This document shows positions 1 to 64,000 of a stretch of 64,000 nt of DNA, one piece after another. The notes beneath the pieces were generated by a model, which saw nothing but the letters and a program-made list of their open reading frames with translations, had not been told where the DNA came from and did not search any database. This DNA is from Mycolicibacterium sp. TY81 (GTDB taxonomy: Bacteria; Actinomycetota; Actinomycetes; Mycobacteriales; Mycobacteriaceae): positions 4,650,001 through 4,714,000 of the forward strand of contig NZ_AP023362.1 in NCBI RefSeq assembly GCF_018326285.1. The letters run 5' to 3'. Position 1 is the stretch's first letter. Each line of letters opens with the position of its first letter. The translations under genes and the position numbers were made by a program.

Positions 1-1185
1 GGGGCGCAGGTTACCCAGGATCGGGAAGAACGACAGCGCCGCGGCGAGCACGATGGCCAGCCAGCCCGGGTTCATGTCCCACACCGCGTAGCCGTCCCCG
101 TTGGGGAAGCCCAGGAACAGGAAGATGGTGGCGTACGCGAACAGCACGTTCCATTCCACCGGTACCGCCAGCGGGAACGTCGAGATGATGAACAGGTGGA
201 AGCTGACCATGATGGCGGCGGCCGCGATGGACAGCCACGGCCACGGCGAGAACAGAAGTGCCAGCGGCGCAGCGATTTCCACGATGCTGCCCGGCCCGTG
301 CGCCATGAAGGTGGCCAGGTGCGACGGCCGCAGGTCCTCGGGGAAGTTGCGGTAGTGGGCCCGCTTGAGCCACTTGAACGGGATGGCGGGGCTGTTGCTC
401 ACCATCGGCGGAATGACGTTGGTGAAGTGCAGGCCGAATTTCGAGACCCCGGCCCAGATCCAGACGGTGCCGATCAGCAGCTTGCCGGCGATGATCATGT
501 TGACGAACGGCAGCGTGGCGAAGAAGATCAGCGCCGGCAGGTACTGCTCGCCACGGCCGGCGAGGAAGATCGTCTTGTCCCGCAGGCCGATCAGCACGAA
601 CAGGATGATCGGTGCAATGAACAGCGCTGGGTTGACCAGTCCGGAGGTGTTGTCGGGCAACGCTTTCGACAGCGATTCACTGGGCACGCCGGGCAGCACC
701 AAGGCGATGAGCACGGTGGCCATCAGGGCGACGTACACGACGATGTCGAACCAGGTTCGCCGGTCGCCGTTCGTGAACGGCACCGCCTTCCACGGCCGCA
801 GCCGAATGGTGTTGGGCTTGGCCCAGAATCGGAACCCGCCCGTCATCGGCTTGGTCTTGCCGGCCAGCGGTCCCCAGGAGCCGGCGAATCCGACGAGTTC
901 CAGCAGGACCGTCCACAGGATCACCTTCTGGTACACGATCGGCTGGTCCCACCACTGCGAGACGTGCCAGAACGCCGGCAGGTGTGATGTCGCGGTCGCG
1001 ATCGTGACACCACCGATGGCGTAGAAGACCGTGAGTTTGAGGATGTAGAGGACGTGGATCATGCGCGGTGCGCCGTACCCTTCGTCCACCCACTTGAGGC
1101 ACATGATGCGGAGCCGCTCCTGCAGCGGCATGCGGAGAAACTCTTCCAGGTCGACCTTGGGCAAGGTCGGTTCGATGAATCCCAT
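1..1185 (-). CDS. DUF3556-like integral membrane protein (3' end beyond window)
   Basis: Reading the minus strand from an ATG at 1185 gives 395 open codons running off the window edge; the N-terminus reads MGFIEPTLPKVDLEEFLRMP. Several hydrophobic segments follow (first around residues 45-65), separated by loops, as in the mycobacterial multi-pass membrane proteins grouped as DUF3556, recognised from memory of the family's opening residues. AAAGGAG lies 8 bases upstream of the ATG and supports the start. It sits 27 bp downstream of an acyl-CoA ligase on the same strand, so co-transcription is likely. Function is unknown; the lipid-gene neighbour hints at envelope or lipid metabolism. Forward-strand open frames over this stretch are shadows. 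Confidence 0.75.
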   Translation of the reverse strand, partial: MGFIEPTLPKVDLEEFLRMPLQERLRIMCLKWVDEGYGAPRMIHVLYILKLTVFYAIGGVTIATATSHLPAFWHVSQWWDQPIVYQKVILWTVLLELVGFAGSWGPLAGKTKPMTGGFRFWAKPNTIRLRPWKAVPFTNGDRRTWFDIVVYVALMATVLIALVLPGVPSESLSKALPDNTSGLVNPALFIAPIILFVLIGLRDKTIFLAGRGEQYLPALIFFATLPFVNMIIAGKLLIGTVWIWAGVSKFGLHFTNVIPPMVSNSPAIPFKWLKRAHYRNFPEDLRPSHLATFMAHGPGSIVEIAAPLALLFSPWPWLSIAAAAIMVSFHLFIISTFPLAVPVEWNVLFAYATIFLFLGFPNGDGYAVWDMNPGWLAIVLAAALSFFPILGNLRP

Positions 1186-1212
1186 GAGGTGAGCTCCTTT
1201 GCTGGTATCAGG

Positions 1213-2673
1213 CTAGATTCGCGGATCGGCGGCGGTGAGGGTTTTGCGCAGGGACGGCTTGTCGATCTTGCCGACGGGGTTCTTCGGCAGCGTCTCCAGG
1301 ACCGTGATATCCACGGGCAGTTTGTATTTCGACAGTGACGCCTGCAGGTGCGCGGTGATGTTGTCGACGTCGAGTTCGGCCCCCGGATGCGCGGAGACGA
1401 ACAGTACGGGCTCTTCGCCGTAGAGCCCGCTTGCGCGTCCGACCACCGCGGCCTCGGCGACGCCGGCGACCTGGTGTACGACGGTCTCGATCTCTTTGGG
1501 GTAGATGTTCTCGCCGCCGCGGATGATCATGTCCTTGGCCCTGTCGACCAGGACCAAGTACCCGTCCTCGTCGAACCGGCCGACGTCGCCGGTGTGCAGC
1601 CAGCCATCCTTGAGGGTCTTCTCGGTCTCCTCGGGACGGTTCAGGTAGCCGCGCATCACGTTGGGTCCCTTGATCACCACCTCGCCGAGTTCCCCCTGGG
1701 GCACTTCGGCGCCGGCGAGGTCGACGATGCGAATCTCCTGACCCGGCAACGGAATTCCGACGGTGCCGACCTTGCGGGGCCCGTTCAGCGGGTTGCCGGT
1801 GCTGGCGCACGATCCCTCGGACAGTCCGTAGCCCTCGATCAGTGGGATGCCGTAACGCTTTTCGAAACCCTCCAGCAGTTCGATGCTGGCCGGCGCGGCG
1901 CCACACACGGCGAACCGCACCGCGGAGGTGTCGGGCTGCACCTCGGGCGGCAGGCCCAGCAGCATGGTGTAAATGGTTGGCACCGCGGAGAAGTAGGTGG
2001 CGCGGCTGGATTCCAGTCGGGCGAAGAAGGTCGCCGGGTTGAACCGGCCGGCGATGGTGGTGCGACCACCCGCGAGCAGCGGCGACAGCACGCTGACGAC
2101 GATGCCGTTCACGTGGAACAGCGGCAGGATGAGCAGGCTGTGGTCGGCGTCGGTCAGCTCGAAGCCCTCGATCACCATGGCGCACATGGCATTCAGGTTG
2201 GCGTTGTCGAGCATGACGCCCTTGGGCCGTCCGGTCGTGCCGCTGGTGTAGATCAGCAGGGCCAGGTCATCGTCGTTGCCGGCCACGGGATCGGCGGTGC
2301 GGGGCTCGCCATCCATGTCGTCGACGTGCAGCACGGTGACGTCGGAGTCGACGTCACGGTCGACGACGAGCACGGCCGCGCCGGCGTCGGTCACCTGGTA
2401 GGCGACTTCGGCGGGTACCAGGGTCGGGCTGATGGGCGTCGCGACGGCGCCGAGCCGCCAGGTGGCGAACAGCGCGACGACGAAGGCCGCGCGGTTCGGG
2501 AGCATGATGCCGACGACGTCGCCGGTGCGCACACCGCGCTGATGCAGCGCCCCGGCGGCGCGCTGAACGGCATCGAGAAATGCGGCGTTGTCGAGGTCGG
2601 TCTGGTCGTCCGCGACGGCCGGCGCGTGGGGCGCCGCGGCAGCGCGACGGTCGGGCAGGGTGGCGAGGTTCAT
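1213..2673 (-). CDS. Acyl-CoA synthetase / fatty-acid-CoA ligase (FadD-type)
   Basis: A 486-residue ANL-superfamily adenylating enzyme that would activate a carboxylic acid with ATP and transfer it to CoA. The AMP-binding P-loop is at about 141-152 (IYTSGTTGRPKG), the YGLSEG motif lies mid-protein, the GWLHTGDVG hinge region follows, and the C-terminal catalytic lysine is K469 in KNPVGKIDK. The start is set at the ATG at 2673; the frame is open 11 codons further but no better ribosome site is seen. It diverges from a PucR regulator with a palindrome between them and precedes the DUF3556 gene. The substrate (medium/long fatty acid or aromatic acid) cannot be told from the sequence. Confidence 0.9.
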   Translation of the reverse strand: MNLATLPDRRAAAAPHAPAVADDQTDLDNAAFLDAVQRAAGALHQRGVRTGDVVGIMLPNRAAFVVALFATWRLGAVATPISPTLVPAEVAYQVTDAGAAVLVVDRDVDSDVTVLHVDDMDGEPRTADPVAGNDDDLALLIYTSGTTGRPKGVMLDNANLNAMCAMVIEGFELTDADHSLLILPLFHVNGIVVSVLSPLLAGGRTTIAGRFNPATFFARLESSRATYFSAVPTIYTMLLGLPPEVQPDTSAVRFAVCGAAPASIELLEGFEKRYGIPLIEGYGLSEGSCASTGNPLNGPRKVGTVGIPLPGQEIRIVDLAGAEVPQGELGEVVIKGPNVMRGYLNRPEETEKTLKDGWLHTGDVGRFDEDGYLVLVDRAKDMIIRGGENIYPKEIETVVHQVAGVAEAAVVGRASGLYGEEPVLFVSAHPGAELDVDNITAHLQASLSKYKLPVDITVLETLPKNPVGKIDKPSLRKTLTAADPRI

Positions 2674-2692
2674 GTCATAAAAGTAGGAGTTT

Positions 2693-2706
2693 GTGGTGTG
2701 CACCAC
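2693..2706. promoter_or_regulatory. Inverted repeat between divergent fadD and pucR
   Basis: GTGGTG and CACCAC flank a 2-base TG spacer. It sits 20 bp upstream of the ligase start and 72 bp upstream of the PucR start, so it is a plausible operator for the adjacent regulator. This is inference from position and symmetry only. Confidence 0.35.
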
Positions 2707-2778
2707 TCCGTCGTGCGCCGATCAACTTTGTCGGCCGATTTGTACGCTCGACACAAACTCTGGCTCTACAGTCGGCAC

Positions 2779-4044
2779 ATGGATCCGGCGGTCAGCGAGG
2801 CCAACACCACGATCATGACCCGCCTCATCGCGCGCCAGGCCGAGGTCGCGCGCTCCGTCGGGCACCGTCTGGCCAGCGATATCACCGAACTGCGCGGCGA
2901 CCCCGAGATCATCGAACTGCTCCGCGCCAGTGTCGGCGGCAATGTCGAGACCATCTTCCACGCGCTGCGCTACGACATATCTCTGGAAAACATCGAAGCG
3001 CCCACCGCTGCCCTCGAGTACGCGCGCCGGCTCGCGCAGCGCGGGGTACCGATGAACGCCCTCACGCGTGCCTACCGCATCGGCCACGCGCTCGTGCTCG
3101 ACGTCGCGGCCGAGGAGATCAACCGCGCCGGGTTCGCGCCCCAGACCTGCCTGGCCATCTACGAGCGCATGACGTCGGTGACGTTCCGCTACATCGACTG
3201 GATTTCACAGCAGGTCGTCACGGTCTACGAGGACGAGCGCGACCGCTGGCTCGCCAACCGCAACAGCACACAGGCGCTGCGGGTGCGGGAAGTGTTGTCC
3301 GGCAACGACTCCGACCCCGAAGCCGTCACGGCCGCGATCCGCTATCCGATGCGCCGCCATCATCTGGCCGTGGTGCTGTGGTGGCCCGCGGGTAGTGGCC
3401 AGGTCACCGGGCACGACGACGCGCTGGCCCGACTCGAACAGTTCCTGCGCGCGGCTGCCGATCATCTCGGCACGCAGGGAAGTCCGCTGTTCCTGGCCGC
3501 CGATCAGCGGACCGGCTGGGGCTGGCTGCCGTTGTCGGGCGCCACCGCGGACGGCGCGTCCGCACAGCTGCGACAGTTCACGGACTCCCAGCCGAGCGCC
3601 CCTGCCGTCGCCGTCGGCACCCCGCTGCCGGGCGTCGACGGCTTCCGCCGGTCGCACCGGCAGGCCCTGCGCGCGCACAGTGTCGCGGTGACGGCGGACC
3701 TGACAGGTGTCACCGCGGCCGATGACCCGGGCTTTGCCGCAGCCGCGCTGCTGGGCGAGAACCAGGATGACGCCCGGGAGTTCGTCCACACGGTCCTCGG
3801 GCCACTGGCCGGGACCGGTGCCAATGACGCCCGGCTGCGGGAGACCTTGCAGGTGTTCCTGCGACACGGCGGTAGCTACACAGCCGCGGCCGACGAGTTG
3901 GTGGTGCATTTCAACACCGTCAAGTACCGCGTCGGGCGGGCGCTGGAACGGCGGGGACGGCCGCTCGGCGACGACCGGCTGGATGTCGAGATGGCGTTGC
4001 TGCTGTGCCACTGGTACGAGGCCGCGGTTTTGCTCGACGACTAG
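2779..4044 (+). CDS. PucR-family transcriptional regulator
   Basis: A 421-residue protein. The N-terminal half is helical and resembles the RsbRD-like input domain found in actinobacterial PucR regulators. A GGDEF-like middle region follows from about 180 to 300. The C-terminal PucR helix-turn-helix lies around 350-395 (GGSYTAAADELVVHFNTVKYRV). The family usually controls an adjacent catabolic gene. Here the divergent neighbour is the acyl-CoA ligase, 105 bp away, so it probably regulates that gene and DUF3556 in response to a fatty or aromatic acid. The ATG at 2779 starts just upstream of a well-conserved-looking helical domain. Confidence 0.87.
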   Translation: MDPAVSEANTTIMTRLIARQAEVARSVGHRLASDITELRGDPEIIELLRASVGGNVETIFHALRYDISLENIEAPTAALEYARRLAQRGVPMNALTRAYRIGHALVLDVAAEEINRAGFAPQTCLAIYERMTSVTFRYIDWISQQVVTVYEDERDRWLANRNSTQALRVREVLSGNDSDPEAVTAAIRYPMRRHHLAVVLWWPAGSGQVTGHDDALARLEQFLRAAADHLGTQGSPLFLAADQRTGWGWLPLSGATADGASAQLRQFTDSQPSAPAVAVGTPLPGVDGFRRSHRQALRAHSVAVTADLTGVTAADDPGFAAAALLGENQDDAREFVHTVLGPLAGTGANDARLRETLQVFLRHGGSYTAAADELVVHFNTVKYRVGRALERRGRPLGDDRLDVEMALLLCHWYEAAVLLDD

Positions 4045-4271
4045 CGGGCCGCCCGCCAGCAAGACCGGCGCAAGCGTCAACTGCCAGCATATTCACAGTA
4101 CGAGTGATCAAATCGAGACTGACAGCAAATCATGGCGTGTTAACCAGCTGGTTCACTGCTGTAACGGATGCGCCGTGGCCGGCGATACGAGGGTAGTGGT
4201 CGGAGGAACCGAGTACGACCCAGTAGGTTCACCTGGCCACACGCGAGAGAACCATGATTGGAGTATCACTA

Positions 4272-4997
4272 ATGCGCAACTCAGGACGTTTGATCGGATT
4301 TGCTGCGGCATCGGCCCTGGCGCTGGTCCCGCTCGCCGTCGCGGCCCCGGCTTGGGCCGACGACGAGGTTTCCGGTGAAACCGGCGCCGCGGTCGCTACC
4401 CCGATCGGCAACGGCAACGCCGGTGGCGGCGCCGGCTTCGGCGTGGAGAACCCCTTCTGGCACCCCTTCGATGCCTCCAGCAACGCGGGCGGCGGCGCCG
4501 GTGTGAACACCCCGCTCGGCGGTGGCGAGTTCAACACCGCGACGGGCACCGACGCCGGCTTCGGTGGTGCGGGCTTCGACACCAACACCGGCGCGGCGAT
4601 CAACACCCCGCTCGGCGGCAGCAACTTCAACACCGGTGCGTCCACCGATTTCAACGTGCCCAACCCGGCTGACTTCATCCCGAACTTCGGTGGCGGCGCC
4701 AACGCCGGCGGCGGCGCGGGTGTGAACACGCCGTTCGGTGGCAGCGGCTTCAACGCCGGCGCCGCCAACGAGTTCGCCGCGCCCGCCCCGGCCGACTTCA
4801 TCCCGACGTTCGGTGGCGGTACCGGCGGCGGCGCAGCCGTCAACACCCCGGTCGGCGGCAGCGGCTTCAACACCGGCACCTCCGGCGAGATCGGCCCCGA
4901 CGGCGTTCAGGCCGGCACCAACTCCGGCGCCGGCGTCGCGACCCCGGTCGGCGGCTCCAACGTCGACGGCGGCTCGGCCTTCACCTTCGGCCGCTAG
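4272..4997 (+). CDS. Secreted Gly/Asn-rich repeat protein
   Basis: A 241-residue protein with a Sec signal peptide: RNSGR, a hydrophobic core, and cleavage predicted after PAWA at residue 29. The mature part is nearly all low-complexity repeats: five or so copies of a module like GVNTPLGGSxFNTG preceded by GGGA, plus two copies of PADFIPxFGGG. It lacks PE or PPE N-termini, so it is not a classical PE_PGRS protein. The ATG at 4272 is preferred over the in-frame ATG at 4254 because GGAG stands 8 bases before it and the signal peptide then begins properly. It is followed by a strong terminator, so it is probably monocistronic. Function unknown; a surface or cell-wall structural role is possible. 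Confidence 0.8.
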   Translation: MRNSGRLIGFAAASALALVPLAVAAPAWADDEVSGETGAAVATPIGNGNAGGGAGFGVENPFWHPFDASSNAGGGAGVNTPLGGGEFNTATGTDAGFGGAGFDTNTGAAINTPLGGSNFNTGASTDFNVPNPADFIPNFGGGANAGGGAGVNTPFGGSGFNAGAANEFAAPAPADFIPTFGGGTGGGAAVNTPVGGSGFNTGTSGEIGPDGVQAGTNSGAGVATPVGGSNVDGGSAFTFGR

Positions 4998-5010
4998 TTC
5001 CTGATCACAT

Positions 5011-5041
5011 AGGCCAGGCACCCGAGATGGGTGCCTGGCCT
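5011..5041 (+). terminator. Intrinsic terminator after the repeat protein
   Basis: A perfect 13-bp stem (AGGCCAGGCACCC with GGGTGCCTGGCCT) around a 5-base loop, followed by TTGTGTTT. It starts 13 bp after the stop codon of the Gly-rich protein. Confidence 0.85.
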
Positions 5042-5083
5042 TTGTGTTTCCCGGATCTCAGCGGGCGGGCTCCTGCAGGTCGC

Positions 5084-5120
5084 AAAAAAGCCCCTCACCT
5101 GCGGTGACAGGTGAGGGGCT
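5084..5120 (-). terminator. Intrinsic terminator of tRNA-Ser(CGA)
   Basis: On the minus strand a 13-bp stem (AGCCCCTCACCTG with CAGGTGAGGGGCT, 6-base loop) is followed by a run of six T residues, a few bases beyond the encoded CCA end of the tRNA gene. Confidence 0.85.
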
Positions 5121-5126
5121 CCATGG

Positions 5127-5214
5127 CGGTGGCGGAGGGATTTGAACCCTCGGTGGGGGGTTACCCCACACACGCTTTCGAGGCGTGCTCCTTAGGCCGC
5201 TCGGACACGCCACC
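5127..5214 (-). tRNA. tRNA-Ser (anticodon CGA)
   Basis: An 88-nt type II tRNA. The acceptor stem GGTGGCG pairs with CGCCACC, the loop between GCACGC and GCGTGT carries CTCGAAA (anticodon CGA, UCG codons), a long variable arm (TGTGGGGTAACCCCCCA region) is present, and the T loop is GGTTCAAATCC. CCA is encoded at 5124-5126. Confidence 0.95.
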
Positions 5215-5385
5215 GTGTGGCAGCTTACCGAACCCGGGCCCCAGTCCCTAATCGCTGGTCGCGTGACGCCGAAACCAGGCTTGCGTCCGTGACCTGAGCT
5301 CTAGTTGGGTGCCTTTGGGACTACCCGCACGGGCCTCGGGCCAGAAAGTCCGTAGCTTCACTCGCTGGACGCTCGAAGCCACTTT

Positions 5386-5435
5386 GACTGAAACCAGGCA
5401 CCTTTTCCCGCTGCGACAAGTCCCTGGTTTCAGTC
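5386..5435. repeat. Palindromic intergenic repeat
   Basis: GACTGAAACCAGG (5386-5398) and CCTGGTTTCAGTC (5423-5435) form a perfect 13-bp inverted repeat around 24 bases. A partial extra copy, GAAACCAGGC, occurs at 5271-5280. The stretch 5215-5505 holds no convincing gene. The element looks like a dispersed palindromic sequence rather than a terminator, as no T run follows. Confidence 0.55.
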
Positions 5436-5505
5436 GCAACAGGTTGATCGCCCATTCGACTGAACTCACGTACTTCTCTGATGTGGCAGCGAGGAATCCT
5501 GGAAA

Positions 5506-5988
5506 TCAGCGCTGCCGGGCGAAGAACCCCTCCATGAGCGCCGCGCACTCGGCCTCCAGGACCCCGCCGCGAACTTCGGGCCGGTGGGTCAGCCGCCGGT
5601 CGCGCACCACGTCCCACAGCGAGCCGACGGCGCCGGTCTTGGGTTCCCACGCCCCGAACACCACGCGGGCCACCCGGGACATCACCAGCGCGCCGGCGCA
5701 CATGGTGCACGGCTCGACGGTGACGGCCAGCGTCGCGCCTTCCAGCCGCCAGCCGTCGCCGTGGACCGCGGCAGCCGCGCGCAACGCCAGGATTTCCGCG
5801 TGCGCGGTCGGGTCACCCAGGGATTCGCGGGCATTGGCGGCCCGAGCCAGCTCCACCCCGTCGGCCGAAAAGACCACCGCTCCGATCGGCACGTCGTCGG
5901 CACCGGCGAGTTCGGCGGCCTCCAGGGCAACGCGGATCAGCCGTTCGTCGGCGGAGCCGACAATCGGGCCACAGTTAGCGGAGCTCAC
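5506..5988 (-). CDS. tadA: tRNA-specific adenosine deaminase TadA
   Basis: A 160-residue zinc-dependent deaminase of the TadA/CDA fold that converts wobble adenosine 34 of tRNA-Arg(ACG) to inosine. The catalytic HAE motif (AHAEIL) and the second zinc motif PCTMCAGAL are intact. No ATG fits; the GTG at 5988 overlaps the TGA of the upstream gene (GTGA), indicating translational coupling. The likely substrate, tRNA-Arg(ACG), is encoded at 43325-43397 in this window. Gene order next to the deaminase-associated protein and tyrA matches the recalled M. tuberculosis Rv3752c region. Confidence 0.92.
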   Translation of the reverse strand: MSSANCGPIVGSADERLIRVALEAAELAGADDVPIGAVVFSADGVELARAANARESLGDPTAHAEILALRAAAAVHGDGWRLEGATLAVTVEPCTMCAGALVMSRVARVVFGAWEPKTGAVGSLWDVVRDRRLTHRPEVRGGVLEAECAALMEGFFARQR

Positions 5989-6503
5989 CGCCCCAGCTTG
6001 TCCAATACCGCCACGAGTTCGTCGTTGAAGCCCATCTCCTGGGCGATGCGGCTGAGTTGTTCGTCGGCGTACTCGTCGTCGGCGAGGATCACGCCGAGCA
6101 CCGCCTCGGGCAGACCCAGATCGGCCAGCAGCCCGAGGTCGCCTTCCTCGAACGGATCGTCCTCTTCGAGCTCTTCCAGGCTGAGGTCGGCGTCCAGCTT
6201 CTCCAGCACGTCGGCCGCGATGTCGTAGTCCAGCGCCGCGGTAGCATCCGAGAGCAGCAGCCGGGCACCCGAGGGGGCCGGGCGGACGATGACGAAGAAC
6301 TCGTCGTCGACGTTCAGGAGGCCGAAAACCGCGCCGGCGGAACGTAGTTCGCGAAGTTCGGTCTCGGCGGCTGCCAGGTCGACCAGCGCGGCCCGTTTCA
6401 GCGGGACGCAACGCCATGCGCCGTCCTCCCGGACGACCGCGACTCCGAAGCCGTCGGGGAGATCGGCAACCTGCTGCTGTGCCTGCGCGCGCTGTACTCC
6501 CAT
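5985..6503 (-). CDS. tRNA adenosine deaminase-associated protein
   Basis: A 172-residue acidic protein (runs such as [14 protein letters not shown] near residue 120) resembling the actinobacterial family annotated as tRNA adenosine deaminase-associated, which is found beside tadA. It contains no catalytic motif that I recognise. Its stop overlaps the tadA GTG start by 4 bp, so the two are one operon. It begins at an ATG at 6503, 46 bp from a possible divergent tyrA start. Role inferred from context only. Confidence 0.85.
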
Positions 6504-6549
6504 GCGGATAACGCTAGTCCGCACTCTGCCACTTGACCAGCGGTCCCAT

Positions 6550-7542
6550 ATGTACCCGACCGGGGCCGTGTGCAAACCTTGGAAGGTGACAACTCCGGTG
6601 TGTGTGCTCGGTATGGGACTCATCGGCGGATCGCTGATGAGGGCCGGACAGGCCGCGGGCCGCGAGGTGTTCGGATACAACCGCTCGATCGATGCGGTCC
6701 GGGCGGCGACGGCCGACGGCTTCGACGCGACCGAGGACCTCGGCGCCGCGCTGAAGCGCGCTGCGGCGAGCGACGCGCTCATCGTGCTGGCGGTGCCGGT
6801 GCCCGCGCTGCCGATCATGCTCGAGCACATCCGCGACACCGCCCCGGACTGCCCGCTCACCGACGTGGTGAGCGTCAAAGGCAATGTGCTGCAACAAGTT
6901 CAGGAGCACGGGCTGCTCGACCGATTCGTCGGCGGCCACCCGATGGCCGGCACCGCACATTCCGGCTGGGCGGCGGGCACCCGCGATCTGTTCGCCGGGG
7001 CACCATGGGTGGTGAGCGTGGACGACCACGTCGACCCGCAGGTGTGGGCCCAGGTGATGCATCTGGCGCTGGACTGCCGCGCGGTGATCGTGCCCGCGCG
7101 CTCCGACGAACACGACGCCGCGGCCGCCGCGATCTCGCATCTGCCGCACCTGCTGGCCGAGGCCCTCGCCGCGACTGCGGGTGAGGTTCCGCTGGCATTC
7201 GCCCTCGCCGCGGGTTCGTTCCGGGGCGGCACCCGGGTTGCCGCCACCGCACCCGACCTGGTCCGGGCCATGTGCGAGGCCAACGCCACGGAGCTGACGA
7301 CAATGCTCGACCGGGCGATGGAGCTGCTCAGCCAGGCCCGTTCGTCACTGGTCGAGGCACAGTCGGTGGCCGAGCTCGTGGAGAGCGGCCACGCCGCGCG
7401 GGTCCGTTACGACAGCTTCCGGCGCCCGCAGATCCTCGCGACGACCATCGGAGAAGAGGGCTGGCGCGAAGAACTGGCCGCGTTGGGCCGCGCCGGCGGC
7501 GTGATCAGATCCGCTCTGCCAGTCCGGGGTAGCCGAGGATGA
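6550..7542 (+). CDS. tyrA: Prephenate dehydrogenase
   Basis: An NAD(P)-dependent enzyme of tyrosine biosynthesis that oxidatively decarboxylates prephenate to 4-hydroxyphenylpyruvate. The N-terminal Rossmann motif is [10 protein letters not shown]; the [12 protein letters not shown] signature and a helical dimerisation domain follow. The start is uncertain: ATG at 6550, GTG at 6568 or GTG at 6586. The last places the protein start four residues before the Rossmann strand, the usual spacing for the family. No clear ribosome site supports any of them. The 3' end overlaps the convergent downstream gene by 38 bp. Order matches Rv3754. Confidence 0.92.
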
Positions 7543-8107
7543 AGCCGTCGTCGTCGACGGTGATCGAGGTGTCCGCGACGGGCGAGTCCAGCTTGATCGG
7601 CTTGCCCGGGCCGGCACTGGTGTAGCCGATGGTGACGGCTTCCACCGTCAGATCCGGCACCCGGACGTAGACGACGGGCAGCGACACCGACGCGGTGCGG
7701 TTGTGCAGGCCGGTACGCCGGATGGGCAGCGCGTTGAAGAACGGGCTGAAGACGACGTCGACGTCCAGGGCACCGTTGTAGGCGGCGCGCCGGGCCTGGT
7801 TCTGGTGGTCCTGCACCAGCCACATGTTCTCTTCGTCACGCGCGATGGACAGCTGCCGTTCACGCTGCGCGAGGGTGACGGTGAGAGACAGCCGTTTGGT
7901 TGCGCCGCTCTCGTCGGTGACCAGGTCATACGACGCGCTGAATGCGGGATGAATCTCGGTGGCAGCGGCCACGATCCGGCCGTAGGCCTTGATCCTGTTG
8001 CCGGACAACTGGACCCGGACCGACTCCATGCGCGACACATCCTGCGCGCGCCAGGTCAGAATCGCGGGCCAGGCGGGTTCGGTGACATCGGACTGGTCTG
8101 CGCTCAC
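7505..8107 (-). CDS. Putative glycolipid-binding domain protein (DUF1089-like)
   Basis: A 200-residue soluble protein with alternating beta strands and no signal peptide, resembling the putative glycolipid-binding family (PF06475) by its length and beta-rich pattern ([20 protein letters not shown]). It lies in the position of Rv3755c, 4 bp downstream of the proZ stop region on the same strand, so it may be read as an extra upstream cistron relative to tadA rather than part of the transporter. Biochemical role unknown. Confidence 0.75.
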
Positions 8108-8111
8108 CCGT

Positions 8112-8813
8112 CTACCGTAGGCGACGAAGGCCCGGCTTCGCAGTCACGATTGCAACTCCGGCCGGGCCCGGCCGCGAGACCCGCACAGCCAACGCCAAGG
8201 CGGCATCGAGCGCCAGCGCGAGAGCTGCCACCAGCAGGGCGCCGACGAGGGCGAGATAGAACTGGCGCACCTTGATGCCGTCGATCAGGAACCGGCCCAG
8301 CCCGCCCAGGCTGGCGTACGCGGCGACGGTCGCGGTCGCCACCACTTGCAGCGTCGCGGTCCGCAGCCCGCCGACGATGAGCGGCATGGCGTTGGGCACC
8401 TCGGTGCGCAGCAGCACCTGGCGCTCGGTCATGCCCATGGCGCGGGCGGCGTCGACCACCACCGGATCGACGTTGGCGATCCCGGCATAGGTCCCGGCCA
8501 GGAGGGGCGGGATGCCCAGCAGCATCAGCGCGACAGTCGGCGGCACCAGGCCCAGCCCCCACAGCAGGACGCCGAGCAGCAGGACGCCGAGGGTGGGCAG
8601 GGCGCGCAGGGCGTTGACGCCGCCGACCACCAGGGCCGTACCGCGACCGGTGTGTCCGACGTACATGCCCACCGGAATGGCGACGAGCGCACTGCAGAGC
8701 ACCGCGATACCGGTGTACTCCAGGTGCTCCAGCATCCGCATGCCCAGTCCCGCCGGGCCGGTCCAGTTGGCCGCGGTGAAGATGTAGGCGAGGGCCTGGT
8801 GCAGGAAGTTCAT
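8112..8813 (-). CDS. proZ: Glycine betaine/osmoprotectant ABC transporter permease
   Basis: A 233-residue permease with five or six membrane helices and the EAA-type cytoplasmic loop around AARAMGMTERQVLLRTEVP, where the ATPase docks. It would form the membrane channel with ProW. Its ATG overlaps the proW stop (ATGA), so translation is coupled. It is the last gene of proX-proV-proW-proZ, all on the minus strand, as in Rv3756c-Rv3759c. Confidence 0.92.
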   Translation of the reverse strand: MNFLHQALAYIFTAANWTGPAGLGMRMLEHLEYTGIAVLCSALVAIPVGMYVGHTGRGTALVVGGVNALRALPTLGVLLLGVLLWGLGLVPPTVALMLLGIPPLLAGTYAGIANVDPVVVDAARAMGMTERQVLLRTEVPNAMPLIVGGLRTATLQVVATATVAAYASLGGLGRFLIDGIKVRQFYLALVGALLVAALALALDAALALAVRVSRPGPAGVAIVTAKPGLRRLR

Positions 8814-9454
8814 GCCGGCGCCTTCGCCCGGGTCCAGGGGGTGGCCAGGCGTCCGACGCTCAGGATGACGAGGTCGACGATCACCGCCAGCACGAAGATC
8901 GCGATGATGCCGGCGATGATCTGGTCGCTCTTGTCGGCCTGATACCCCTCGGTGAACCAGGTGCCCAGCCCGCCGATGCCGATCACCGAACCTACCGACA
9001 CCATCGAGATGTTGGTGACGGCGACCACGCGCATGCCTGCCGTGAGGACCGGAATCGACAGCGGCAGTTCGACTCTCAAGAACCGGGTACGCGGCCGGTA
9101 GCCCATGGCCGTGGCCGCTTCCCGGGTGTCGGCGGGCACCGCGTCAAGCGCCTCGGGCACCGTCCGCATCAGCAGGGCGACGGTGTAGAGGGTCAGGGCG
9201 ACCAGGACGTTGGCCTCGTCGAGAATCCGCGTCGGGATGATCAGCGGCAGCACCACGAACAGCGCCAGCGACGGGATGGTGAAGACGATGCTGGCGGTGA
9301 TGGTGCTGAACCGGCGCAGCCGCGGCCGCTGCCGCACGTAGGCGCCCAGCGGTACGGCGATCAGCACGCCGATGAGCAGCGGCAGCAGGGCCAGGCGTAG
9401 GTGTATCTGCGTGAGCAGCCACGCGCCTTCCAGGTGATTCAGCAGGTATCGCAC
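8810..9454 (-). CDS. proW: Glycine betaine/osmoprotectant ABC transporter permease
   Basis: A 214-residue permease paralogous to ProZ, with membrane segments from about residue 18 and an EAA loop at AATAMGYRPRTRFLRVELP. It overlaps the end of proV by 16 bp and the start of proZ by 4 bp. Two distinct permeases of this size, rather than one large ProW, fit the OpuC/ProXVWZ type of importer. Confidence 0.92.
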   Translation of the reverse strand: MRYLLNHLEGAWLLTQIHLRLALLPLLIGVLIAVPLGAYVRQRPRLRRFSTITASIVFTIPSLALFVVLPLIIPTRILDEANVLVALTLYTVALLMRTVPEALDAVPADTREAATAMGYRPRTRFLRVELPLSIPVLTAGMRVVAVTNISMVSVGSVIGIGGLGTWFTEGYQADKSDQIIAGIIAIFVLAVIVDLVILSVGRLATPWTRAKAPA

Positions 9455-10548
9455 TGCTCGCCCTTACGGCTCTTGATGATTGCCAGCACATCGTCGAGGC
9501 TCACGCCGCCGGCGACGCGGCCCCGCTCATCGACCGCGACCCCCAGACCCGACGGGGATGACAGGGCCGAATCGAGCGCCAGCCGCAGCGTGCCGTCCGG
9601 CCGGAACAGCGAGCCACCGGCGATGGTGCTGTCGTACAAGGACTTTCCGTGCCGGTGCAGACCCACGCCGTGGGCGTTGATCCACGCGTACGGCGTGCCG
9701 TCGGCGTTGACCACCAGGGCCCATTGGCCGTCGGTGAGATCGAGCGCGTCGACCGCCGGTTCGGCGACGGTGCGGATGTCGCGGAGCTTGAGTCCGTCGG
9801 CGTCCCGGAACTGCAGGCCGCGGTAGCCGCGGTCGGCACCGACGAAACCCGCGACGAATGCGTTGGCCGGGTTGGACAGCAGCCGCTGCGGCGCGTCGTA
9901 CTGCTGCAGCGTGCCACCGGGCCCGAACACCGCGACGCGGTCGCCGAGTTTGACGGCCTCATCGATGTCGTGGGTGACGAAGACGATGGTCTTGCGCAGA
10001 TCGCTTTGCAACCGCAGGATTTCGGCCTGCAGGTCTTCGCGGACGACGGGGTCCACCGCGCTGAACGGCTCGTCCATCAACAGGATGGGTGGGTCGGCGG
10101 CCAGCGCCCGGGCCACCCCGACGCGCTGCTGCTGCCCGCCCGACAGCTGGGCCGGGTAGCGGTCGGCGAGCTTGACGTCGAGTCCGACCCGCTCCAACAC
10201 GCCCAGCGCCTTTTTCCGTGCACTGCGCCGTGATTCGCCTTTGAGTACCGGCACCGTGGCGACGTTGTCCACCACTTTGAGGTGTGGCATGAGCCCGGCG
10301 CTCTGCAGCACGTACCCGATGCCGAGGCGCAGCCGCACCGGGTCGACGGTGGCGACGTTGGCACCGTCGACGGTCAGGGTTCCGGAGGTCGGGTCGATCA
10401 TCCGGTTGATCATCCGCATTGAGGTGGTCTTGCCGCACCCGGACGGCCCGACGAACACCGACAGCGTCCCCTCGGCGATCTCGAGGGTCAGTTCATCGAC
10501 AGCAACGGCGCTGCCGTAGCTCTTGGTGACCTTGTCGAACGTGATCAT
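9439..10548 (-). CDS. proV: Osmoprotectant ABC transporter ATP-binding protein
   Basis: A 369-residue ATPase. Walker A GPSGCGKT is at 34-41, the signature LSGGQQQRVGVARAL follows, and Walker B is LLMDEPFSAVD. A C-terminal extension of about 120 residues ends in a CBS-like half (VAGGVSLDDVLAIIK), which in OpuA/ProV proteins senses ionic strength. The start is placed at ATG 10548, whose ATGA overlaps the proX stop; the frame extends 13 codons upstream but into proX. Powers osmoprotectant uptake. Confidence 0.94.
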   Translation of the reverse strand: MITFDKVTKSYGSAVAVDELTLEIAEGTLSVFVGPSGCGKTTSMRMINRMIDPTSGTLTVDGANVATVDPVRLRLGIGYVLQSAGLMPHLKVVDNVATVPVLKGESRRSARKKALGVLERVGLDVKLADRYPAQLSGGQQQRVGVARALAADPPILLMDEPFSAVDPVVREDLQAEILRLQSDLRKTIVFVTHDIDEAVKLGDRVAVFGPGGTLQQYDAPQRLLSNPANAFVAGFVGADRGYRGLQFRDADGLKLRDIRTVAEPAVDALDLTDGQWALVVNADGTPYAWINAHGVGLHRHGKSLYDSTIAGGSLFRPDGTLRLALDSALSSPSGLGVAVDERGRVAGGVSLDDVLAIIKSRKGEQCDTC

Positions 10549-11474
10549 CGGCCCACCGGCTTGTCGAATCCGTTGTCCTGGACCCATTTTTTCGCAGCCT
10601 GGTCGGCGTCGACGCCGTTATTCCCGGAGACCGCGGTGTTCATCTCGATGAGCGCTTTCGTCGTGAGTTTCGCACTGACGCCGTCGAGCACCGTCTTGAG
10701 CAGATCGGACTTCTTCTGCGACGCCACCAGCGGCACCACGTTGGCGGCCAGGAAGTTGTGCTTCGGATCCTCGAGCACCACCAGGTTGTTCTGGACGATG
10801 GCCGGCGAGGTGCTGAAAATGTCTGCCGCGGTGACGGTTCCGTCGACCAGTGCCCGTACGGTGGCCGGTCCCCCGCCGTCGCTGATGGCGATGAAGTTGG
10901 CCGGTGCGATATCGAGGCCGTACTTGGCTTTCAAGCCGGGAAGGCCTTCGGTCCGCTGCAGAAACTCCGACGGGGCACCGAATTTCACCTGGGCCGAGTG
11001 CTGGGCCAGATCAGCGATGGTCTTGAGGTTCCACTTCTTCGCCGTCTCGGCCGACACGGCGACGGTGTCGGTGTCTTCGGCCGGCGAGGGAGTCAGGATC
11101 GACAGATCACCCGGAAGCACTCGCGCGAGCGCCAATTCGACATCGTCGGCGGCGGTGGCTCTGGTCTTCGGGTCGAAGTACTGCAGCAGGTTGCCCGTGT
11201 ACTCGGGGATCAGATCGATCGAATGATCCTTCACCGCAGGGACGTACGTCTCGCGGCTGCCGATGCCGAACTGCCGGCCCACGGTAAAGCCGTTGGCCGC
11301 CAACGCCTGCGCATAGATCTCGGCGATGATCTTCGACTCGGGGAAGTCGGCGGACCCCACCACGATCGACTTGAGATCGCCGGAGATGCTGCCCCCACCG
11401 AGGGGATTGGCACTGCCGCAGCCCGTCAACAGGGCAGCCAGCAGTACCGCCAGAGCGGTCAGAATTCGCGCCAC
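10545..11474 (-). CDS. proX: Osmoprotectant-binding lipoprotein
   Basis: A 309-residue substrate-binding protein of the OpuAC/ProX type. The lipoprotein signal ends in the lipobox LLTGC with lipidated Cys19; the mature part keeps features of choline/betaine binders (VGSADFPESKIIAEIYAQAL and IPEYTGNLLQYF). The start is GTG at 11474 with GAAAGGA 8 bases upstream. First gene of the proXVWZ operon; the 106-bp gap to the divergent LapA-like gene holds the promoter. Confidence 0.92.
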   Translation of the reverse strand: MARILTALAVLLAALLTGCGSANPLGGGSISGDLKSIVVGSADFPESKIIAEIYAQALAANGFTVGRQFGIGSRETYVPAVKDHSIDLIPEYTGNLLQYFDPKTRATAADDVELALARVLPGDLSILTPSPAEDTDTVAVSAETAKKWNLKTIADLAQHSAQVKFGAPSEFLQRTEGLPGLKAKYGLDIAPANFIAISDGGGPATVRALVDGTVTAADIFSTSPAIVQNNLVVLEDPKHNFLAANVVPLVASQKKSDLLKTVLDGVSAKLTTKALIEMNTAVSGNNGVDADQAAKKWVQDNGFDKPVGR

Positions 11475-11580
11475 CCGAACATCCTTTCGGCGTCGTGCAC
11501 TCAGGCCGACCCTAGCGTTATTCGAAAATTGGTGCCGCAGTTCCCGGCATCCGGCCCGCAGAACCGTCAAGATGGTGCCT

Positions 11581-11979
11581 ATGAGTAGCGACCACGCGAC
11601 TTCCCCAGACCCGTCGGAGTCGACGTCCAAGCCGGCAGCTGTGCCCGCCGAACCGCCGGCGCCCAAGTCGCCCAAGCCGGACTCGGCCCCGGCCAAGAAA
11701 CCCAAGACACCCGAATCCGCGGTGAAGTTCACCCGCACCGCGGCATTGTGGTCGGCGCTGGTCCTCGGTTTCCTGATCCTGATCCTGCTGCTGGTGTTCA
11801 TCCTGCAGAACGGCGACGACGTCACGCTGCGGCTTTTCGGCTGGCAGCTGACCATGCAAAAGGGTGTGGCGATCCTGCTCTCGGCCGTCGCGGGTGGTCT
11901 GCTGACCTTCGCGGTCGCGAGCATCCGCATTCTGCAGCTGCGGCTCGCCGCACGGAAGAACTTGAAGGCCGGGTTGTAG
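11581..11979 (+). CDS. LapA-domain (DUF1049) membrane protein
   Basis: A 132-residue protein with a Pro/Ser/Lys-rich cytoplasmic N-terminus (residues 1-50), a first membrane helix around 56-78, the conserved FILQNGDDVTLRLFGW stretch, a second helix around 95-115, and a basic tail. This is the layout of LapA-domain proteins. It corresponds in position to Rv3760, between proX and the phosphotransferase. Molecular role not established. Confidence 0.82.
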   Translation: MSSDHATSPDPSESTSKPAAVPAEPPAPKSPKPDSAPAKKPKTPESAVKFTRTAALWSALVLGFLILILLLVFILQNGDDVTLRLFGWQLTMQKGVAILLSAVAGGLLTFAVASIRILQLRLAARKNLKAGL

Positions 11980-11996
11980 CTCTAGTTCCGATCCCC

Positions 11997-12125
11997 CCGC
12001 GAGCGTGCGTGTCTGCACCCGACACGCCGCCCGCAATGCACAATAACGTCGCGCTCGTCAGCTGCGAGCGCGACGTTTTTGCACGAGGACCCCGGCGTGT
12101 TGCGTGCAGACACGGACGCTCGCGG
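11997..12125. repeat. 129-bp nested palindromic element
   Basis: Outer arms CCGCGAGCG (11997-12005) and CGCTCGCGG (12117-12125) continue inward with imperfect pairing (GTGTCTGCAC with GTGCAGACAC; ACACGCC with GGCGTGT). The core is a perfect 13-bp hairpin, AACGTCGCGCTCG (12045-12057) with CGAGCGCGACGTT (12065-12077). The whole would fold as one long cruciform or hairpin. I recognise this type as a dispersed palindromic element of fast-growing mycobacteria, but have not searched for other copies. Confidence 0.7.
12045..12080 (+). terminator. Hairpin with T-run inside the palindromic element
   Basis: The 13-bp core stem with loop TCAGCTG is followed directly by TTT on the plus strand, 65 bp after the LapA-like gene, so it may serve as that gene's terminator. 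Confidence 0.5.
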
Positions 12126-12158
12126 TAAGAAAGGCACGCGCGCTCGCGCTAAGAAAGG
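12117..12158. repeat. 18-bp near-identical direct repeat at the end of the phosphotransferase gene
   Basis: CGCTCGCGGTAAGAAAGG (12117-12134) recurs at 12141-12158 with one change. The second copy contains the stop codon of the minus-strand phosphotransferase gene. The first copy forms the right edge of the palindromic element, suggesting the element's arrival duplicated the gene's end. Confidence 0.6.
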
Positions 12159-13171
12159 ACTGCTAGTCCGGCGGCGATGAGCGGCGCGACGGCCTCGCCG
12201 ACGGGGTCGTCGTGGCCGGCTTCGCCGGCGGCCATGCGGGCGCGGAAGTCGATGCCGGCGGCGATGATCGCCAGCTTGAAGTACGCGAGCGCCAGGTAAA
12301 AATCCCAGTGATCGAGAGGCTGCCCGGCCGCCACGGAGTACTTCTGGGCGAGCTGGTCCATCGGCGGGATCTTGTCCGAGGACCACGCCGCGTCGGAATG
12401 CACCATCGAGAACATCGGGTGCCGGTAGACGCACATCAGCGCGGCGTCCGACAGCGGGTCGCCCAGTGTCGACATCTCCCAGTCCAGCACCGCGCGCACC
12501 CTGGTCGCGTCGACGGCGTCGAGCATGGTGTTGTCGATGCGGTAGTCGCCGTGCACGATGGCGCTGCGGCTCTGCGGCGGCAGCTTCTCGGCCAGCAGGG
12601 CGTGCAGCCGGCGCACATCGTCGTCGCGCGGATCGTCCGGCAACCGCACCAGGTCCCACTGCGAACCCCACCGCCGCACCTGCCGTTCCAGGTACCCGTT
12701 GGCCTTCCCGAAATCCCCCAGCCCGACCGCTTCCGGGTCCAGGGCGTGCAGGTCGGCCAGCACCTTGATCAGCGCGTCGACACAGGCGTCGATGGTCTGC
12801 TGATCGCCCAGCGCGTCGAGCTCTGCCGAGTACCGCACAACCCGGCCGGGCACGAATTCGACCATCTGGAACGGCGCACCGAGTACCGAGTCGTCGTCCC
12901 GCATCGTCACCGGATGCGCCACCGGCACCGTTGTACCCTCAAGCGCCGCAACGACTTTGTACTCGCGGGCCATGTCGTGCGCCGACGGCGTCAGGCCGTG
13001 CAGCGGCGGCCGGCGCAACACCCACTTGGCGGCGTCGTCGAACACCAGGAACGTCAGATTCGACCGGCCACCGGCGATCAATTCGGCGCGCAGCTCGCCG
13101 GCTCGGGTCACCCCGATGTCGCGCAGGTGCGCGTCGAGGGCGGTCAGATCAAGGCCGTCGAGAGATCCCAC
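12149..13171 (-). CDS. Phosphotransferase (APH/ChoK-like kinase) family protein
   Basis: A 340-residue aminoglycoside phosphotransferase-fold protein. The Brenner-type motif VHGDYRIDNTML has catalytic D209 and N214; the magnesium motif DWE is at 230-232. A GGRSNLTF nucleotide loop lies at 34-41. It resembles the ACAD10/11 N-domain-like family, and occupies the position of Rv3761c, which was named fadE36 although it is kinase-like. It lies 9 bp downstream of the histidine phosphatase gene in one operon. Substrate unknown, possibly a hydroxyacyl compound. Confidence 0.85.
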   Translation of the reverse strand: MGSLDGLDLTALDAHLRDIGVTRAGELRAELIAGGRSNLTFLVFDDAAKWVLRRPPLHGLTPSAHDMAREYKVVAALEGTTVPVAHPVTMRDDDSVLGAPFQMVEFVPGRVVRYSAELDALGDQQTIDACVDALIKVLADLHALDPEAVGLGDFGKANGYLERQVRRWGSQWDLVRLPDDPRDDDVRRLHALLAEKLPPQSRSAIVHGDYRIDNTMLDAVDATRVRAVLDWEMSTLGDPLSDAALMCVYRHPMFSMVHSDAAWSSDKIPPMDQLAQKYSVAAGQPLDHWDFYLALAYFKLAIIAAGIDFRARMAAGEAGHDDPVGEAVAPLIAAGLAVLS

Positions 13172-13180
13172 CCGATCTGT

Positions 13181-13789
13181 CTACCACCGCTGATTTCGCG
13201 GCAGCAGATCCCACACGTGTTCGACGCTGTTGACGCCGGCGACCGCCAGCCGGCCGCTGCGCGAGGCCAGCAGCCGGGTGATGCCGGTGTAGTCGACCTG
13301 GAACGACAGGATGCGCTCGGTCGGCACGATGTCGTGCAGCAGTCCGTTGATCACGCCGCCGTGGCTGAAGATCACGACGGTGTCCTCGGCCTCGGCCTCG
13401 CTCGCGATGTCGGTGACGGCCTCGGTGATGCGGGCGAGGAACGCCTCCTCGTCGACGCTGCTGGGCAGGTGGCCGGTCATGAGCCGGGCCATCTCCTCGG
13501 GATGCTCGGCCGCGATCTGCTCGATGGGGATGTACTGCGCCATGTCGCGGTCGTACTCGGCGAGCCGGTCGTCGATCTCGATGGGCAGCCCGAGCGCATC
13601 AGCCACCGGCTGGCCGGTCTGGATGGCGCGCTTCTGCGGGCTGCTGATGAGCCGCGTGATCGGGAACCGCTTGAGCGCGTCCGGCAGCCGGTCGGCCTGC
13701 GCGATGCCTTCCTCGGAGAGGTCGGGGTCGGCGCCCTCACCGGGCTCGTTGCGCAGCGGCAGGGCATGACGGATCAGAAGCAGTTGCAT
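13181..13789 (-). CDS. Histidine phosphatase (phosphoglycerate-mutase-like) family protein
   Basis: A 202-residue enzyme of the branch-1 histidine phosphatase superfamily. The phospho-accepting His8 lies in LIRHALPL, the supporting arginine in SSPQKRAIQT, and the second catalytic histidine in VIFSHGGVINGLL. The ATG at 13789 has GGAGG 8 bases upstream, better than the frame's further extension. Co-transcribed with the kinase-like gene. Substrate cannot be inferred. Confidence 0.88.
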   Translation of the reverse strand: MQLLLIRHALPLRNEPGEGADPDLSEEGIAQADRLPDALKRFPITRLISSPQKRAIQTGQPVADALGLPIEIDDRLAEYDRDMAQYIPIEQIAAEHPEEMARLMTGHLPSSVDEEAFLARITEAVTDIASEAEAEDTVVIFSHGGVINGLLHDIVPTERILSFQVDYTGITRLLASRSGRLAVAGVNSVEHVWDLLPRNQRW

Positions 13790-13842
13790 AGCGGTTTCCT
13801 CCACAGCGGTTGTGCGCTGACGGGCAATACTATGCAGCTAAG

Positions 13843-13854
13843 TTGTCATGACAA
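13843..13854. promoter_or_regulatory. Candidate GntR operator (TTGTCATGACAA)
   Basis: A perfect 12-bp palindrome 22 bp upstream of the GntR/UTRA start and 53 bp upstream of the divergent histidine phosphatase start. A related sequence precedes the FAD oxidoreductase at 18104. HutC-type GntR regulators favour GT..AC-type sites, so autoregulation is likely. Confidence 0.6.
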
Positions 13855-13876
13855 GACACCGAGAGGCGGTACACCG

Positions 13877-14608
13877 ATGGTCGGCTCCCGGTCGCGCCAT
13901 GAGCACGTCGCGGCCGTGCTGCGGCAGCGGATCACGCGGCACGAGTACCAGATCGGTGAGTCACTGCCCGCCGAGAGCGCACTGTGCGCGGAGTTCGACG
14001 TATCCCGAGGTCCGGTCCGCCAGGCCCTCGCGACGCTGAAAAACGAAGGCCTGATCCGCATTTCGCGGGGCAAGCCGGCCACCGTCCGCAGCCACGACGT
14101 CCGCCAGACGCTGGACACGTTCACACCGTTCACCCAGTGGGCCGAACGCAACGGCCGCACCGCAGGGAGCCGAACCCTGGAGATCTCGCGCCGACGCGCC
14201 GGCGAGACCGCGGCCACCGCGCTGAGCCTGACCACCGACGACTTCGTCGTCGAAGTGCTGCGCGTGCGACTGCTCGACGGTGAACCCGTGATGATCGAGC
14301 GGAGCAGTTTCACCGACGCGGTGGGTTCGCTGCTGTTCGAATTCGACACCGACTCCGGATCCATCACGGACTATCTCACCGACCGTGGTGTGCAGTGGGA
14401 CGCCATGGAGCACATGCTGGACGCTGTCGCCGCCGACGACATCGACGCCGAGAACATGCACCTCGAGCGGGGCAGTCCCCTGTTGCGTGAGCGTCGTACC
14501 TCACGCGATCAGTTCGGGGTGGCGTTCGAATATTCCGACGACCGTTACCGGCCCGACGTGGTGGCCTTCAGCATCGTCAACGCCCGCACCATCGACGTCC
14601 GCGCCTGA
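13877..14608 (+). CDS. GntR-family regulator, HutC/UTRA type (putative phosphonate-locus regulator)
   Basis: A 243-residue regulator. The winged helix-turn-helix covers about residues 5-72 (ESLPAESALCAEFDVSRGPVRQAL), and the UTRA effector domain spans about 95-235, ending in AFEYSDDRYRPDVVAFSI. UTRA regulators such as PhnF bind small metabolites including phosphonates or amino sugars. It is convergent with the transporter gene of the putative aminophosphonate locus, separated by a hairpin. Palindromes resembling each other lie before this gene and before the FAD enzyme operon, which makes it the likely controller of both. Confidence 0.85.
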   Translation: MVGSRSRHEHVAAVLRQRITRHEYQIGESLPAESALCAEFDVSRGPVRQALATLKNEGLIRISRGKPATVRSHDVRQTLDTFTPFTQWAERNGRTAGSRTLEISRRRAGETAATALSLTTDDFVVEVLRVRLLDGEPVMIERSSFTDAVGSLLFEFDTDSGSITDYLTDRGVQWDAMEHMLDAVAADDIDAENMHLERGSPLLRERRTSRDQFGVAFEYSDDRYRPDVVAFSIVNARTIDVRA

Positions 14609-14612
14609 CGAA

Positions 14613-14644
14613 CGATCCCCCGCAAGCGAACTCGCGGGGGATCG
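14613..14644. terminator. Bidirectional hairpin between convergent gntR and MFS genes
   Basis: CGATCCCCCGC and GCGGGGGATCG form an 11-bp GC-rich stem with a 10-base loop in the 47-bp gap between the two stop codons. No T run, so termination efficiency is uncertain. Confidence 0.6.
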
Positions 14645-14655
14645 CGCACAGGTGG

Positions 14656-15990
14656 CTAGTCGGCCACCGGCATCCGGTTCCAGTAGGGAATCAACAGCAG
14701 CATGGCGATGAACGCGGCCCCGGCGAAGCCGTAGAACAGTGCCGAGGTGCCCAGGTAACCCGGCAGCAGGCCACCGAGGATGGCGCCGACCGAGCCGCAG
14801 CCGTTGATGATGCCCGTCGCCGTGCCCGCGTGCTTGGACGTACCGAAGTCGACGGCCGCGATACACGAGATCATGGCATCGGCGCCATAGACGGTCAGGC
14901 CGATCAGGCCGAGGACGCCGACCATGATCCACACATTGCCCGTCGCGGTCAGCGGCCCGAACAGCATGAGCACCACAACCAGCACGGCCAGGCTGATCAC
15001 GCTCGCCGGCACCCGGCGGGCCTTGAACACCTTGTCCGAGACGCGGCCCAGCAGGATCGGGGCGATGACGCCGGCGATGCCGAACGCCACCGGGACGGTC
15101 ACCGCGGTGAACTTGTCACCGTCGTGCAGCTGTTCGGCGACGATCACCGGGCCCCACAGCAGGATGGCGTAGCGCGCCGGCTTGAGCAGAAAGTACGCTG
15201 CCCCAAGGGTTCTCACCATTTGATCCTTCAGCACGACAGCCAGGGACTCGCGCCACGACGAGCTGGGCTCGGCGATGGCCTCGTCCGCAGCGGCGGCGTC
15301 GAGCTCGACCCCCTCCACGGAATCCTCGGCCGCCCGGTACTCCTCGATAGGCGGCAGGCCGACATCGGCAGGGCTGTTGCGCTGGAAGATGAAGAACAGG
15401 ACGAACACCGCAGCGACGATGGCCGCACCACTGAAGAACGCCGCGCGCCAGCTGCCGAACAGGTCGTAGGCGAACCAGCCGACGACCGGCGCGGCGACGA
15501 GGCCGCCGAAGGCGTAGTTGGTGCTCCACAGCCCCAGGACGTGGCCACGTTCCCCGACGGAGAAGAACTGGGACATGTTGCTCAACGTGCCCGACCAGCC
15601 CGTCGATTGAGCCAGGCCTTGCACGATCATCAACGGCAACAGGAAGACCACGGCCGGCAGCAGACCCATGAACAGGGTAGCGACCGCCGAGATGGCCAGG
15701 CCGCCGAGCACGACCACGCGCGGGCCGAACCGGTCGGAGACCTGACCCCAGACGAATTGGCCGACGGCGTAGGCCGTGAGATACGCGGCGTCGAGGTTGG
15801 CCATGACGCTCTTGGTCAGATGGAGGTGCAGGACGGGGTCTTCGAGAATGCCGAGCTTGGCGACGGAGAACGTCTGACGGGTGAAATAGAAACCGGCACA
15901 GGCGATCCAGGTGATGGCAAAGATGCGGATACGCCAGCGTTGGTACTTCGGATTGGTGGTGCGCGACTTGGACAGCAGGGTGTGCGACAT
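14656..15990 (-). CDS. MFS transporter, organophosphate (OPA/GlpT-like) type
   Basis: A 444-residue transporter with 12 predicted membrane helices and a central cytoplasmic loop (residues about 205-245). The N-terminus (YQRWRIRIFAITWIACAGFY followed by FTRQTFSVAK) matches the opening of GlpT/UhpT/UhpC-type antiporters, where a conserved arginine precedes helix 1. This subfamily carries organophosphates in exchange for phosphate. Last gene of the minus-strand FAD oxidase/PhnX-like operon, 196 bp downstream of the hydrolase gene. Inferred to import an aminophosphonate; the substrate is not proven. Confidence 0.82.
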   Translation of the reverse strand: MSHTLLSKSRTTNPKYQRWRIRIFAITWIACAGFYFTRQTFSVAKLGILEDPVLHLHLTKSVMANLDAAYLTAYAVGQFVWGQVSDRFGPRVVVLGGLAISAVATLFMGLLPAVVFLLPLMIVQGLAQSTGWSGTLSNMSQFFSVGERGHVLGLWSTNYAFGGLVAAPVVGWFAYDLFGSWRAAFFSGAAIVAAVFVLFFIFQRNSPADVGLPPIEEYRAAEDSVEGVELDAAAADEAIAEPSSSWRESLAVVLKDQMVRTLGAAYFLLKPARYAILLWGPVIVAEQLHDGDKFTAVTVPVAFGIAGVIAPILLGRVSDKVFKARRVPASVISLAVLVVVLMLFGPLTATGNVWIMVGVLGLIGLTVYGADAMISCIAAVDFGTSKHAGTATGIINGCGSVGAILGGLLPGYLGTSALFYGFAGAAFIAMLLLIPYWNRMPVAD

Positions 15991-16159
15991 GGCTGTTCAC
16001 TTCCACTGGATGCGGGGTAAGGGAGCGCGGAAAAGAAGAGGGGCCGACCGGAGGCGTCAAAGCGCCATCGAGATCGTCGGCAAGGCAAGGGTTTTGGCGC
16101 GAGAGCGCGAGAGGTTAGAGTGAGAAGAGCGGGGGTGGCCGGGGCCGAGGGTGCGGCGC

Positions 16160-16185
16160 CCGACCACCGCGGAGTGCGTGGTCGG
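16160..16185 (-). other. Intercistronic hairpin after the PhnX-like gene
   Basis: CCGACCAC (16160-16167) pairs with GTGGTCGG (16178-16185) just downstream of the hydrolase stop, within the 196-bp gap before the transporter gene. No T run. It could protect the upstream message or reduce read-through; a separate transporter promoter in this gap is possible. Confidence 0.4.
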
Positions 16186-16186
16186 A

Positions 16187-16885
16187 TCAGCCCAGGGTTG
16201 CCACCAAACCGGGCAGGTCGGCCACGCTGTCCAGGACGTGGGTGGCGCCGGCAGCGGACAGCTGCGCGGCGTTGTGCGCGCCGGTCAGCACGCCGACCGA
16301 AGCGCGTGCTCCGGCGCGCAGGCCGGTGATGACGTCCGACGAGGTGTCGCCGACGACCACCATCGATTGCACCGAGTCGGTCTCGGTCTGCATGAGGGCT
16401 GCGAGCGCCATGTCGGGGTAGGGCCGCCCGCGGACGCCGGGAGCGGGGCAGAGCACTGCGTCGGCGAGGTCCTGCCAACCCAGCGCATCGATGATGGCCT
16501 GCTGGGTTTCCCGGGCGAAGCCGGTGGTCAGCGCTACCTTGATACCGCGGGACCGCAAAGATGTAATGACATGTTCGGCCTGCGGGATGGGGCTACAGTT
16601 GCCGTCTGCGACCAACTGGGCGTAACAGCGCTCGAACTCCTTGTTTGCCGCTTGCGCTTGCTCTTCGTTCCCGCGGCTGAGGTGGCGGAACACGACGATC
16701 TTCGACTGCCCCATGGTGTCGGCGACGTAGCGCAGCATCTCTTCGCGGTCCGAGTCGGTCTTCGACAGACCGGCATGACTGTCGGCGGCCAGGAACGATT
16801 GCTGTACCAGGCCGGTGTCCTCGACTGTCGTGCCGGCCATGTCGAACACGACCAGGCTGATTCCGGGTGCTGATTGACTTTCCAC
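16187..16885 (-). CDS. PhnX-like phosphonatase (HAD superfamily)
   Basis: A 232-residue HAD enzyme of the phosphonatase-like group (TIGR03351 type). Motif I is FDMAGTTV with nucleophile Asp15 and, as in PhnX, Ala in place of the usual second aspartate. The cap has MGQSK (58-62), which lines up with MGLLK of B. cereus phosphonatase, so Lys62 matches its Schiff-base Lys53. TTGFAR (120-125) and GRPYPD (153-158) match TTGYTR and GRPYPW; VGDTSSD is at 178-184. It would hydrolyse the C-P bond of a phosphonoacetaldehyde-like substrate. It lies 43 bp downstream of the FAD oxidoreductase, its usual partner. Alignment to PhnX is from memory. Confidence 0.87.
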   Translation of the reverse strand: MESQSAPGISLVVFDMAGTTVEDTGLVQQSFLAADSHAGLSKTDSDREEMLRYVADTMGQSKIVVFRHLSRGNEEQAQAANKEFERCYAQLVADGNCSPIPQAEHVITSLRSRGIKVALTTGFARETQQAIIDALGWQDLADAVLCPAPGVRGRPYPDMALAALMQTETDSVQSMVVVGDTSSDVITGLRAGARASVGVLTGAHNAAQLSAAGATHVLDSVADLPGLVATLG

Positions 16886-16928
16886 TTTCGCGTCCTTTTC
16901 CTTTGTGGTGGTTGATGTTTGGTGTGGT

Positions 16929-18074
16929 TCAGACGGTTGCCGGGATGCCGCTCGGCGACAGCACCCGGTCGACGACGGCGGCCGCCAGGCCCAGGCCGGT
17001 CGTCATGCCGATCCCGGTGGTGACCGTCACGACATGGGTGCGTTCCACCGGCTCCTCGATGAGGAACTCCTGCCCTGGGGCCGAGCTGTAGACGCCCTGC
17101 CACCGTTCTCTGACTTCGATGTCGTTGATGCCGAACAGTTTTCGGGTTTGGCTGAGCAGGATGTCGAAGCCCTGCTCAGACTGGAACGGCGCCGCTGCGA
17201 CTTCCCGGATGTGGGTGTCGCCGATCAACAGCGAGCCGTCGGGCTGCAGCGTGAACATCAGGTGCAGGTCGATGTCCACCGCCTCGGGGTGCTCGTCCCG
17301 CAGTCGCTGTGCGACGGCCCCGACGCTGGGCAGGTCCTCGAAACCTGAGTACCGCAGCAACGACCAACCGGTGAACAGCGGCGCGGGGAGCGTGACCGCC
17401 AGCGGCAGCCTGGCCCGGATCATGTGCAGCCGGCAGCGCAGCAATCCGTCGCGCTCAGCCAGTTCGGGAAAGAGCCGGTCGATGTCGTAGTTGACGGCGA
17501 TGAAGGTGGTCTCGGTATGTATCGGCCCGCGCGAGGTGTGCACGAGGCCCGGTTCGAAGCCGGAAGCCGCGGTACGCCAATGGAAGTCGACGCCCTGCGA
17601 TTCCAGCCACCGCGCGATGGATGGCACCGCCGTTCGCGGGTCGACCTGAAGGTCATTGGGCAGGTACATGCCCCCGACTACGCGCGGATCGCGCACCGGC
17701 ACGCGGTCGAGCAGCTGCCGGCGGCTGAGCAGGTGCACGTCACCGCTGGGCCGGACGTCGACGAATTCACGCATGACGGCCAGTTCGTCCTCGTGGCGGG
17801 CGACGCAGTAGGTGCCCGCCTGCTTCGACCAGAACCCGGCCTGCCGGGACAGACCGAGCCAGTGCTGCCGGCCGGCCCGGGCGTAGTCCAGCGCGACACC
17901 GTTCTGCGCGGTGATGCACGCGTGGCCGAAGTTCTGCACCGACGCGCCGACCACACCGGCGGCGTGATCGACCACCGCGACCGCCAGTCCGCGACGGTGG
18001 GCGTGATAGGCGTGGGCAAGGCCGACGATTCCAGCTCCTACGACAACGACGTCGTAGCTCCGTTGATTTGGCAT
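16929..18074 (-). CDS. FAD-dependent amine oxidoreductase, phosphonate-associated (HpnW/TIGR03364-like)
   Basis: A 381-residue DAO-fold flavoprotein. The dinucleotide motif VVVVGAGIVGLAHAYHAHRRG begins at residue 9, and the C-terminal FAD motif is TTGIGMTTGLGLAAAV. Members of this clade sit beside PhnX-like hydrolases and are proposed to deaminate an aminophosphonate to the aldehyde, replacing the transaminase PhnW, which is absent here. The ATG at 18074 is chosen because it precedes the FAD motif by a normal distance. First gene of a three-gene minus-strand operon whose leader contains a TTGTCAATACAA site. Confidence 0.86.
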   Translation of the reverse strand: MPNQRSYDVVVVGAGIVGLAHAYHAHRRGLAVAVVDHAAGVVGASVQNFGHACITAQNGVALDYARAGRQHWLGLSRQAGFWSKQAGTYCVARHEDELAVMREFVDVRPSGDVHLLSRRQLLDRVPVRDPRVVGGMYLPNDLQVDPRTAVPSIARWLESQGVDFHWRTAASGFEPGLVHTSRGPIHTETTFIAVNYDIDRLFPELAERDGLLRCRLHMIRARLPLAVTLPAPLFTGWSLLRYSGFEDLPSVGAVAQRLRDEHPEAVDIDLHLMFTLQPDGSLLIGDTHIREVAAAPFQSEQGFDILLSQTRKLFGINDIEVRERWQGVYSSAPGQEFLIEEPVERTHVVTVTTGIGMTTGLGLAAAVVDRVLSPSGIPATV

Positions 18075-18103
18075 GGCAATAACAGTGCGGCACATCGCCA
18101 TAG

Positions 18104-18115
18104 TTGTCAATACAA
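18104..18115. promoter_or_regulatory. Candidate GntR operator upstream of the FAD oxidase operon
   Basis: TTGTCAATACAA differs at two positions from the palindrome TTGTCATGACAA before gntR. It lies 30-41 bp upstream of the FAD enzyme start; read on the minus strand it contains TTGACA, so a bound repressor would cover promoter elements. The AT-rich tract 18137-18150 (TATATA) may serve the divergent SDR gene. Confidence 0.5.
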
Positions 18116-18261
18116 GTTATGCACGATTTCAGTACTCGTATATATAAGTGTAACGGCGTGTGAACGTGCGGGAAACACTGCCGATGGCGCACGACCACTA
18201 CGCCACGGTCGCCGTGACAACATGGGGACCAACACGCCACCCCAGCACCGAAGGAGCCGCC

Positions 18262-19020
18262 ATGGGGTACGCCGACGAACTGTTCGACCTCACGGACCGG
18301 GTGGTCCTGATCACCGGAGGCAGCCGCGGACTCGGCAGGGAGATGGCGTTCGCGGCGGCCCACTGCGGCGCCGACGTCATCATCGCCAGCCGGAACCTGG
18401 AGTCGTGTCAGGCCACTGCTGCCGAGGTCGTCGCCGAGACGGGCCGGGCCGCACTGGCCCATCAGGTGCACGTCGGCCGCTGGGACGAGTTGGACGGTTT
18501 GGTGGACGCCGCCTATGACGCGTTCGGCAAGGTCGACGTGCTGGTGAACAACGCCGGGATGTCGCCGTTGTACGAATCGCTGGACTCGGTGCCCGAGAAG
18601 CTGTTCGACGCTGTGGTGAATCTGAACTTCAAGGGGCCGTTCCGGTTGTCGGCACTGATCGGCGAGCGGATGGTGGCCGACGGCGGCGGGTCGATCATCA
18701 ACATCAGTTCGTCGGGCTCACTGCGGCCCGACGCCCACATGCTGCCGTACGCGGCCGCCAAGGCCGGATTGAACACGCTCACAGAGGGTTTCGCGAAAGC
18801 GTTTGGCCCGACGGTGCGGGTCAACACCCTGATGGCCGGGCCGTTCCTCACCGACATCAGCAAGGCGTGGGGTGCGGATCCGTCGAGCGCCTTCCGCTCG
18901 CTGCCGCTGCAGCGCGCCGGTGATCCTCGCGAAATCGTCGGCGCTGCACTGTTTTTGATGTCCGACGCATCCAGCTTCACCACCGGCTCGATCCTGCGCG
19001 CCGACGGTGGTTTCGCCTAA
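18262..19020 (+). CDS. SDR family oxidoreductase
   Basis: A 252-residue classical short-chain dehydrogenase/reductase. The cofactor motif TGGSRGLG is at 18-25, NNAG at 97-100, and the catalytic Ser near 149-151, Tyr163 and Lys167 (YAAAK) are all present. AAGGAG lies 6 bases before the ATG. It is divergent from the FAD oxidase operon, so it could be co-regulated with it, for example reducing or oxidising an aldehyde product, but nothing in the sequence fixes the substrate. Its last bases are repeated exactly at 21506-21523. Confidence 0.88.
   Translation: MGYADELFDLTDRVVLITGGSRGLGREMAFAAAHCGADVIIASRNLESCQATAAEVVAETGRAALAHQVHVGRWDELDGLVDAAYDAFGKVDVLVNNAGMSPLYESLDSVPEKLFDAVVNLNFKGPFRLSALIGERMVADGGGSIINISSSGSLRPDAHMLPYAAAKAGLNTLTEGFAKAFGPTVRVNTLMAGPFLTDISKAWGADPSSAFRSLPLQRAGDPREIVGAALFLMSDASSFTTGSILRADGGFA
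19002..19019. repeat. 18-bp direct repeat, left copy
   Basis: CGACGGTGGTTTCGCCTA ends the SDR gene here and occurs again, identical, at 21506-21523 just before the TetR gene's end. The two copies bracket the double-GGDEF gene. Confidence 0.75.
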
Positions 19021-21416
19021 ACGGGGGAATTCGGGCTCACGCCATCGACTTCCAACCGATTGCGGCCAAGGTGCTTGGCCGCGTAGAGCGCCCGGTCCGC
19101 ACGGCTGAGCAACTGCGAGGCGGCGGTGTCGGGATCATCGACCGCTACGCCAGCCGGCCACGCTGCGAGCCCTGCAGAAGCCGTGACGCGAGGGCGATCG
19201 CCGTCGTCACCCTGACGTCGGCCGGTGACGGCCATGCGAACCCTCTCCGGCGTATCCGTGGTTTCGGCACCACCGGCGAGAACGACGGCGAACTCCTCGC
19301 CGCCGAGGCGAGCCGCGAAGCCGCCACATTCGGCTGTCGCACTGCGCAATTGGTCTGCGACGGTGCGCAGACATGCGTCACCCGCCGGGTGTCCGAGTCG
19401 GTCGTTGTACTGCTTGAAGTAGTCGACGTCGATCAGCAGCACCGCCGGCGCAACCCCGGAAACCAGTCGCTCGCGCAGCTCGGCTGTGAAAGCTCTCCGG
19501 TTGGGCAGGCCGGTCAGGGGGTCGGTGCTGCTGAGCTCTTCGAGAAGCCGTGAACGGCTCCAATCGAGCCGCCGAGAGCGCTCCAGCAGGTACGCGAAGC
19601 GCAAGCAGACGAAGACCATGAGGATGGTCGCGCAGATGGTCAAGAACTCGTTGCTCGTGATGGGCAGACTGACCATTTCGACGATGATGATGCCTGTGGT
19701 GAGCGTGACCATCGACGGCATCAGCAACCGGTACACGATCTGCACGACAGCCAGGCTCAACAGCACCGCCACCGGCATCAGGTAGGGGACGACATCGAAC
19801 CCTTTGGGCGTCTGAATCGCCCGCTCGAACATCTGGGCGGACAGGATCACAGCGACCGCACCGATGTAGATCGGTGCCGACCACGCGCGCAGCCGCACCC
19901 AACTCGCGCCGATCAGAGCGACGACTGCGGCGGGCGCGATACCGACACCAAGGGTGAGCCGGCCGAAAGTCACTGCCTCGGAGGGAATTTTGAGCAGCGG
20001 CTCCTGAAACACGAAGATGAATGCGCACACCAGCAGCAGACCGATCATGATGAACCGCCGGGTGCGACGGCCCTGTACCTCGTACATGCCGAGAAACGCC
20101 GCTTCGTCCTGCCGGTTGAGAAAGCGCAGTGTGGACGTCTTTGTCTGGAGTTCCGGGAGTGCACGTTGGCCGGGCGACCTGTCCGCGACAAGCGGTGCCG
20201 TTACGCGGGTGTCCGCACTGTGATTCTCGTTGCGGTCATGCACAATTCGGTTCCGGCCCGCGGCCTTCGCCTGATACAGGGCACGATCGGCACGATCGAT
20301 GAGCCTGTGAATCAACGCAGACCGGCGCTCGGCGGTCAGCGGTCGCACATCCGGCGGCACGAGAATCTCGGCGGACCCGGCGGACGCCGTGACCACGGCG
20401 CCGTCATTCGACCGCATGATGCGCAACGTGCCGATCGATTCGCGCAACAGTTCAGCACGTCGACGCGCATTCTCCGGTGTGGTGCCGTGCCACATCACGA
20501 CGAACTCTTCGCCGGCGTAGCGGGCCGCAAACTCATGTCGTGTGTCGATCTGCTCACGCAGGTGTGCACCGACCGCCGCCAAACATTCGTCTCCGGCGAT
20601 GTGCCCCAGCCGGTCATTGAGGCTTTTGAACTCGTCGAGATCGAGAATGGCGAGCACGACGGAGTCCCCGGCGGCAGCAGATTCCACTGCAGCGTCCAGG
20701 CTTTCGTCGAAAAATCGCCGGTTGGGGAGACCGGTCAAACTGTCGACGCGGGTGAGCTCATCGAGCTCGCGTTGGCGCAGCCAGGCGTGGCGGCTGCTGT
20801 TCTCCAACTCATAGGCCGATGCCGGGGACACGCTGACGATCCCGGCGGACGCCATCAACTGGAACAATGTCGAAGAGGTGACCGCGTTCAGACTCAATTC
20901 GGCGACGACGATGCCGACCAGGCCCAGAAGCATGGCCGGAACCATGAACACGAACCGGATCTGCACGACCACCAGGCTCATCAGGATGGTGACAGGAACG
21001 ATGATCGGCAGCACGTCCATGCCGTGCTGCAAGCAGATGGTGCGCACGGCCATCATGCACGCGATATCGAGATAGGCCGCAATCACGAACAGTGCCTGAG
21101 ACCACCGCCGTACGGGGCCGCTGGACCCACTCACCCAGCGCAGGAGGGCAGGGATCCCGATGGCGACAATCAGGAGCGGCCCCCACGCCAGCAGCTCTGG
21201 CGGCACCTTGAGCAAATACCGGTGAAACAGGAGTACTGCGCCAACTCCCAGCAGCATCACGAGCCAGAGTTCCAGCCGGAGAGCGCGTCCCTGATCGTCG
21301 AAGGCCGCCCGGAAGTCACGCTCCGCGACTGGGTCGTCACCTCCCGACAATGCTTTTTCCTGCGCCGCCGACGATGCGTCAGGGAAGGCCCCGCCCCGCA
21401 CCGCACCCGTGGTCAC
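19017..21416 (-). CDS. Tandem-duplicated membrane GGDEF protein (putative double diguanylate cyclase)
   Basis: A 799-residue protein made of two similar halves offset by about 407 residues. Each half has four to six membrane helices (about 50-200 and 455-610), a shared motif (GMDVLPIIVPVTILMSLVV at 132 and GFDVVPYLMPVAVLLSLAV at 539), then a GGDEF domain (222-395 and 628-790). The active-site loops are AGEEF (301-305) and GGEEF (705-709), with preceding DLTGLPNRR-type and DxDxFKxxND motifs in both. Neither half shows an RxxD inhibitory site. Both could make c-di-GMP; the second is the more canonical. It overlaps the convergent SDR end by 4 bp and is bracketed by an 18-bp repeat. Confidence 0.9.
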   Translation of the reverse strand: MTTGAVRGGAFPDASSAAQEKALSGGDDPVAERDFRAAFDDQGRALRLELWLVMLLGVGAVLLFHRYLLKVPPELLAWGPLLIVAIGIPALLRWVSGSSGPVRRWSQALFVIAAYLDIACMMAVRTICLQHGMDVLPIIVPVTILMSLVVVQIRFVFMVPAMLLGLVGIVVAELSLNAVTSSTLFQLMASAGIVSVSPASAYELENSSRHAWLRQRELDELTRVDSLTGLPNRRFFDESLDAAVESAAAGDSVVLAILDLDEFKSLNDRLGHIAGDECLAAVGAHLREQIDTRHEFAARYAGEEFVVMWHGTTPENARRRAELLRESIGTLRIMRSNDGAVVTASAGSAEILVPPDVRPLTAERRSALIHRLIDRADRALYQAKAAGRNRIVHDRNENHSADTRVTAPLVADRSPGQRALPELQTKTSTLRFLNRQDEAAFLGMYEVQGRRTRRFIMIGLLLVCAFIFVFQEPLLKIPSEAVTFGRLTLGVGIAPAAVVALIGASWVRLRAWSAPIYIGAVAVILSAQMFERAIQTPKGFDVVPYLMPVAVLLSLAVVQIVYRLLMPSMVTLTTGIIIVEMVSLPITSNEFLTICATILMVFVCLRFAYLLERSRRLDWSRSRLLEELSSTDPLTGLPNRRAFTAELRERLVSGVAPAVLLIDVDYFKQYNDRLGHPAGDACLRTVADQLRSATAECGGFAARLGGEEFAVVLAGGAETTDTPERVRMAVTGRRQGDDGDRPRVTASAGLAAWPAGVAVDDPDTAASQLLSRADRALYAAKHLGRNRLEVDGVSPNSPV

Positions 21417-21505
21417 GGCGCTACCTTACCTGCGACTGGGCGCCCCGGCCGGTGCTATTCGCCAATTTTGAACCCGGCGAAGATAGAATCCAGCAAAACC
21501 ACACG

Positions 21506-21523
21506 CGACGGTGGTTTCGCCTA
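21506..21523. repeat. 18-bp direct repeat, right copy
   Basis: Identical to 19002-19019 and 3 bp from the stop codon of the TetR gene. It suggests that the roughly 2.5-kb segment with the GGDEF gene was inserted at the old end of the SDR gene. Confidence 0.75.
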
Positions 21524-21525
21524 GG

Positions 21526-22188
21526 TCACAGATGACCGCTCGCCACGAGCGCAGCGGCCGCGGTGGCGAGTGACTCGTTGGCACGGTCTCGTTCGTCGCC
21601 CATTCCGACGAGGAAATCGACGATCATCGGGGTGAGAATATCCCGCAGTCCGTGGCCTTCCGCGCCGAAGAATCCGGCCATCTCGAGCATCACCGCCCCG
21701 TGGCACATGCTCCAGATGCGGCCTGCGACAGCGACTTCGCCGTCGTCGCGGATGCGGCCGGCCTCGGCCATCCGGCGCACGGAATCGCAGAGCGTCTGGA
21801 AGGACGCGTCGCGCGACGTGGCATGGCCGGTCACCGTCAGATCGCTGCGGACGCTCGACAACGACGCCGGGACCGTCGTGCCGAACATCAATTGATAGTG
21901 CTGCGGATTCTTCAGTGCGAACCGGCGGTACGCGGCGCCCATCGAGAAGAAGTCCGCCACCGGGTCATCGGTATGCGGGATGGCTGCCAGCGCTGCACCG
22001 AACCGCGCGAAGATCTCGGCCGACAGGGCGTCGACCACACCGGTCATCGAACCGAAGTGGGTGTACACGACCATGGTCGACGTGCCCACCTCGGCGGCGA
22101 GCTTTCGCACCGTCAGCGCCTGGAGACCGTCGCGTTCGAGTATCACGATGCCGGCTTCGATCAATTGCCGACGAATTTCTTCGCTCAC
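21526..22188 (-). CDS. TetR/AcrR-family regulator
   Basis: A 220-residue repressor. The N-terminal helix-turn-helix is at about 10-55 (ALTVRKLAAEVGTSTMVVYTHFGS), and the larger helical C-terminal ligand domain resembles the WHG/TetR_C group. The start is GTG at 22188. It diverges from the carotenoid oxygenase gene; two palindromes in the 70-bp gap are its probable operators, so it should repress both itself and the oxygenase. Confidence 0.88.
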   Translation of the reverse strand: MSEEIRRQLIEAGIVILERDGLQALTVRKLAAEVGTSTMVVYTHFGSMTGVVDALSAEIFARFGAALAAIPHTDDPVADFFSMGAAYRRFALKNPQHYQLMFGTTVPASLSSVRSDLTVTGHATSRDASFQTLCDSVRRMAEAGRIRDDGEVAVAGRIWSMCHGAVMLEMAGFFGAEGHGLRDILTPMIVDFLVGMGDERDRANESLATAAAALVASGHL

Positions 22189-22203
22189 CCTTGCAGACCT
22201 CTC

Positions 22204-22246
22204 ATAACAGTGTTATACCAGTAACCGCGGCCAATAACACTGTTAT
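22204..22246. promoter_or_regulatory. Paired TetR operators
   Basis: ATAACAGTGTTAT (22204-22216) and its reverse complement ATAACACTGTTAT (22234-22246) are near-perfect 13-bp palindromes 30 bp apart centre to centre, filling the space between the TetR and oxygenase starts. Confidence 0.8.
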
Positions 22247-22258
22247 GGAGGTTCTGGG

Positions 22259-23704
22259 ATGACCAACCGCTACCTGGAAGGCGCCTTCGCGCCACTGCAC
22301 GACGAGTACACCCTGACCGATCTGTCCGTGACCGGCACGATCCCGGACTACCTGGACGGCCGCTATCTGCGCAACGGCCCCAACCCGATCGGCGAAATCG
22401 ACCCCGAGCTCTACAACTGGTTCCTCGGTGACGGCATGGTGCACGGCATCCGCCTCCGCGACGGCAAGGCCGAGTGGTACCGCAATCGTTGGGTGCGTGG
22501 GCCGTTGACCACGGCGGCGCTCGGCGAGGGCACGCCGCCCGGGCACGGTAGTCCGTTCGGCATCGGCGCCAACACCAACGTGCTGGGCCACGCCGGCAAG
22601 ACCCTGGCACTGGTCGAAGGCGGCGGGGCGAGTTATGAGCTGACCGACGAACTGGACACCGTCGGCGCGTGCGATTTCGACGGCACCCTCAGCGGCGGCT
22701 ACACCGCACACCCGAAGCGCGATCCGGAAACCGGTGAACTGCATGCGGTTTCGTACAGCTTCACCCGCGGCAACACCGTGCAGTACTCGGTGATCGGTAC
22801 CGACGGCCGAGCCCGGCGCACCGTCGACATCGAGGTCCACGGCAGCCCGATGATGCACGACTTCTCGCTGACCGAGCGCCACGTCATCTTCTACGACCTG
22901 CCCGTGAGCTTCGACGCGCGGACCATCACCGAGATGGTGGTGCCAAAGGCACTGCGACTGCCGGCGCGACTGCTGTTGTCCTCGGTGATCGGCCGGGTCA
23001 AGATTCCCGATCCCGTCGTCGCGCGCCAGTCGAGCTTCAGATCGAGTGATCGGCGCTTCCCGTACTCGTGGAATCCCAAGTACCCGGCGCGCATCGGCGT
23101 GATGCCCCGCGACGGCGGGAACGCCGACGTGCGCTGGTTCGACGTCGAACCGTGCTACGTCTTCCACCCGATGAACGCCTACGACTCCCCCGACGACAAC
23201 ACGATCGTCCTGGACGTGGTGCGGCACCCGAAGATGTTCGACACAGACCGCATCGGCCCCAACGAAGGGCCGCCGACCCTGGACCGGTGGACCATCGACC
23301 TCAGCGCCGGCAAGGTGCTCGAGGACCGCGTGGACGACCACCCCCAGGAGTTCCCGCGCGTCGACGAACGCCTGGTCGGCAAGCGTCACCGTTACGGCTA
23401 CGCGCCGATGATCGCCGAGGGCGTCAGTGGCAGTGACACGCTGCTCAAACACGACTTCGTCGCCGGCAATACCGCGACCCGTCATTTCGGTGCCGGGAAA
23501 GAGCTGGGCGAGTTCGTTTTTCACCCGTCGTCGGCGACCGCCGCAGAAGACGACGGCGTGCTGATGGGCTTTGTCTACGACGCCCCGACCGACCACAGCG
23601 AGCTGGCGATCCTCGACGCCCAGACGCTGCAGGACGTCGCGAGCATCAAACTGCCGCACCGCGTGCCGGCCGGCTTCCACGGCAACTGGGTGCCGACCGT
23701 CTGA
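22259..23704 (+). CDS. Carotenoid oxygenase family protein
   Basis: A 481-residue seven-blade propeller non-heme iron dioxygenase that cleaves alkene bonds in carotenoids, apocarotenoids or stilbene-like phenolics. The N-terminus GRYLRNGPNPIG is typical, and the four iron-binding histidines can be placed at H151 (TAHPK), H200 (MMHDFS), H303 (VFHPMNAY) and H474 (GFHGNW). No carotenoid-synthesis genes are in the window, so a phenolic or apocarotenoid substrate is possible. Control by the divergent TetR repressor is likely. Confidence 0.92.
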   Translation: MTNRYLEGAFAPLHDEYTLTDLSVTGTIPDYLDGRYLRNGPNPIGEIDPELYNWFLGDGMVHGIRLRDGKAEWYRNRWVRGPLTTAALGEGTPPGHGSPFGIGANTNVLGHAGKTLALVEGGGASYELTDELDTVGACDFDGTLSGGYTAHPKRDPETGELHAVSYSFTRGNTVQYSVIGTDGRARRTVDIEVHGSPMMHDFSLTERHVIFYDLPVSFDARTITEMVVPKALRLPARLLLSSVIGRVKIPDPVVARQSSFRSSDRRFPYSWNPKYPARIGVMPRDGGNADVRWFDVEPCYVFHPMNAYDSPDDNTIVLDVVRHPKMFDTDRIGPNEGPPTLDRWTIDLSAGKVLEDRVDDHPQEFPRVDERLVGKRHRYGYAPMIAEGVSGSDTLLKHDFVAGNTATRHFGAGKELGEFVFHPSSATAAEDDGVLMGFVYDAPTDHSELAILDAQTLQDVASIKLPHRVPAGFHGNWVPTV

Positions 23705-23721
23705 CCGGCCGGCCGGCCCGG

Positions 23722-25599
23722 CTACGGCGTGATGATGTTGAACGCCGGGTCGGGCCGGTCGATGGCGCCCAGCAGCGTGGGCAGGGCGGTGGCGTCACCG
23801 GCCACCTCGACACCCGGCGAGCTGGTGTCACCCGCGGCAAACGCCAAGAGCCGCAACTTGTTCGCCAGCGTGACGGTGGCCTGCACGGTGTCCGGGTCGG
23901 CGGCGACCTTGCGGTACACCAGCACGCCGTTGCGCAGGCTCAGCCGGTAGTTCGTGGCGACGTCTCGGAACGTCACGTCGATGGCCAGGTTCAGCTCCCA
24001 GGCCCGCGGACCGTTGATGTTGATCGCGAAGGTGTCGAACATCTGCTCCGGCGTCAGCTGCGCGAGCAGCGTCGGCGACGAGCTCTGCGTCGGGGTACCG
24101 AAGTTCCCGACCCGCAGCTCGGTGGCACCGGACAGGAAGAAGTTGCGCCACACGGCGTTCTCGGCGCCGTAGGCCATCTGCTCCAACGTGTCCGCATACA
24201 GCGACCGGGCCGCGGCGTGGTGCTCGTCGGTGAAGATCGCGTGGTCCAACAGGGTTACCGCCCAACGGAAGTCACCTTCGTCGAACGCGGCCTGCGCCAG
24301 CTCGACGACCCGGTCGATGCCGCCCATGGCCGCGACGTAGCGCGGCGCCGCCGCGGCCGGCGGGTGCTGCCAGAGGCGGCCCGGATTGCCGTCGAACCAG
24401 CCCATGTAGCGCTGGTAGACCGCCTTGACGTTGTGACTGACCGAGCCGTAGTAACCGTGTGTGTGCCAGGCCTTCTCCAAAGCCGGTGGCATCTGGAAGC
24501 TCTCGGCGATCTCGATGCCGGTGTAGCCCTGGTTGAGCTGGCGCAACGTCTGGTCATGCAGGTAGGCGTACAGATCCCGTTGCAGCGAAAGGTATTCGAC
24601 GATGTTGTCCTGCCCCCACGTCGGCCAGTGGTGCGACGCGAAGACCACGTCGGCGCGGCCGGAGAAGGTGTCGATGGCCTCGGTCAGGTAGCCCGCCCAG
24701 CCGTGCGGGTCACGGACCAGCGCGCCGCGCAGCGTCAGCAGGTTGTGCAGGTTGTGGGTGGCGTTCTCGGCCATGCACAGCGCGCGGAATTGCGGGAAAT
24801 AGAAATGCATCTCGGCGGGCGCCTCGGTGCCGGGCGCCATCTGGAACTCGATCTCGACGCCGTCGATGGTGTGCGTCTCGCCTGTCACCTTGATGTCGAG
24901 CGTCGGCACGATCAGTGCCACCTCACCCGTCGACCCGACCTGCCCCAGACCACAGCCGACCTGGCCCTGTGGACCACGGTCGAGCGCCGCTCCGTACATG
25001 TAGCCGGCGCGGCGCGCCATTGCCGTTCCGGCATAGACGTTTTCCTGCACCGCGTGCTCGGTGAAGCCTTCCGGCGCGATGATCACGACGTGGCCGGCGT
25101 CGACCTCGGCCTGCGACGTCACGCCCAGCACGCCGCCGAAGTGGTCGGCGTGGCTGTGCGTGTAGATGACGGCCCGGACCGCACGGTCACCGCGGTGCGC
25201 GCGGTACAGCGCCAGCGCCGCCGCGGCGGTCTCCGTGGAGATCAGCGGGTCGATGACGATGATGCCGGTGTCACTCTCGATGAAGCTGATGTTCGACAGG
25301 TCCAGGCCCCGGACCTGGTAGATGCCTGGTACCACCTCGTAGAGGCCCTGCTTGGCGCACAACTGGGACTGCCGCCACAGGCTGGGGTGCACGCTGTCCG
25401 GGGCGTCGCCGTTCAGGAAGTTGTAGGAGTCGTTGTCCCACACCACTCTTCCGTCGGCGGCGGTGACGACGCACGGTTCCATGGCGGCGATGAAGCCGCG
25501 GTCGGCATCCTCGAAGTCCCGGGTGTCCGCGAACGGGAGCGTCGCGGTGTGAGCGCGGTTGGCGGCGGCAATGGCATCGGTGGGCGGCTTCTGCTCCAT
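23722..25599 (-). CDS. Alkylsulfatase-like metallo-beta-lactamase fold hydrolase (SdsA1 type)
   Basis: A 625-residue protein. The N-terminal MBL domain has THSHADHFGG at 147-156 and further metal ligands in EAPAEMHFYFP and ENATHNLHN; then come a helical dimerisation region (about residues 400-495) and a C-terminal SCP2-like domain (LAQLTPEQMFDTFAININGP onward). That is the full architecture of secondary/primary alkylsulfatases such as SdsA1. No signal peptide is seen, so it acts in the cytosol. The ATG at 25599 is preferred to the TTG three codons upstream. It is followed by the convergent oxygenase end. Confidence 0.9.
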   Translation of the reverse strand: MEQKPPTDAIAAANRAHTATLPFADTRDFEDADRGFIAAMEPCVVTAADGRVVWDNDSYNFLNGDAPDSVHPSLWRQSQLCAKQGLYEVVPGIYQVRGLDLSNISFIESDTGIIVIDPLISTETAAAALALYRAHRGDRAVRAVIYTHSHADHFGGVLGVTSQAEVDAGHVVIIAPEGFTEHAVQENVYAGTAMARRAGYMYGAALDRGPQGQVGCGLGQVGSTGEVALIVPTLDIKVTGETHTIDGVEIEFQMAPGTEAPAEMHFYFPQFRALCMAENATHNLHNLLTLRGALVRDPHGWAGYLTEAIDTFSGRADVVFASHHWPTWGQDNIVEYLSLQRDLYAYLHDQTLRQLNQGYTGIEIAESFQMPPALEKAWHTHGYYGSVSHNVKAVYQRYMGWFDGNPGRLWQHPPAAAAPRYVAAMGGIDRVVELAQAAFDEGDFRWAVTLLDHAIFTDEHHAAARSLYADTLEQMAYGAENAVWRNFFLSGATELRVGNFGTPTQSSSPTLLAQLTPEQMFDTFAININGPRAWELNLAIDVTFRDVATNYRLSLRNGVLVYRKVAADPDTVQATVTLANKLRLLAFAAGDTSSPGVEVAGDATALPTLLGAIDRPDPAFNIITP

Positions 25600-25630
25600 G
25601 CCGACCAACCTAGCGTCAATTTCCCGCGGG

Positions 25631-26122
25631 TCAGAGCTTATGCAGCACTACGTCCGACAACGTGCCATCGCCGACCGAGGCCGTCATGTAGGTGCAGTGC
25701 GGCTGGCGTCGGCGGTCGGTCGGCGAGCCGGGGTTGAGCAGCCGCAGTCCGGTTGTCGCGGTGCTGTCCCACGGAATGTGGCTGTGCCCGAACACCAGTA
25801 CGTCGGTGTCGGGGTACAGCCGGGCCATGCGCGCGTCGCGTCCCGCCGACGCGCCGGTCTCGTGCGTGACGGTGAACCGCACGCCTTCAAGCGTCACGTC
25901 GGCCCGCTCGGGCAGGCGGGCCCGCAGCTCCGCGCCATCGTTGTTGCCCCAGCAGGCGACCAGCCGTGTCGCTCGCTGCTCGAGTTCGTCGAGCAGCGCG
26001 ACGTCCACCCAGTCGCCGGCGTGCAACACCACGTCGGCGCGGGCCACTTCGTCCCAGACCCGCGCCGGCATGTCGCGGGCGCGCTTGGGCACGTGGGTGT
26101 CGGAGATCAGTAGTAGACGCAT
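25631..26122 (-). CDS. Metallophosphoesterase (YfcE/MJ0936 type)
   Basis: A 163-residue calcineurin-like phosphoesterase. Metal motifs: LLISDTH near the start, HAGDW, GNND, THE and GHSH, in the usual order of the small YfcE-type phosphodiesterases. The ATG at 26122 lies 11 bp after the lactonase gene's stop, and a further in-frame TTG would overlap it, so the two form an operon. Probable phosphodiesterase; natural substrate unknown. Confidence 0.88.
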   Translation of the reverse strand: MRLLLISDTHVPKRARDMPARVWDEVARADVVLHAGDWVDVALLDELEQRATRLVACWGNNDGAELRARLPERADVTLEGVRFTVTHETGASAGRDARMARLYPDTDVLVFGHSHIPWDSTATTGLRLLNPGSPTDRRRQPHCTYMTASVGDGTLSDVVLHKL

Positions 26123-26133
26123 GCCGCTGCGGC

Positions 26134-27117
26134 TCAACTGATCTCGCCGCCGAAATACCGGCGTGGATTGTCGACCAGCATGGTGGTGATCTGTTGGTCG
26201 GTGACGCCGCGTTCGCGCAGTGCGGGCAGCACGTCGTCACTGATGTGCGTCAAGTTCCAGTTGGGCACCGCGGCCAGTTTCCCCTCGTGCGAGAACCAGT
26301 CGATGAAACACGAACTGTCATGCGCCAGCACCATCTTCTCGGCGTATCCGCGTCTGGCGAGCTCCGCCACGGTGTCGACGCGCTGCTCGAACGGCAGCAG
26401 GATGTCGAGCCCGAAGCGGTCCATGCCGAGATACGAACCGGCATCGGCGAGCGCGCACAGGTAATCGAGATCGGTGCTGTCGCCCGAGTGCCCGATCACC
26501 ACCTTCGTGAGGTCGACGCCCTCCTCCCCCAGCACTTTCTGCGCGACGAGCCCGGAGCGGCTGTGCACGTCGGTGTGCACGGTGATCGGCGCGCCGGTCT
26601 GCACGTGGGCCTGGCCGACGGCGCGCATGACCCGCTCGACGCCCGGCGTCAGTCCCTGATGCTCGATGGCGCATTTCAGGAAGGCCGCGCGCACGCCGGT
26701 ACCGCCGATGCCCTCCCGGATATCACGGACGAACAGCTCGACCATCGGCTCGGGGGTGTCGAAGAGCAGGCCGGGTCCGGTGTGCAGGAACTGGAACGGC
26801 ACGTCGTTGTAGGTGTAGATGCCGGTCGCGACAACGATGTTGATGTCGACCTGCTCATTGACCCGCTGAATCCGGGGCAGGTACCGGCCCAATCCGATCA
26901 CCGTCGGGTCGACGATGGTGTCGATGCCACGCGATTTGCATTGGCGCAGTTGGTCTATCGCGTCAGCGATGCGGGCGTCCTCGTCCCACTGCGACGGATA
27001 GTCCGGGAAGTTCTGCCGAATCTCGTCGCTCAGGATGAACACGTGCTCATGCATGAGCGTGGCCCCGAGGCGGTCGACGGGCACCGGGCCCCTGACGGTC
27101 TGCACGTGCGTCATCAC
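26134..27117 (-). CDS. Phosphotriesterase-like lactonase (PLL)
   Basis: A 327-residue TIM-barrel amidohydrolase. Binuclear metal ligands are H23 and H25 (HEH), carboxylated K148 (FLKCA), H181, H210 (IGHSG) and D267 (AHD). The TGIYTYNDVPFQF segment and an arginine in MDRFG are typical of SsoPox-like lactonases that open N-acyl-homoserine or other lactones and have weak phosphotriesterase activity. It leads a two-gene operon with the phosphoesterase and diverges from a small membrane protein, sharing a palindrome. Confidence 0.9.
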   Translation of the reverse strand: MMTHVQTVRGPVPVDRLGATLMHEHVFILSDEIRQNFPDYPSQWDEDARIADAIDQLRQCKSRGIDTIVDPTVIGLGRYLPRIQRVNEQVDINIVVATGIYTYNDVPFQFLHTGPGLLFDTPEPMVELFVRDIREGIGGTGVRAAFLKCAIEHQGLTPGVERVMRAVGQAHVQTGAPITVHTDVHSRSGLVAQKVLGEEGVDLTKVVIGHSGDSTDLDYLCALADAGSYLGMDRFGLDILLPFEQRVDTVAELARRGYAEKMVLAHDSSCFIDWFSHEGKLAAVPNWNLTHISDDVLPALRERGVTDQQITTMLVDNPRRYFGGEIS

Positions 27118-27159
27118 GGCCAGTCTGTGTCATGAGCGGTCGAGCATCAAGACCCTATA

Positions 27160-27172
27160 TCAACTGAGTTGA
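27160..27172. promoter_or_regulatory. Palindromic operator candidate TCAACTGAGTTGA
   Basis: A perfect 13-bp palindrome, 43 bp before the lactonase and 70 bp before the divergent membrane protein. The longer context TATATCAACT(N)A(N)TTGA recurs on the minus strand ahead of mmpS (27796-27811). Confidence 0.55.
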
Positions 27173-27241
27173 CAAGCACCGCGTGTTGCCAGTTAGCTGA
27201 GGTAACGTCCCACCCATCTGCGAACTGCAAAGGAGTGCCCC

Positions 27242-27706
27242 ATGGATTGGAACTTCCTCGGCACCGACTGGCACCTGTTCGGCAAGCTGGCCGACGTCGC
27301 CCTGCTGACACTGCTGTTCGCCGCGACGGTGATGTTCTTCTACATCCAGCGCCTGCGGAAACAACCGCAGTTGCCGATCGCCGAAAACGTCCGGGCCAAG
27401 CAGACGGTGCTCACGAAGGTCCGCAAGCGCCAGCCGATGACCGCTGAAGAGCTCGAATATGCCACCCAGGTGATCGACAATCAGCGGACGTTGATGACAT
27501 TCGCAATTCCCCTGACGATCTTTTCGCTGGGGTGTTTCTACGTGCTCGGCAGTCTCGAGCAACTCCACGGCGCAACCCCTTCGGAGCGCACCTTTCTCGG
27601 GGTCATCGCCATGATCTCGTCCATCAATGTGACCACCCAGATCTTCCGCGTGATCAAGCTGAAAAAGCGGCTCGGAAACGTCACCTTGGTGGATTCTGGG
27701 AATTAG
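27242..27706 (+). CDS. Small conserved membrane protein
   Basis: A 154-residue protein with an N-terminal membrane helix (about 17-35), a charged middle with KVRKRQPMTAEELEYATQVIDNQ, and two more hydrophobic segments (about 83-103 and 115-135), ending in a basic helix. AAAGGAG 6-7 bases before the ATG supports the start. I do not recognise the family. It lies between a lactonase operon and mmpS-mmpL and shares an operator-like motif with both. Confidence 0.75.
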   Translation: MDWNFLGTDWHLFGKLADVALLTLLFAATVMFFYIQRLRKQPQLPIAENVRAKQTVLTKVRKRQPMTAEELEYATQVIDNQRTLMTFAIPLTIFSLGCFYVLGSLEQLHGATPSERTFLGVIAMISSINVTTQIFRVIKLKKRLGNVTLVDSGN

Positions 27707-27795
27707 CTGGACGCTCTCACCTCGTCTTTCTATTCCACGGAATATGTGGAAAGCCGTGCGTGTCCAATCACTGATAGTGTTTACGCCGATTCATC

Positions 27796-27817
27796 TCAAG
27801 TTAGTTGATATACAACT
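27796..27817. promoter_or_regulatory. Operator-like motif upstream of mmpS
   Basis: TCAAGTTAGTTGA (27796-27808) matches the 27160 palindrome in its outer TCAA..TTGA halves, and overlaps a second inverted repeat, AGTTG-ATATA-CAACT (27803-27817). It lies 24-45 bp before the mmpS GTG. Confidence 0.5.
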
Positions 27818-27840
27818 CGCCGACGTCGAAAGGTGATCGA

Positions 27841-28284
27841 GTGAGCCAACGCTCTACCGCCCGACGATTCCTCGCACGAGCCTGGATGCCGTTGATCGCC
27901 CTCATCGCGATCGGCGTCGGCGTGCTGTGCATGGTCAAGGTCCACGAATTCTCCGAGCCGGGACCGGTGCTGGCCGTCAACCCGCCGCAGGCGCCCCCGG
28001 AGTTCACCCCCAAGACGCTCACCTACGAGGTGTTCGGCACCCTCGGGTCCGGCGGCCTGCTTTCGTACGTCGACATCAGCGGACACCCCCACAAGGTCGA
28101 TCTCACCGAACTGCCGTGGTCGCACACCGAGACCACGACCCTCACCGTCGTCTCCGGCAGCATCTCGGTCCAGGTGCACGGCGGCACCGTCGGCTGCCGG
28201 ATGAAGGTGAATGACGTTGTCCGCGACGAACAGTCCGACGAGCACGGCAACGCCGACGTCGCCTGCCGGGTGAAGTCCGCGTGA
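27841..28284 (+). CDS. MmpS-family transport accessory protein
   Basis: A 147-residue protein with a short cytoplasmic N-terminus, one membrane helix (about 15-34) and a periplasmic beta-rich domain (LTYEVFGTLGSGGLLSYVDI onward, ending with a conserved Cys near CRVKSA). MmpS proteins act with MmpL pumps in exporting lipids or siderophores. GTG at 27841 with AAAGG 7 bases upstream is chosen over the TTG at 27805, which lies in the operator. It overlaps mmpL by 4 bp. Confidence 0.9.
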   Translation: MSQRSTARRFLARAWMPLIALIAIGVGVLCMVKVHEFSEPGPVLAVNPPQAPPEFTPKTLTYEVFGTLGSGGLLSYVDISGHPHKVDLTELPWSHTETTTLTVVSGSISVQVHGGTVGCRMKVNDVVRDEQSDEHGNADVACRVKSA

Positions 28285-31160
28285 CCGACACCGACACCGC
28301 CCCGATCGCCCGCCCGGCGCACAGCGCGGCAAAGCGCCCCTTCGTCCCCAGAATGGTTCGCCTGCTGGCGATTCCGATCATCGTCTTCTGGGCCCTGCTC
28401 GCGGTGGTCACCAATACCTTCGTGCCGAAGATCGAAGATGTCGCCGAGGAACTCGCCGGCCCGATGGTGCCGACCTACGCGCCGTCCCAGGTGGCCATGC
28501 TGGCCATCGGCAAGGAATTCCACGAGTCGACCTCCACCAGCCTGACGATGCTGGTGCTGGAAGCCGATCGCGGCCTGACCGAGCAGGACCGCGACTACTA
28601 CGCGGGTTTGGTCCGCACGCTCAACGCCGACACCACGCACGTCCAGTACGTCATGGACACGTGGGGCAAGCCGATCACCGCCGCCGGCGCACAAAGCCTC
28701 GACGGCAAATCCGCCTACGTCCTGCTCCGCCTCGCCGGCGACATCGGTCAGATGGAGGCCAACAACTCGGTCGACGCCGTCAGGAAGATCGTCAAGGACT
28801 CCAATCCGCCTGCCGGACTGAAGGTTTACGTCAGTGGTGCGGCACCGCTGGCGGCCGACACCGTCGAGATCGCCAACTCCAGCCTGAACAACATCACCAT
28901 CGCGACGATGTTCCTGATCATCTTCATGCTGTTGCTGGTCTACCGCTCCGTCGTCACGATGCTGGTGCCGTTCTTCGGCGTGATCCTGCTGATGTTGTCG
29001 GTCAAGGGCGTCATCTCGGCGATCGGGCACTACGGCTTCATCCCGCTGTCGTCGTTCGCCACCAACATGGTCATCTCGCTGACCCTCGGCGCGGGTACCG
29101 ACTACGGCATCTTCCTCATCGGCCGATATCACGAGGCCCGCCTGGCCGGACAAAGTCGTGAGGACGCGTATTACACCGCCTACAAGGGTGTTTCGCATGT
29201 CATCGTCGGCTCGGGTCTGACCATCGCCGGCGCCTGCGCGTGTCTGACGTTCGCTCGGCTGAACTATTTCCACACCATGGGCCCCGCCGTCGCGGTGAGC
29301 ATGCTGATCACCATCGCCGGCGCCCTGACCATCGGACCCGCCCTGCTCAGCGTCGGCAGCCTCTTCGGGCTCTTCGACCCGAAACAGGAAGTCAAGGCGA
29401 AGCTGTACCGGCGCATCGGCACCGCCGTGGTGCGCTGGCCCAAGCCGATCCTCGTCGCCAGTGTCGCGGTCGTCTCGGTCGGCGCGGTGTTTGTGCCCAC
29501 CTACCGCGTCAGCTACGACGACCGTACCTACCAGCCGCCAGATGCCCCGGCCAACCAGGGATTTCAGGCCGCCGACCGGCACTTCCCCAAGAGCAAGCTG
29601 TTCAGCGAGATGCTGATGGTCCAAGCCGACCACGACATGCGCAACTCGGCCGACTTCATCTCGCTGGACCGGGTGGCCAAGGCCCTGATCCGTCTGCCCG
29701 GTGTGGCGATGGTGCAGAGCATCACCCGCCCCATGGGACGGGCGCTCGAACACGCCTCCATTCCTTACCTTTTCACCACACAGGGCAGCGGCAACGGTCA
29801 GCAGCTGCCGTTCACCCAGCACAACAACGAGAACACCGCGAAGCAGGCGAAGATCACCGCGCACAGCATCGAGGTGCTGAAGAAGACGGCCGACCTGACC
29901 CAGACCCTCGCCGACGAGCTGCACAACACCGTGCTGACCCTCGAGGACATGGAGCAGGTCACCAACGACATGCGCGACGCGGTCGCCAACCTCGACGATT
30001 TCATGCGCCCGCTCCGCGCGTATTTCTATTGGGAACCACACTGTTTCGATATCCCGGTGTGCTGGTCGTTCCGGTCGCTGTTCGACGTGATCGACAAGGT
30101 CGACAACCTGGCGGCCGACATCGGCAAGGCCGTCGGATCCTTCGAGGTGATCGACAGCCTCATGCCGCAGATGGTGTCGCTGCTGCGCCAGACGGTCGCC
30201 GACAATCAGGCGTTGCTCGCGATCATCGTGAACAACTACGGCCCCACCGACATTCAGAACCGGAATACCGACCAGACCTTCGACGACATGATCAACGTCG
30301 GCAACGACTTCGACGCGTCGCGCAGTGATGACTTCTTCTACATTCCCCGCGAAGCGTTCGACAACGACGACATCAAAATCGGTATGTCACTGATGATGTC
30401 GCCCGATGGGCATGCTGCGCGCTTCATCGTCATCCACGAGGGCAACGCGATGGGGCCCGAGGGCATCGAGCACGTCGAACAGTTCCCCGACGCGATCAAG
30501 ATCGCGCTCAAGGAGACGTCGCTGGCCGGGTCGAAGATCTACATCGGCGGATCCGGGTCCAACAACAAGGACATCCAGCTGTACGCCAAGAACGACCTGA
30601 TGATCGCGGCCATCGCTGCCTTCGTCCTGATCTTCCTGATCATGATGATCATCACGCGATCCCTGGTGGCCGCCTTGGTGATTCCCGGCACGGTGGCGTT
30701 CTCCTACGCCGGCGCGTTCGGGCTGTCGGTGCTGATCTGGCAGCACCTGATCGGGCTACCCCTGCACTGGCTGATCCTGCCGCTGACCTTCATCGTGCTG
30801 GTGGCCGTCGGCTCGGACTACAACCTGCTGCTGGTCGCCCGGCTCAAGGAGGAAATCCACGCCGGCCTGAACACCGGCCTCATCCGCGCCCTCGGCAGCA
30901 CTGGCGGCGTCGTGACCTCCGCGGGCCTGGTGTTCGCGTTCACCATGCTGGCCATGCTGTCCAGTGATCTGCGGACCATCGGCCAGATGGGGTCGACGGT
31001 CTGCATCGGCCTGCTGCTCGACACCCTGGTGGTGCGGTCGTTCATCGTGCCGTGTCTGGTGCGACTGCTGGGCCCCTGGTTCTGGTGGCCGACATTCGTC
31101 CGGCAGCGGCCGCTACGTCCGTACACGCCGGCCACCTTGACCCCGGCTAACACTGTGTAG
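28281..31160 (+). CDS. MmpL-family RND transporter
   Basis: A 959-residue proton-driven exporter of the mycobacterial MmpL class. One helix near the N-terminus is followed by a periplasmic porter loop, helices 2-6 (about 200-370), a second large loop with a helical, coiled-coil-prone part (about 510-680), and helices 7-12 (about 770-945). The proton-relay Asp-Tyr pairs are intact: D274-Y275 in helix 4 and D846-Y847 in helix 10. Starts at GTG overlapping mmpS. The size and mmpS partner fit the MmpL4/MmpL5 group (siderophore, glycopeptidolipid or drug export); the cargo is not evident from the sequence. Confidence 0.94.
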   Translation: MTDTDTAPIARPAHSAAKRPFVPRMVRLLAIPIIVFWALLAVVTNTFVPKIEDVAEELAGPMVPTYAPSQVAMLAIGKEFHESTSTSLTMLVLEADRGLTEQDRDYYAGLVRTLNADTTHVQYVMDTWGKPITAAGAQSLDGKSAYVLLRLAGDIGQMEANNSVDAVRKIVKDSNPPAGLKVYVSGAAPLAADTVEIANSSLNNITIATMFLIIFMLLLVYRSVVTMLVPFFGVILLMLSVKGVISAIGHYGFIPLSSFATNMVISLTLGAGTDYGIFLIGRYHEARLAGQSREDAYYTAYKGVSHVIVGSGLTIAGACACLTFARLNYFHTMGPAVAVSMLITIAGALTIGPALLSVGSLFGLFDPKQEVKAKLYRRIGTAVVRWPKPILVASVAVVSVGAVFVPTYRVSYDDRTYQPPDAPANQGFQAADRHFPKSKLFSEMLMVQADHDMRNSADFISLDRVAKALIRLPGVAMVQSITRPMGRALEHASIPYLFTTQGSGNGQQLPFTQHNNENTAKQAKITAHSIEVLKKTADLTQTLADELHNTVLTLEDMEQVTNDMRDAVANLDDFMRPLRAYFYWEPHCFDIPVCWSFRSLFDVIDKVDNLAADIGKAVGSFEVIDSLMPQMVSLLRQTVADNQALLAIIVNNYGPTDIQNRNTDQTFDDMINVGNDFDASRSDDFFYIPREAFDNDDIKIGMSLMMSPDGHAARFIVIHEGNAMGPEGIEHVEQFPDAIKIALKETSLAGSKIYIGGSGSNNKDIQLYAKNDLMIAAIAAFVLIFLIMMIITRSLVAALVIPGTVAFSYAGAFGLSVLIWQHLIGLPLHWLILPLTFIVLVAVGSDYNLLLVARLKEEIHAGLNTGLIRALGSTGGVVTSAGLVFAFTMLAMLSSDLRTIGQMGSTVCIGLLLDTLVVRSFIVPCLVRLLGPWFWWPTFVRQRPLRPYTPATLTPANTV

Positions 31161-31187
31161 TTGTCAAGGTGCGCAATGCTTTAGGTG

Positions 31188-32426
31188 TTATGCGGCTGTG
31201 TCGAGGCGCATGGTGCGGCGGTTGTATGCGGGGATCGGTTTTCGTTGCGGGTCGACGGCCGCGGGTGGGACGAGCCAGGGGTGTTTGTCCAGGCCCATGA
31301 CGACGTCCCAGCCGTCGTGGTGGACGTTGGCGTGGCAGGCCGGGCACAGCAGGCAGCCGTTGGCTAGTGATGTCTCACCGTGGTGGGTCCAGTGGATGAT
31401 GTGGTGGGCGTGGGTGCGTCCGGGTGGTGCGCCGCATTTGATGCAGCACTGATCCCGCAGATACAGCGCTTTGCGCAGGTGCGCCGGGAACAGCCGCTTC
31501 TCGCGCCCCATATCGAGGGGTACGTGTTCGCCGTCGACGATGATCGTGGTGACGGTGGTGTCGCAGCAGATTCGTTCCAGGGTCATGGTGCTGATCGATC
31601 CGATGAATTCCAACGCCGCCAGGTCGGGGGTGTCGGCGGGCACCGTCACCAGTAGCTGGGTGCGCGGCGCGGACGCGGTGTCGCCGCCGCGGGCGGCGAT
31701 GTCCAGCACCGCTTCCAGCGCATCCGCCCGCCGCCTGCCCGCCGTGCGGGTGTCGGGGGTGCCGTCGGGTTCTGGCCGCGGTGCCGAGTGTTCCTCGATC
31801 GCTGCGACCAGCTTGGCGCCCACCTCCACGTCCAAGTCCGCGCGCACCTGCACCCGACCATCGGAGGTGACGCGATGCTCGACGGTGTTGATCGACCGGT
31901 CCTCCGCAGCCGGCAGGCCACCTTCGGCGGCGGCGACCCGGTTGCCCAAACGCCGCGCGCGTTTGTCGATGTCGGCGGGGGTGGCGCCGGAGAAGAACTG
32001 CCCCAACAGATCGGTCACCTGCGCGAACCGGGCTTCTTCGTCTACCTCACCGGGTGCGCGGGCTTGGATGTGGTTGATGCCTTTGACGATCGCATCGACA
32101 TGCTCCCCGGAGATCGCACCGTCGGCGGCATGGGCCGTGAGCGTGGGTAACGCCGGCAAGGCGCCCGATACCCGGATAAAGCGCTCGGCCACCGATGGCG
32201 CACACCCCAACGCCATCAACAACTCCCGCGACGTCCGGCCCTGCGCCGCCGCCACCCCGCGGCGATCCAGCACCCCGGTCAGCATCGCTGCCAGATGATC
32301 GATCACGCCACGCAGTGTCAGTAGCGTCCGCAGCACACCAAGTGCGGCATCCCCGGTGATGTCTTCGGAAATGACCACGCCGCGCAGGTGGTCGAGGAGA
32401 GCTTTGAGATCCGGTGCGATTCCCAT
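31188..32426 (-). CDS. DUF222 / 13E12-family HNH endonuclease
   Basis: A 412-residue member of the mycobacterial 13E12 repeat family: a helical DUF222 domain (about 30-330) followed by a C-terminal HNH nuclease (CIKCGAPPGRTHAHHIIHW, then CLLCPACHANVHH). Both zinc Cys pairs and the HH of the active site are present. The ATG at 32426 lies 12 bp downstream of a LexA box; the frame is open upstream but would cross that box. Probably induced by DNA damage. Family members are multicopy and can recombine with each other. Confidence 0.9.
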   Translation of the reverse strand: MGIAPDLKALLDHLRGVVISEDITGDAALGVLRTLLTLRGVIDHLAAMLTGVLDRRGVAAAQGRTSRELLMALGCAPSVAERFIRVSGALPALPTLTAHAADGAISGEHVDAIVKGINHIQARAPGEVDEEARFAQVTDLLGQFFSGATPADIDKRARRLGNRVAAAEGGLPAAEDRSINTVEHRVTSDGRVQVRADLDVEVGAKLVAAIEEHSAPRPEPDGTPDTRTAGRRRADALEAVLDIAARGGDTASAPRTQLLVTVPADTPDLAALEFIGSISTMTLERICCDTTVTTIIVDGEHVPLDMGREKRLFPAHLRKALYLRDQCCIKCGAPPGRTHAHHIIHWTHHGETSLANGCLLCPACHANVHHDGWDVVMGLDKHPWLVPPAAVDPQRKPIPAYNRRTMRLDTAA

Positions 32427-32437
32427 AACACATCGTA

Positions 32438-32452
32438 TCGAACATACGTTCG
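32438..32452 (-). promoter_or_regulatory. Mycobacterial SOS box (LexA site)
   Basis: TCGAAC-ATAC-GTTCG matches the mycobacterial LexA consensus TCGAAC(N4)GTTCGA except for the last base. It sits directly upstream of the DUF222/HNH gene, as known for other 13E12 genes. Confidence 0.85.
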
Positions 32453-32574
32453 CGAAAGGCAACGGATCTATCGCTCCGAACTTTCCGGCATGCCAGAGGG
32501 CGAGCCGCGAAGTGGCGGCTAGGTCACTGCGCGCTAGGCGAGAGAGCAAGCGCCGATCGCGACGCCCAACCGGC

Positions 32575-33366
32575 CTAGCCGCCGACCGCTTGCCGCAGCA
32601 GCTGCGGATCATGGGCGTTGACGAGGGACATATCAGGTTCATCCGAAGCCCAAAGTTCGCTCAGCCGTTGATGATTGGCCTGCACCTTCGCCCAGTCGAA
32701 GGCAACTGAGCGTTCCATCAGACGCAGGGCCCACGGCGCGGTATTGCTGCCGTCGAGCTGGCCACGATGGTAGAAGCTGTCGCCGGCGTGCAGGATCCAG
32801 CGGTCCCCGGCGTCGACCGCGACCGCGGCGTGCCCGCGAGTATGCCCCGGCAGGCTGATCAAGACGATGCCGTCAGCGATCTCGGCCAACTCTTTGGCGC
32901 CGGGGAACCCGCGCCACGACTCCGAGGCCGCAGGCGAGTGCTCGACCAACACTGGGCCGTGCGCGTGACCGGCCGGCAGGTACCGCTGTTTCTCCACGAG
33001 CGTCTTCGGGTGCAGTGCCGCGAATGCCTCGGCGTTGGTGAGATGCACTTGCGCCCAAGGGAAGTCAGCGAGACCTCCCACATGGTCCGCGTCGAAGTGC
33101 GTCACCACAATGTGCCGCACGTCGCTGGGCTCGAACCCGAGCCGGCGGACCTGGTGGACCGCGGCTTCCCGAGGATCGAACACCGGGCGGACGTAGAAGC
33201 GCGCGGGACCGAAGCGACTGCCCGGCGACTCGGCATCCCGTAGGCCCAGCCCGGAGTCGACGAGCACGAGACCGCCCGGCGTTTCGACAAGCAGTACGTG
33301 GCAGACCAATCCGTCGGGCACGAACCGCGGATGCATGGTGCCGCAGTTGAGGTGGTGGACCCTCAT
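32575..33366 (-). CDS. Metallo-beta-lactamase fold hydrolase
   Basis: A 263-residue MBL-fold enzyme with THFDADHVGG at 89-98 (ligands H90, D92, D94, H95), a further histidine in PGHTRGH, an aspartate in LHAGDSFYH and a final one in NAHD. The fold resembles glyoxalase II or AHL-lactonase-like hydrolases. Its ATG overlaps the stop of the NTF2-like gene (ATGA), so the two are translationally coupled. Probably repressed by the divergent TetR protein. Substrate unknown; a lactone or thioester is plausible. Confidence 0.88.
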   Translation of the reverse strand: MRVHHLNCGTMHPRFVPDGLVCHVLLVETPGGLVLVDSGLGLRDAESPGSRFGPARFYVRPVFDPREAAVHQVRRLGFEPSDVRHIVVTHFDADHVGGLADFPWAQVHLTNAEAFAALHPKTLVEKQRYLPAGHAHGPVLVEHSPAASESWRGFPGAKELAEIADGIVLISLPGHTRGHAAVAVDAGDRWILHAGDSFYHRGQLDGSNTAPWALRLMERSVAFDWAKVQANHQRLSELWASDEPDMSLVNAHDPQLLRQAVGG

Positions 33367-33920
33367 GTCAGGTCAGCCGGGGCCGTCTCGACGAGCCGGG
33401 CATCGGGTTGGCTGGACATGCCCAGCAGCCCCCGCAGTCCGCGGATGACGGTGGGCCAGTTTCGCGGATCACGCAGATTCAGGCCTCCCACAAGCTGTTT
33501 CAGCATCGTCAGCGTGTCGAAGTAGATGCGTTCGGCGACCAGGTTCTCGTTCTCGTCGAACACGAAATAGGCCGTCATCCGGGTGCGGTGCCGCGAACCC
33601 GTGGCCGGGATACCGCCGAGCGGTCCGAGATGCGTTCCGAGGAGCCAGAATTCGACGATCACGGCATCAGCGCTGTGTCGCAGCGCGATGATCTCGTGAT
33701 CCTGGTCGGGAAACGCGACGCGGGTGTCGTGGTAGTAGCCACGCACATCGGCGTCACCGTCATGGACGGTGAGCGTCGGGATGATCTCGTAGTGCGGATG
33801 CGGGAAGGTCGCGAGCACGTCGTCCCAGTCCTGTCGGACCTCGTCGTGGAAGTGGTCGAGGACGAGCTTTTCGCGCGCCTGCAATACCTCGACGGAAGGG
33901 ATGGCGAAGCGGTGCGTCAT
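33363..33920 (-). CDS. NTF2-like / SnoaL-fold protein
   Basis: A 185-residue cone-shaped NTF2-like protein of the polyketide-cyclase/ketosteroid-isomerase type (HPHYEIIPTLTVHDGDADV, GYYHDTRVAFPDQDHEI, VFDENENLVAERIYFD). GGAGG lies 7 bases upstream of the ATG at 33920. First gene of a two-gene operon with the MBL hydrolase; the upstream 100 bp contain a long inverted repeat shared with the TetR gene. An isomerase or hydrolase role is possible but not shown. Confidence 0.82.
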   Translation of the reverse strand: MTHRFAIPSVEVLQAREKLVLDHFHDEVRQDWDDVLATFPHPHYEIIPTLTVHDGDADVRGYYHDTRVAFPDQDHEIIALRHSADAVIVEFWLLGTHLGPLGGIPATGSRHRTRMTAYFVFDENENLVAERIYFDTLTMLKQLVGGLNLRDPRNWPTVIRGLRGLLGMSSQPDARLVETAPADLT

Positions 33921-33944
33921 GGCGTCCTCCTCGAACTGCAAAGT

Positions 33945-33993
33945 ATTTCCACACCGTGGGATTAACTCGACGATAATCCCACGGTGTGGAAAT
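33945..33993. promoter_or_regulatory. 20-bp perfect inverted repeat, double TetR operator
   Basis: ATTTCCACACCGTGGGATTA (33945-33964) and its exact reverse complement (33974-33993) flank a 9-base spacer. Each arm also holds its own palindrome, CCAC-ACC-GTGG, so this is probably two dimer sites 28-29 bp apart, controlling the NTF2-like operon and the TetR gene. Confidence 0.85.
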
Positions 33994-34021
33994 TTGCAAG
34001 GCTCTGGGCCAGAATGAGGCC

Positions 34022-34705
34022 ATGAACGCGGCCACCCCGACTCCCCGCCGCGGACGGCCGCCAAAGGCGCTGGCACAGCTGACGCGATCGACGATTCGGG
34101 AAGCGGCACTGACCGTCATCGACCAGGACGGCATCGCCGCGGTCAGCATGCGGTCCGTCAGCCGTCTGCTCGGCGTCGACGCCAAGAGCCTCTACCATCA
34201 TGTCGCCGACAAGGACGATCTGCTGGACGCCGTCGCCGAACATCTGCTCGGGCAGCTGCGACCACCGGCGCCCACCGGCGAGTTGCGGACCGACCTGCGG
34301 GCCCTCGCCTACGAGTTCCGGCGCGTGACCCTCGCCCACCCGGAGGCCGCGACGCTCGTGCTGACCCGGCAGATGTCGACGCTCGCCGGACTCGCGCCCG
34401 TCGAGGCTCTCCTGTCGATCCTGCATCGGGCCGGCGCCGGCCCCGAGCTCGCCGTGCGACTCACCCGTGTCCTGGTGGCCGCCGTCGTCGGGATGCTGCT
34501 GCGCGAGGTGTCCGCCGGCCCCACCTTCGGCAGCGGAAAGTCCGCCGACATCGCCGCCCGGCAGGCCGAACTGGAAGATTCCGCGCTCCCGGAAGTGGTT
34601 GCGTGCGCACCTTTTCTCGCCCGGTTCGACCGGGACCGGGAATTCGCGTCGGGCGTGGACTTGCTCGCGGATTTCGCCGCATTCCAGCTGGTGAGCCTGA
34701 CATAG
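34022..34705 (+). CDS. TetR-family regulator (TetR_C type)
   Basis: A 227-residue regulator. A basic N-terminus (PRRGRPPK) precedes the helix-turn-helix at about 20-65 ([30 protein letters not shown]). The C-terminal domain resembles that of tetracycline-repressor-like proteins (TetR_C, PF02909). GAGG lies just before the ATG. It is 7 bp upstream of the acyltransferase gene and thus in one operon with it, and diverges from the NTF2/MBL pair across the large inverted repeat. Confidence 0.88.
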
Positions 34706-34712
34706 TGCTGCC

Positions 34713-36050
34713 ATGCGGTTGCTGAGTGCTGTCGACACGATGTTCTACCGGATGGAGTCCGACCGGACGCCCATGCACATCGGCGCCCTGCTGACGTTCC
34801 GACTGCCCGACGGCGCCGGGCCGAACTACGTCCGCACCCTGTACAACGCATTCGCCGAGCTGTCGTTCCTGCCGTTCCCGTTCGACAGCGCCGTCGTCGA
34901 CGGCCTGCTGCCCGAGTGGCGCGAGGTCCGCCCGGACCCGGAGTACCACGTCCGGCTGTCAGCGCTGCCGTATCCGGGGAGCGAGGCCGATCTGGGCACC
35001 CTGGTCGCCCGGCTGCACGCGCACCCGCTCGACATGCGCCGGCCACTGTGGGAAGCGCACTTCATCGAGGGCCTGTCCGACGGTCGCTTCGCCATGTACT
35101 TCAAGGCCCACCACTGTGCGGTGGACGGCATGGGCGCGATCAACACCATCAAGAAGTGGTTGAGCACCGAGCCGGACCGCTACGTGCCGCTGTCCGAGGC
35201 CGGACCGAAGGCCGAGGTGCCCGACCGGAACCGGGTCGCGTCGGTCGCCTACGAGCTGTGGAACCGGACGACGGACGGCGTCGCGGGTTCTGCCGAGTTG
35301 GTGAAGAGCCTGGTCGGCATGATCGGCGGCGACAACAGCCACGTCGGCGCCACGCTGGGCACGCCGCGCGCGCCGTTCAACGCCACCCTCACGCCGCAGC
35401 GCCGGCTCGCGGTCGAGGTGCTCGAACTGGGCCGCCTCAAGGCCATCGCCAAGGCCACCGAGACAACCGTCAACGACGTGACACTCGCCGTGTGTGGCGC
35501 GGCGCTGCGCCGCTACCTCGACGAGCAGGGCGAGCTGCCCGAGCAGACACTGACCGCCTCGGTGCCGGTGGGCTGGGAGCGCGACGAGGACACCTTGAAT
35601 GCGGCCGCGGGCTTCGTCTGCCCTTTGGCGACAACAGAATCGGACCCGTTGCAGCGGCTGGCAGTGATCAACGCCTCGACCACGCGCGGCAAGAAGGAAC
35701 TGCTCGCGATGTCACCGAATGCCCTGAACCACTACACGTTGATGGGGCTGCTGCCACTGACGATCGGGCAGAAAACCGGTGCGCTCACCAAGATTCCGCC
35801 GTTGTTCAACCTCACGGTGTCCAACGTGGTCCTGACCAGAGAACCGCTGTACCTCGGTGGCGCGCAGCTGGAATTGATCGCTCCGGTCTCTTTCCTGTGC
35901 GACGGCTACGGACTGAACATCACCCTGGTCGGCTACACCGACAAGGTCATCCTCGGCTTCGTCGGCTGCCGGGACACCATGCCGCACCTGCAGCGCCTGG
36001 CGGTCTATTCACGCGAGGCGCTCGACGAATTGGAGCGGGCCGCCGCATAG
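34713..36050 (+). CDS. Wax ester synthase / diacylglycerol acyltransferase (WS/DGAT)
   Basis: A 445-residue acyltransferase using acyl-CoA to esterify a long-chain alcohol or diacylglycerol. The catalytic HHCAVDG motif is at 133-139, preceded by [17 protein letters not shown]; the C-terminal half has the family's [18 protein letters not shown] motif. Family size is about 450-480, so it is full length. It follows the TetR gene by 7 bp. Mycobacteria encode many paralogs; this one would contribute to storage lipid or export of an acylated product under TetR control. Confidence 0.92.
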
Positions 36051-36060
36051 GCCGCTGGTA

Positions 36061-36072
36061 GAATCTCGATTC
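36061..36072 (+). promoter_or_regulatory. Palindrome abutting a TetR start codon
   Basis: GAATC-TC-GATTC lies immediately before the GTG at 36073. It leaves no room for a ribosome site, which suggests a leaderless or autorepressed message. Position and symmetry are the only evidence. Confidence 0.35.
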
Positions 36073-36711
36073 GTGATCGAGTCTTCGTCGGTGAGCCAGC
36101 CGGCTGTTCGCACCGCGGTGCAGCGCCGCGGCATCGAACGCACCCAGGCGATCCTCGATTCCGCCGAGACGATCCTCGCCGAACAGGGTTATGCCGCAGC
36201 CACTCTCAAGGCGATCGGCGAGCATGCCGGCATCCCGACGGCGTCGCTCTACCACTACTTCGCGGACCGGGGGCAGGTCGAGGCCGAGCTCGTGCGGCGC
36301 CACATCCCGGTCATCGACGAGCGCTTCGCGGCATCGCTGTACGGCAACAAGATCCGGACGCTGCGCGACGGCGTCGACGCGATGATCGACCCACTGCTCG
36401 CCTACTTCCGGGAGAATCCCGGATTCGTGCAGCTGTGGTTCGCGGGCCGCAGCGCGACACTGTCCGAGCTGGGCGGGTTGTTCGACGAATCCTGGGCAGA
36501 AAAGCTGTGGCACTTCCTCATCGAGCACGAACTCATCACCGCAGCGACCCCGTTGTTCGCCGTCCAGTTGATGTTCGAGGTCGGTGATCGGCTCTTCGAC
36601 GTGGCGTTCCAGCGCTCCCCCAAGGGCGATGACGCCACCATGGACGAGGGCCGGCGCATGCTCACCGCGTACCTGACGACATTCGCCCCATCAGATACCA
36701 GGTCTGCATGA
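36073..36711 (+). CDS. TetR-family regulator, paralog A
   Basis: A 212-residue regulator, 22 bp downstream of the acyltransferase. The helix-turn-helix region (AATLKAIGEHAGIPTASLYHYFADRG) and much of the ligand domain match the TetR at 40029-40667 nearly residue for residue. GTG at 36073 is used; a second GTG 18 bp later is an alternative. It overlaps the convergent cyclase gene by 50 bp. The pair of paralogs brackets a saccharopine-dehydrogenase-like gene and a membrane protein, their probable targets. Confidence 0.87.
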   Translation: MIESSSVSQPAVRTAVQRRGIERTQAILDSAETILAEQGYAAATLKAIGEHAGIPTASLYHYFADRGQVEAELVRRHIPVIDERFAASLYGNKIRTLRDGVDAMIDPLLAYFRENPGFVQLWFAGRSATLSELGGLFDESWAEKLWHFLIEHELITAATPLFAVQLMFEVGDRLFDVAFQRSPKGDDATMDEGRRMLTAYLTTFAPSDTRSA

Positions 36712-37864
36712 CCCCCTTGCCCTTGACCTCGACGGCACCCCGCTCCTCCAGCACGAATGCGTCCTTGAGCCGCTCATAGACGTTGTGCGGCACCTGGATT
36801 CGGCCCTCGACATCGGTGGTTTCCATGCGGGCGGCGACGTTGACCGCGTCGCCCCACACGTCGTAGAAGAACTTGCGTGCGCCCACCACACCCGCGACCA
36901 CCGGTCCGGCCGCCAGCCCGATGCGCAGTGGCACCCGCCGCCCGTTGGGGTCCGTCAGCTCGGCCACTGCGCCGACCATGTCGAGAGCCAGGTCAGCCAG
37001 CGCCTCCAGATGGTCGGGCCGCGGCTCGGGAACCCCGCTGACGATCATGTAGGAGTCGCCGCTCGTCTTGATCTTCTCCAGGCCATGGCGGTCCACCAGG
37101 GTGTCGAGGTCGGTGTAGAGGCCATCGAGGAACCGGACCAACTCGGTCGGCGTGGTATCGCTTGCGCGCTGGGTGAATCCGGCGATGTCGGCGAACAGCA
37201 CCGAGGCGTCGTCGTAGCGGTCGGCGATGACGTCCCGGTGCGGATCCTTCAGTCGCTGCGCGATCTTCGCCGGCAGAATGTTGGCCAGCAGCGACTCGGA
37301 CCGTTCGTATTCGGCGGCCAAAGCGGTTTCCGCACGGTCTATTTCGCGCATCGCGTACCAGATGGTCGCAACCACCAGCACCCATGACGAGATCACCGAG
37401 ATGAGGAATCCGACGGTCGTGACCCACTGCGGTTGCGCCCCGGTGTCCATCGGCACGAGGTACTGCAGCGCGATGATGAGGCCCGCGCCCACCGCCGCCA
37501 CCACCGATGCCACCACGATGTGCTCGATGCCGAGGACCAGCACCACGAGCGAGGCGGCGACCAGGAAGTACAACTGCTGGCCGGACCCCCGTCCCACATA
37601 GGTGGTCACGAGAGTGGTCAGGAAGTACGCGATGGCGATGAAGGTCAGCGGCGCGATGAGCTCCCCGAACCGGTACAACCGGGGGATCACGAGGTAGACC
37701 GGGGCGCACAGAACGGCGAGGGCGCCGATCCAGACGCCCGCCTCACCGGCGAACATCGACAGCGTCCCGAGGAAGGCGGCGACGACAGAGCCGATCCTGG
37801 CGGCCACCGTGAGGACCCGTCGGCGACGCGCCAGACTCTCGGCGGACGCAGCCCTCGGCGACAT
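36662..37864 (-). CDS. Membrane-bound class III adenylate/guanylate cyclase
   Basis: A 400-residue protein with six N-terminal membrane helices (to about residue 175) and a C-terminal cyclase domain. Metal-binding aspartates are in VLFADIAGFT and TSGDSYM; the adenine-selecting lysine (EKIKTSG) and aspartate (FFYDVWGD) and the transition-state Asn/Arg (VNVAARM) are all present, so it should make cAMP and be active as a homodimer. No HAMP domain is evident. It ends within the 3' end of the convergent TetR gene. The input signal of the membrane part is unknown. Confidence 0.92.
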   Translation of the reverse strand: MSPRAASAESLARRRRVLTVAARIGSVVAAFLGTLSMFAGEAGVWIGALAVLCAPVYLVIPRLYRFGELIAPLTFIAIAYFLTTLVTTYVGRGSGQQLYFLVAASLVVLVLGIEHIVVASVVAAVGAGLIIALQYLVPMDTGAQPQWVTTVGFLISVISSWVLVVATIWYAMREIDRAETALAAEYERSESLLANILPAKIAQRLKDPHRDVIADRYDDASVLFADIAGFTQRASDTTPTELVRFLDGLYTDLDTLVDRHGLEKIKTSGDSYMIVSGVPEPRPDHLEALADLALDMVGAVAELTDPNGRRVPLRIGLAAGPVVAGVVGARKFFYDVWGDAVNVAARMETTDVEGRIQVPHNVYERLKDAFVLEERGAVEVKGKGVMQTWYLMGRMSSGTR

Positions 37865-37940
37865 GACCGGCAGCCTAGCGCCGAAAGCGCACGTCACGAG
37901 GGGCATTGACAGTGCATCCACGCGAAACCTAAACTCGATC

Positions 37941-37955
37941 TCAATTCGATATTGA
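37941..37955. promoter_or_regulatory. Palindrome upstream of the saccharopine-dehydrogenase-like gene
   Basis: TCAAT-TCGAT-ATTGA, 41-55 bp before the ATG at 37996 in an AT-rich promoter stretch. A plausible TetR site, given the two TetR genes flanking the operon. Confidence 0.45.
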
Positions 37956-37995
37956 TTTCTGTCGATGCGAGATGACCCCTCAGAAGGAGAAGATC

Positions 37996-39249
37996 ATGGC
38001 CAACACCCGACGGCGGGTCGTCTTCATCGGCGCGGCCGGTGAGATGTGTCGCCTGGCCATCGAACGATTCGCCGTGGCCGCGGGCGATTGGGAGCTCGCG
38101 CTCTACGACATCCGGCCGGAACTGCTCGAGCCGCTGATCAAGAAGCTGCCGAGTGGGCTGGCGACGGCCGCCCGGCTCGATCTGTATGACCGCGACGGCC
38201 TGCAGACCGCCATCGACGGCGCGGCACTCGTCGTGCTCGGCGCCGGCCCGTACAACCGCACCGCAGGTCCGGTGATGGAAGCCTGTCTGGCAGCCGGGGT
38301 GCCGTACCTCGATTTCGATGACGACATCGAAAGCACCTTGCACGCACTGACTCTGGGCGATGCGGCCAAGGCGGCCGGTGTTCCGATGTACATCGGCTGC
38401 GGCGCCTCGCCCGGTATCACCAACGTCTTGGCCGCCGATGCGGCGGCCGAACTGGACACCGTCGAGAACATCGACGTCTACTGGGTGGTGGGCGACGAGC
38501 GCGGTTCGATCGGTCGCGCGGTGCTCGACCACATGCTGCGCGTCGCCGCGGGTCCCTGCATGACGTGGGAGAACGGCGGACCGGTGATGCACCAGTCGTG
38601 GCTGGAGACCCGGTGGACGGACCTGGGCGGTGGGCTGGGCCTGACGTTGGTGCACGAGACGGCCCATCCCGAACCCGTGACGCTGCCGCGGAAGTACCCC
38701 GATGCCAAGAACATTCGTTGCTTCGGCGGCCTGGATCCGGCGCCCTACAACGGCCTGGTCCGGGGCGTCGGCCTGGCCGTGCAGAAGGGCCAGATGCCCG
38801 TCGAGAAGGCCATCGACTTCATGGAATCGCTGCTCACCGGCGGAGTGGGCAGTGTCGCAGGCTGGCGCCACGGTCTGTCGGGAATGTGGGACCTGGTGCA
38901 TACCGGTGAGTCGACGCGCCTCGAGCTGCTCACGTTCCTCGCCAAAGCTGCAGCGGGCCATACCTTCCCGTACAAATCGGGACTGAAGGTGGAGGTGACC
39001 GGACTCAAGGACGGCATCCCCACCGTCGCCAGCCGTCGTACGCCGGTCGCGGGCCCCGGCACGTATCTGTTCACCGACATGGCGGCCGCCACGGGCACCG
39101 CCTGCGCGGCGTTCATGGTGGTGGCGCTCGAATCCGGCAGCCGTGCCGGCGTTTTCACGCCCGAGGAATGGGCCGAACCGGCACTGTTCTACTCCGCGCT
39201 GGAGCGGGTCGGCACGCCGACCGCCGAACTTCCCGTCGGCGCGCACTAG
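37996..39249 (+). CDS. Saccharopine dehydrogenase-like NAD(P)-binding protein
   Basis: A 417-residue protein with an N-terminal Rossmann fold (RRVVFIGAAGEMCRLAIERF; the glycine-rich turn is GAAGEM) and the VLGAGPYNRTAGPVMEACLAAG segment of the saccharopine dehydrogenase/SDH-like family. The C-terminal part resembles family members that act on lipids or small metabolites rather than saccharopine. AGAAGGAG precedes the ATG. It is 11 bp upstream of a membrane protein gene with which it forms an operon bracketed by paralogous TetR genes. Substrate unknown. Confidence 0.82.
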   Translation: MANTRRRVVFIGAAGEMCRLAIERFAVAAGDWELALYDIRPELLEPLIKKLPSGLATAARLDLYDRDGLQTAIDGAALVVLGAGPYNRTAGPVMEACLAAGVPYLDFDDDIESTLHALTLGDAAKAAGVPMYIGCGASPGITNVLAADAAAELDTVENIDVYWVVGDERGSIGRAVLDHMLRVAAGPCMTWENGGPVMHQSWLETRWTDLGGGLGLTLVHETAHPEPVTLPRKYPDAKNIRCFGGLDPAPYNGLVRGVGLAVQKGQMPVEKAIDFMESLLTGGVGSVAGWRHGLSGMWDLVHTGESTRLELLTFLAKAAAGHTFPYKSGLKVEVTGLKDGIPTVASRRTPVAGPGTYLFTDMAAATGTACAAFMVVALESGSRAGVFTPEEWAEPALFYSALERVGTPTAELPVGAH

Positions 39250-39260
39250 AGGAGCTGGTC

Positions 39261-39941
39261 ATGGATCTGAAGACCGCGCTGTACGCGCTCGCCGACATCT
39301 TCATGATCGTCGCCGGTTTCACCTACGGCTTCAAGTTCATTCGCAACTACCAGAATTACCTGCTGGGCCTCGAGTGGATCATCGTCGCGTCGTCGGGCAC
39401 CAACTTCCTGGTGTACGGACTGGTCGGCGCGAATGAGAGCAGCCCGATGTACCACGCGGCGTTCTTCCTCGACGCCTTCTCCCGATCTGTCGGCATCACC
39501 GTGATCCTGGTTCTCGGCCTCATGAAGGTCACGCACGGGTACAAGCCGTCGATTGCCGTCGACATCGGTGTTTTCGGGCTCGCGATCATCGGTGGACTCG
39601 TGATGTCGTTGTTCGCCGAGGACCTCGGCGTCGCCGGAGCCATCTTCTACGTGGTCATGAATGTCCTGACGACGCTGTTCCTGTTCTATTTCGCCTGGCG
39701 ACTGTGGCAGGTCGGCGCACACGGCAACGCGATATCCGTTGCCGCCGTGACCATTGCGGCGGCTGCGATCGCCGGAATCTACGACTTCTACCGCATCCCC
39801 GGCGACGATCAGCACCACACGATCTTCTACATCCTGGCGCTGACCACCTGGGCCGCTCAGATGACGGTGTACTACTACGGTTATCGCACCCTGGACCGCC
39901 ATAGCGCGCACGCACGAACCGAAACGGCGCTCGTCGCATAG
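39261..39941 (+). CDS. Seven-helix-like membrane protein of unknown function
   Basis: A 226-residue hydrophobic protein with about seven membrane segments (starting near residues 5, 38, 65, 95, 120, 150 and 190), rich in aromatic residues. GAGGAG lies 6-10 bases upstream of the ATG at 39261, in the wake of the saccharopine-dehydrogenase-like gene. I do not recognise a family; there are no transporter or enzyme motifs. Operon context suggests it serves the same, probably lipid-related, pathway. Confidence 0.78.
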   Translation: MDLKTALYALADIFMIVAGFTYGFKFIRNYQNYLLGLEWIIVASSGTNFLVYGLVGANESSPMYHAAFFLDAFSRSVGITVILVLGLMKVTHGYKPSIAVDIGVFGLAIIGGLVMSLFAEDLGVAGAIFYVVMNVLTTLFLFYFAWRLWQVGAHGNAISVAAVTIAAAAIAGIYDFYRIPGDDQHHTIFYILALTTWAAQMTVYYYGYRTLDRHSAHARTETALVA

Positions 39942-40028
39942 CCTTTTCCGAGACCGTTGCCATCCGGCACCGTGTCCACGCGATACTCGGAAGCACGTCG
40001 ACGACACGAGTGGTTAAGCTCTCGAACA

Positions 40029-40667
40029 ATGCCCAGTACATCGCCTTCAAGCGCCGGCCGGTCCCGTCCGGCAGCAGTTCAACGCCGCGGCGTGGAGCGC
40101 ACACAGGCGCTCCTCGACGCGGCCGAAACGCTGCTCAGCGAGCAGGGCTACGCGGCCGCCACGCTCAAAGCCGTCGGCGAGCTGGCCGGCATCCCGACCG
40201 CGTCGGTCTACCACTACTTCGCGGACCGTCATCAGCTCGAAGCCGAACTCGTGCAACGGCATATCGCCGCGATCGACGACATCCTGACGGCTGCGCTCGA
40301 GCGCAGCCGCGCCCGCACCCTGCGCGGCGCCATCAACGTGCTGATCGACACCATGGTCGACTACTTCCGTGAGCACCGCAGCCTGATCGCGCTGTGGTTC
40401 GTCGAACGCACGTCTGCCGTCGGTGAATCCGCCCGCGCCGCCGACGAAGCGTGGGCCGAACAGTTCTGGCGGTACCTCATCGAGCGCGAGCTGTTGCATC
40501 CGGACACACCGGTCCTGGTCGTGCTGCTGACCTTCGAGGCCGGCAACCGACTTCTCGACGTCGCCTTCCGACAGTCGCCGACCGGCGACGAGGTCGTCAT
40601 CGACGAAGTGCGACGGATGAGTACCGCCTATCTGGAGACCTACGCCCCCACGAAGCGGGCGCGCTGA
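40029..40667 (+). CDS. TetR-family regulator, paralog B
   Basis: A 212-residue regulator, the same length as the TetR at 36073 and clearly its paralog: both have AVQRRG.ERTQA, LDxAETxLxEQGYAAATLKA, PTASxYHYFADR and an ending around RRMxTAYLxT(Y/F)AP. It starts at ATG 40029, 87 bp after the membrane protein gene. It ends 1 bp from a convergent third TetR gene. Whether the two paralogs share operators is unknown. Confidence 0.88.
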   Translation: MPSTSPSSAGRSRPAAVQRRGVERTQALLDAAETLLSEQGYAAATLKAVGELAGIPTASVYHYFADRHQLEAELVQRHIAAIDDILTAALERSRARTLRGAINVLIDTMVDYFREHRSLIALWFVERTSAVGESARAADEAWAEQFWRYLIERELLHPDTPVLVVLLTFEAGNRLLDVAFRQSPTGDEVVIDEVRRMSTAYLETYAPTKRAR

Positions 40668-40668
40668 G

Positions 40669-41295
40669 TCAGCCCGCCGCGGCCGCGATGGCGTCGCTGA
40701 GCATGCGCGCGCACAGCGCGATGTAGTCCGCGCGGGAAATGACGACGTCGCCGGCAGCGAGCGCGACCGCGGCGTCCACCTGGCCGCCGACGAGTACCCG
40801 TGTCGCCATGGCCAGACGGCCGGTCGTCCGGTCGTCCATGGGGCCGACGACGGCGGCCACCTGCTCGGTCACGAACGCGACATACTGATCGGTCGCCACC
40901 CTCTTCCGTGCCGCGACGGCCGCGACGCCGGCGGATTCGGCGTACAACCGCGCCCTGGGTACATCGCTGATGATGACGTCGTAGAACACGGCCAGCGCGG
41001 CGCTCGCCCGCTCGACGATGTCGGGCCCGCAGGCGTCCACGGCCGCCAGCGTCTGCGTGAAAACGTCCCGCATCACGTCGTCGAACAGGGCGGCGAGCAG
41101 TTCGTCACGGTTCGCGAAATGCTCGTAGAAGTACCGCTGGCTGAGCCGCGCCCGCCGGCAGACGGTGTTCATCCGCAATCCGGCGACGCCCACCTCCGCG
41201 ACTTCGTCCAGGCCCGCCGCGATCAGGCGATTCCGACGGTCCTGCACGCGCTGATCGGCGTTCACACCACGGAAAGGCCGCGTCACGGTCGTCAT
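40669..41295 (-). CDS. TetR-family regulator
   Basis: A 208-residue regulator with helix-turn-helix at about 32-70 (VAGLRMNTVCRRARLSQRYFYEHFANRDELL) and a helical ligand domain. It diverges from the fused GXWXG-alcohol dehydrogenase gene; three TGTTCC/GGAACA half-sites stand between them, so it probably represses that gene and itself. Not closely similar to the neighbouring TetR pair. Confidence 0.88.
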   Translation of the reverse strand: MTTVTRPFRGVNADQRVQDRRNRLIAAGLDEVAEVGVAGLRMNTVCRRARLSQRYFYEHFANRDELLAALFDDVMRDVFTQTLAAVDACGPDIVERASAALAVFYDVIISDVPRARLYAESAGVAAVAARKRVATDQYVAFVTEQVAAVVGPMDDRTTGRLAMATRVLVGGQVDAAVALAAGDVVISRADYIALCARMLSDAIAAAAG

Positions 41296-41316
41296 ATCTC
41301 AATCTTGACACAGCCC

Positions 41317-41340
41317 TGTTCCAGGAACACTATTGTTCCT
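41317..41340. promoter_or_regulatory. Overlapping TetR operators between tetR and the fusion dehydrogenase
   Basis: TGTTCC-A-GGAACA (41317-41329) overlaps AGGAACA-CTAT-TGTTCCT (41323-41340), giving three alternating half-sites. TTGACA at 41305-41310 could be the -35 of the dehydrogenase promoter, so binding would block RNA polymerase. Confidence 0.7.
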
Positions 41341-41389
41341 ACTTCGGCCCGATCGGCCACCATCCACAGCACGCCAAGAAAGGCCGCCG

Positions 41390-42970
41390 ATGAACCTCAC
41401 CGATCGATTCCAGGACCTGATCGACCGCGGCGTCGCCCCGACGCTCGACCAGCTCGACGCGTTGTACGACGACGCGTCCGCCGTCGACGTCGACGATGTG
41501 CTCGGCGAATGGGCGGGCGGCGTGTTCGGCCTGGGCCACCCCGCCGAAGCGCAGCTGGAGGCGATCAAGTGGGCCGGCAAGTCCTTCGGCGCCGCCGATG
41601 ACGTCGCACCGATCGTCTGCTTCGACGACGCGGGACGCCGTTTCGTGAACCCCATCTTCGGCGGCGCGAGCCTGCGGCTGGCGGACTACCGCGGCAGCGC
41701 AACCGCCACGATGACCTACCACGACCTGCCGATGGCGGATCATTTCCGGAAGATCTCCGACACCATCCTCATCGGGGCGATGGAAGCGCCGGGGCAGAGC
41801 CGGGCCGGCTACTTCTACCTGACTCGGATGGCCACCACCGAGCGGCCACGCGATCCCGAGTTCGTCTCGTGCGAACCGGCCCGCACCGCCGACGCCGCTG
41901 TCCTGCGCGCACCGGGCCAACCGTTCGAGGTCACCCAGGTCGAGCTCGAAAGTCCGCGCCCCGACGAGGTTCTCGTGCGTATCGAGGCGGTCGGCATCTG
42001 TCACAGCGACCTCGTGATCGCCGGAATGGCGCAGCCCCAACAACTTCCGATGGTTCTCGGCCATGAAGGCGCGGGCGTCATCGAGGCCGTCGGGGCCGAC
42101 GTGGCGGACCTCCTGCCCGGCGATCACGTCGTGCTCAGCTACGCGTGGTGCGGCGAGTGCACCAACTGCAGACGCGACCGGATGGCGTACTGCTCGCGGT
42201 CCAACATGCTCAACCTCACCGGCGCCCGGCTCGACGGCAGCGGTGGCATGCGGATCGGCACCACGCCGGTGCATGCCCGCTTCTGCGGCCAATCCTCTTT
42301 CGCCACATACGCTCTCGCCGTTGCTCACACCGTGGTACGCGTCCCGAAGGACGTGCCGTTCGACGTACTCGCTCCCCTCGGTTGCGGCGTCCAGACCGGC
42401 GCGGGCACGGTACTGAACGCGCTGCGCCCCGAGCCGGGTTCATCGATCGCGGTGTTCGCCGCGGGCTCGGTGGGGCTGTCGGCCATCATGGCCGCGAAGG
42501 TGGCCGGCTGCGAACGGATCATCGCCGTGGACCCCAAACCGCAACGGCGGGAGCTCGCGGTGTCGTTGGGCGCCACCGACGCCGTCGATCCCGCCTACGC
42601 CCGAAGCGCCGTCCGGTCCGGCGTCGACTACGCCGTCGACTGCATCGGCAAACCGGAATCCGCGCGCGCCGCGATCGCCAGCCTGGCGTCGCCCGGCGTC
42701 TGCGCCGTCGTCGGCCTCCAGGGCCTGAGCACCCCGATCCAGGTCGACCTCGCGAAGCTCGTCGGCAAGGGTCAGACCCTCTGCGGCGTCGTCGAAGGCC
42801 AGGCGGTGCCACGCCGATTCATCCCGACGCTCATCGACCTGTACCGCAGCGGTGCGCTACCCGTCGACCGCTTGATCACCACGTTCGGGCTCGACGAGAT
42901 CAACGAGGCCATCGCGGCGACGCAACGCGGAGATGTCGTCAAAGCCGTGCTGCTGCCCGCGGGCCGGTAG
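41390..42970 (+). CDS. Fusion: GXWXG/DUF4334 domain + zinc alcohol dehydrogenase
   Basis: A 526-residue protein. Residues 1-150 match the small GXWXG-DUF4334 proteins (G39-E-W-A-G43, then FVNPIFGGASLRLADYRG and YFYLTRM). Residues about 160-526 are a medium-chain dehydrogenase of the aryl-/benzyl-alcohol type, with catalytic zinc ligands C204 and H225 (GHEGAG) and a Cys in LGCGVQTG, structural zinc C254, C257, C260 and C268, and Rossmann GSVGLSA. AAAGG precedes the ATG. These two families normally are separate genes; no frame change or stop is seen at the junction, so this is a real in-frame fusion. It would oxidise an alcohol to an aldehyde. Confidence 0.88.
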   Translation: MNLTDRFQDLIDRGVAPTLDQLDALYDDASAVDVDDVLGEWAGGVFGLGHPAEAQLEAIKWAGKSFGAADDVAPIVCFDDAGRRFVNPIFGGASLRLADYRGSATATMTYHDLPMADHFRKISDTILIGAMEAPGQSRAGYFYLTRMATTERPRDPEFVSCEPARTADAAVLRAPGQPFEVTQVELESPRPDEVLVRIEAVGICHSDLVIAGMAQPQQLPMVLGHEGAGVIEAVGADVADLLPGDHVVLSYAWCGECTNCRRDRMAYCSRSNMLNLTGARLDGSGGMRIGTTPVHARFCGQSSFATYALAVAHTVVRVPKDVPFDVLAPLGCGVQTGAGTVLNALRPEPGSSIAVFAAGSVGLSAIMAAKVAGCERIIAVDPKPQRRELAVSLGATDAVDPAYARSAVRSGVDYAVDCIGKPESARAAIASLASPGVCAVVGLQGLSTPIQVDLAKLVGKGQTLCGVVEGQAVPRRFIPTLIDLYRSGALPVDRLITTFGLDEINEAIAATQRGDVVKAVLLPAGR

Positions 42971-42979
42971 TAGCGACAC

Positions 42980-43258
42980 GTGTCTGGACAGAGCCCGATT
43001 GAGCGCATTCACGCGTGCATCGCCGCCATGATCGAGACGCCGTCCGACGAACTCGTCGCGCCGCTGCGCGAGGCCATCGCGCACGGTTGCCGATCCGGCT
43101 GCGTCTCATCGCGCGATCCAGATGGCGACGCGCAGGCCATATTTCATCTCGTCCTCGGCGTGCTCGTCACGCACACCACCATCGGACGGCCGGCGTCCCG
43201 CGAGGAACTCGAACTCGCGGTCATGGGGACAATCAGGGGCGCCCTCAGAGTGCGCTGA
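42980..43258 (+). CDS. Orphan TetR C-terminal-domain-like fragment
   Basis: A 92-residue frame from a GTG 9 bp after the fusion dehydrogenase. The sequence (IERIHACIAAMIETPSDELVAPLREAI, then FHLVLGVLVTHTTIGRPASREELELAVMGTIRGAL) reads like the ligand domain of a TetR regulator lacking its helix-turn-helix. It could be a decayed regulator gene or a real helical effector-binding protein translated with the dehydrogenase. Coding status is moderate. Confidence 0.5.
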   Translation: MSGQSPIERIHACIAAMIETPSDELVAPLREAIAHGCRSGCVSSRDPDGDAQAIFHLVLGVLVTHTTIGRPASREELELAVMGTIRGALRVR

Positions 43259-43282
43259 CGAGACCGCACTCACCCGCCAACG

Positions 43283-43318
43283 ACAACAGGCCAGAAGCAT
43301 GAGCTTCTGGCCTGTTGT
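43283..43318. terminator. Bidirectional 16-bp hairpin
   Basis: ACAACAGGCCAGAAGC and GCTTCTGGCCTGTTGT with a 4-base loop, between the TetR-like fragment and tRNA-Arg. TTTGTGG follows on the plus strand. It probably ends both transcripts. Confidence 0.75.
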
Positions 43319-43324
43319 TTGTGG

Positions 43325-43397
43325 TGCGCCCGAAGGGATTCGAACCCCTAACCTTCTGATCCGTAGTCAGATGCTCTATCCGTTGAGCTACGGGCGC
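43325..43397 (-). tRNA. tRNA-Arg (anticodon ACG)
   Basis: A 73-nt cloverleaf: acceptor GCGCCCG/CGGGCGC, D arm TAGCTCAACGGATAGAGCA, anticodon loop CTACGGA within TCTGA/TCAGA, T loop GGTTCGAATCC; CCA encoded at 43322-43324. A34 would be edited to inosine by TadA (5506-5988). Confidence 0.95.
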
Positions 43398-43424
43398 ATT
43401 GGGTACAACTATTCAGTTATGTGG

Positions 43425-43513
43425 CGGAGGCGAGAGGATTTGAACCTCCGGTCCCCTGTAAGGGGGACAACTCATTAGCAGTGAGTCCCATTCGGCCGCT
43501 CTGGCACGCCTCC
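43425..43513 (-). tRNA. tRNA-Ser (anticodon GCT)
   Basis: An 89-nt type II tRNA: acceptor GGAGGCG/CGCCTCC, anticodon loop CTGCTAA between ACTCA and TGAGT, long variable arm with GTCCCC/GGGGAC, T loop GGTTCAAATCC; CCA encoded at 43422-43424. Confidence 0.95.
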
Positions 43514-43640
43514 TGAACGATCCGAGGGTACCGGACTCTTGCACCCCGGAACCGCCGAGGGCATACGGTACACAGTCAACGCCCACAAAGGCAAAGCGCG
43601 ACGCCAGAGCGCCATCTGCCGTCCACCTAGACTGTCCCGG

Positions 43641-44702
43641 GTGACCGCCCGCCTGCGCCCCGAGATGGACGCTCTGCCTGCCTACACCCCCGGCCGCACA
43701 GTGCCCGGCGCCATCAAGATCGCCAGCAACGAGACCGTCGACGGACCGCTGCCCAGCGTCCGCGAAGCCATCGTCAAAGCGATGGACAACATCAACCGCT
43801 ACCCGGACAACGGCTACGCGGCGCTGCGTGAACGACTGGCGGCCTACGTCGGGTTCGCGCCCAACCAGATCTCGGTGGGCTGCGGGTCGGTGAGCCTGTG
43901 CCAGCAGCTCGTCCAGATCACCGCCTCGGTCGGCGACGAGGTGCTGTTCGCGTGGCGCAGCTTCGAGATCTACCCACTGCAGGTCCGCACCGCCGGCGCG
44001 ACGCCCGTGCCCGTCCCGCTGACGGACTACACGCACGATCTGGACGCCATGCTGGCCGCGATCACCGACCGCACGCGACTGATCTTCGTCTGCAACCCCA
44101 ACAACCCCACCTCGACGGTCGTCGACCCGGTCAAGCTGGCCGAGTTCGTCGCCAAGGTCCCGCCGCACATCCTGGTGGTCCTGGACGAGGCGTACGTCGA
44201 GTACATCCGCGACGGCCTCCTGCCGGACAGTCTGGCGCTGGTGCGCAAGCACCCCAACGTCGTCGTCCTGCGCACCTTCTCGAAGGCCTACGGCCTGGCC
44301 GGACTGCGGATTGGCTACGCCGTCGCACACGAGGACATCGTCACCGCGCTGGGCAAGGTGTACGTGCCGTTCACGGCGACCAGCGTCAGCCAGGCCGCGG
44401 CCATCGCCTGCCTGGACGCCGCCGACGAACTGCTGGCGCGCACCGACGCGGTGGTGGCCGAGCGGGCCCGGGTCAGCGCCGCCCTGCGCGACGCAGGGTT
44501 CGAGCTGCCCGACTCGCAGGCCAACTTCGTCTGGCTGCCGTTGAGCCCGGAAGACACCGCCGACTTCGTCGACGCGGCCGCCGACAACAAGCTGCTGGTG
44601 CGGCCCTACGGCGGGGAAGGCGTGCGCGTCACCGTCACGGTGCCGCACGAGAACGACCTGTTCCTCGACTTCGCGGTCAGGTGGCGCGGCGGCGGCCGGT
44701 GA
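43641..44702 (+). CDS. hisC2: Histidinol-phosphate/aromatic aminotransferase (HisC2/Pat type)
   Basis: A 353-residue class I/II PLP aminotransferase. It has the N-terminal KIASNETVDGP, the CNPNNPTSTV and VLDEAYVEY motifs, the PLP lysine in TFSKAYGLAGLRIGYAV, and a C-terminal arginine region. Starts at GTG 43641. Length and location match Rv3772. It would transfer amino groups between aromatic amino acids and 2-oxo acids, and may act in phenylalanine or tyrosine synthesis together with tyrA. It overlaps the convergent TIGR03086 gene by 26 bp. Confidence 0.92.
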   Translation: MTARLRPEMDALPAYTPGRTVPGAIKIASNETVDGPLPSVREAIVKAMDNINRYPDNGYAALRERLAAYVGFAPNQISVGCGSVSLCQQLVQITASVGDEVLFAWRSFEIYPLQVRTAGATPVPVPLTDYTHDLDAMLAAITDRTRLIFVCNPNNPTSTVVDPVKLAEFVAKVPPHILVVLDEAYVEYIRDGLLPDSLALVRKHPNVVVLRTFSKAYGLAGLRIGYAVAHEDIVTALGKVYVPFTATSVSQAAAIACLDAADELLARTDAVVAERARVSAALRDAGFELPDSQANFVWLPLSPEDTADFVDAAADNKLLVRPYGGEGVRVTVTVPHENDLFLDFAVRWRGGGR

Positions 44703-45234
44703 AGCCGATCAGCTGATCCAGTGCACTCGCATCAGCCGGTACCTCGACGGGGTCGTCGAACCCGACGGCCGCGCGCGCCGCGGGACTGATCACAGCCCTG
44801 GTCATGACGAGGACGTACTCGGCCAGGTCCTCCGGGGCGTCCACGTCGCGGCCGACGGCCGTTGCGTAGTCCCAGGCATGGACGAGGAATTCGAGAGGCA
44901 GGATGCCGGCGATCTGCGCGGCGGGCATCTCCCCCGGCCCCGCCGCGACGGTGCCCTCCAGCCCCCTGCTGCGCCACGCGGCCAGAGCAGGCCGGGCTGC
45001 GGCGGTGACCTGGTCGACGATCGGCGCCGCGGCGTCACGCTCGGGCAGCTGCGCGCCGGCGATCCCGCCGATGACCGTGATCGAGTTCATCAGGTGATCG
45101 GTGAGGGCCGCCACATCGAACTCGGTGCACGGCGTCTGCCGCGCCGCATCGTCAGGCCCGAGACCGGCCAACACCCGCTCGAGCACGTCCAGACTGGCCT
45201 CGCCGGCCTCGATCACATCGGACGGAATCGTCAT
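44677..45234 (-). CDS. TIGR03086-family (DinB/MDMPI-like) metal-binding protein
   Basis: A 185-residue helical protein of the mycothiol-dependent maleylpyruvate isomerase-like group. Metal-binding histidines are seen in ALTDHLMNS and LEFLVHAWDYATAVG; the family motif E-x2-VHAWDLA is recognisable. It occupies the slot of Rv3773c between hisC2 and echA21, read from the opposite strand. Role unknown, perhaps a mycothiol-dependent transferase. Confidence 0.85.
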   Translation of the reverse strand: MTIPSDVIEAGEASLDVLERVLAGLGPDDAARQTPCTEFDVAALTDHLMNSITVIGGIAGAQLPERDAAAPIVDQVTAAARPALAAWRSRGLEGTVAAGPGEMPAAQIAGILPLEFLVHAWDYATAVGRDVDAPEDLAEYVLVMTRAVISPAARAAVGFDDPVEVPADASALDQLIGFTGRRRAT

Positions 45235-45277
45235 GGGCGAGACGCTACGCCCAGGTTGACCGGCTAGCCTGCCGATC

Positions 45278-46108
45278 ATGGGTGAAACCTCGGGAAGCTT
45301 CGAATCGCTCTCCATTGAGACCAAGGACCACGTCGCACAGGTGACGCTGCTCGGGCCGGGCAAGGGCAATGCCATGGGTCCGGCCTTCTGGGCCGAGCTG
45401 CCGGTGGCCTTCGCCGCCCTGGACGCCGACCCCGACGTGCGGGCCATCGTGCTCACCGGGTCGGGCCGCAACTTCAGCTATGGACTGGATCTGCCCGCGA
45501 TGGGCGGCATGCTGGCACCCATGCTCGGGGGCGGGCTGGCCAAGGAACGCGCCGACTTCCACACCGCGCTGCGGGCCATGCAGCAGGCGATCACCGCGGT
45601 CGCCGACTGCCGCACCCCCACCATCGCCTCGATCCAGGGCTGGTGCATCGGCGGCGGTGTCGACCTGATCTCGGCGGTGGACATCCGCTACGCGAGCGCC
45701 GATGCCAAGTTCTCGGTGCGCGAAGTGAAGTTGGCCATCGTCGCCGACGTGGGCTCGCTGGCCCGGTTGCCGCTCATCCTGAACGACGGTCATCTGCGTG
45801 AATTGGCGTTGACGGGCAAGGACTTCGACGCTGCCCGCGCCGAGAAGATCGGCCTGGTGAACGACGTCTACGCCGACGCCGACGCGTCGCTCGCTGCCGC
45901 GCACGAGACCGCACGTGAGATCGCCGCGAACCCGCCGCTGACGGTGCGCGGTGTCAAAGACGTACTGGATGAGCAACGCACGGAACGGGTTTCGGCCAGC
46001 CTGCGGTACGTCGCGGCCTGGAACTCGGCGTTCATCGCGTCGAAGGATCTGAGCGAAGGCATCACCGCGATGTTCGAGAAGCGCGCGCCGGAGTTCAAGG
46101 GCGAGTAA
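45278..46108 (+). CDS. echA21: Enoyl-CoA hydratase/isomerase (crotonase) family, EchA21-like
   Basis: A 276-residue crotonase. The oxyanion-hole segments are GSGRNFSYGLDLPAMGG and IQGWCIGGGVDLISAVD; E/D residues follow in the helix ASADAKFSVREVKLAIVAD, like the dienoyl-CoA isomerase type of site. Matches the place and length of Rv3774. Diverges from the TIGR03086 gene and is 12 bp upstream of uppP in one operon. Substrate is an acyl-CoA in lipid breakdown or modification. Confidence 0.9.
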   Translation: MGETSGSFESLSIETKDHVAQVTLLGPGKGNAMGPAFWAELPVAFAALDADPDVRAIVLTGSGRNFSYGLDLPAMGGMLAPMLGGGLAKERADFHTALRAMQQAITAVADCRTPTIASIQGWCIGGGVDLISAVDIRYASADAKFSVREVKLAIVADVGSLARLPLILNDGHLRELALTGKDFDAARAEKIGLVNDVYADADASLAAAHETAREIAANPPLTVRGVKDVLDEQRTERVSASLRYVAAWNSAFIASKDLSEGITAMFEKRAPEFKGE

Positions 46109-46120
46109 GGGCGAATCACC

Positions 46121-47017
46121 TTGAGCCTCAACTACATCGAAGCGATCGTAGTCGGCGCGTTCCAGGGTGTCACCGAGCTGTTCCCGGTGTCGAGCCTGGG
46201 CCACTCGATCCTGGTTCCGGCTCTGGTCGGTGGGCAATGGGCCCAGGATCTGAGCATGACGGCCGAGAAGTCGCCGTACCTCGCGTTCCTGGTGGCCGTG
46301 CACGTCGCGACGGCGCTGGCGCTGCTGGTGTTCTTCTGGCGGGACTGGGTGGCGGTCGCCGGCGGTTTGGTGACGTCGATCAAGAACCGGAAGATCACCA
46401 CCTCCGCTGAGCGCCTGGCATGGCTGCTGATCCTGGCGACCATCCCGGTCGGTATCGCCGGGCTGGCGCTAGATCACGCGCTGCGCACGTCGCTGGGCAA
46501 GCCGATTCCGGCTGCAGCCTTCCTGGCGATCAACGGCGTCGTTCTCTTTGTGGGCGAACAACTTCGGCACCGCACTGCGTCGGCCGTACCGGCCGCGGCG
46601 CACTCGGAAAACCTCAACGACTCCGACGAGCGGTTGGCCCGCCTGCCGATCCCGGAGGCCATGGGCATCGGCGCGGCCCAGATCCTCGCGCTGCTGCCCG
46701 GCATCAGCCGCTCGGGCGCCACCATGGTCGCCGGTGTGCTGCGCGGGCTGTCCCACGAGGACGCCGCACGGTTCTCGTTCCTGCTGGCGACACCGGTGAT
46801 CCTGGCCGCGGGGGCGCTGAAGATTCCCGAACTCTTCGGGCCGGCGGGCGACGGCATCGGCGGACAGGTGCTGGCCGGCAGCGCGGCGGCGTTCGTCGCG
46901 GCGTACCTGTCGGTGCGGTTCCTGGTGAAGTACTTCGAGACCCGCACGCTGACACCGTTCGCGATTTACTGCCTGGTGGCTGGTCTGGGCAGTCTGGCCT
47001 GGCTGACGCTGCACTGA
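46121..47017 (+). CDS. uppP: Undecaprenyl-diphosphate phosphatase
   Basis: A 298-residue polytopic membrane enzyme that recycles decaprenyl/undecaprenyl diphosphate for peptidoglycan and arabinogalactan synthesis and may confer bacitracin tolerance. Motifs: VGAFQGVTELFPVSSLGHSI near the N-terminus and LLPGISRSGATM in the second half, with the catalytic Glu, Ser and Arg. Starts at TTG 46121, since no nearer ATG or GTG gives the conserved IEAIVVGAFQG start. It is longer than many homologs because of an insertion with NLNDSDERLA around residue 165. Confidence 0.9.
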   Translation: MSLNYIEAIVVGAFQGVTELFPVSSLGHSILVPALVGGQWAQDLSMTAEKSPYLAFLVAVHVATALALLVFFWRDWVAVAGGLVTSIKNRKITTSAERLAWLLILATIPVGIAGLALDHALRTSLGKPIPAAAFLAINGVVLFVGEQLRHRTASAVPAAAHSENLNDSDERLARLPIPEAMGIGAAQILALLPGISRSGATMVAGVLRGLSHEDAARFSFLLATPVILAAGALKIPELFGPAGDGIGGQVLAGSAAAFVAAYLSVRFLVKYFETRTLTPFAIYCLVAGLGSLAWLTLH

Positions 47018-47055
47018 AATACCCTGGGGTGTAACCCCGTTGCGTATCTGTTCGC

Positions 47056-47367
47056 ATGAACAGAATCCGCTTTTCGGCCGGCGTTGTGGCGGCGGGCATC
47101 GTCGCCGCTTCGGCGCTGGCCCCGGCGGCAACTGCCGGCGCGGTAGGTGGGCCCGGCGGCTTCGGCAATGCGCAGGACACCATCAATACGCTTCAGGCAC
47201 AAGGGTTCACCGTGCTGATCAACGGCGCCATCGTGTATCCGTTGTCGGGATGCAAGGTCACCGGCATCGAGGGACTGCGCAACGACAATGTCGATTCCTC
47301 GGGCGCCATCATCGACCGGACGAAGATGACCGTTGTGTGGGTGGACATCTCGTGTAAGGGCGGCTAG
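47056..47367 (+). CDS. Small secreted protein
   Basis: A 103-residue protein with a signal peptide (RNRIRFSAG-like basic start, hydrophobic core, predicted cut after ATAGA near residue 29) and a mature domain with two cysteines (GCKVTG and ISCKGG) that could form a disulfide. It resembles short secreted mycobacterial proteins with a Q-x-L-x-AQG-(F/Y) helix. It is 38 bp after uppP. Function unknown. Confidence 0.78.
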   Translation: MNRIRFSAGVVAAGIVAASALAPAATAGAVGGPGGFGNAQDTINTLQAQGFTVLINGAIVYPLSGCKVTGIEGLRNDNVDSSGAIIDRTKMTVVWVDISCKGG

Positions 47368-48036
47368 CTACAGCCGTGACCCGTGCAGGTTCTTCGCCGT
47401 GGGGCTGGTCTCGACGGTGGCGGGGTCGGGATAGGTGCCGAGCACCCGGTCGGACGTGCCCGACGTCGTGACCGAGAACCAGTAGTGCTCGTTCTTGAAA
47501 TGGTGCAGGCGGTGATTGCGCCACACCGCCTTGTAGAAACGGTGGCGCGGCTTGTAGTCGGTGTGGACCAGGTAGTGCGTCCACTCATAGCCCATCAGGA
47601 TCAGCGACTCGACCACGATGAACGACAGCGTGGCCGATACCGGCGCACCCACGAGGGCGCCGATGCCCAGCGGCAGCGCCACGATCGCCGCGATCAGCCA
47701 CGGCAGGGTCGGCGTCGGGATGAACACCAGGTCGACGTCGCGGGGATTCGCGTGGTGCCGTCGATGGTCGCGGGCGACGAGGGTATCCACGGTGACAGGG
47801 CCGAGTTTTCGCGGCCGCCAGTGCAGGATGAAGACGTGAATCACCCACTCCACGAACGGAAACAGCAGTGCCAGCACCAGCGGCGCCCACAGGTCGCGTA
47901 GCGCCAGACCGCCGACGACGCTGCGCGCCGCGACCGCTCCGATGACGAGCGCCAGGATCATCCACGGCGTCGGATGGCGCCAGAACTCGCGAGCCGCCTG
48001 GCCGAGGGTCACACCCCGGGTGCTGGTGGTCGTCAC
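47368..48036 (-). CDS. Sterol desaturase / fatty acid hydroxylase family protein
   Basis: A 222-residue integral-membrane di-iron oxygenase. Four membrane helices are seen, and the histidine boxes are HVFILHW, RDHRRHHANPRD, HYLVHTD and NHRLHHFKNEHYWF. The start is GTG at 48036, overlapping the stop of the GntR gene (GTGA). It would hydroxylate or desaturate a lipid, for example a carotenoid or fatty acid. Coupled to its likely regulator. Confidence 0.88.
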   Translation of the reverse strand: MTTTSTRGVTLGQAAREFWRHPTPWMILALVIGAVAARSVVGGLALRDLWAPLVLALLFPFVEWVIHVFILHWRPRKLGPVTVDTLVARDHRRHHANPRDVDLVFIPTPTLPWLIAAIVALPLGIGALVGAPVSATLSFIVVESLILMGYEWTHYLVHTDYKPRHRFYKAVWRNHRLHHFKNEHYWFSVTTSGTSDRVLGTYPDPATVETSPTAKNLHGSRL

Positions 48037-48758
48037 TGTGCCTCCATCTGGTCGAGAAATTCGGTGAGCACCGTCGTCGCGCCACCGAGCACCGTCGACG
48101 CGGCGCGGCGGGCTTTCAGCGCGGCGCCCGACGTCACCGCATCGGCGAGCTTGCGGTACCCGGCTGCGGGCTCGGCGGCCGCCACGGCGTCGGCGACCAC
48201 GGCCAGCATCGGTTCGTACACCCGGCGCATCCCGTTGAAGATCAGCGTCATCGCGATCGAATCCGCGCCGGTGACAAGGCAGTCCCAGAAGTCGAGCGCG
48301 GCCAGTTGTTGCGTCTGGCCGCTCTGCGCGCGCTCGATGTCGGCGAGGGCCCGCGCCAGTGGTTCGGCGAGCGTGCTCCCGGACCGCTCTGCTGCCCGTT
48401 CGGCGATCCACGGTCCGAGGTACTCGCGCACTTCCAGGACGCTGCGCACCACCGACGGGTTCACCATGGCCCCGTCGGGCGCGTCCACCAGCAGGTAGGG
48501 CAGCAGGTCGAGCCCGCCCGTACGCGTGATGTCGTTGACGACGGCGCCATCCCCCTGCCGGACGTCGAGATGCCCCGACGCGACCAGCCGCTGGATCGCC
48601 TCACGCACCACCGGCCGCGATACGCCCAGCACCTCGGCCAGCTTGCGCTCACTCGGCAGGCGCGAACCCGGCGGCTGTGCGCCCGCGACGAGCTGCCTGA
48701 GCAGCTGGTCGTGCACCTCGTCGGCGGCCGAGCGCCGCTTGATCGACGTCAACTCCAT
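48033..48758 (-). CDS. GntR-family regulator, FadR/FCD type
   Basis: A 241-residue regulator with N-terminal winged helix-turn-helix (SRLPSERKLAEVLGVSRPVVREAI, about 32-56) and a helical C-terminal effector domain. Overlaps the desaturase start by 4 bp, so both are one operon on the minus strand. A GGTAAGA..TCTTACC inverted repeat 24-47 bp upstream is a likely autoregulatory operator. Confidence 0.88.
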   Translation of the reverse strand: MELTSIKRRSAADEVHDQLLRQLVAGAQPPGSRLPSERKLAEVLGVSRPVVREAIQRLVASGHLDVRQGDGAVVNDITRTGGLDLLPYLLVDAPDGAMVNPSVVRSVLEVREYLGPWIAERAAERSGSTLAEPLARALADIERAQSGQTQQLAALDFWDCLVTGADSIAMTLIFNGMRRVYEPMLAVVADAVAAAEPAAGYRKLADAVTSGAALKARRAASTVLGGATTVLTEFLDQMEAQ

Positions 48759-48781
48759 GACGGCGACACTAGCGCGCGAAA

Positions 48782-48805
48782 GGTAAGAGGTCTAGTGGTC
48801 TTACC
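48782..48805. promoter_or_regulatory. Inverted repeat upstream of FCD-type GntR gene
   Basis: GGTAAGA and TCTTACC flank a 10-base core GGTCTAGTGG. It resembles FadR-class sites in having TGGT/ACCA-like halves. It overlaps the end of a small upstream ORF. Confidence 0.6.
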
Positions 48806-48878
48806 AATATTGTTCGACCACGACTACGGTGTCGTCCTCGGGGTGGTCGATGACGAAGCGCATCACGTCCTCGGTCAT
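48801..48878 (-). CDS. Candidate 25-residue small protein
   Basis: An ATG at 48878 overlaps the TGA of the membrane protein gene (ATGA) and opens a 25-codon frame, MTEDVMRFVIDHPEDDTVVV ending VEQYW, before TAA. The overlap is the same coupling used by bona fide genes in this window. It is acidic with a short hydrophobic strand and has no known homolog that I recall. Its 3' end runs into the GntR operator. Coding status unproven. Confidence 0.4.
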   Translation of the reverse strand: MTEDVMRFVIDHPEDDTVVVVEQYW

Positions 48879-49933
48879 GGGTAGCTCAGCAGGACCATCA
48901 CCCGGCCGTCCGGTGATGGCTCGGGAAACGCATCCACCTGAAAGCCGTAGTACTCCGACTGGGTGTCGGTGATGGTGTCGATGACCTTGCCCTGCGCCTT
49001 CAGCTTGCCGTCCTTGACATCCCGCATCACCCCGATGAAGTCGGGCACCGACATCGACTCGGCCAGCAGCAGCGCCTCACCGCCGGACGAAAGTTTGACC
49101 AGCACACCGGAACCCGCGTAGTTGTCGCCGCCGCGCCCCGTCCCGCGCGGCGCCCAGTACACCGGCTCGGAGACGACCTCGCCGTCGACACGGCGATACT
49201 GACCGACGTGGTCGACACCGTCTTGCACGGAGACCACCGGCAATGCGGCGATGGTGCGCTGCTCCTGGAACCACATCCAGCCCAGTGGGATGCCGATGAT
49301 GGCGTAGATCATCACCAGCAGCATCAGCACGGGTTTCCACGCGATCTCCCACGCCTGCCGCGGCCCCTGCTTGTCCAGCTGCTTGCGGCCGAATCGGAAG
49401 ACGTACCAAGCCAATACGCGCGCCAGTGCCATCGCGGCCAGGATGCACAACCCGACGATGCCGGCCACCCGGAAGTAGAACGTACTGCCGCCGTGGTCGA
49501 TGGTCGCCAGCACCATCACCAGCGGAATCGGCAGGGTGAGGAGCAGCAGCAGGGCATACGACGGGTGGCTCGTCAGGTACTTGTATTCGACGGTCCAGCT
49601 CTTGACCCCGACGCCCACGGTGAAGTCACCGATGTCCGCGGTCGAGACCGGCGTCCAACTCCCGTCCACTATCCGGGGCCGGACCAGTCCCCTTACGAAG
49701 AAGAAGCCCGCCACCAGCGATACGGCCAGCGCGCCCCAGAACACCGCAGGCAGCGACCCGCCGGTGCCCGGTACCCCGAAGCCGCCACGGATGTCGATGA
49801 TCTTGGCGATGAAGAACATCAGCGGAACGACGAAAAACAGCTCTCCGAGCCAGATTTGAATCAGCTGCGGAATGCGTTTGCCGACACGGTCAAACGCCAG
49901 TACCCCACTCCAGATGAACCGCAGCACCCGCAT
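48875..49933 (-). CDS. Membrane protein of unknown function
   Basis: A 352-residue protein with about six membrane segments in the first 235 residues (for example FFVVPLMFFIAKII, ALAVSLVAGFFFV, LLLLTLPIPLVMVLATI, LMLLVMIYAIIGIPLGW) and an exterior soluble C-terminal domain of about 115 residues rich in beta strands. I do not recognise the family. It lies 9 bp after the F420-type oxidoreductase gene, as the third gene of a YciI-PPOX-membrane protein operon. Confidence 0.78.
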   Translation of the reverse strand: MRVLRFIWSGVLAFDRVGKRIPQLIQIWLGELFFVVPLMFFIAKIIDIRGGFGVPGTGGSLPAVFWGALAVSLVAGFFFVRGLVRPRIVDGSWTPVSTADIGDFTVGVGVKSWTVEYKYLTSHPSYALLLLLTLPIPLVMVLATIDHGGSTFYFRVAGIVGLCILAAMALARVLAWYVFRFGRKQLDKQGPRQAWEIAWKPVLMLLVMIYAIIGIPLGWMWFQEQRTIAALPVVSVQDGVDHVGQYRRVDGEVVSEPVYWAPRGTGRGGDNYAGSGVLVKLSSGGEALLLAESMSVPDFIGVMRDVKDGKLKAQGKVIDTITDTQSEYYGFQVDAFPEPSPDGRVMVLLSYP

Positions 49934-49942
49934 GGACGGACA

Positions 49943-50437
49943 TTAGCTGACAATCGTTGGCGCCGGGCTGATCTCGATGTAGGCCATCGGAATATCGAAC
50001 GCGGAGCTGCTCTTGTCGAGAGTCCGCTCGAACAGTTTCATGGCCGGCGACCAGTTGGCGGCGATCACGGCGTCAGCGTGCGCGTGCTCGGCCTCCGGCA
50101 GGATGCGGGCGATGCCGGCCGCCGGTTGTCCCGTCGGCTTACCCCGAAGATTGCACGGCACCACCACCACGCGCGGATCGTTGCGCACTCGCTTCACCTT
50201 GCCCGTCGACGCGTCGGTGCGGACGTACAACTTCCCGTCGGCGACACCGTGATTGATCGGGCTCGGCATCGCTTCACCCGACCGCTTGAACGTGACCAGC
50301 ACGATCTGCCGCGCCCGCTCGAAGCCCGCGAAATCGGCGGCCGTCGGCTCCCCGATGTCGAAGGCCTCCCGGTGGCGCAGTTTGTCCATGCCCCGAAACA
50401 TCAACTTGCTCATGGCCGAAACCGCGTTACGGGGCAT
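49943..50437 (-). CDS. PPOX-class F420-dependent oxidoreductase-like protein
   Basis: A 164-residue split beta-barrel flavin/F420-binding protein (pyridoxine oxidase-like): ARQIVLVTFKRSGEAMPSPINHGVADGKLYVRTD, KVKRVRNDPRVVVVPCNLRGKPTG. This form is common in mycobacteria and binds F420 or heme/biliverdin-type ligands. Start at ATG 50437, or at ATG 50413. Lies 12 bp downstream of the YciI-like gene. Substrate unknown. Confidence 0.85.
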   Translation of the reverse strand: MPRNAVSAMSKLMFRGMDKLRHREAFDIGEPTAADFAGFERARQIVLVTFKRSGEAMPSPINHGVADGKLYVRTDASTGKVKRVRNDPRVVVVPCNLRGKPTGQPAAGIARILPEAEHAHADAVIAANWSPAMKLFERTLDKSSSAFDIPMAYIEISPAPTIVS

Positions 50438-50449
50438 CTTCTCGTCCGA

Positions 50450-50746
50450 TCACTCTGACAACAACCATGTCTTCACCGTCCAGTCGGTCATCGCGCCACC
50501 GACGACGAACGGGTCAGCCGCCGCGAACCGCTCGGCGGCGTCCTTGTCGGTGAACACCCCCAGCGCCCCGAACTCCCCCGGCGCGGCGTCCTGAACCGGC
50601 CCCAGCATCAGCAGGACTCCCGGCTGTTCCTTCCGGAACCGATCGGCGTGCGCCTGGTGCGCCGGAAACAGCTCGGGCACCTTCGCGCGTGCCTGCTCCG
50701 TCGACGAATAGATCAGCAGGTAGCGCGGCAACCACTGAGCCGTCAT
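50450..50746 (-). CDS. YciI-family protein
   Basis: A 98-residue ferredoxin-like alpha/beta protein. It has the YciI pattern: YLLIYSS, AHQAHADRF, LLMLGPVQDAAPGEFGALGVF, DAAERFAAADPFVVGGAMTDW and the DP motif. These may be dehydrochlorinase- or ring-modifying-like enzymes, but activity is unproven. First gene of the operon with PPOX and membrane protein; 81 bp divergent from osmC. Confidence 0.87.
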   Translation of the reverse strand: MTAQWLPRYLLIYSSTEQARAKVPELFPAHQAHADRFRKEQPGVLLMLGPVQDAAPGEFGALGVFTDKDAAERFAAADPFVVGGAMTDWTVKTWLLSE

Positions 50747-50827
50747 GACCGAAAGCCTAATCCGGAAGTTGAATTCATCGTGGGCGCAACGGTCGAACCC
50801 CGACGCCGACGCAAATAACGTCGGCGC

Positions 50828-51340
50828 ATGACTGCTTCCGTGACTTCCCTCAACGCGATCACCGATGCCACCCGCGCAGCCGTCGCCGGCAATCCCGCCG
50901 CGGCCGCCGTGGTGTTCAAGGCCTCAGCGCAGCCGGAAGGCACCGTCGGTAGTGAGATCGCGCTCGGCAAGTACCGGGTGCACGTCGACGAGCCGCCAGC
51001 CCTCGGTGGGCAGAACACGGCACCCAATCCGGTCGAGTACTACCTGGCATCGCTGCTGTCCTGCCAGGTGGTGACCTACCGGTTCTGGGCCGAGCGGCTC
51101 GGGATCCAGGTCGACTCCCTCAGCGCCAGCGCCGAAGGCGACCTCGATGTGCGCGGCTTCTTCGGGCTGGACGACAACGTCCGCCCCGGCTTTCAGCAGA
51201 TCCGGGTGACCGTCAACGTCTCGGGCCCGGAGACCGCCGAGCGGTACCGGGAGCTTCAGGACGCGGTGGATGCGCACTGCCCGGTGCTGGACTTGACCAC
51301 CGCCGCGACGCCGGTGCACACGCAGCTGAATGTGGGGTGA
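50828..51340 (+). CDS. OsmC-family peroxidase-like protein
   Basis: A 170-residue OsmC/Ohr-fold protein. The first catalytic cysteine lies in LASLLSCQVVTYRF and the second in VDAHCPVLDLTTAATPV, with the NPVEYYLAS helix start, so it could reduce organic hydroperoxides through its two cysteines. Single gene, divergent from yciI-like. Confidence 0.9.
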   Translation: MTASVTSLNAITDATRAAVAGNPAAAAVVFKASAQPEGTVGSEIALGKYRVHVDEPPALGGQNTAPNPVEYYLASLLSCQVVTYRFWAERLGIQVDSLSASAEGDLDVRGFFGLDDNVRPGFQQIRVTVNVSGPETAERYRELQDAVDAHCPVLDLTTAATPVHTQLNVG

Positions 51341-51653
51341 GACTTGGCGGAAGGAAGGCGAGGTTCTTCGAACCCTCTCTCCAGCCTTAGCAGCATGGCC
51401 GGTTCAAACTGGGTTTGCACGCCGATGTCTCCGCCTGTCATGCCCAGTGCTGCCCGTCTCAAGCCCACGGTCGATGGTGCCCGCTGGTGAGCAGCGGCGG
51501 CACCGGCCGTACGCCTCTGAGTGGACGGGCTTGACAGCATCGTTCAGCCAGGAGTCGGCGCCGTCACTCGCCGGTGCACCAGAAGTAGCCCGCGTGTGCA
51601 GAGCAGTACCTGGACGACCAATGTCGAGCACTGGCTTGACAGCTTGGCCGCCA
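51341..51653. other. Gene-poor stretch
   Basis: 313 bp between osmC and the orphan gene. Open frames here have unconvincing composition and overlap each other in all frames; I see no RNA gene or clear repeat. It may be remnant DNA of an inserted segment next to tRNA-Ser(TGA). Confidence 0.5.
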
Positions 51654-52484
51654 CTACGGCGTATGACGAAGACGCATCCAGTCGTCGATAAGTTCCCACA
51701 CCGAATTGCGCTTTCCCGCGTAGGAGACAAACTCGCCTGAATCGGTAGCCCAGATGTCGGTGTCCTCTGGGTCGGTGTCCACAAGGATGCAGGCGGAGGT
51801 GTTTTCGTCATAGACGATGAAGAGCGTTTCAGTGTTCGGCAGCCGTACTGGCGTGGGAGTCTGAAACCGAACATCAGCACTGTCTTGGGTACTCCATGAC
51901 TTCCAGTCGATCAGTTCCCCGCTCCGAATGATGCCCATCGGTACTTGAAGGTGGTATCCGATGCCGTCGTGTAGTGACGTGTAGAAGGTTTGGAATTCTG
52001 GCGAAAAATTCGTCGCCGGAGGCGTGAGCTGCGCCGTCGGTGGGTACCCAATGATGAACTTCTGACCCCGCCCCGCAGTTTCAATGGCGTAGAGCAAACC
52101 CAGACCGTCGTACAAGTCGGATGTCGCTTTCACCAACACAACATCGATGCCCTCGCTTTCGAGCACCTGCAGAAAGCGGGGCAACTGCGTCGGCAACGCC
52201 TTGCGCCAGTGTTCAATGGCGATCTGTACTGCGCTCAATGGATCGGCGGTCACCAACTGGAGCCACCATGCAGGTATTGTTTGCTGCTCCTCGAGGGTGA
52301 GCGTGCCGATCTCGTCGACCAAGGTCAGTGTGCCGTGCATTTTCGAGGAAGAGGAGTCGGCCAAATCCTTGCGGGACAAGGTAATTCCTCCATCTTTGGT
52401 GAACTGTTGTGGTTCAGTCGGTGCCGCGCTCGAGCGAGTGTTTGGCGAGGTCAAGCCGTGGTTGTTTTCGGTGGACACAGTCAC
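51654..52484 (-). CDS. Orphan hypothetical protein, atypical composition
   Basis: A 276-residue soluble protein from a GTG at 52484 (an internal ATG at 52340 is an alternative, since residues 1-48 look disordered). It ends with a motif of the type ILVDTDPEDTDIWATDSGEF followed by VWELIDDWM. This is loosely like SMI1/KNR4 (SUKH) immunity-type proteins, but I cannot assign the family. The codon use is visibly less GC-rich than neighbours. It lies about 100 bp from tRNA-Ser(TGA), a common integration site, with no toxin or integrase left nearby. Confidence 0.65.
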   Translation of the reverse strand: MTVSTENNHGLTSPNTRSSAAPTEPQQFTKDGGITLSRKDLADSSSSKMHGTLTLVDEIGTLTLEEQQTIPAWWLQLVTADPLSAVQIAIEHWRKALPTQLPRFLQVLESEGIDVVLVKATSDLYDGLGLLYAIETAGRGQKFIIGYPPTAQLTPPATNFSPEFQTFYTSLHDGIGYHLQVPMGIIRSGELIDWKSWSTQDSADVRFQTPTPVRLPNTETLFIVYDENTSACILVDTDPEDTDIWATDSGEFVSYAGKRNSVWELIDDWMRLRHTP

Positions 52485-52586
52485 GATCCGGGCGTTGCTG
52501 TCACGCGGCGAGAGAAGCGCTCAACAGCAACAACGACGCCAGAACGCTGTCCTGATCAGTTTCAACGCAAAGAAGCGAACATTTGG

Positions 52587-52673
52587 CGGTGGCGGAGGGA
52601 TTTGAACCCCCGGTTGGGTTTAACCAACTCTCGCTTTCAAGGCGAGTGCATTAGGCCGCTCTGCCACGCCACC
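52587..52673 (-). tRNA. tRNA-Ser (anticodon TGA)
   Basis: An 87-nt type II tRNA: acceptor GGTGGCG/CGCCACC, anticodon loop CTTGAAA between CTCGC and GCGAG, variable arm GTTGGTTAAACCCAAC, T loop GGTTCAAATCC; CCA encoded at 52584-52586. Confidence 0.95.
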
Positions 52674-52737
52674 GCCGAACAGCCTAAGGGGTCCGGGCCC
52701 GAACAAGCTCAGAGGGTCCGTGTGTAGCGTTGCGGCT

Positions 52738-53709
52738 ATGCGCGCGATCGTCGTCGAATCCCCAGGTCAGCTGGCCTGGTCCGAGGTCCCGGACGTCACC
52801 GCCAAAGCGGGCGAGGTCGTCATCGACGTCACTACCGCCGGGGTGAACCGGGCCGACCTGCTGCAAGCCGCCGGCCTCTATCCCCCGCCGCCGGGTGCCA
52901 GCGACATTCTCGGGCTGGAGGTTTCGGGCGTCATCTCCGAGGTCGGGGCCGGTGTCGGGAACTGGGCTGTCGGTGACGAGGTGTGCGCCCTGCTGGCCGG
53001 CGGCGGCTACGCCGAGAAGGTGGCCGTGCCAGCGGCCCAGGTCATGCCGATCCCCGCGGGGGTGAGCCTGCAGCATGCCGCCGGTCTGCCGGAGGTCGCC
53101 GCCACGGTGTGGTCCAACCTGTCCATGACCGCCCACCTGCGGTCCGGCCAGCTGGTGCTGCTGCACGGCGGCGCCAGCGGCATCGGCACGCATGCGATCC
53201 AGGTCGCGCACGCGCTGGGCGCCCGCGTCGCGGTCACCGCGTCACTCGAAAAGCTGGAGCTGTGCCGCGAACTGGGCGCCGACATCCTGATCAACTACCG
53301 CGACGAAGACTTCGTCGAGCGGATCACCGAGGCGGGCGGCGCCGACGTCATCTTCGACATCATGGGTGCGGCGTACCTGGACCGGAACATCGACGCCCTG
53401 GCGCCCGACGGCCGCGTGGTGATCATCGGTATGCAGGGCGGCGTCAAGGGCGAACTGAACATCGCCAAGCTGCTGGGTAAACGGGCCGGCGTCATCGCCA
53501 CCGCGTTGCGCTCCCGCCCGCTCGACGGGCCGTCCGGCAAGGCCGCGGTGATCTCCGAAGTGGTGCAACATGTTTGGCCCATGATTGCCGACGGCCGGGT
53601 GAAGCCCATCATCGGCGCCGAGCTGCCCATCGAACAGGCGGCGGCAGCCCACCAGCTCCTGCAGGCGGGGGCGGTATCCGGGAAAGTGCTTCTGCAAGTC
53701 AGGGATTGA
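52738..53709 (+). CDS. NAD(P)H-quinone oxidoreductase (zinc-free MDR)
   Basis: A 323-residue medium-chain dehydrogenase/reductase of the quinone oxidoreductase (PIG3/QOR-like) subgroup. It has VNRADLLQAAGLYPPPPGAS typical of the family, no catalytic zinc cysteine/histidine set, and the Rossmann loop HGGASGIGTHAIQ. It would reduce quinones with NAD(P)H. Starts at ATG 52738, 65 bp from tRNA-Ser. Corresponds in position to Rv3777. Confidence 0.92.
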   Translation: MRAIVVESPGQLAWSEVPDVTAKAGEVVIDVTTAGVNRADLLQAAGLYPPPPGASDILGLEVSGVISEVGAGVGNWAVGDEVCALLAGGGYAEKVAVPAAQVMPIPAGVSLQHAAGLPEVAATVWSNLSMTAHLRSGQLVLLHGGASGIGTHAIQVAHALGARVAVTASLEKLELCRELGADILINYRDEDFVERITEAGGADVIFDIMGAAYLDRNIDALAPDGRVVIIGMQGGVKGELNIAKLLGKRAGVIATALRSRPLDGPSGKAAVISEVVQHVWPMIADGRVKPIIGAELPIEQAAAAHQLLQAGAVSGKVLLQVRD

Positions 53710-53852
53710 GCTCGCCGAAACTGACCACATGGCGGTTTCGAGGCCGGTTTTCCGCCACCAGGTCACGCTCGCGGCGCTGAGCGGAATCGATGAACTCACC
53801 GAAAGCGCAACGCCCTGAACGCAGGATCAACCGAGGCCGATAGGTTGGCAGA

Positions 53853-54251
53853 GTGACGTTCACGTACACCGCGCCGGTCCGCTATCTCGAGGTCGACCAG
53901 CAGGGCGTGGTCTTCAACATGTGGTACCTGGCCTACATGGACGAGGCCTTCGGCGCGTTCATCGCCCGGACGGCGTCATGGCGCGACATCTTCGAGGCGG
54001 GCGTCGACGCCCAGGTGGTCCACACCGAACTGGACTGGTCAGGCTCCCTGAAGTGGGGCGACCAGATTCACGTCGACGTCACCGTGCCGGCCCGGGGCCG
54101 CACCTCGTTCACCGTCGAATTCCTCATCCACGCAGGCGATTCCGCGCGGCCCATCGTCACCGCGCGGACCGTCTACGTCTGTATCGCGACCGACGGCTCC
54201 GGGAAGGTCGAACCGCCGCAGCTGCTGCTCGACGCTCTGGCCTACGCGTAA
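53853..54251 (+). CDS. Acyl-CoA thioesterase (4HBT hotdog fold)
   Basis: A 132-residue hotdog-fold protein. The 4HBT/YbgC signature reads RYLEVDQQGVVFNMWYLAYM with catalytic Asp15 and a following helix. It likely hydrolyses an acyl-CoA thioester. Starts at GTG 53853. Convergent with, and directly abutting, the class V aminotransferase-like gene. Confidence 0.88.
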   Translation: MTFTYTAPVRYLEVDQQGVVFNMWYLAYMDEAFGAFIARTASWRDIFEAGVDAQVVHTELDWSGSLKWGDQIHVDVTVPARGRTSFTVEFLIHAGDSARPIVTARTVYVCIATDGSGKVEPPQLLLDALAYA

Positions 54252-55448
54252 CTAACCGAGCGACGCCAGCGCCCGGACGAGCTGGTCCACTTCGGCCGTC
54301 GTCGTGTAGTGCCCGAGACCGACCGTCACGGCACCGCCGACGTCATTGACGCCGATGGCCTCCAGCACCCGGGAGTTGCCGTCCGACACGGCCAGTACGC
54401 CGTTGTCGGCGAGCCGGCTGATGACGCGGTCGGCGGGCACGCCCTGGACGGCGAAGCTCAGCACCGGAATGGCGGCCTCGGGTGCGCCGAGCACCATGAC
54501 CAACGGCAACGACCGCAGCGAGTTACGCAGGTACCCGAACACCCGGCTGAGGTAGGCCTCGGCCGACTGCATGGATCGTGCGAGCCGTTCGCGGCGGGAG
54601 CCGGTCGCGGCGTCGTCGAGGTTCGCCAGGTACTCGATACTGGCGACGACGCCACCGAGCAGTCCGAACTGGTGCGCGCCCACTTCCAGGCGCGCGGCCC
54701 CGGTGGCGTTCGGATCGAGCGAAACCGCCGCCAGGGTGTCGATCATCGCGGGGTCGCGGAACACGAGCGCACCGATCGGCGGGCCACCCCACGCGATCGC
54801 GTTCAGCGCCACCACATCGGCGTCGACGTCGTTGATGTCGAGCAGTCGGTAAGGCGCGGCCACCGAGTGGTCGACGACGACCATGCCGCCGTTCTCCCGG
54901 GCCATTTTGGTCACGGGCCGCAGATCAGTGACGGTGCCGAGCTTCGAGGATGCCGACGTGATCGCGATCAGCCGGGTCGGCCGGGTGATGAGCGTCTCCC
55001 ACTGCCAGCTGGGCAGTTCGCCGGTCTCGATGTCGACCTCGGCCCACTTCACCTTCGCGCCATAGCGATTCGCGGCCCGCAGCCACGGCGCGATGTTGGC
55101 CTCGTCGTCCAGGCGGGTGACGACCACTTCGTAGCCCAGCCCCGACCGCGACGCCGACGCCTCGGCCAGCGAGTTCAGCAGGACGGCACGGTCGGCGCCG
55201 AACACCACGCCGCGCGGGTCGCCACCGACGAGATCGGCGACCGCCTGTCGCGCGGCGGTCAGGACCGCGGCGCTGCGCTGCGCGGCCGGATGCGGCCCAG
55301 CGGCCGACGACATGGATCCGCGGAAGGCGGTCGAGACAGTGGTCGCTACCGAGTCGGGCAGCAGCATGCCGGTCGGCGCGTCGAAGTGCACCCAGCCGCC
55401 GCCCAGTGACGGGTGCAGACCGCGCACCCGGGCGACGTCGTATGCCAT
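54252..55448 (-). CDS. Class V aminotransferase / cysteine desulfurase-like protein lacking the PLP lysine
   Basis: A 398-residue fold-type I protein similar to the cysteine-desulfurase-like VC1184 group (TIGR01976). The first-strand [11 protein letters not shown], the cofactor-aspartate strand [19 protein letters not shown] and the [10 protein letters not shown] segment are recognisable. Where family members have a lysine for the Schiff base (…yKfGGPhlG), this protein reads [11 protein letters not shown], with no lysine. That suggests loss of catalysis or a structural role. ATG 55448 chosen. Position fits Rv3778c. Confidence 0.87.
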
Positions 55449-55557
55449 GCCATGCCAACCTTCGAGCGATTCAGGCCTGCCAGCCAAATTTTTCCGGCGG
55501 GCGCGCCCCGCTGCACACCGGCGAAAGCCGGGCTACCCGAACAGCCATACTAGTGCA

Positions 55558-57516
55558 GTGAGCTTGGCGTCCGGCGTCCTTGTCGCCCTGTTGATCATGG
55601 TGGTCCCTGGAGCAATCACCGCTCGTGTAGCACAGCTAACCTGGCCCGTTGCCGTCGCAGTCGGCCCCGCAGTGACCTACGGCATCGTAGCTTTGGCCGT
55701 CATTCCACTCGGGGCCATCGGCGTCCCGTGGAACGGCTGGACGGCGTTGCTGGCGTTCGTCATCGTGGTCGCAGTGGTGGCCGGGCTTCGTCGTGCGCTG
55801 CGGCGCTACCGGGACACCGCGGCCGAAGCCCTCGCGATCACCCGCGGCCCGGCCCTGTTCGTCGCCGCGGGCATTCTCATCGGTGCGACGGCGATTGCAA
55901 TTTCAGCAATCCTCGGCATGCCGCATTGGCAATCCATTCCAAGCACCTGGGACTCGGTCTGGCACGGCAACACCATCCGCTGGATCCTCGACGTCGGTCA
56001 GGCCTCGCCGACGCACATGGGTGAGCTTCGTAACGTCGAGACGCACGCGTTGCTGTACTACCCGTCGACCTTTCACGCCCTGGCCGCCGTCTTCTGCCAG
56101 CTCACGGGCGCCGCCCCCGCGACGGCCTACACCCTGCACTCCCTGGCGGCCTCGATCTGGCTGTTCCCCGTCAGCGCGGCAAGCCTGACGTGGGCCATGG
56201 TCCGACCCCACGCCTGCCAGCGCTGGAGCGCCGGAGCCGCGGCCGCGGCGGGTGCGCTGGCGGCGTCGTTCACCGCGGTCCCCTACGTCGAGTTCGACGT
56301 CGCCGCCGTCCCCAGCCTGGTGGCCTACGGTCTCGCCGGGCCGACGACCGTGCTGATCATGTCGTGCCTGCGGCACCGCGACCGGATCCCGGTGGCCGTC
56401 ATTGCCCTGATCGGGGTGTTCTCCACCCACATCACCGGCGGCGTCGTGGTCGTCACGTTCGTCGGCGCGTGGTGGCTGTGCGACACCCTGCGCAATCCGG
56501 TGCGCGGCCGGCTCGCCGACTTCCTGACCCTGCTGTCCGTCGCCGTGCCGTCGCTGGTGCTGTTGCTTCCCCAGTTCATCGGGGTGCTCGCGCAGGCCGA
56601 CATCATCGTCGGGCACGCCTTCGTCACCCATCAGACCCGGCTTCGGGTGCTGTTCAACGCCATCGTGCAGCACACCCGTCACCTCAACGACTATCCGATT
56701 CAGAACATGCTGATCGCGCTCGGTGGCATCGGCGGCCTGATCCTGCTGATCAAGCGCGTCTGGTGGCCGGCGTTGGTCTGGGTGGTGCTGATGGTCGCGA
56801 TCGTGCATTCCGGTGCGCCGTTCGGCGGCCCGATCGGCGCGCTGATCGGGCCGTACGCCGACCTCTACTACAGCGACCCACGCCGGCTGTCTGCCGTGGT
56901 CACCCTGCTGATCACGCCCTTCGCCGGCATCGCGCTGTTCGCGATGATCAAGTTCGTCGTCGACTGGCTGCGGAAGCGGGCACCCCGCACCGAACGGTTC
57001 TGGGCCGTGGTGACGGTGGCCCTGCTCGCCTTCTCGACGGTCGGACTGGCCTGGCACTACTTCCCGCGGCACCGCTACCTGATCGGCCAGAAGTACGACC
57101 AGATCATGGTCAACGACAAGAACCTCGAGGCCTTCGCCTATCTGGCGACGCTGCCGGGCGCCAAGGACACCTTGATCGGCAACGCGAACACCGACGGCAC
57201 GTCATGGATGTACGCGGTCGCCGGGCTGCACCCGCTGTGGACCCACTACGACTATCCGCAGCAGCAGGGCCCGGGCTACCACCGCTTCATCTTCTGGGCG
57301 TACGCCGACGACGCCGACACCGACCGGCGCATCGCGGAGGCCGTGCACGCCCTGAACATCAGGTACGTGATCACCAGCTCGACCATCGTCAAGGGGTTCG
57401 TGATGCCCGACGGACTAGTGTCGCTGGATAGGTCGAAGTCGTGGGCGAAGATCTACGACAACGGGCGGTCCCGTATCTACGAGTGGCGCGGCGACGCCGC
57501 GCCGGCGAACAGATAG
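55558..57516 (+). CDS. Rv3779-like polytopic membrane protein (GT-C-like; DUF6541)
   Basis: A 652-residue protein with 12-13 membrane helices and a C-terminal outside domain of about 130 residues (YLATLPGAKDTLIGNANTDG, then YVITSSTIVKGF). The layout is that of GT-C glycosyltransferases, with D/E residues in the first loop (STWDSVWHGNTIRW). The M. tuberculosis ortholog in this gene order has been linked to polyprenyl-phosphomannose synthesis. It starts at GTG 55558. CATACT at 55546-55551 lies 7 bases upstream and may be a -10 for leaderless transcription; no ribosome site is seen. Confidence 0.85.
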   Translation: MSLASGVLVALLIMVVPGAITARVAQLTWPVAVAVGPAVTYGIVALAVIPLGAIGVPWNGWTALLAFVIVVAVVAGLRRALRRYRDTAAEALAITRGPALFVAAGILIGATAIAISAILGMPHWQSIPSTWDSVWHGNTIRWILDVGQASPTHMGELRNVETHALLYYPSTFHALAAVFCQLTGAAPATAYTLHSLAASIWLFPVSAASLTWAMVRPHACQRWSAGAAAAAGALAASFTAVPYVEFDVAAVPSLVAYGLAGPTTVLIMSCLRHRDRIPVAVIALIGVFSTHITGGVVVVTFVGAWWLCDTLRNPVRGRLADFLTLLSVAVPSLVLLLPQFIGVLAQADIIVGHAFVTHQTRLRVLFNAIVQHTRHLNDYPIQNMLIALGGIGGLILLIKRVWWPALVWVVLMVAIVHSGAPFGGPIGALIGPYADLYYSDPRRLSAVVTLLITPFAGIALFAMIKFVVDWLRKRAPRTERFWAVVTVALLAFSTVGLAWHYFPRHRYLIGQKYDQIMVNDKNLEAFAYLATLPGAKDTLIGNANTDGTSWMYAVAGLHPLWTHYDYPQQQGPGYHRFIFWAYADDADTDRRIAEAVHALNIRYVITSSTIVKGFVMPDGLVSLDRSKSWAKIYDNGRSRIYEWRGDAAPANR

Positions 57517-57529
57517 GAACAGTGCAGGC

Positions 57530-58060
57530 ATGACGCTGAAACCAGAAGACGACGACGACAACATCGAGGTCATCGGCGGAGACCTGGCGTTGGGCGGGGA
57601 ATCAGGACAGGACCCCGACCATGGCGACGAAGGCAAGTCGCTGACCGACCTGGTCGAGCAGCCGGCCAAGGTCATGCGCATCGGCACCATGATCAAGCAG
57701 CTGCTGGAAGAAGTGCGCTCCGCGCCGCTCGACGAAGCCAGCCGGAACCGACTGCGCGACATCCACCGGTCGAGCATCCAGGAGCTCGAGGACGGCCTGG
57801 CCCCGGAACTGACCGAGGAGCTGGAGCGGCTGTCGTTGCCGTTCTCCGAGGAGAAGGTGCCGTCGGCGGCCGAGCTGCGCATCGCGCAGGCCCAGCTGGT
57901 GGGCTGGCTCGAAGGCCTGTTCCACGGCATCCAGACGGCCCTGTTCGCGCAGCAGATGGCGGCCCGTGCACAGCTCGAGCAGATGCGCCAGGGCGCCCTG
58001 CCCCCCGGCGCCGACGGCGGCCGCGGCCCGTTCCAGTCCGGCACCGGTCAGTACCTGTAG
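57530..58060 (+). CDS. bpa: Bacterial proteasome activator Bpa (PafE)
   Basis: A 176-residue helical protein (DUF2587). A disordered acidic N-terminus is followed by four helices (about 48-155) that form a dodecameric ring, and the C-terminal GQYL motif docks into the 20S proteasome alpha-ring to open it without ATP. GQYL at the very end is exactly the Bpa/Mpa signature. It is 13 bp after the Rv3779-like gene and 3 bp before wzt, all in one operon. Matches Rv3780. Confidence 0.95.
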   Translation: MTLKPEDDDDNIEVIGGDLALGGESGQDPDHGDEGKSLTDLVEQPAKVMRIGTMIKQLLEEVRSAPLDEASRNRLRDIHRSSIQELEDGLAPELTEELERLSLPFSEEKVPSAAELRIAQAQLVGWLEGLFHGIQTALFAQQMAARAQLEQMRQGALPPGADGGRGPFQSGTGQYL

Positions 58061-58063
58061 ACC

Positions 58064-58867
58064 GTGTCGGAACCGCACATCTCCACGCAGAACGCGTGGG
58101 TCGAATTCCCGATCTTCGACGCGAAGTCCCGTTCGCTCAAGAAGGCCTTCCTGGGCAAGGCCGGCGGCGGGATCAACCGCAACGAATCGAATGTCGTTGT
58201 GATCGAAGCGCTTCGGGACATCACGATGTCGCTCAACATGGGTGACCGGGTGGGCTTGGTCGGGCACAACGGCGCCGGCAAGTCGACGCTGCTGCGCCTG
58301 CTGTCGGGCATCTACGAACCGACGCGCGGTTCGGCGACCGTCCGCGGCCGGGTGGCCCCGGTCTTCGATCTGGGTGTCGGCATGGATCCCGAGATCTCCG
58401 GTTTCGAGAACATCATCATCCGTGGCCTGTTCCTCGGGCAGACCCGCAAGCAGATGCTGGCCAAGGTCGACGAGATCGCCGAGTTCACCGAACTCGGGGA
58501 GTACCTGTCGATGCCGCTGCGCACGTACTCCACGGGTATGCGCGTGCGCCTGGCCATGGGCGTCGTCACCAGCATCGACCCCGAGATCCTGCTGCTCGAC
58601 GAGGGCATCGGCGCGGTCGACGCGGAGTTCCTGAAGAAGGCGCGCACCCGGCTGCAAGCCCTGGTGGAACGCTCCGGAATCCTGGTGTTCGCAAGCCATT
58701 CCAACGAATTCCTGGCCCGGCTGTGTCAGACCGCGATGTGGGTCGACCACGGCACCATCCGCATGACCGGCGGCATCGAGGAAGTCGTGCGCGCCTATGA
58801 GGGCGAAGACGCGGCGCGGCACGTGCGCGAGGTGCTCGAAGAGAACGAGCGCGAGCGCCAGGCGTGA
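58064..58867 (+). CDS. wzt: Galactan/polysaccharide ABC exporter ATP-binding protein (Wzt/RfbE)
   Basis: A 267-residue ATPase. Walker A is GHNGAGKST, the Q-loop region has VAPVFDLGVGMDPEISGFEN, the signature is TYSTGMRVRLAM, and Walker B is EILLLDEGIG. It lacks the carbohydrate-binding C-terminal extension of O-antigen Wzt. With Wzm it would flip lipid-linked galactan across the membrane. Starts at GTG 58064, overlaps glfT1 by 4 bp. Matches Rv3781. Confidence 0.94.
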   Translation: MSEPHISTQNAWVEFPIFDAKSRSLKKAFLGKAGGGINRNESNVVVIEALRDITMSLNMGDRVGLVGHNGAGKSTLLRLLSGIYEPTRGSATVRGRVAPVFDLGVGMDPEISGFENIIIRGLFLGQTRKQMLAKVDEIAEFTELGEYLSMPLRTYSTGMRVRLAMGVVTSIDPEILLLDEGIGAVDAEFLKKARTRLQALVERSGILVFASHSNEFLARLCQTAMWVDHGTIRMTGGIEEVVRAYEGEDAARHVREVLEENERERQA

Positions 58868-59799
58868 CCGACATGTTGTGCGCGGTGATCGTCACCCACC
58901 GGCGGCCGGAGTTGTTGGCGAAATCCCTTGCCGTGGTGTGCTCGCAGACGCGACTGCCCGATCACGTCGTCGTCGTCGACAACGACAACGACCCGGCGGT
59001 GCGGGTTCTCGTCGAATCGCAGCCGGTCGCGACGACGTACCTCGGTTCGGTCCGGAACCTCGGTGGCGCAGGCGGTTTCGCGCTGGGCATCCTGCATGCC
59101 CTGGCCCTCGGCGCCGAGTGGGTCTGGCTGGCCGACGACGACGGACGCCCCGCCGACTCGTCCATACTCGCGACGCTGCTGGACTGTGCGGCCAAGCACG
59201 ACCTGGCCGAGGTGTCCCCCATGGTGTGCGACCTGAATGAACCTGCCCGCCTGGCCTTTCCGTTGCGCCGCGGGTTGGTGTGGCGGCGTTATGTGTCCGA
59301 GTTGCAGGTCGACAAGAATGCCGGCGTCGACCTGCTGCCCGGCATCGCGTCGTTGTTCAACGGCGCACTGTTCCGGGCCGCGACGCTGGAAGCCGTTGGC
59401 GTACCGGACATCCGGCTGTTCGTCCGCGGTGACGAGGTCGAGGTGCACCGCCGGCTCGTCCGCTCCGGCCTGCCGTTCGGGACGTGCCTGAACGCGGTGT
59501 ACCTGCACCCGCAGGGGTCCGACGAGTTCAAGCCGATCCTCGGCGGCCGCATGCACACGCAGTACCCCGACGACGCCACCAAGCGCTATTTCACGTACCG
59601 CAACCGCGGCTACCTGCAGTCCCAACCAGGTCTGCGCAAGCTGGTTCCCCAGGAATGGGTGCGATTCGGGTGGTACTTCCTGATCACCCGGCGTGATCCG
59701 GCCGGGTTGCGTGAGTGGATGCGGTTGCGCCGCTTGGGACGAGACGAGAAGTTCAGCAGGCCCGGTGCGGGCGGACCCACGACAGGAGGACAGCGATGA
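58864..59799 (+). CDS. glfT1: Galactofuranosyltransferase GlfT1
   Basis: A 311-residue GT2 glycosyltransferase that adds the first galactofuranose residues to decaprenyl-linked GlcNAc-rhamnose in arabinogalactan assembly. N-terminal AVIVTHRRPELL and VVVDNDND bind UDP-Galf, WLADDDGRP is the DxD-type metal motif, and GDEVEVHRRLVRSGLP contains the catalytic base region. It overlaps wzt and wzm (ATGA), so synthesis of the three is coupled. Matches Rv3782. Confidence 0.94.
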   Translation: MTDMLCAVIVTHRRPELLAKSLAVVCSQTRLPDHVVVVDNDNDPAVRVLVESQPVATTYLGSVRNLGGAGGFALGILHALALGAEWVWLADDDGRPADSSILATLLDCAAKHDLAEVSPMVCDLNEPARLAFPLRRGLVWRRYVSELQVDKNAGVDLLPGIASLFNGALFRAATLEAVGVPDIRLFVRGDEVEVHRRLVRSGLPFGTCLNAVYLHPQGSDEFKPILGGRMHTQYPDDATKRYFTYRNRGYLQSQPGLRKLVPQEWVRFGWYFLITRRDPAGLREWMRLRRLGRDEKFSRPGAGGPTTGGQR

Positions 59800-60626
59800 C
59801 GTTCACCGACGCGGCCGCGCAGTCCAAGACGCTGCGCCGCGCCTGGGGCGACCTGGTGACCGGCTTCGGCAAGCGCGAGCTCTGGCTGCACCTGGGCTGG
59901 CAGGACATCAAGCAACGCTACCGGCGCTCGGTACTCGGCCCCATCTGGATCACCATCGCCACCGGCACCATGGCTGTGGCACTGGGTGGCCTGTACTCGC
60001 AGCTGTTCCACCTACCGCTGGCCGAGCACCTGCCCTACGTGACGTTGGGCCTGATCATCTGGAACCTGATCAACGCGTCGATCCTCGAAGGCGCTGACGT
60101 GTTCATCGCCAATGAGGGCCTCATCAAACAACTTCCGACGCCGCTGTCGGTGCACGTCTACCGGTTGGTGTGGCGGCAGGTGCTGCTGTTCGCGCACAAC
60201 ATCATCATCTTCGTGATCATCGCGATCATCTTCCCCAAGCCGTGGTCGTGGGCCGACCTGTCGGTGATCCCCGCGCTGGCGCTGATCGTGGCCAACTGCG
60301 TCTGGGTCGCGTTGTGTTTCGGCATCCTGGCGACGCGGTACCGGGACATCAGTCCGCTGCTGGCGAGCCTGGTGCAGCTGCTTTTCTACATCACGCCCAT
60401 CATCTGGAACGACCAGACACTGCGCCTTCAGGGTGCGGGCACCTGGTCGAAAATCATTGAGCTGAACCCACTTCTGCACTACGTGGACATCGTGCGGGCG
60501 CCGCTGCTCGGTGAACCCCAGGAATTGCGGCACTGGCTCGTGGTGATCACCTTGACCGTTGCGGGCTGGATCGTCGCCGCGCTGGCGATGCGGCAGTACC
60601 GCGCGCGCGTGCCGTACTGGGTGTAG
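59796..60626 (+). CDS. wzm: Galactan/polysaccharide ABC exporter permease (Wzm/RfbD)
   Basis: A 276-residue ABC-2 permease with six membrane helices; an amphipathic N-terminus with LWLHLGWQDIKQRYRRSVLG precedes helix 1, typical of Wzm. It forms the exporter with Wzt. The start at ATG 59796 has AGGAGG 8-10 bases upstream. Last gene of the Rv3779-bpa-wzt-glfT1-wzm operon; matches Rv3783. Confidence 0.94.
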   Translation: MTFTDAAAQSKTLRRAWGDLVTGFGKRELWLHLGWQDIKQRYRRSVLGPIWITIATGTMAVALGGLYSQLFHLPLAEHLPYVTLGLIIWNLINASILEGADVFIANEGLIKQLPTPLSVHVYRLVWRQVLLFAHNIIIFVIIAIIFPKPWSWADLSVIPALALIVANCVWVALCFGILATRYRDISPLLASLVQLLFYITPIIWNDQTLRLQGAGTWSKIIELNPLLHYVDIVRAPLLGEPQELRHWLVVITLTVAGWIVAALAMRQYRARVPYWV

Positions 60627-60805
60627 TTCGCCACCTCGCCGATCCGGCGCGGCGTTATCCACCGGCCGCGTGTCGCGCAGGTCACTGCGCCGGGATTAGC
60701 TGGTTGTCCCCACGGATCCGGCCGGTCACCTGAGCGTCACCTCGGGTTCGGTGGCGCGGAGTTCAATTGGGGCGACCGGCTTTCCGCGTTCCAACAGGAG
60801 CAACC

Positions 60806-61441
60806 ATGACCATCACCGAAACTCCCACCACCAACGACACCGCGAACGGGCAGGTCATCGAGGCCGAGCTCGTCGAGACCACCAAGGCCGCCGCCGAAGA
60901 GGCGACCAACACCGGCCTGGCCATCCGCGAGGTGCTGAGCGGCGTGCTGGAGCGTCAGCTCGACGCCGGCCACAGCCTCACCCGTCAACTGGTCAGCGCG
61001 ACCTCCGCCGCCACCGAGGCGGTCGTCGAGTCGCCCGCCAAGGTGATCTCCTCCATCCGTGACGGCGCCACCCTGCCGGATGCGGTGAGCGAGACCGGTT
61101 CGGCTGTCCAGGACGTCCTGGCCGAGTCGGGACGCGACATCCGCAGCGCCGTCGGCGAATACGTCGGCCGTAACGCCGTCGGCCCCAACGCCATCATCGC
61201 CGGTGCGTCGCAGGTGGCCGGCTCGCTGGTCCGCGCCCAGGGCGCCCTGACCGCGACCGCGGTGGACGGCCTGTTCACCGTGGCCGGGACCGCGGCCCAG
61301 GGCGTCGAGGACGTCCGCGAGGTCGCCTCGCGCGAGTGGGGCGAGCTGCGCACCACCGCGTCGTCGGCCCGCGAGGCCATCGAAGCGCAGGTCTCGGCCT
61401 CTCGCGAGAGCATCCGGGACGCTTTCGACACCACTGCTTGA
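60806..61441 (+). CDS. Alpha-helical, Ala/Glu-rich hypothetical protein
   Basis: A 211-residue protein predicted to be almost wholly helical, with heptad-like stretches (ETTKAAAEEATNTGLAIREV; SREWGELRTTASSAREAIEA), a middle more hydrophobic part (AIIAGASQVAGSLVRA) and no signal peptide. CAGGAG lies 5 bases before the ATG. It resembles phasin-like or coiled-coil proteins in composition only. No assigned family. Confidence 0.78.
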   Translation: MTITETPTTNDTANGQVIEAELVETTKAAAEEATNTGLAIREVLSGVLERQLDAGHSLTRQLVSATSAATEAVVESPAKVISSIRDGATLPDAVSETGSAVQDVLAESGRDIRSAVGEYVGRNAVGPNAIIAGASQVAGSLVRAQGALTATAVDGLFTVAGTAAQGVEDVREVASREWGELRTTASSAREAIEAQVSASRESIRDAFDTTA

Positions 61442-61523
61442 TTCACCGCGACGCTCGGGATCGGTCGGAGTGCGGGCCGATCCCGAGCACCAGCGCGTCC
61501 AGATTCAGGGCACCAGTCGGCTG

Positions 61524-62990
61524 TTACTCACCGCCGCCCTTGGCCGAACCATGATCGCTCTTGCCGGCACCCTGTGACTTGCCGGCCGCATCACGCGAGT
61601 GACCACTGTTGGTACCGGAGCCCGACGCGGCGTTGTCCGCGCCCTTCGCCTTCGCGTCCCGCTTGGTTTTCGGGGTGCTCTTGCGCGTGGGGGTCGTCGT
61701 CCCGTCGTCGGCACTCTTGGTCCCGTCTGCGGTGGACGCTCCGGTAGCGCTGCTCGACGACTTGGCACCGCGCGTCCGGCGATCCTGCTTCACCGCGGCC
61801 GCGGCGGAGTCGGTACCCGAATCAGCCGCCGGAGCCTCGCCCTTGTCGGACGCGGCCGGCTTGGTCTCCGACGCGGAGTCGTCACCGGCACCGGCCGCGG
61901 GCGCCGCAGCGTTGTCGTCAGCGCCCGCCGCGGTCTTGTCGGCACCGGTCTTGTCAGCCCCGGTCTTGTCGGCCGCGGTCTTGTCGGCTCCGGTCTTGTC
62001 CGCACCGGTCTTCTCGGAGGCCGTCTTGTCCGGCGACGCGGCCGGAGCCACCGCGAGCGGACTTGCCGCCGCGGCCGGCTTGGCAGTCAGCGCCGCCTTC
62101 GCGTCAATCGAGACGGAGACCGTCGCCGACGCCGGCGACGGAACACTGACTGCGGCGGCGGGCGGCGGGGTCACCGGCTTGATCGCGGTTGCGATGATGC
62201 CCAACGCATTTCGCAGCCCTTGCACGATGCCGTTCGGCCCGAGAATGCCCGCGCCGTCGCCGTTGTAACCGTTGAGCAAGGCACCGGTGATGGATCCGGG
62301 CATCGCAACGATCGCGTTCACGACAGCACCCAGATTCTTCGCGCTGAACGCGTTGACCACGTTCTGCAGTCCGTCGCCGGTGGCGGTCACGACGTCACTC
62401 ATCACCGCAAGCAATGGCAATCCGGCCGTCAGAACCCAGCCCATGCCGGTCGGTGAGGTGATCGCCGTGTCGATCACGTTCAGCATGTTCTGCACCGGCT
62501 TACGGAATGCCGCTTGCACATCGGTGAGGATGCTCGTGGTCAGGATCGGCAGGACAAAGGGCGTGAGCACCGCGCTGTACAACGTCTGCACCGCGTCAGC
62601 GACATGCCCGGCGGCGAGCTGCTGGAACGCCTGCTTCAAGGACTCCGGCGTCGTGCCCAACTGCTGCCCGACCGCAACCAGATAGTCCCGCACGGATCCA
62701 CCGACCGCGACGGCACTGGCGATCTGGTTCCGCACCACCTGGCCGAGGACGGGCGCCGGGTCTGCGATCACGCCGGTGACGATGCCCTTGGTGTTCTGCA
62801 GCGCCTCGGTGATGATCTGTCCCCATTGGGTGATCGGGTTCACCTGCGCGGCGAGTTGTACCGCACTTGCATGCAGTGCCGGCAGGTGCAGATCCGGCGC
62901 CGGCTGGTGGGTGACCGGAGCCAGAGCGATGACCCCGGCACCCATCAGTGCGACGCCCGTCGTGAGGCTGGAGCGAACAGCAATTTGCAT
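61524..62990 (-). CDS. GjpA-like secreted/outer-membrane protein with Lys-Thr repeat tail
   Basis: A 488-residue protein. It has a signal peptide (residues 1-30), then a hydrophobic helical domain to about residue 290 that looks like mycobacterial proteins annotated as outer-membrane porin GjpA (NPITQWGQIITEALQNTKGI; PVLGQVVRNQIASAVAVGGS). The C-terminal 190 residues are Ala/Lys/Ser/Asp-rich, with a run of DKTGA/DKTAA pentapeptides and a basic end. ATG 62990 is used since it opens a standard signal sequence. The porin name is by resemblance only. Possibly cell-wall attached through the basic tail. Confidence 0.72.
   Translation of the reverse strand: MQIAVRSSLTTGVALMGAGVIALAPVTHQPAPDLHLPALHASAVQLAAQVNPITQWGQIITEALQNTKGIVTGVIADPAPVLGQVVRNQIASAVAVGGSVRDYLVAVGQQLGTTPESLKQAFQQLAAGHVADAVQTLYSAVLTPFVLPILTTSILTDVQAAFRKPVQNMLNVIDTAITSPTGMGWVLTAGLPLLAVMSDVVTATGDGLQNVVNAFSAKNLGAVVNAIVAMPGSITGALLNGYNGDGAGILGPNGIVQGLRNALGIIATAIKPVTPPPAAAVSVPSPASATVSVSIDAKAALTAKPAAAASPLAVAPAASPDKTASEKTGADKTGADKTAADKTGADKTGADKTAAGADDNAAAPAAGAGDDSASETKPAASDKGEAPAADSGTDSAAAAVKQDRRTRGAKSSSSATGASTADGTKSADDGTTTPTRKSTPKTKRDAKAKGADNAASGSGTNSGHSRDAAGKSQGAGKSDHGSAKGGGE
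61921..62031. repeat. 15-bp tandem repeats encoding (A/G)ADKT pentapeptides
   Basis: Six to seven degenerate copies of a 15-bp unit around GTCTTGTCGGCACCG, in frame with the GjpA-like gene on the minus strand. Copy number could vary between strains by slippage. Confidence 0.8.
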
Positions 62991-63419
62991 GGTGCTTCCC
63001 CGAAGGTAGATGTGATATTGACCACAGCACCATAAATCCATATTGCCGCGCAGTTGCCGGAAATCGACGGATGGAACGTGTTTCATTTTCCGCGAAATGG
63101 CCACCCGGAGCGCCCATTTACGCCTAGGTTATTAGCTGGTCAGCCGAGATTTGGCGTTCGAAAACCAGAGTTAGATGCATTCATAATTGACTATTACGTC
63201 TATTTTTCTCTGGCTCCGGCCGCCGCCGCGCCAATTGCTGCCAATTGGAAATATTGCGCAAGCTACTGCTCGGCTCGGCGCTCGCAGATGGCCGCGATTC
63301 GCCGACTACGCCGCGTCGGCGTCCCGGGCCCACGCTCCCCGCGAGGCGCGTTCCCGAGCCCAGCGGCACCGCCGGGCCCCGGGCATGAGAGTTGCTACCG
63401 GGTCAGCCCGACCCACCAC
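62991..63419. other. Gene-free region, AT-richer than average
   Basis: 429 bp between the GjpA-like start and the HxlR gene end. The left part (63000-63210) is unusually AT-rich for this genome and should carry the GjpA-like promoter. No convincing ORF, RNA or repeat is visible. Confidence 0.5.
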
Positions 63420-64000
63420 TCACGCACCGAGGACCGATCGGGCGACAGCCTCATCGCCGTCGACTTCGACCAGCCCGAGCGCACGCGCATCACCGAGGCT
63501 GAGTGCGCCCGCAGCGAGACCGAGGATGCAGGCGGGGATCGCCGTCACGGTGGCATCGAGCTTGCGGCCGTCGTGCGGACCGACCTCGAAGCCGGAGCGC
63601 GTCGCGCGGAGTTGCAGGGTCCGGTCGTCGACCACGAGGCCGATCGTCACGGCGGAGCGGACCTTGACCCGGCCGTTGAGCAGAGCCGGGACAGCGAGGG
63701 TCAGCCACTCGGGCCGGAAGGAATCACTGTCGGCGGGACCGCTGATCATCAGCGGCGTGGACCAGCGGAGCAGGCTCTCGATCGGCTGGCGCAGCTGCGC
63801 GCCCCACGGCGTCAGGGTGTACTCGACCGCACTGCCCTCGCCGGCCAGCCGCCGCTCGACGACGCCCGTGGCCTCGAGGTCCCGGAGCCGATCCGCGAGC
63901 AGGTTGGTCGCGATACCCGGGAGCCGGGCGATCAGATCGCGGTAGCGGCCGGGTGCGATGAGAAGTTCGCGAACGATCAGCAGATTCCGTCTGTCGCCGA
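63420..64000 (-). CDS. HxlR-family winged-helix regulator with SCP2-like tail (5' end beyond window)
   Basis: An open minus-strand frame enters from the window edge. Its first visible residues (GDRRNLLIVRELLIAPGRYR, then TNLLADRLRDLEATGVVERR) are the HxlR winged helix, followed by YTLTPWGAQL. From about 100 residues on it continues into a C-terminal domain (LNGRVKVRSAVTIGLVVDDR, GRKLDATVTAIPACILGLAAG) resembling the SCP2-like tail present in some actinobacterial HxlR regulators. The start codon is outside the window. Confidence 0.82.
   Translation of the reverse strand, partial: GDRRNLLIVRELLIAPGRYRDLIARLPGIATNLLADRLRDLEATGVVERRLAGEGSAVEYTLTPWGAQLRQPIESLLRWSTPLMISGPADSDSFRPEWLTLAVPALLNGRVKVRSAVTIGLVVDDRTLQLRATRSGFEVGPHDGRKLDATVTAIPACILGLAAGALSLGDARALGLVEVDGDEAVARSVLGA

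Follow-up and report, generated by a model that had tools for sequence, protein, structure and literature searches.

A predicted PhnW-independent operon for aminophosphonate use, with a GntR/UTRA switch, in Mycolicibacterium sp. TY81

The window analyzed here is a stretch of 64,000 nt of Mycolicibacterium sp. TY81 (contig NZ_AP023362.1, positions 4,650,001 to 4,714,000, forward strand), and all coordinates below are counted within it. A preliminary description had reported a three-gene minus-strand set convergent with a UTRA-type GntR gene, and an ORF listing of the window together with domain searches bore this out, all four genes being verified in place. The features of the locus are as follows:

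13843..13854, no strand: candidate operator OR, TTGT-N4-ACAA, 22 nt upstream of the regulator ATG
13877-14608, plus strand: GntR/UTRA (HutC) regulator gene (PF00392 and PF07702), a predicted aminophosphonate-responsive repressor
14613..14644, no strand: inverted repeat between the convergent genes (arms 14613-14626 and 14631-14644), a likely bidirectional terminator
14656-15990, minus strand: MFS permease of the OPA family, AepP type, a predicted aminophosphonate:phosphate exchanger
16187-16885, minus strand: HAD phosphonatase-like hydrolase (TIGR03351), a predicted C-P bond hydrolase
16929..18074, minus strand: FAD-dependent amine oxidase, PbfD-related (TIGR03364; tree), with the ORF open to 18110
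18082..18087, minus strand: -10-like hexamer CACTGT, spaced 17 bp from the -35-like one and lying 7 nt upstream of the ATG
18103..18117, minus strand: candidate operator O2, ACTTGTATTGACAAC, upstream of the FAD-HAD-MFS operon, containing TTGACA (18105-18110), a -35-like hexamer
18135..18149, minus strand: upstream element O1, ACTTATATATACGAG, at a distance from O2 of 32 bp, close to three helical turns

The MFS and GntR genes are separated by 47 bp, and the inverted repeat in this gap (fold -25.9 kcal/mol, z -3.55) is likely the shared terminator of both convergent genes; the GntR gene is oriented non-convergently in 2 of 29 cassettes (L030 and L032). The true start of the FAD gene is most likely the ATG at 18074 rather than the ORF end at 18110, because the conserved operator sits immediately upstream of that ATG, and the FAD-operon mRNA is predicted to be leaderless. 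The limits first given to the locus, 13843 and 18115, are the outer ends of both TTGTN4ACAA sites.

In profile searches the FAD protein scored 431.7 bits against TIGR03364 (curated cut-off 285.1) and the HAD protein 281.4 bits against TIGR03351 (curated cut-off 218.9), confirming the two family assignments made earlier. According to Zangelmi et al. 2023 (PMC10590968), PbfD1 belongs to TIGR03364, PbfD2 is a second assayed enzyme, and the assayed PbfD enzymes turn N-methyl-2-aminoethylphosphonate (M1AEP) and 2-aminoethylphosphonate (AEP) into phosphonoacetaldehyde; they do not react with the non-phosphonate analogs named in the available part of that paper. Set against PbfD1-type proteins, the window FAD protein is only 25% identical to one of Acinetobacter sp. 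and 23.5% to one of A. baumannii, in each case over a portion of its length. We infer that the window enzyme would likewise oxidize AEP and M1AEP to phosphonoacetaldehyde.

Across 148 sampled genomes of the genus, 42 encode both the FAD and HAD proteins, one the FAD protein only, six the HAD protein only, and 99 neither (Fisher p = 3e-29, uncorrected for relatedness). The claimed synteny of TIGR03364 with TIGR03351 is evident in the same genomes, where 40 of the 45 TIGR03364 genes over cut-off lie at most 500 bp from an over-cut-off TIGR03351 gene, the window pair included. FAD, HAD, and matching GntR genes occur together in 29 of the 79 best-matching loci, and 23 of these 29 cassettes also carry the MFS gene. 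The four-gene grouping is thus beyond chance: the co-occurrence that a conservation survey was proposed to look for is present, except that six of the 29 cassettes lack the MFS gene, and no MFS homolog was detected at 1e-30 in their genomes. Within the sampled genus the MFS is almost confined to the cassette, with eight of nine homologs lying directly after the HAD gene. We did not detect PhnW over cut-off in any of the 148 genomes, that of TY81 included; the 14 built-in controls of this profile search were silent and a separate positive control scored 570 bits. Nor did an Acinetobacter PhnW query match in the 79 loci. The genus-wide result supports the earlier suggestion that the oxidase takes the place of PhnW.

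The HAD gene clusters with two genes whose products are possibly feeder enzymes for the hydrolase, that of the FAD oxidase and that of an HpnZ-type dehydrogenase, and 16 of the 79 loci contain both. In L096, for example, an HpnZ gene neighbors a hydrolase gene. No match to the FAD oxidase, HpnZ, or a tested importer appeared in 12 of the 79 loci, which belong to more remote HAD relatives at 37-44% identity and in several cases lie on short contigs; L061 and L062, two such loci, do match an ABC ATPase.

The hydrolase had been called PhnX-like, and PhnX-like it remains: it belongs to TIGR03351, but its score against true PhnX (TIGR01422) is 87.2 bits, below the cut-off of 220. The top Foldseek matches of its predicted structure (AF2 pLDDT 94.2) are PhnX. 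The window protein carries Asp15, Met58, Gly59, and Lys62, corresponding to the PhnX-type Asp and MGxxK lysine motif, which we take to supply the nucleophile and the Schiff-base lysine, respectively. Among 82 HAD sequences, Asp15 is kept in 81 and Gly59, Lys62, Arg154, Asp180, and Asp184 in all. The third position after the lysine, presumably equivalent to His56 of Bacillus cereus PhnX, is His in both PhnX references and Val (66) or Ala (16) in the 82 HAD sequences, in which a Trp and a Tyr of PhnX at other sites are also replaced, by Met and Phe, respectively. These three changes mean that the HAD substrate may differ from phosphonoacetaldehyde. We found no assay of any TIGR03351 member in the literature.

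Such differences bear on whether the same enzymes could instead serve 1-hydroxy-2-aminoethylphosphonate or a further AEP derivative, with the hydrolase cleaving the matching hydroxy-phosphono-aldehyde. PMC10590968 quotes the family description of TIGR03364 with a guess along these lines. Departure from PhnX at three near-active-site positions in 81 or 82 of the 82 sequences, a score far under the PhnX cut-off, the missing Acinetobacter-type PhnW match in the HAD loci, and clustering with an HpnZ-type alcohol dehydrogenase, as if the hydrolase met several aldehydes, would all suit that substrate. We nevertheless consider it improbable, since the assayed PbfD enzymes (PMC10590968) make phosphonoacetaldehyde from M1AEP and AEP, and importers encoded nearby in kin are annotated for 2AEP. 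The aminophosphonate substrate proposed at the outset is a supported reading, with AEP and N-methyl-AEP likelier than the 1-hydroxy compound because they are what the assayed enzymes use.

The best PDB sequence match of the MFS protein is the Escherichia coli GlpT structure (3.4e-33). The two are 25.9% identical, and Arg38 and Arg273 correspond to the GlpT phosphate-binding pair Arg45/Arg269, as expected of an AepP-type protein. A glycerol-3-phosphate transporter identity (TIGR00712) was rejected at 164.1 bits, below the cut-off of 632.55. The protein is 53-57% identical to AepP-like Pseudomonas OPA proteins. For three of P. putida (P0148, P0157, and P0185), listed without locus tags, the figure is 53.5-55.5%, and the window permease may be an ortholog of PPUBIRD1_3129 (AepP). 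AepP of P. putida BIRD-1, a GlpT-like OPA MFS protein, is a proven 2AEP permease (PMC8316502). Three importer types accompany FAD and HAD pairs: the MFS, a 2AEP-type ABC importer (L090, L033, L034, L036, and L039, as well as L093, whose HAD protein was unscored against TIGR03351), and a PhnD/PhnE ABC importer (L038; a PhnE match occurs in 16 of the 79 loci). That the more distant kin carry ABC types instead of the MFS, annotated as 2AEP importers in L090 and L093, supports the idea that the permease replaces the usual ABC importer.

An organophosphate system, with an MFS importing phosphate esters (phosphoethanolamine, for example) and a HAD protein acting as an ordinary phosphatase, is very improbable. 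The PhnX-like GxxK lysine motif is present in 82 of 82 HAD sequences, the genes show synteny with those for phosphonate importers and for HD-domain oxygenase-like proteins, a P. aeruginosa MFS homolog adjoins a PhnR-like regulator, and the PbfD enzymes were inert on the non-phosphonate analogs named in the available part of PMC10590968.

The regulator combines a PF00392 HTH with a PF07702 UTRA domain, as in the GntR/HutC subfamily, and its predicted operator core, GT-ATTG-AC, fits the HutC pattern with GT and AC 4 nt apart. PhnF (TIGR02325), its best NCBIfam match, was rejected as an identity at 96.9 bits (cut-off 156.8). TTGTN4ACAA occurs at two sites in the 64-kb window, and with the next G (TTGTNNNNACAAG) at only two in the 6.47-Mb genome, upstream of the regulator gene and of the operon. 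In 29 of 30 loci, leave-one-out PWM scoring ranks O2 first or second among the sites of the locus; the site before GntR is strong in 17 of the 30, weak in one, and absent in 12. TTGACA is exact in 26 of 30, which is indistinguishable from conservation of the O2 operator itself, and a CACAGT-like hexamer with at least five of six matches is found in 23 of 30 (best of four spacings taken, without a background rate). The O1 pattern turns up in 23 of the 30 upstream regions, whereas 17 of 8721 background windows of 40 bp contain it; O1 agrees with the O2 consensus at 11 of 15 positions in the window and 13 of 15 in L032 and is possibly a degenerate second operator. These DNA signatures suggest an on/off switch joining the four genes.

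We consider it probable that the locus is a substrate-induced operon for AEP and N-methyl-AEP. The AepP-type MFS would import the aminophosphonate, probably in exchange for phosphate, and the FAD enzyme, replacing PhnW, would oxidatively deaminate it to phosphonoacetaldehyde, ammonia or methylamine, and H2O2. The TIGR03351 protein, using its Asp nucleophile and Schiff-base lysine, would then cleave the C-P bond to give acetaldehyde and phosphate. The GntR/UTRA protein would occupy O2 across the -35-like box as well as its own promoter, and be released once a pathway compound binds. In this proposal the released phosphate could power the next round of import, and the system would therefore serve mainly to gain nitrogen (and carbon). 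Counting against the proposal are the low identity of the FAD protein to PbfD1-type proteins, the changed HAD residues, the six cassettes lacking the MFS, the 12 loci of remote HAD relatives lacking partner matches, and the 12 GntR upstream regions lacking the operator.

The same chemistry could instead scavenge phosphorus under phosphate control, a role that overlaps with the proposed operon and that we regard as rather unlikely. Its end product is phosphate, and phosphate regulation is common among phosphonate operons. However, a phosphate-exchanging importer would bring zero net phosphorus gain, and the conserved control sites that we detected fit the local GntR. P. putida also needs AepP to obtain N or C from AEP (PMC8316502, PMC9311074), although the permease can sustain growth with AEP supplying P as well (PMC9311074).

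More tentatively, TIGR03351 may represent a second type of C-P hydrolase whose chemistry is its own, with the Schiff-base lysine and without the PhnX histidine. It could form the common end step of at least two actinobacterial phosphonate routes, fed by the FAD oxidase (aminophosphonates) and HpnZ (hydroxyalkylphosphonates), possibly with aldehydes other than phosphonoacetaldehyde, and be coupled here to a phosphate-exchanging importer in a nitrogen-gaining cycle.

The findings would extend the oxidative use of phosphonates without PhnW to mycobacteria and rhodococci and make TIGR03351 a testable C-P hydrolase with a defined active-site difference from PhnX. The operator, present twice in the genome, is a candidate reporter for identifying the inducing compound. 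Related lineages with three importer types, together with closely related loci of Rhodococcus that differ in whether the MFS is present, offer a natural experiment on phosphonate uptake. In Rhodococcus the complete cassette occurs in R. wratislaviensis kin (L022), and that of R. opacus (L021) lacks the MFS.

Precedents exist for both replacements, PbfD-type oxidases for PhnW and AepP for the ABC importer. The set had been presented as little studied with its organophosphate antiporter as importer; because AepP is already known as an OPA-type 2AEP importer (PMC8316502), this aspect has less novelty than was stated. New here are the genome-unique operator pair, with O2 widely conserved and overlapping the -35-like box; a HAD hydrolase that shares clusters with two possible feeders and whose active site departs from the PhnX type; and the three importer types that accompany the FAD and HAD pair. 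The PbfD and PhnX pathway of PMC10590968 similarly forms phosphonoacetaldehyde by a PbfD-type FAD oxidase without PhnW before a HAD enzyme frees phosphate. The window locus differs in its TIGR03351 rather than PhnX hydrolase, MFS importer, GntR/UTRA switch, and actinobacterial host; the available part of that paper mentions PbfD homologs of Terrabacteria outside phnWX/phnWYA clusters, with the assayed enzymes coming from other phyla. AepP (PMC8316502, PMC9311074) resembles the window permease as an OPA-type MFS protein about 26-28% identical to GlpT that retains the phosphate-binding residues and has other substrate-side residues altered, but its partners are PhnWX and LysR regulators rather than FAD, TIGR03351, and GntR proteins. 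In the Achromobacter hpnW-phnX operons (PMC11203657) a TIGR03364 gene also replaces phnW beside a phosphonatase gene, although with true PhnX, the ABC importer phnSTU, a LysR regulator, and an HD-domain protein. The Tsukamurella plasmid locus NZ_LR134449.1 (L090) likewise has an annotated TIGR03364 FAD gene, a phosphonatase-like hydrolase, and GntR, but encodes a 2AEP ABC importer instead of the MFS, and its FAD protein is 41% identical to that of the window.

The four genes of the preliminary description were all found in the window as described, and its overall interpretation of an aminophosphonate catabolic locus was upheld:

13877-14608, plus strand, GntR/UTRA regulator
14656-15990, minus strand, MFS permease
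16187-16885, minus strand, HAD hydrolase
16929-18074, minus strand, FAD oxidase

Against the NCBIfam models, the FAD protein scored 431.7 bits for TIGR03364 (cut-off 285.1) and the HAD protein 281.4 bits for TIGR03351 (cut-off 218.9), which assigns each protein to that family; the HAD protein reached 87.2 bits against TIGR01422, the model for phosphonoacetaldehyde hydrolase (PhnX), below its cut-off of 220. The MFS protein matched OPA models, all under their NCBIfam cut-offs. GntR and UTRA domains were detected in the regulator, and a hairpin lies between the regulator and MFS genes, which converge on it.

Among 82 HAD sequences, Gly59, Lys62, Arg154, Asp180, and Asp184 are each conserved in 82/82 and Asp15 in 81/82. 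Lys62 falls within the PhnX motif MGxxK, the methionine of which is present in 75 of the 82. Where two PhnX references have Trp, His, and Tyr, the HAD family has Met at 16, Val or Ala at 65, and Phe at 123. The AF2 model of the HAD protein (pLDDT 94.2) gave PhnX as its first Foldseek match; in the VIA-align comparison, other HAD phosphatases were equal to PhnX or higher. A second TIGR03351-like stretch in the same genome (G000:C1 6118527-6118883; 104.8 bits) covers the C-terminal half only, among genes that look like transposases by eye, and probably represents what is left of another, decayed phosphonatase-like gene. Two compared loci, L105 and L106, carry TIGR03351-like genes slightly below the cut-off (207.6 and 214.4 versus 218.9 bits) beside MFS genes resembling phosphate:H+ symporters and amidohydrolase genes of PhnM type (family scores from L105), a further arrangement of this hydrolase.

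Conservation of the gene set, which the preliminary description left to a genome survey, was borne out. GTDB genomes were scanned with the HAD protein, and the best 79 of at least 511 relatives' loci were retained on their match to that protein, as a sample rather than a census. Within these best 79 of 511, the FAD, HAD, and window-type GntR genes occur together in 29/29 of loci L004-L032, from Mycobacteriaceae, Nocardiaceae, Gordonia, Segniliparus, and one unplaced actinomycete, and the MFS gene is additionally present in 23/29. An FAD match was found in 62 of the best 79 of 511 loci (61 under a stricter criterion). In a genus sample of 148 genomes, TIGR03364 was above cut-off in 43 and TIGR03351 in 48: both in 42, FAD only in 1, HAD only in 6, and neither in 99 (Fisher p = 3e-29, shared descent ignored). 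Forty of 45 FAD genes in this sample lie at most 500 bp from a HAD gene, with both genes on one strand in 39 cases; the five that are not adjacent are in genomes G121, G096, G034, G028, and G077, and 13 of 53 HAD genes have no adjacent FAD gene. The two surveys overlap (L014 = G063, L019 = G049, L008 = G109) and hence are not independent. Acinetobacter PhnW, the usual AEP (2-aminoethylphosphonate) transaminase, gave 0 matches as query in the best 79 of 511 loci, and in the 148 genomes neither 1e-60 nor the model cut-off was reached, with a positive control at 570 bits, in agreement with the proposal that the FAD oxidase stands in for PhnW. A TIGR03364 gene broken across two frames and adjoining an over-cut-off TIGR03351 gene (G009:C1 3011695-3013496) is probably a decaying cassette.

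The hydrolase also has a second possible feeder. In six genus genomes (G001, G009, G017, G059, G077, and G118; L096-L101), an over-cut-off TIGR03351 gene stands beside an HpnZ-type alcohol dehydrogenase gene rather than a TIGR03364 gene; G077 and G009 have TIGR03364 sequences elsewhere, broken in G009. The L096 enzyme, the one of the six that was scored, is HpnZ by score (TIGR03366, 417 bits, cut-off 328); its relatives adjoin the hydrolase gene in 6/6 genomes and are 66-74% identical to it in the other five, and a GntR 43-50% identical to that of the window is found in 5/6. In 21 of the best 79 of 511 loci, the HAD gene is followed by an HpnZ-like gene with 37-51% identity to that of L096; 16 of these 21 loci also have an FAD gene. 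Two different possible makers of a phosphono-aldehyde around one hydrolase support the TIGR03351 enzyme as the putative common C-P cleaving step, and the reported failure of PbfD enzymes (TIGR03364-related FAD oxidases) to oxidize 2-hydroxyethylphosphonate, in the available text of PMC10590968, would leave room for a separate dehydrogenase. Against a common step count 12 of the best 79 of 511 loci, all distant, in which neither feeder-type neighbor was found.

The claim that an MFS permease replaces the ABC importer held up; other FAD-HAD pairs carry 2AEP-type ABC systems or PhnD/PhnE. A PhnE match is present in 16 of the best 79 of 511 loci, and L038 has PhnD/PhnE; in the window's own genome, the best score for a PhnD-type binding protein was 28.8 bits, below the cut-off of 112. 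One supported clade of 30 rows in the FAD tree comprises the window and L004-L032, and its sister of 16 rows (Microbacteriaceae and one unplaced MAG) has a PhnE match in 16/16 loci; the tree is flagged for long branches, which make its deeper joins unsure. MFS-less members are dispersed within the clade of 30, a pattern that would fit more than one loss of the MFS gene. MFS homologs (E ≤ 1e-30) occur in 9/148 genus genomes, eight of them immediately behind the HAD gene. At 1e-30, no homolog was found in the six genomes whose cassette lacks the MFS, and two MFS-bearing control genomes both gave theirs. The ninth homolog (G009, L118; 50-52% identical) lies about 12 kb from a HAD-HpnZ cluster. 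This set (L118 1802-5845), with MFS and GntR relatives (50% and 49%) and an HD-oxygenase-like gene but no FAD gene, is perhaps a different phosphonate route using the same importer and switch. The top match to the MFS in a plasmid collection (Pseudomonas aeruginosa, L121 7956-10809) has as neighbors a LysR gene, a gene for an HAD-IB phosphatase, and one for a PhnR-like regulator (286 bits, cut-off 296.75), with no annotated FAD or phosphonatase-like gene beside it.

Pseudomonas OPA proteins share 53-57% identity with the window MFS, against 25.9% for E. coli GlpT. GlpT residues Arg45, Arg269, Tyr42, Tyr76, and Tyr362 are retained; at the positions of Lys80, His165, and Tyr266, both the window and Pseudomonas proteins carry Gln, Tyr, and Lys, and only the window protein, among eight compared, has Cys for Tyr38.

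The window contains two copies of the pattern TTGTN4ACAA, at 13843 before the GntR gene and at 18104 before the FAD gene. TTGTNNNNACAAG occurs twice in the 6.47-Mb genome, precisely at these sites, and its reversed pattern 18 times. Of 33 TTGTN4ACAA in the best 79 of 511 loci (915,735 bp), 32 are directly upstream of an FAD or GntR start, taking coordinates as read, and one is within a GntR gene. A leave-one-out weight matrix derived from the same, related loci ranks the pre-FAD site first or second within its locus in 29/30 (exception L030); the pre-GntR site is strong in 17/30, weak in 1 (L006), and absent in 12, namely Rhodococcus, Antrihabitans, Gordonia, Segniliparus, and mycobacterium L027. 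TTGACA, a −35-like hexamer, lies inside the operator in 26/30 loci; 17-18 bp further on comes a CACAGT-like hexamer (at least 5/6 matches in 23/30), which is 6 or 7 nt from the assumed ATG in 21/30. This arrangement suggests that the FAD-gene mRNA may be leaderless and that the regulator may be a repressor covering the −35 box. A possible degenerate second operator copy (O1) lies about 30-32 bp upstream in 23/30 loci (background 17/8721 windows).

The cassette sits in a fixed setting of APH-type kinase, histidine phosphatase, and SDR genes (window 12149-19020, L010, L004). In L004, as in the window, the SDR gene lies on the FAD side, but the other mycobacteria in which it was found have it on the regulator side, pointing to a local move of the cassette or of the SDR gene. 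A large hydrolase gene, alkylsulfatase-like by eye, is close to the cassette in the window (23722-25608); in L010 (2869-4746) and L120 (2896-4812) it sits immediately before the FAD gene, on its upstream side. In some mycobacteria that position is held by a YfcE-type phosphodiesterase gene in L019 (4258-4788), L109 (511-1011), and L114 (540-1040; TIGR00040, 87 bits versus 56, the sole one scored), and not in the window.

In the proposed mechanism, the MFS would take substrate in by exchange, oxidation and then C-P cleavage would follow, and the phosphate set free could pay for the next round of import. Such a cycle would gain nitrogen and two carbons with no net phosphorus, which agrees with local GntR control and with the role of AepP, the 2AEP permease of Pseudomonas putida, required for growth on AEP as nitrogen and carbon source in the available text of PMC8316502 and PMC9311074. 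Parts of the system have precedents elsewhere. AepP has a published identity to GlpT of 27.75% (PMC8316502), near the 26-27% of the Pseudomonas OPA proteins, and the GT-N4-AC core of the predicted operator matches the HutC consensus as given in PMC4494728. As far as described in PMC10590968, two PbfD enzymes, one a stated TIGR03364 member, convert N-methyl-AEP (M1AEP) and AEP to phosphonoacetaldehyde with oxygen, and a PhnW-free PbfD2-PhnX pathway is already known; the window FAD enzyme is 34.5% identical to a phnX-only Comamonas protein and further from phnW-linked Acinetobacter proteins (23.5-25%).
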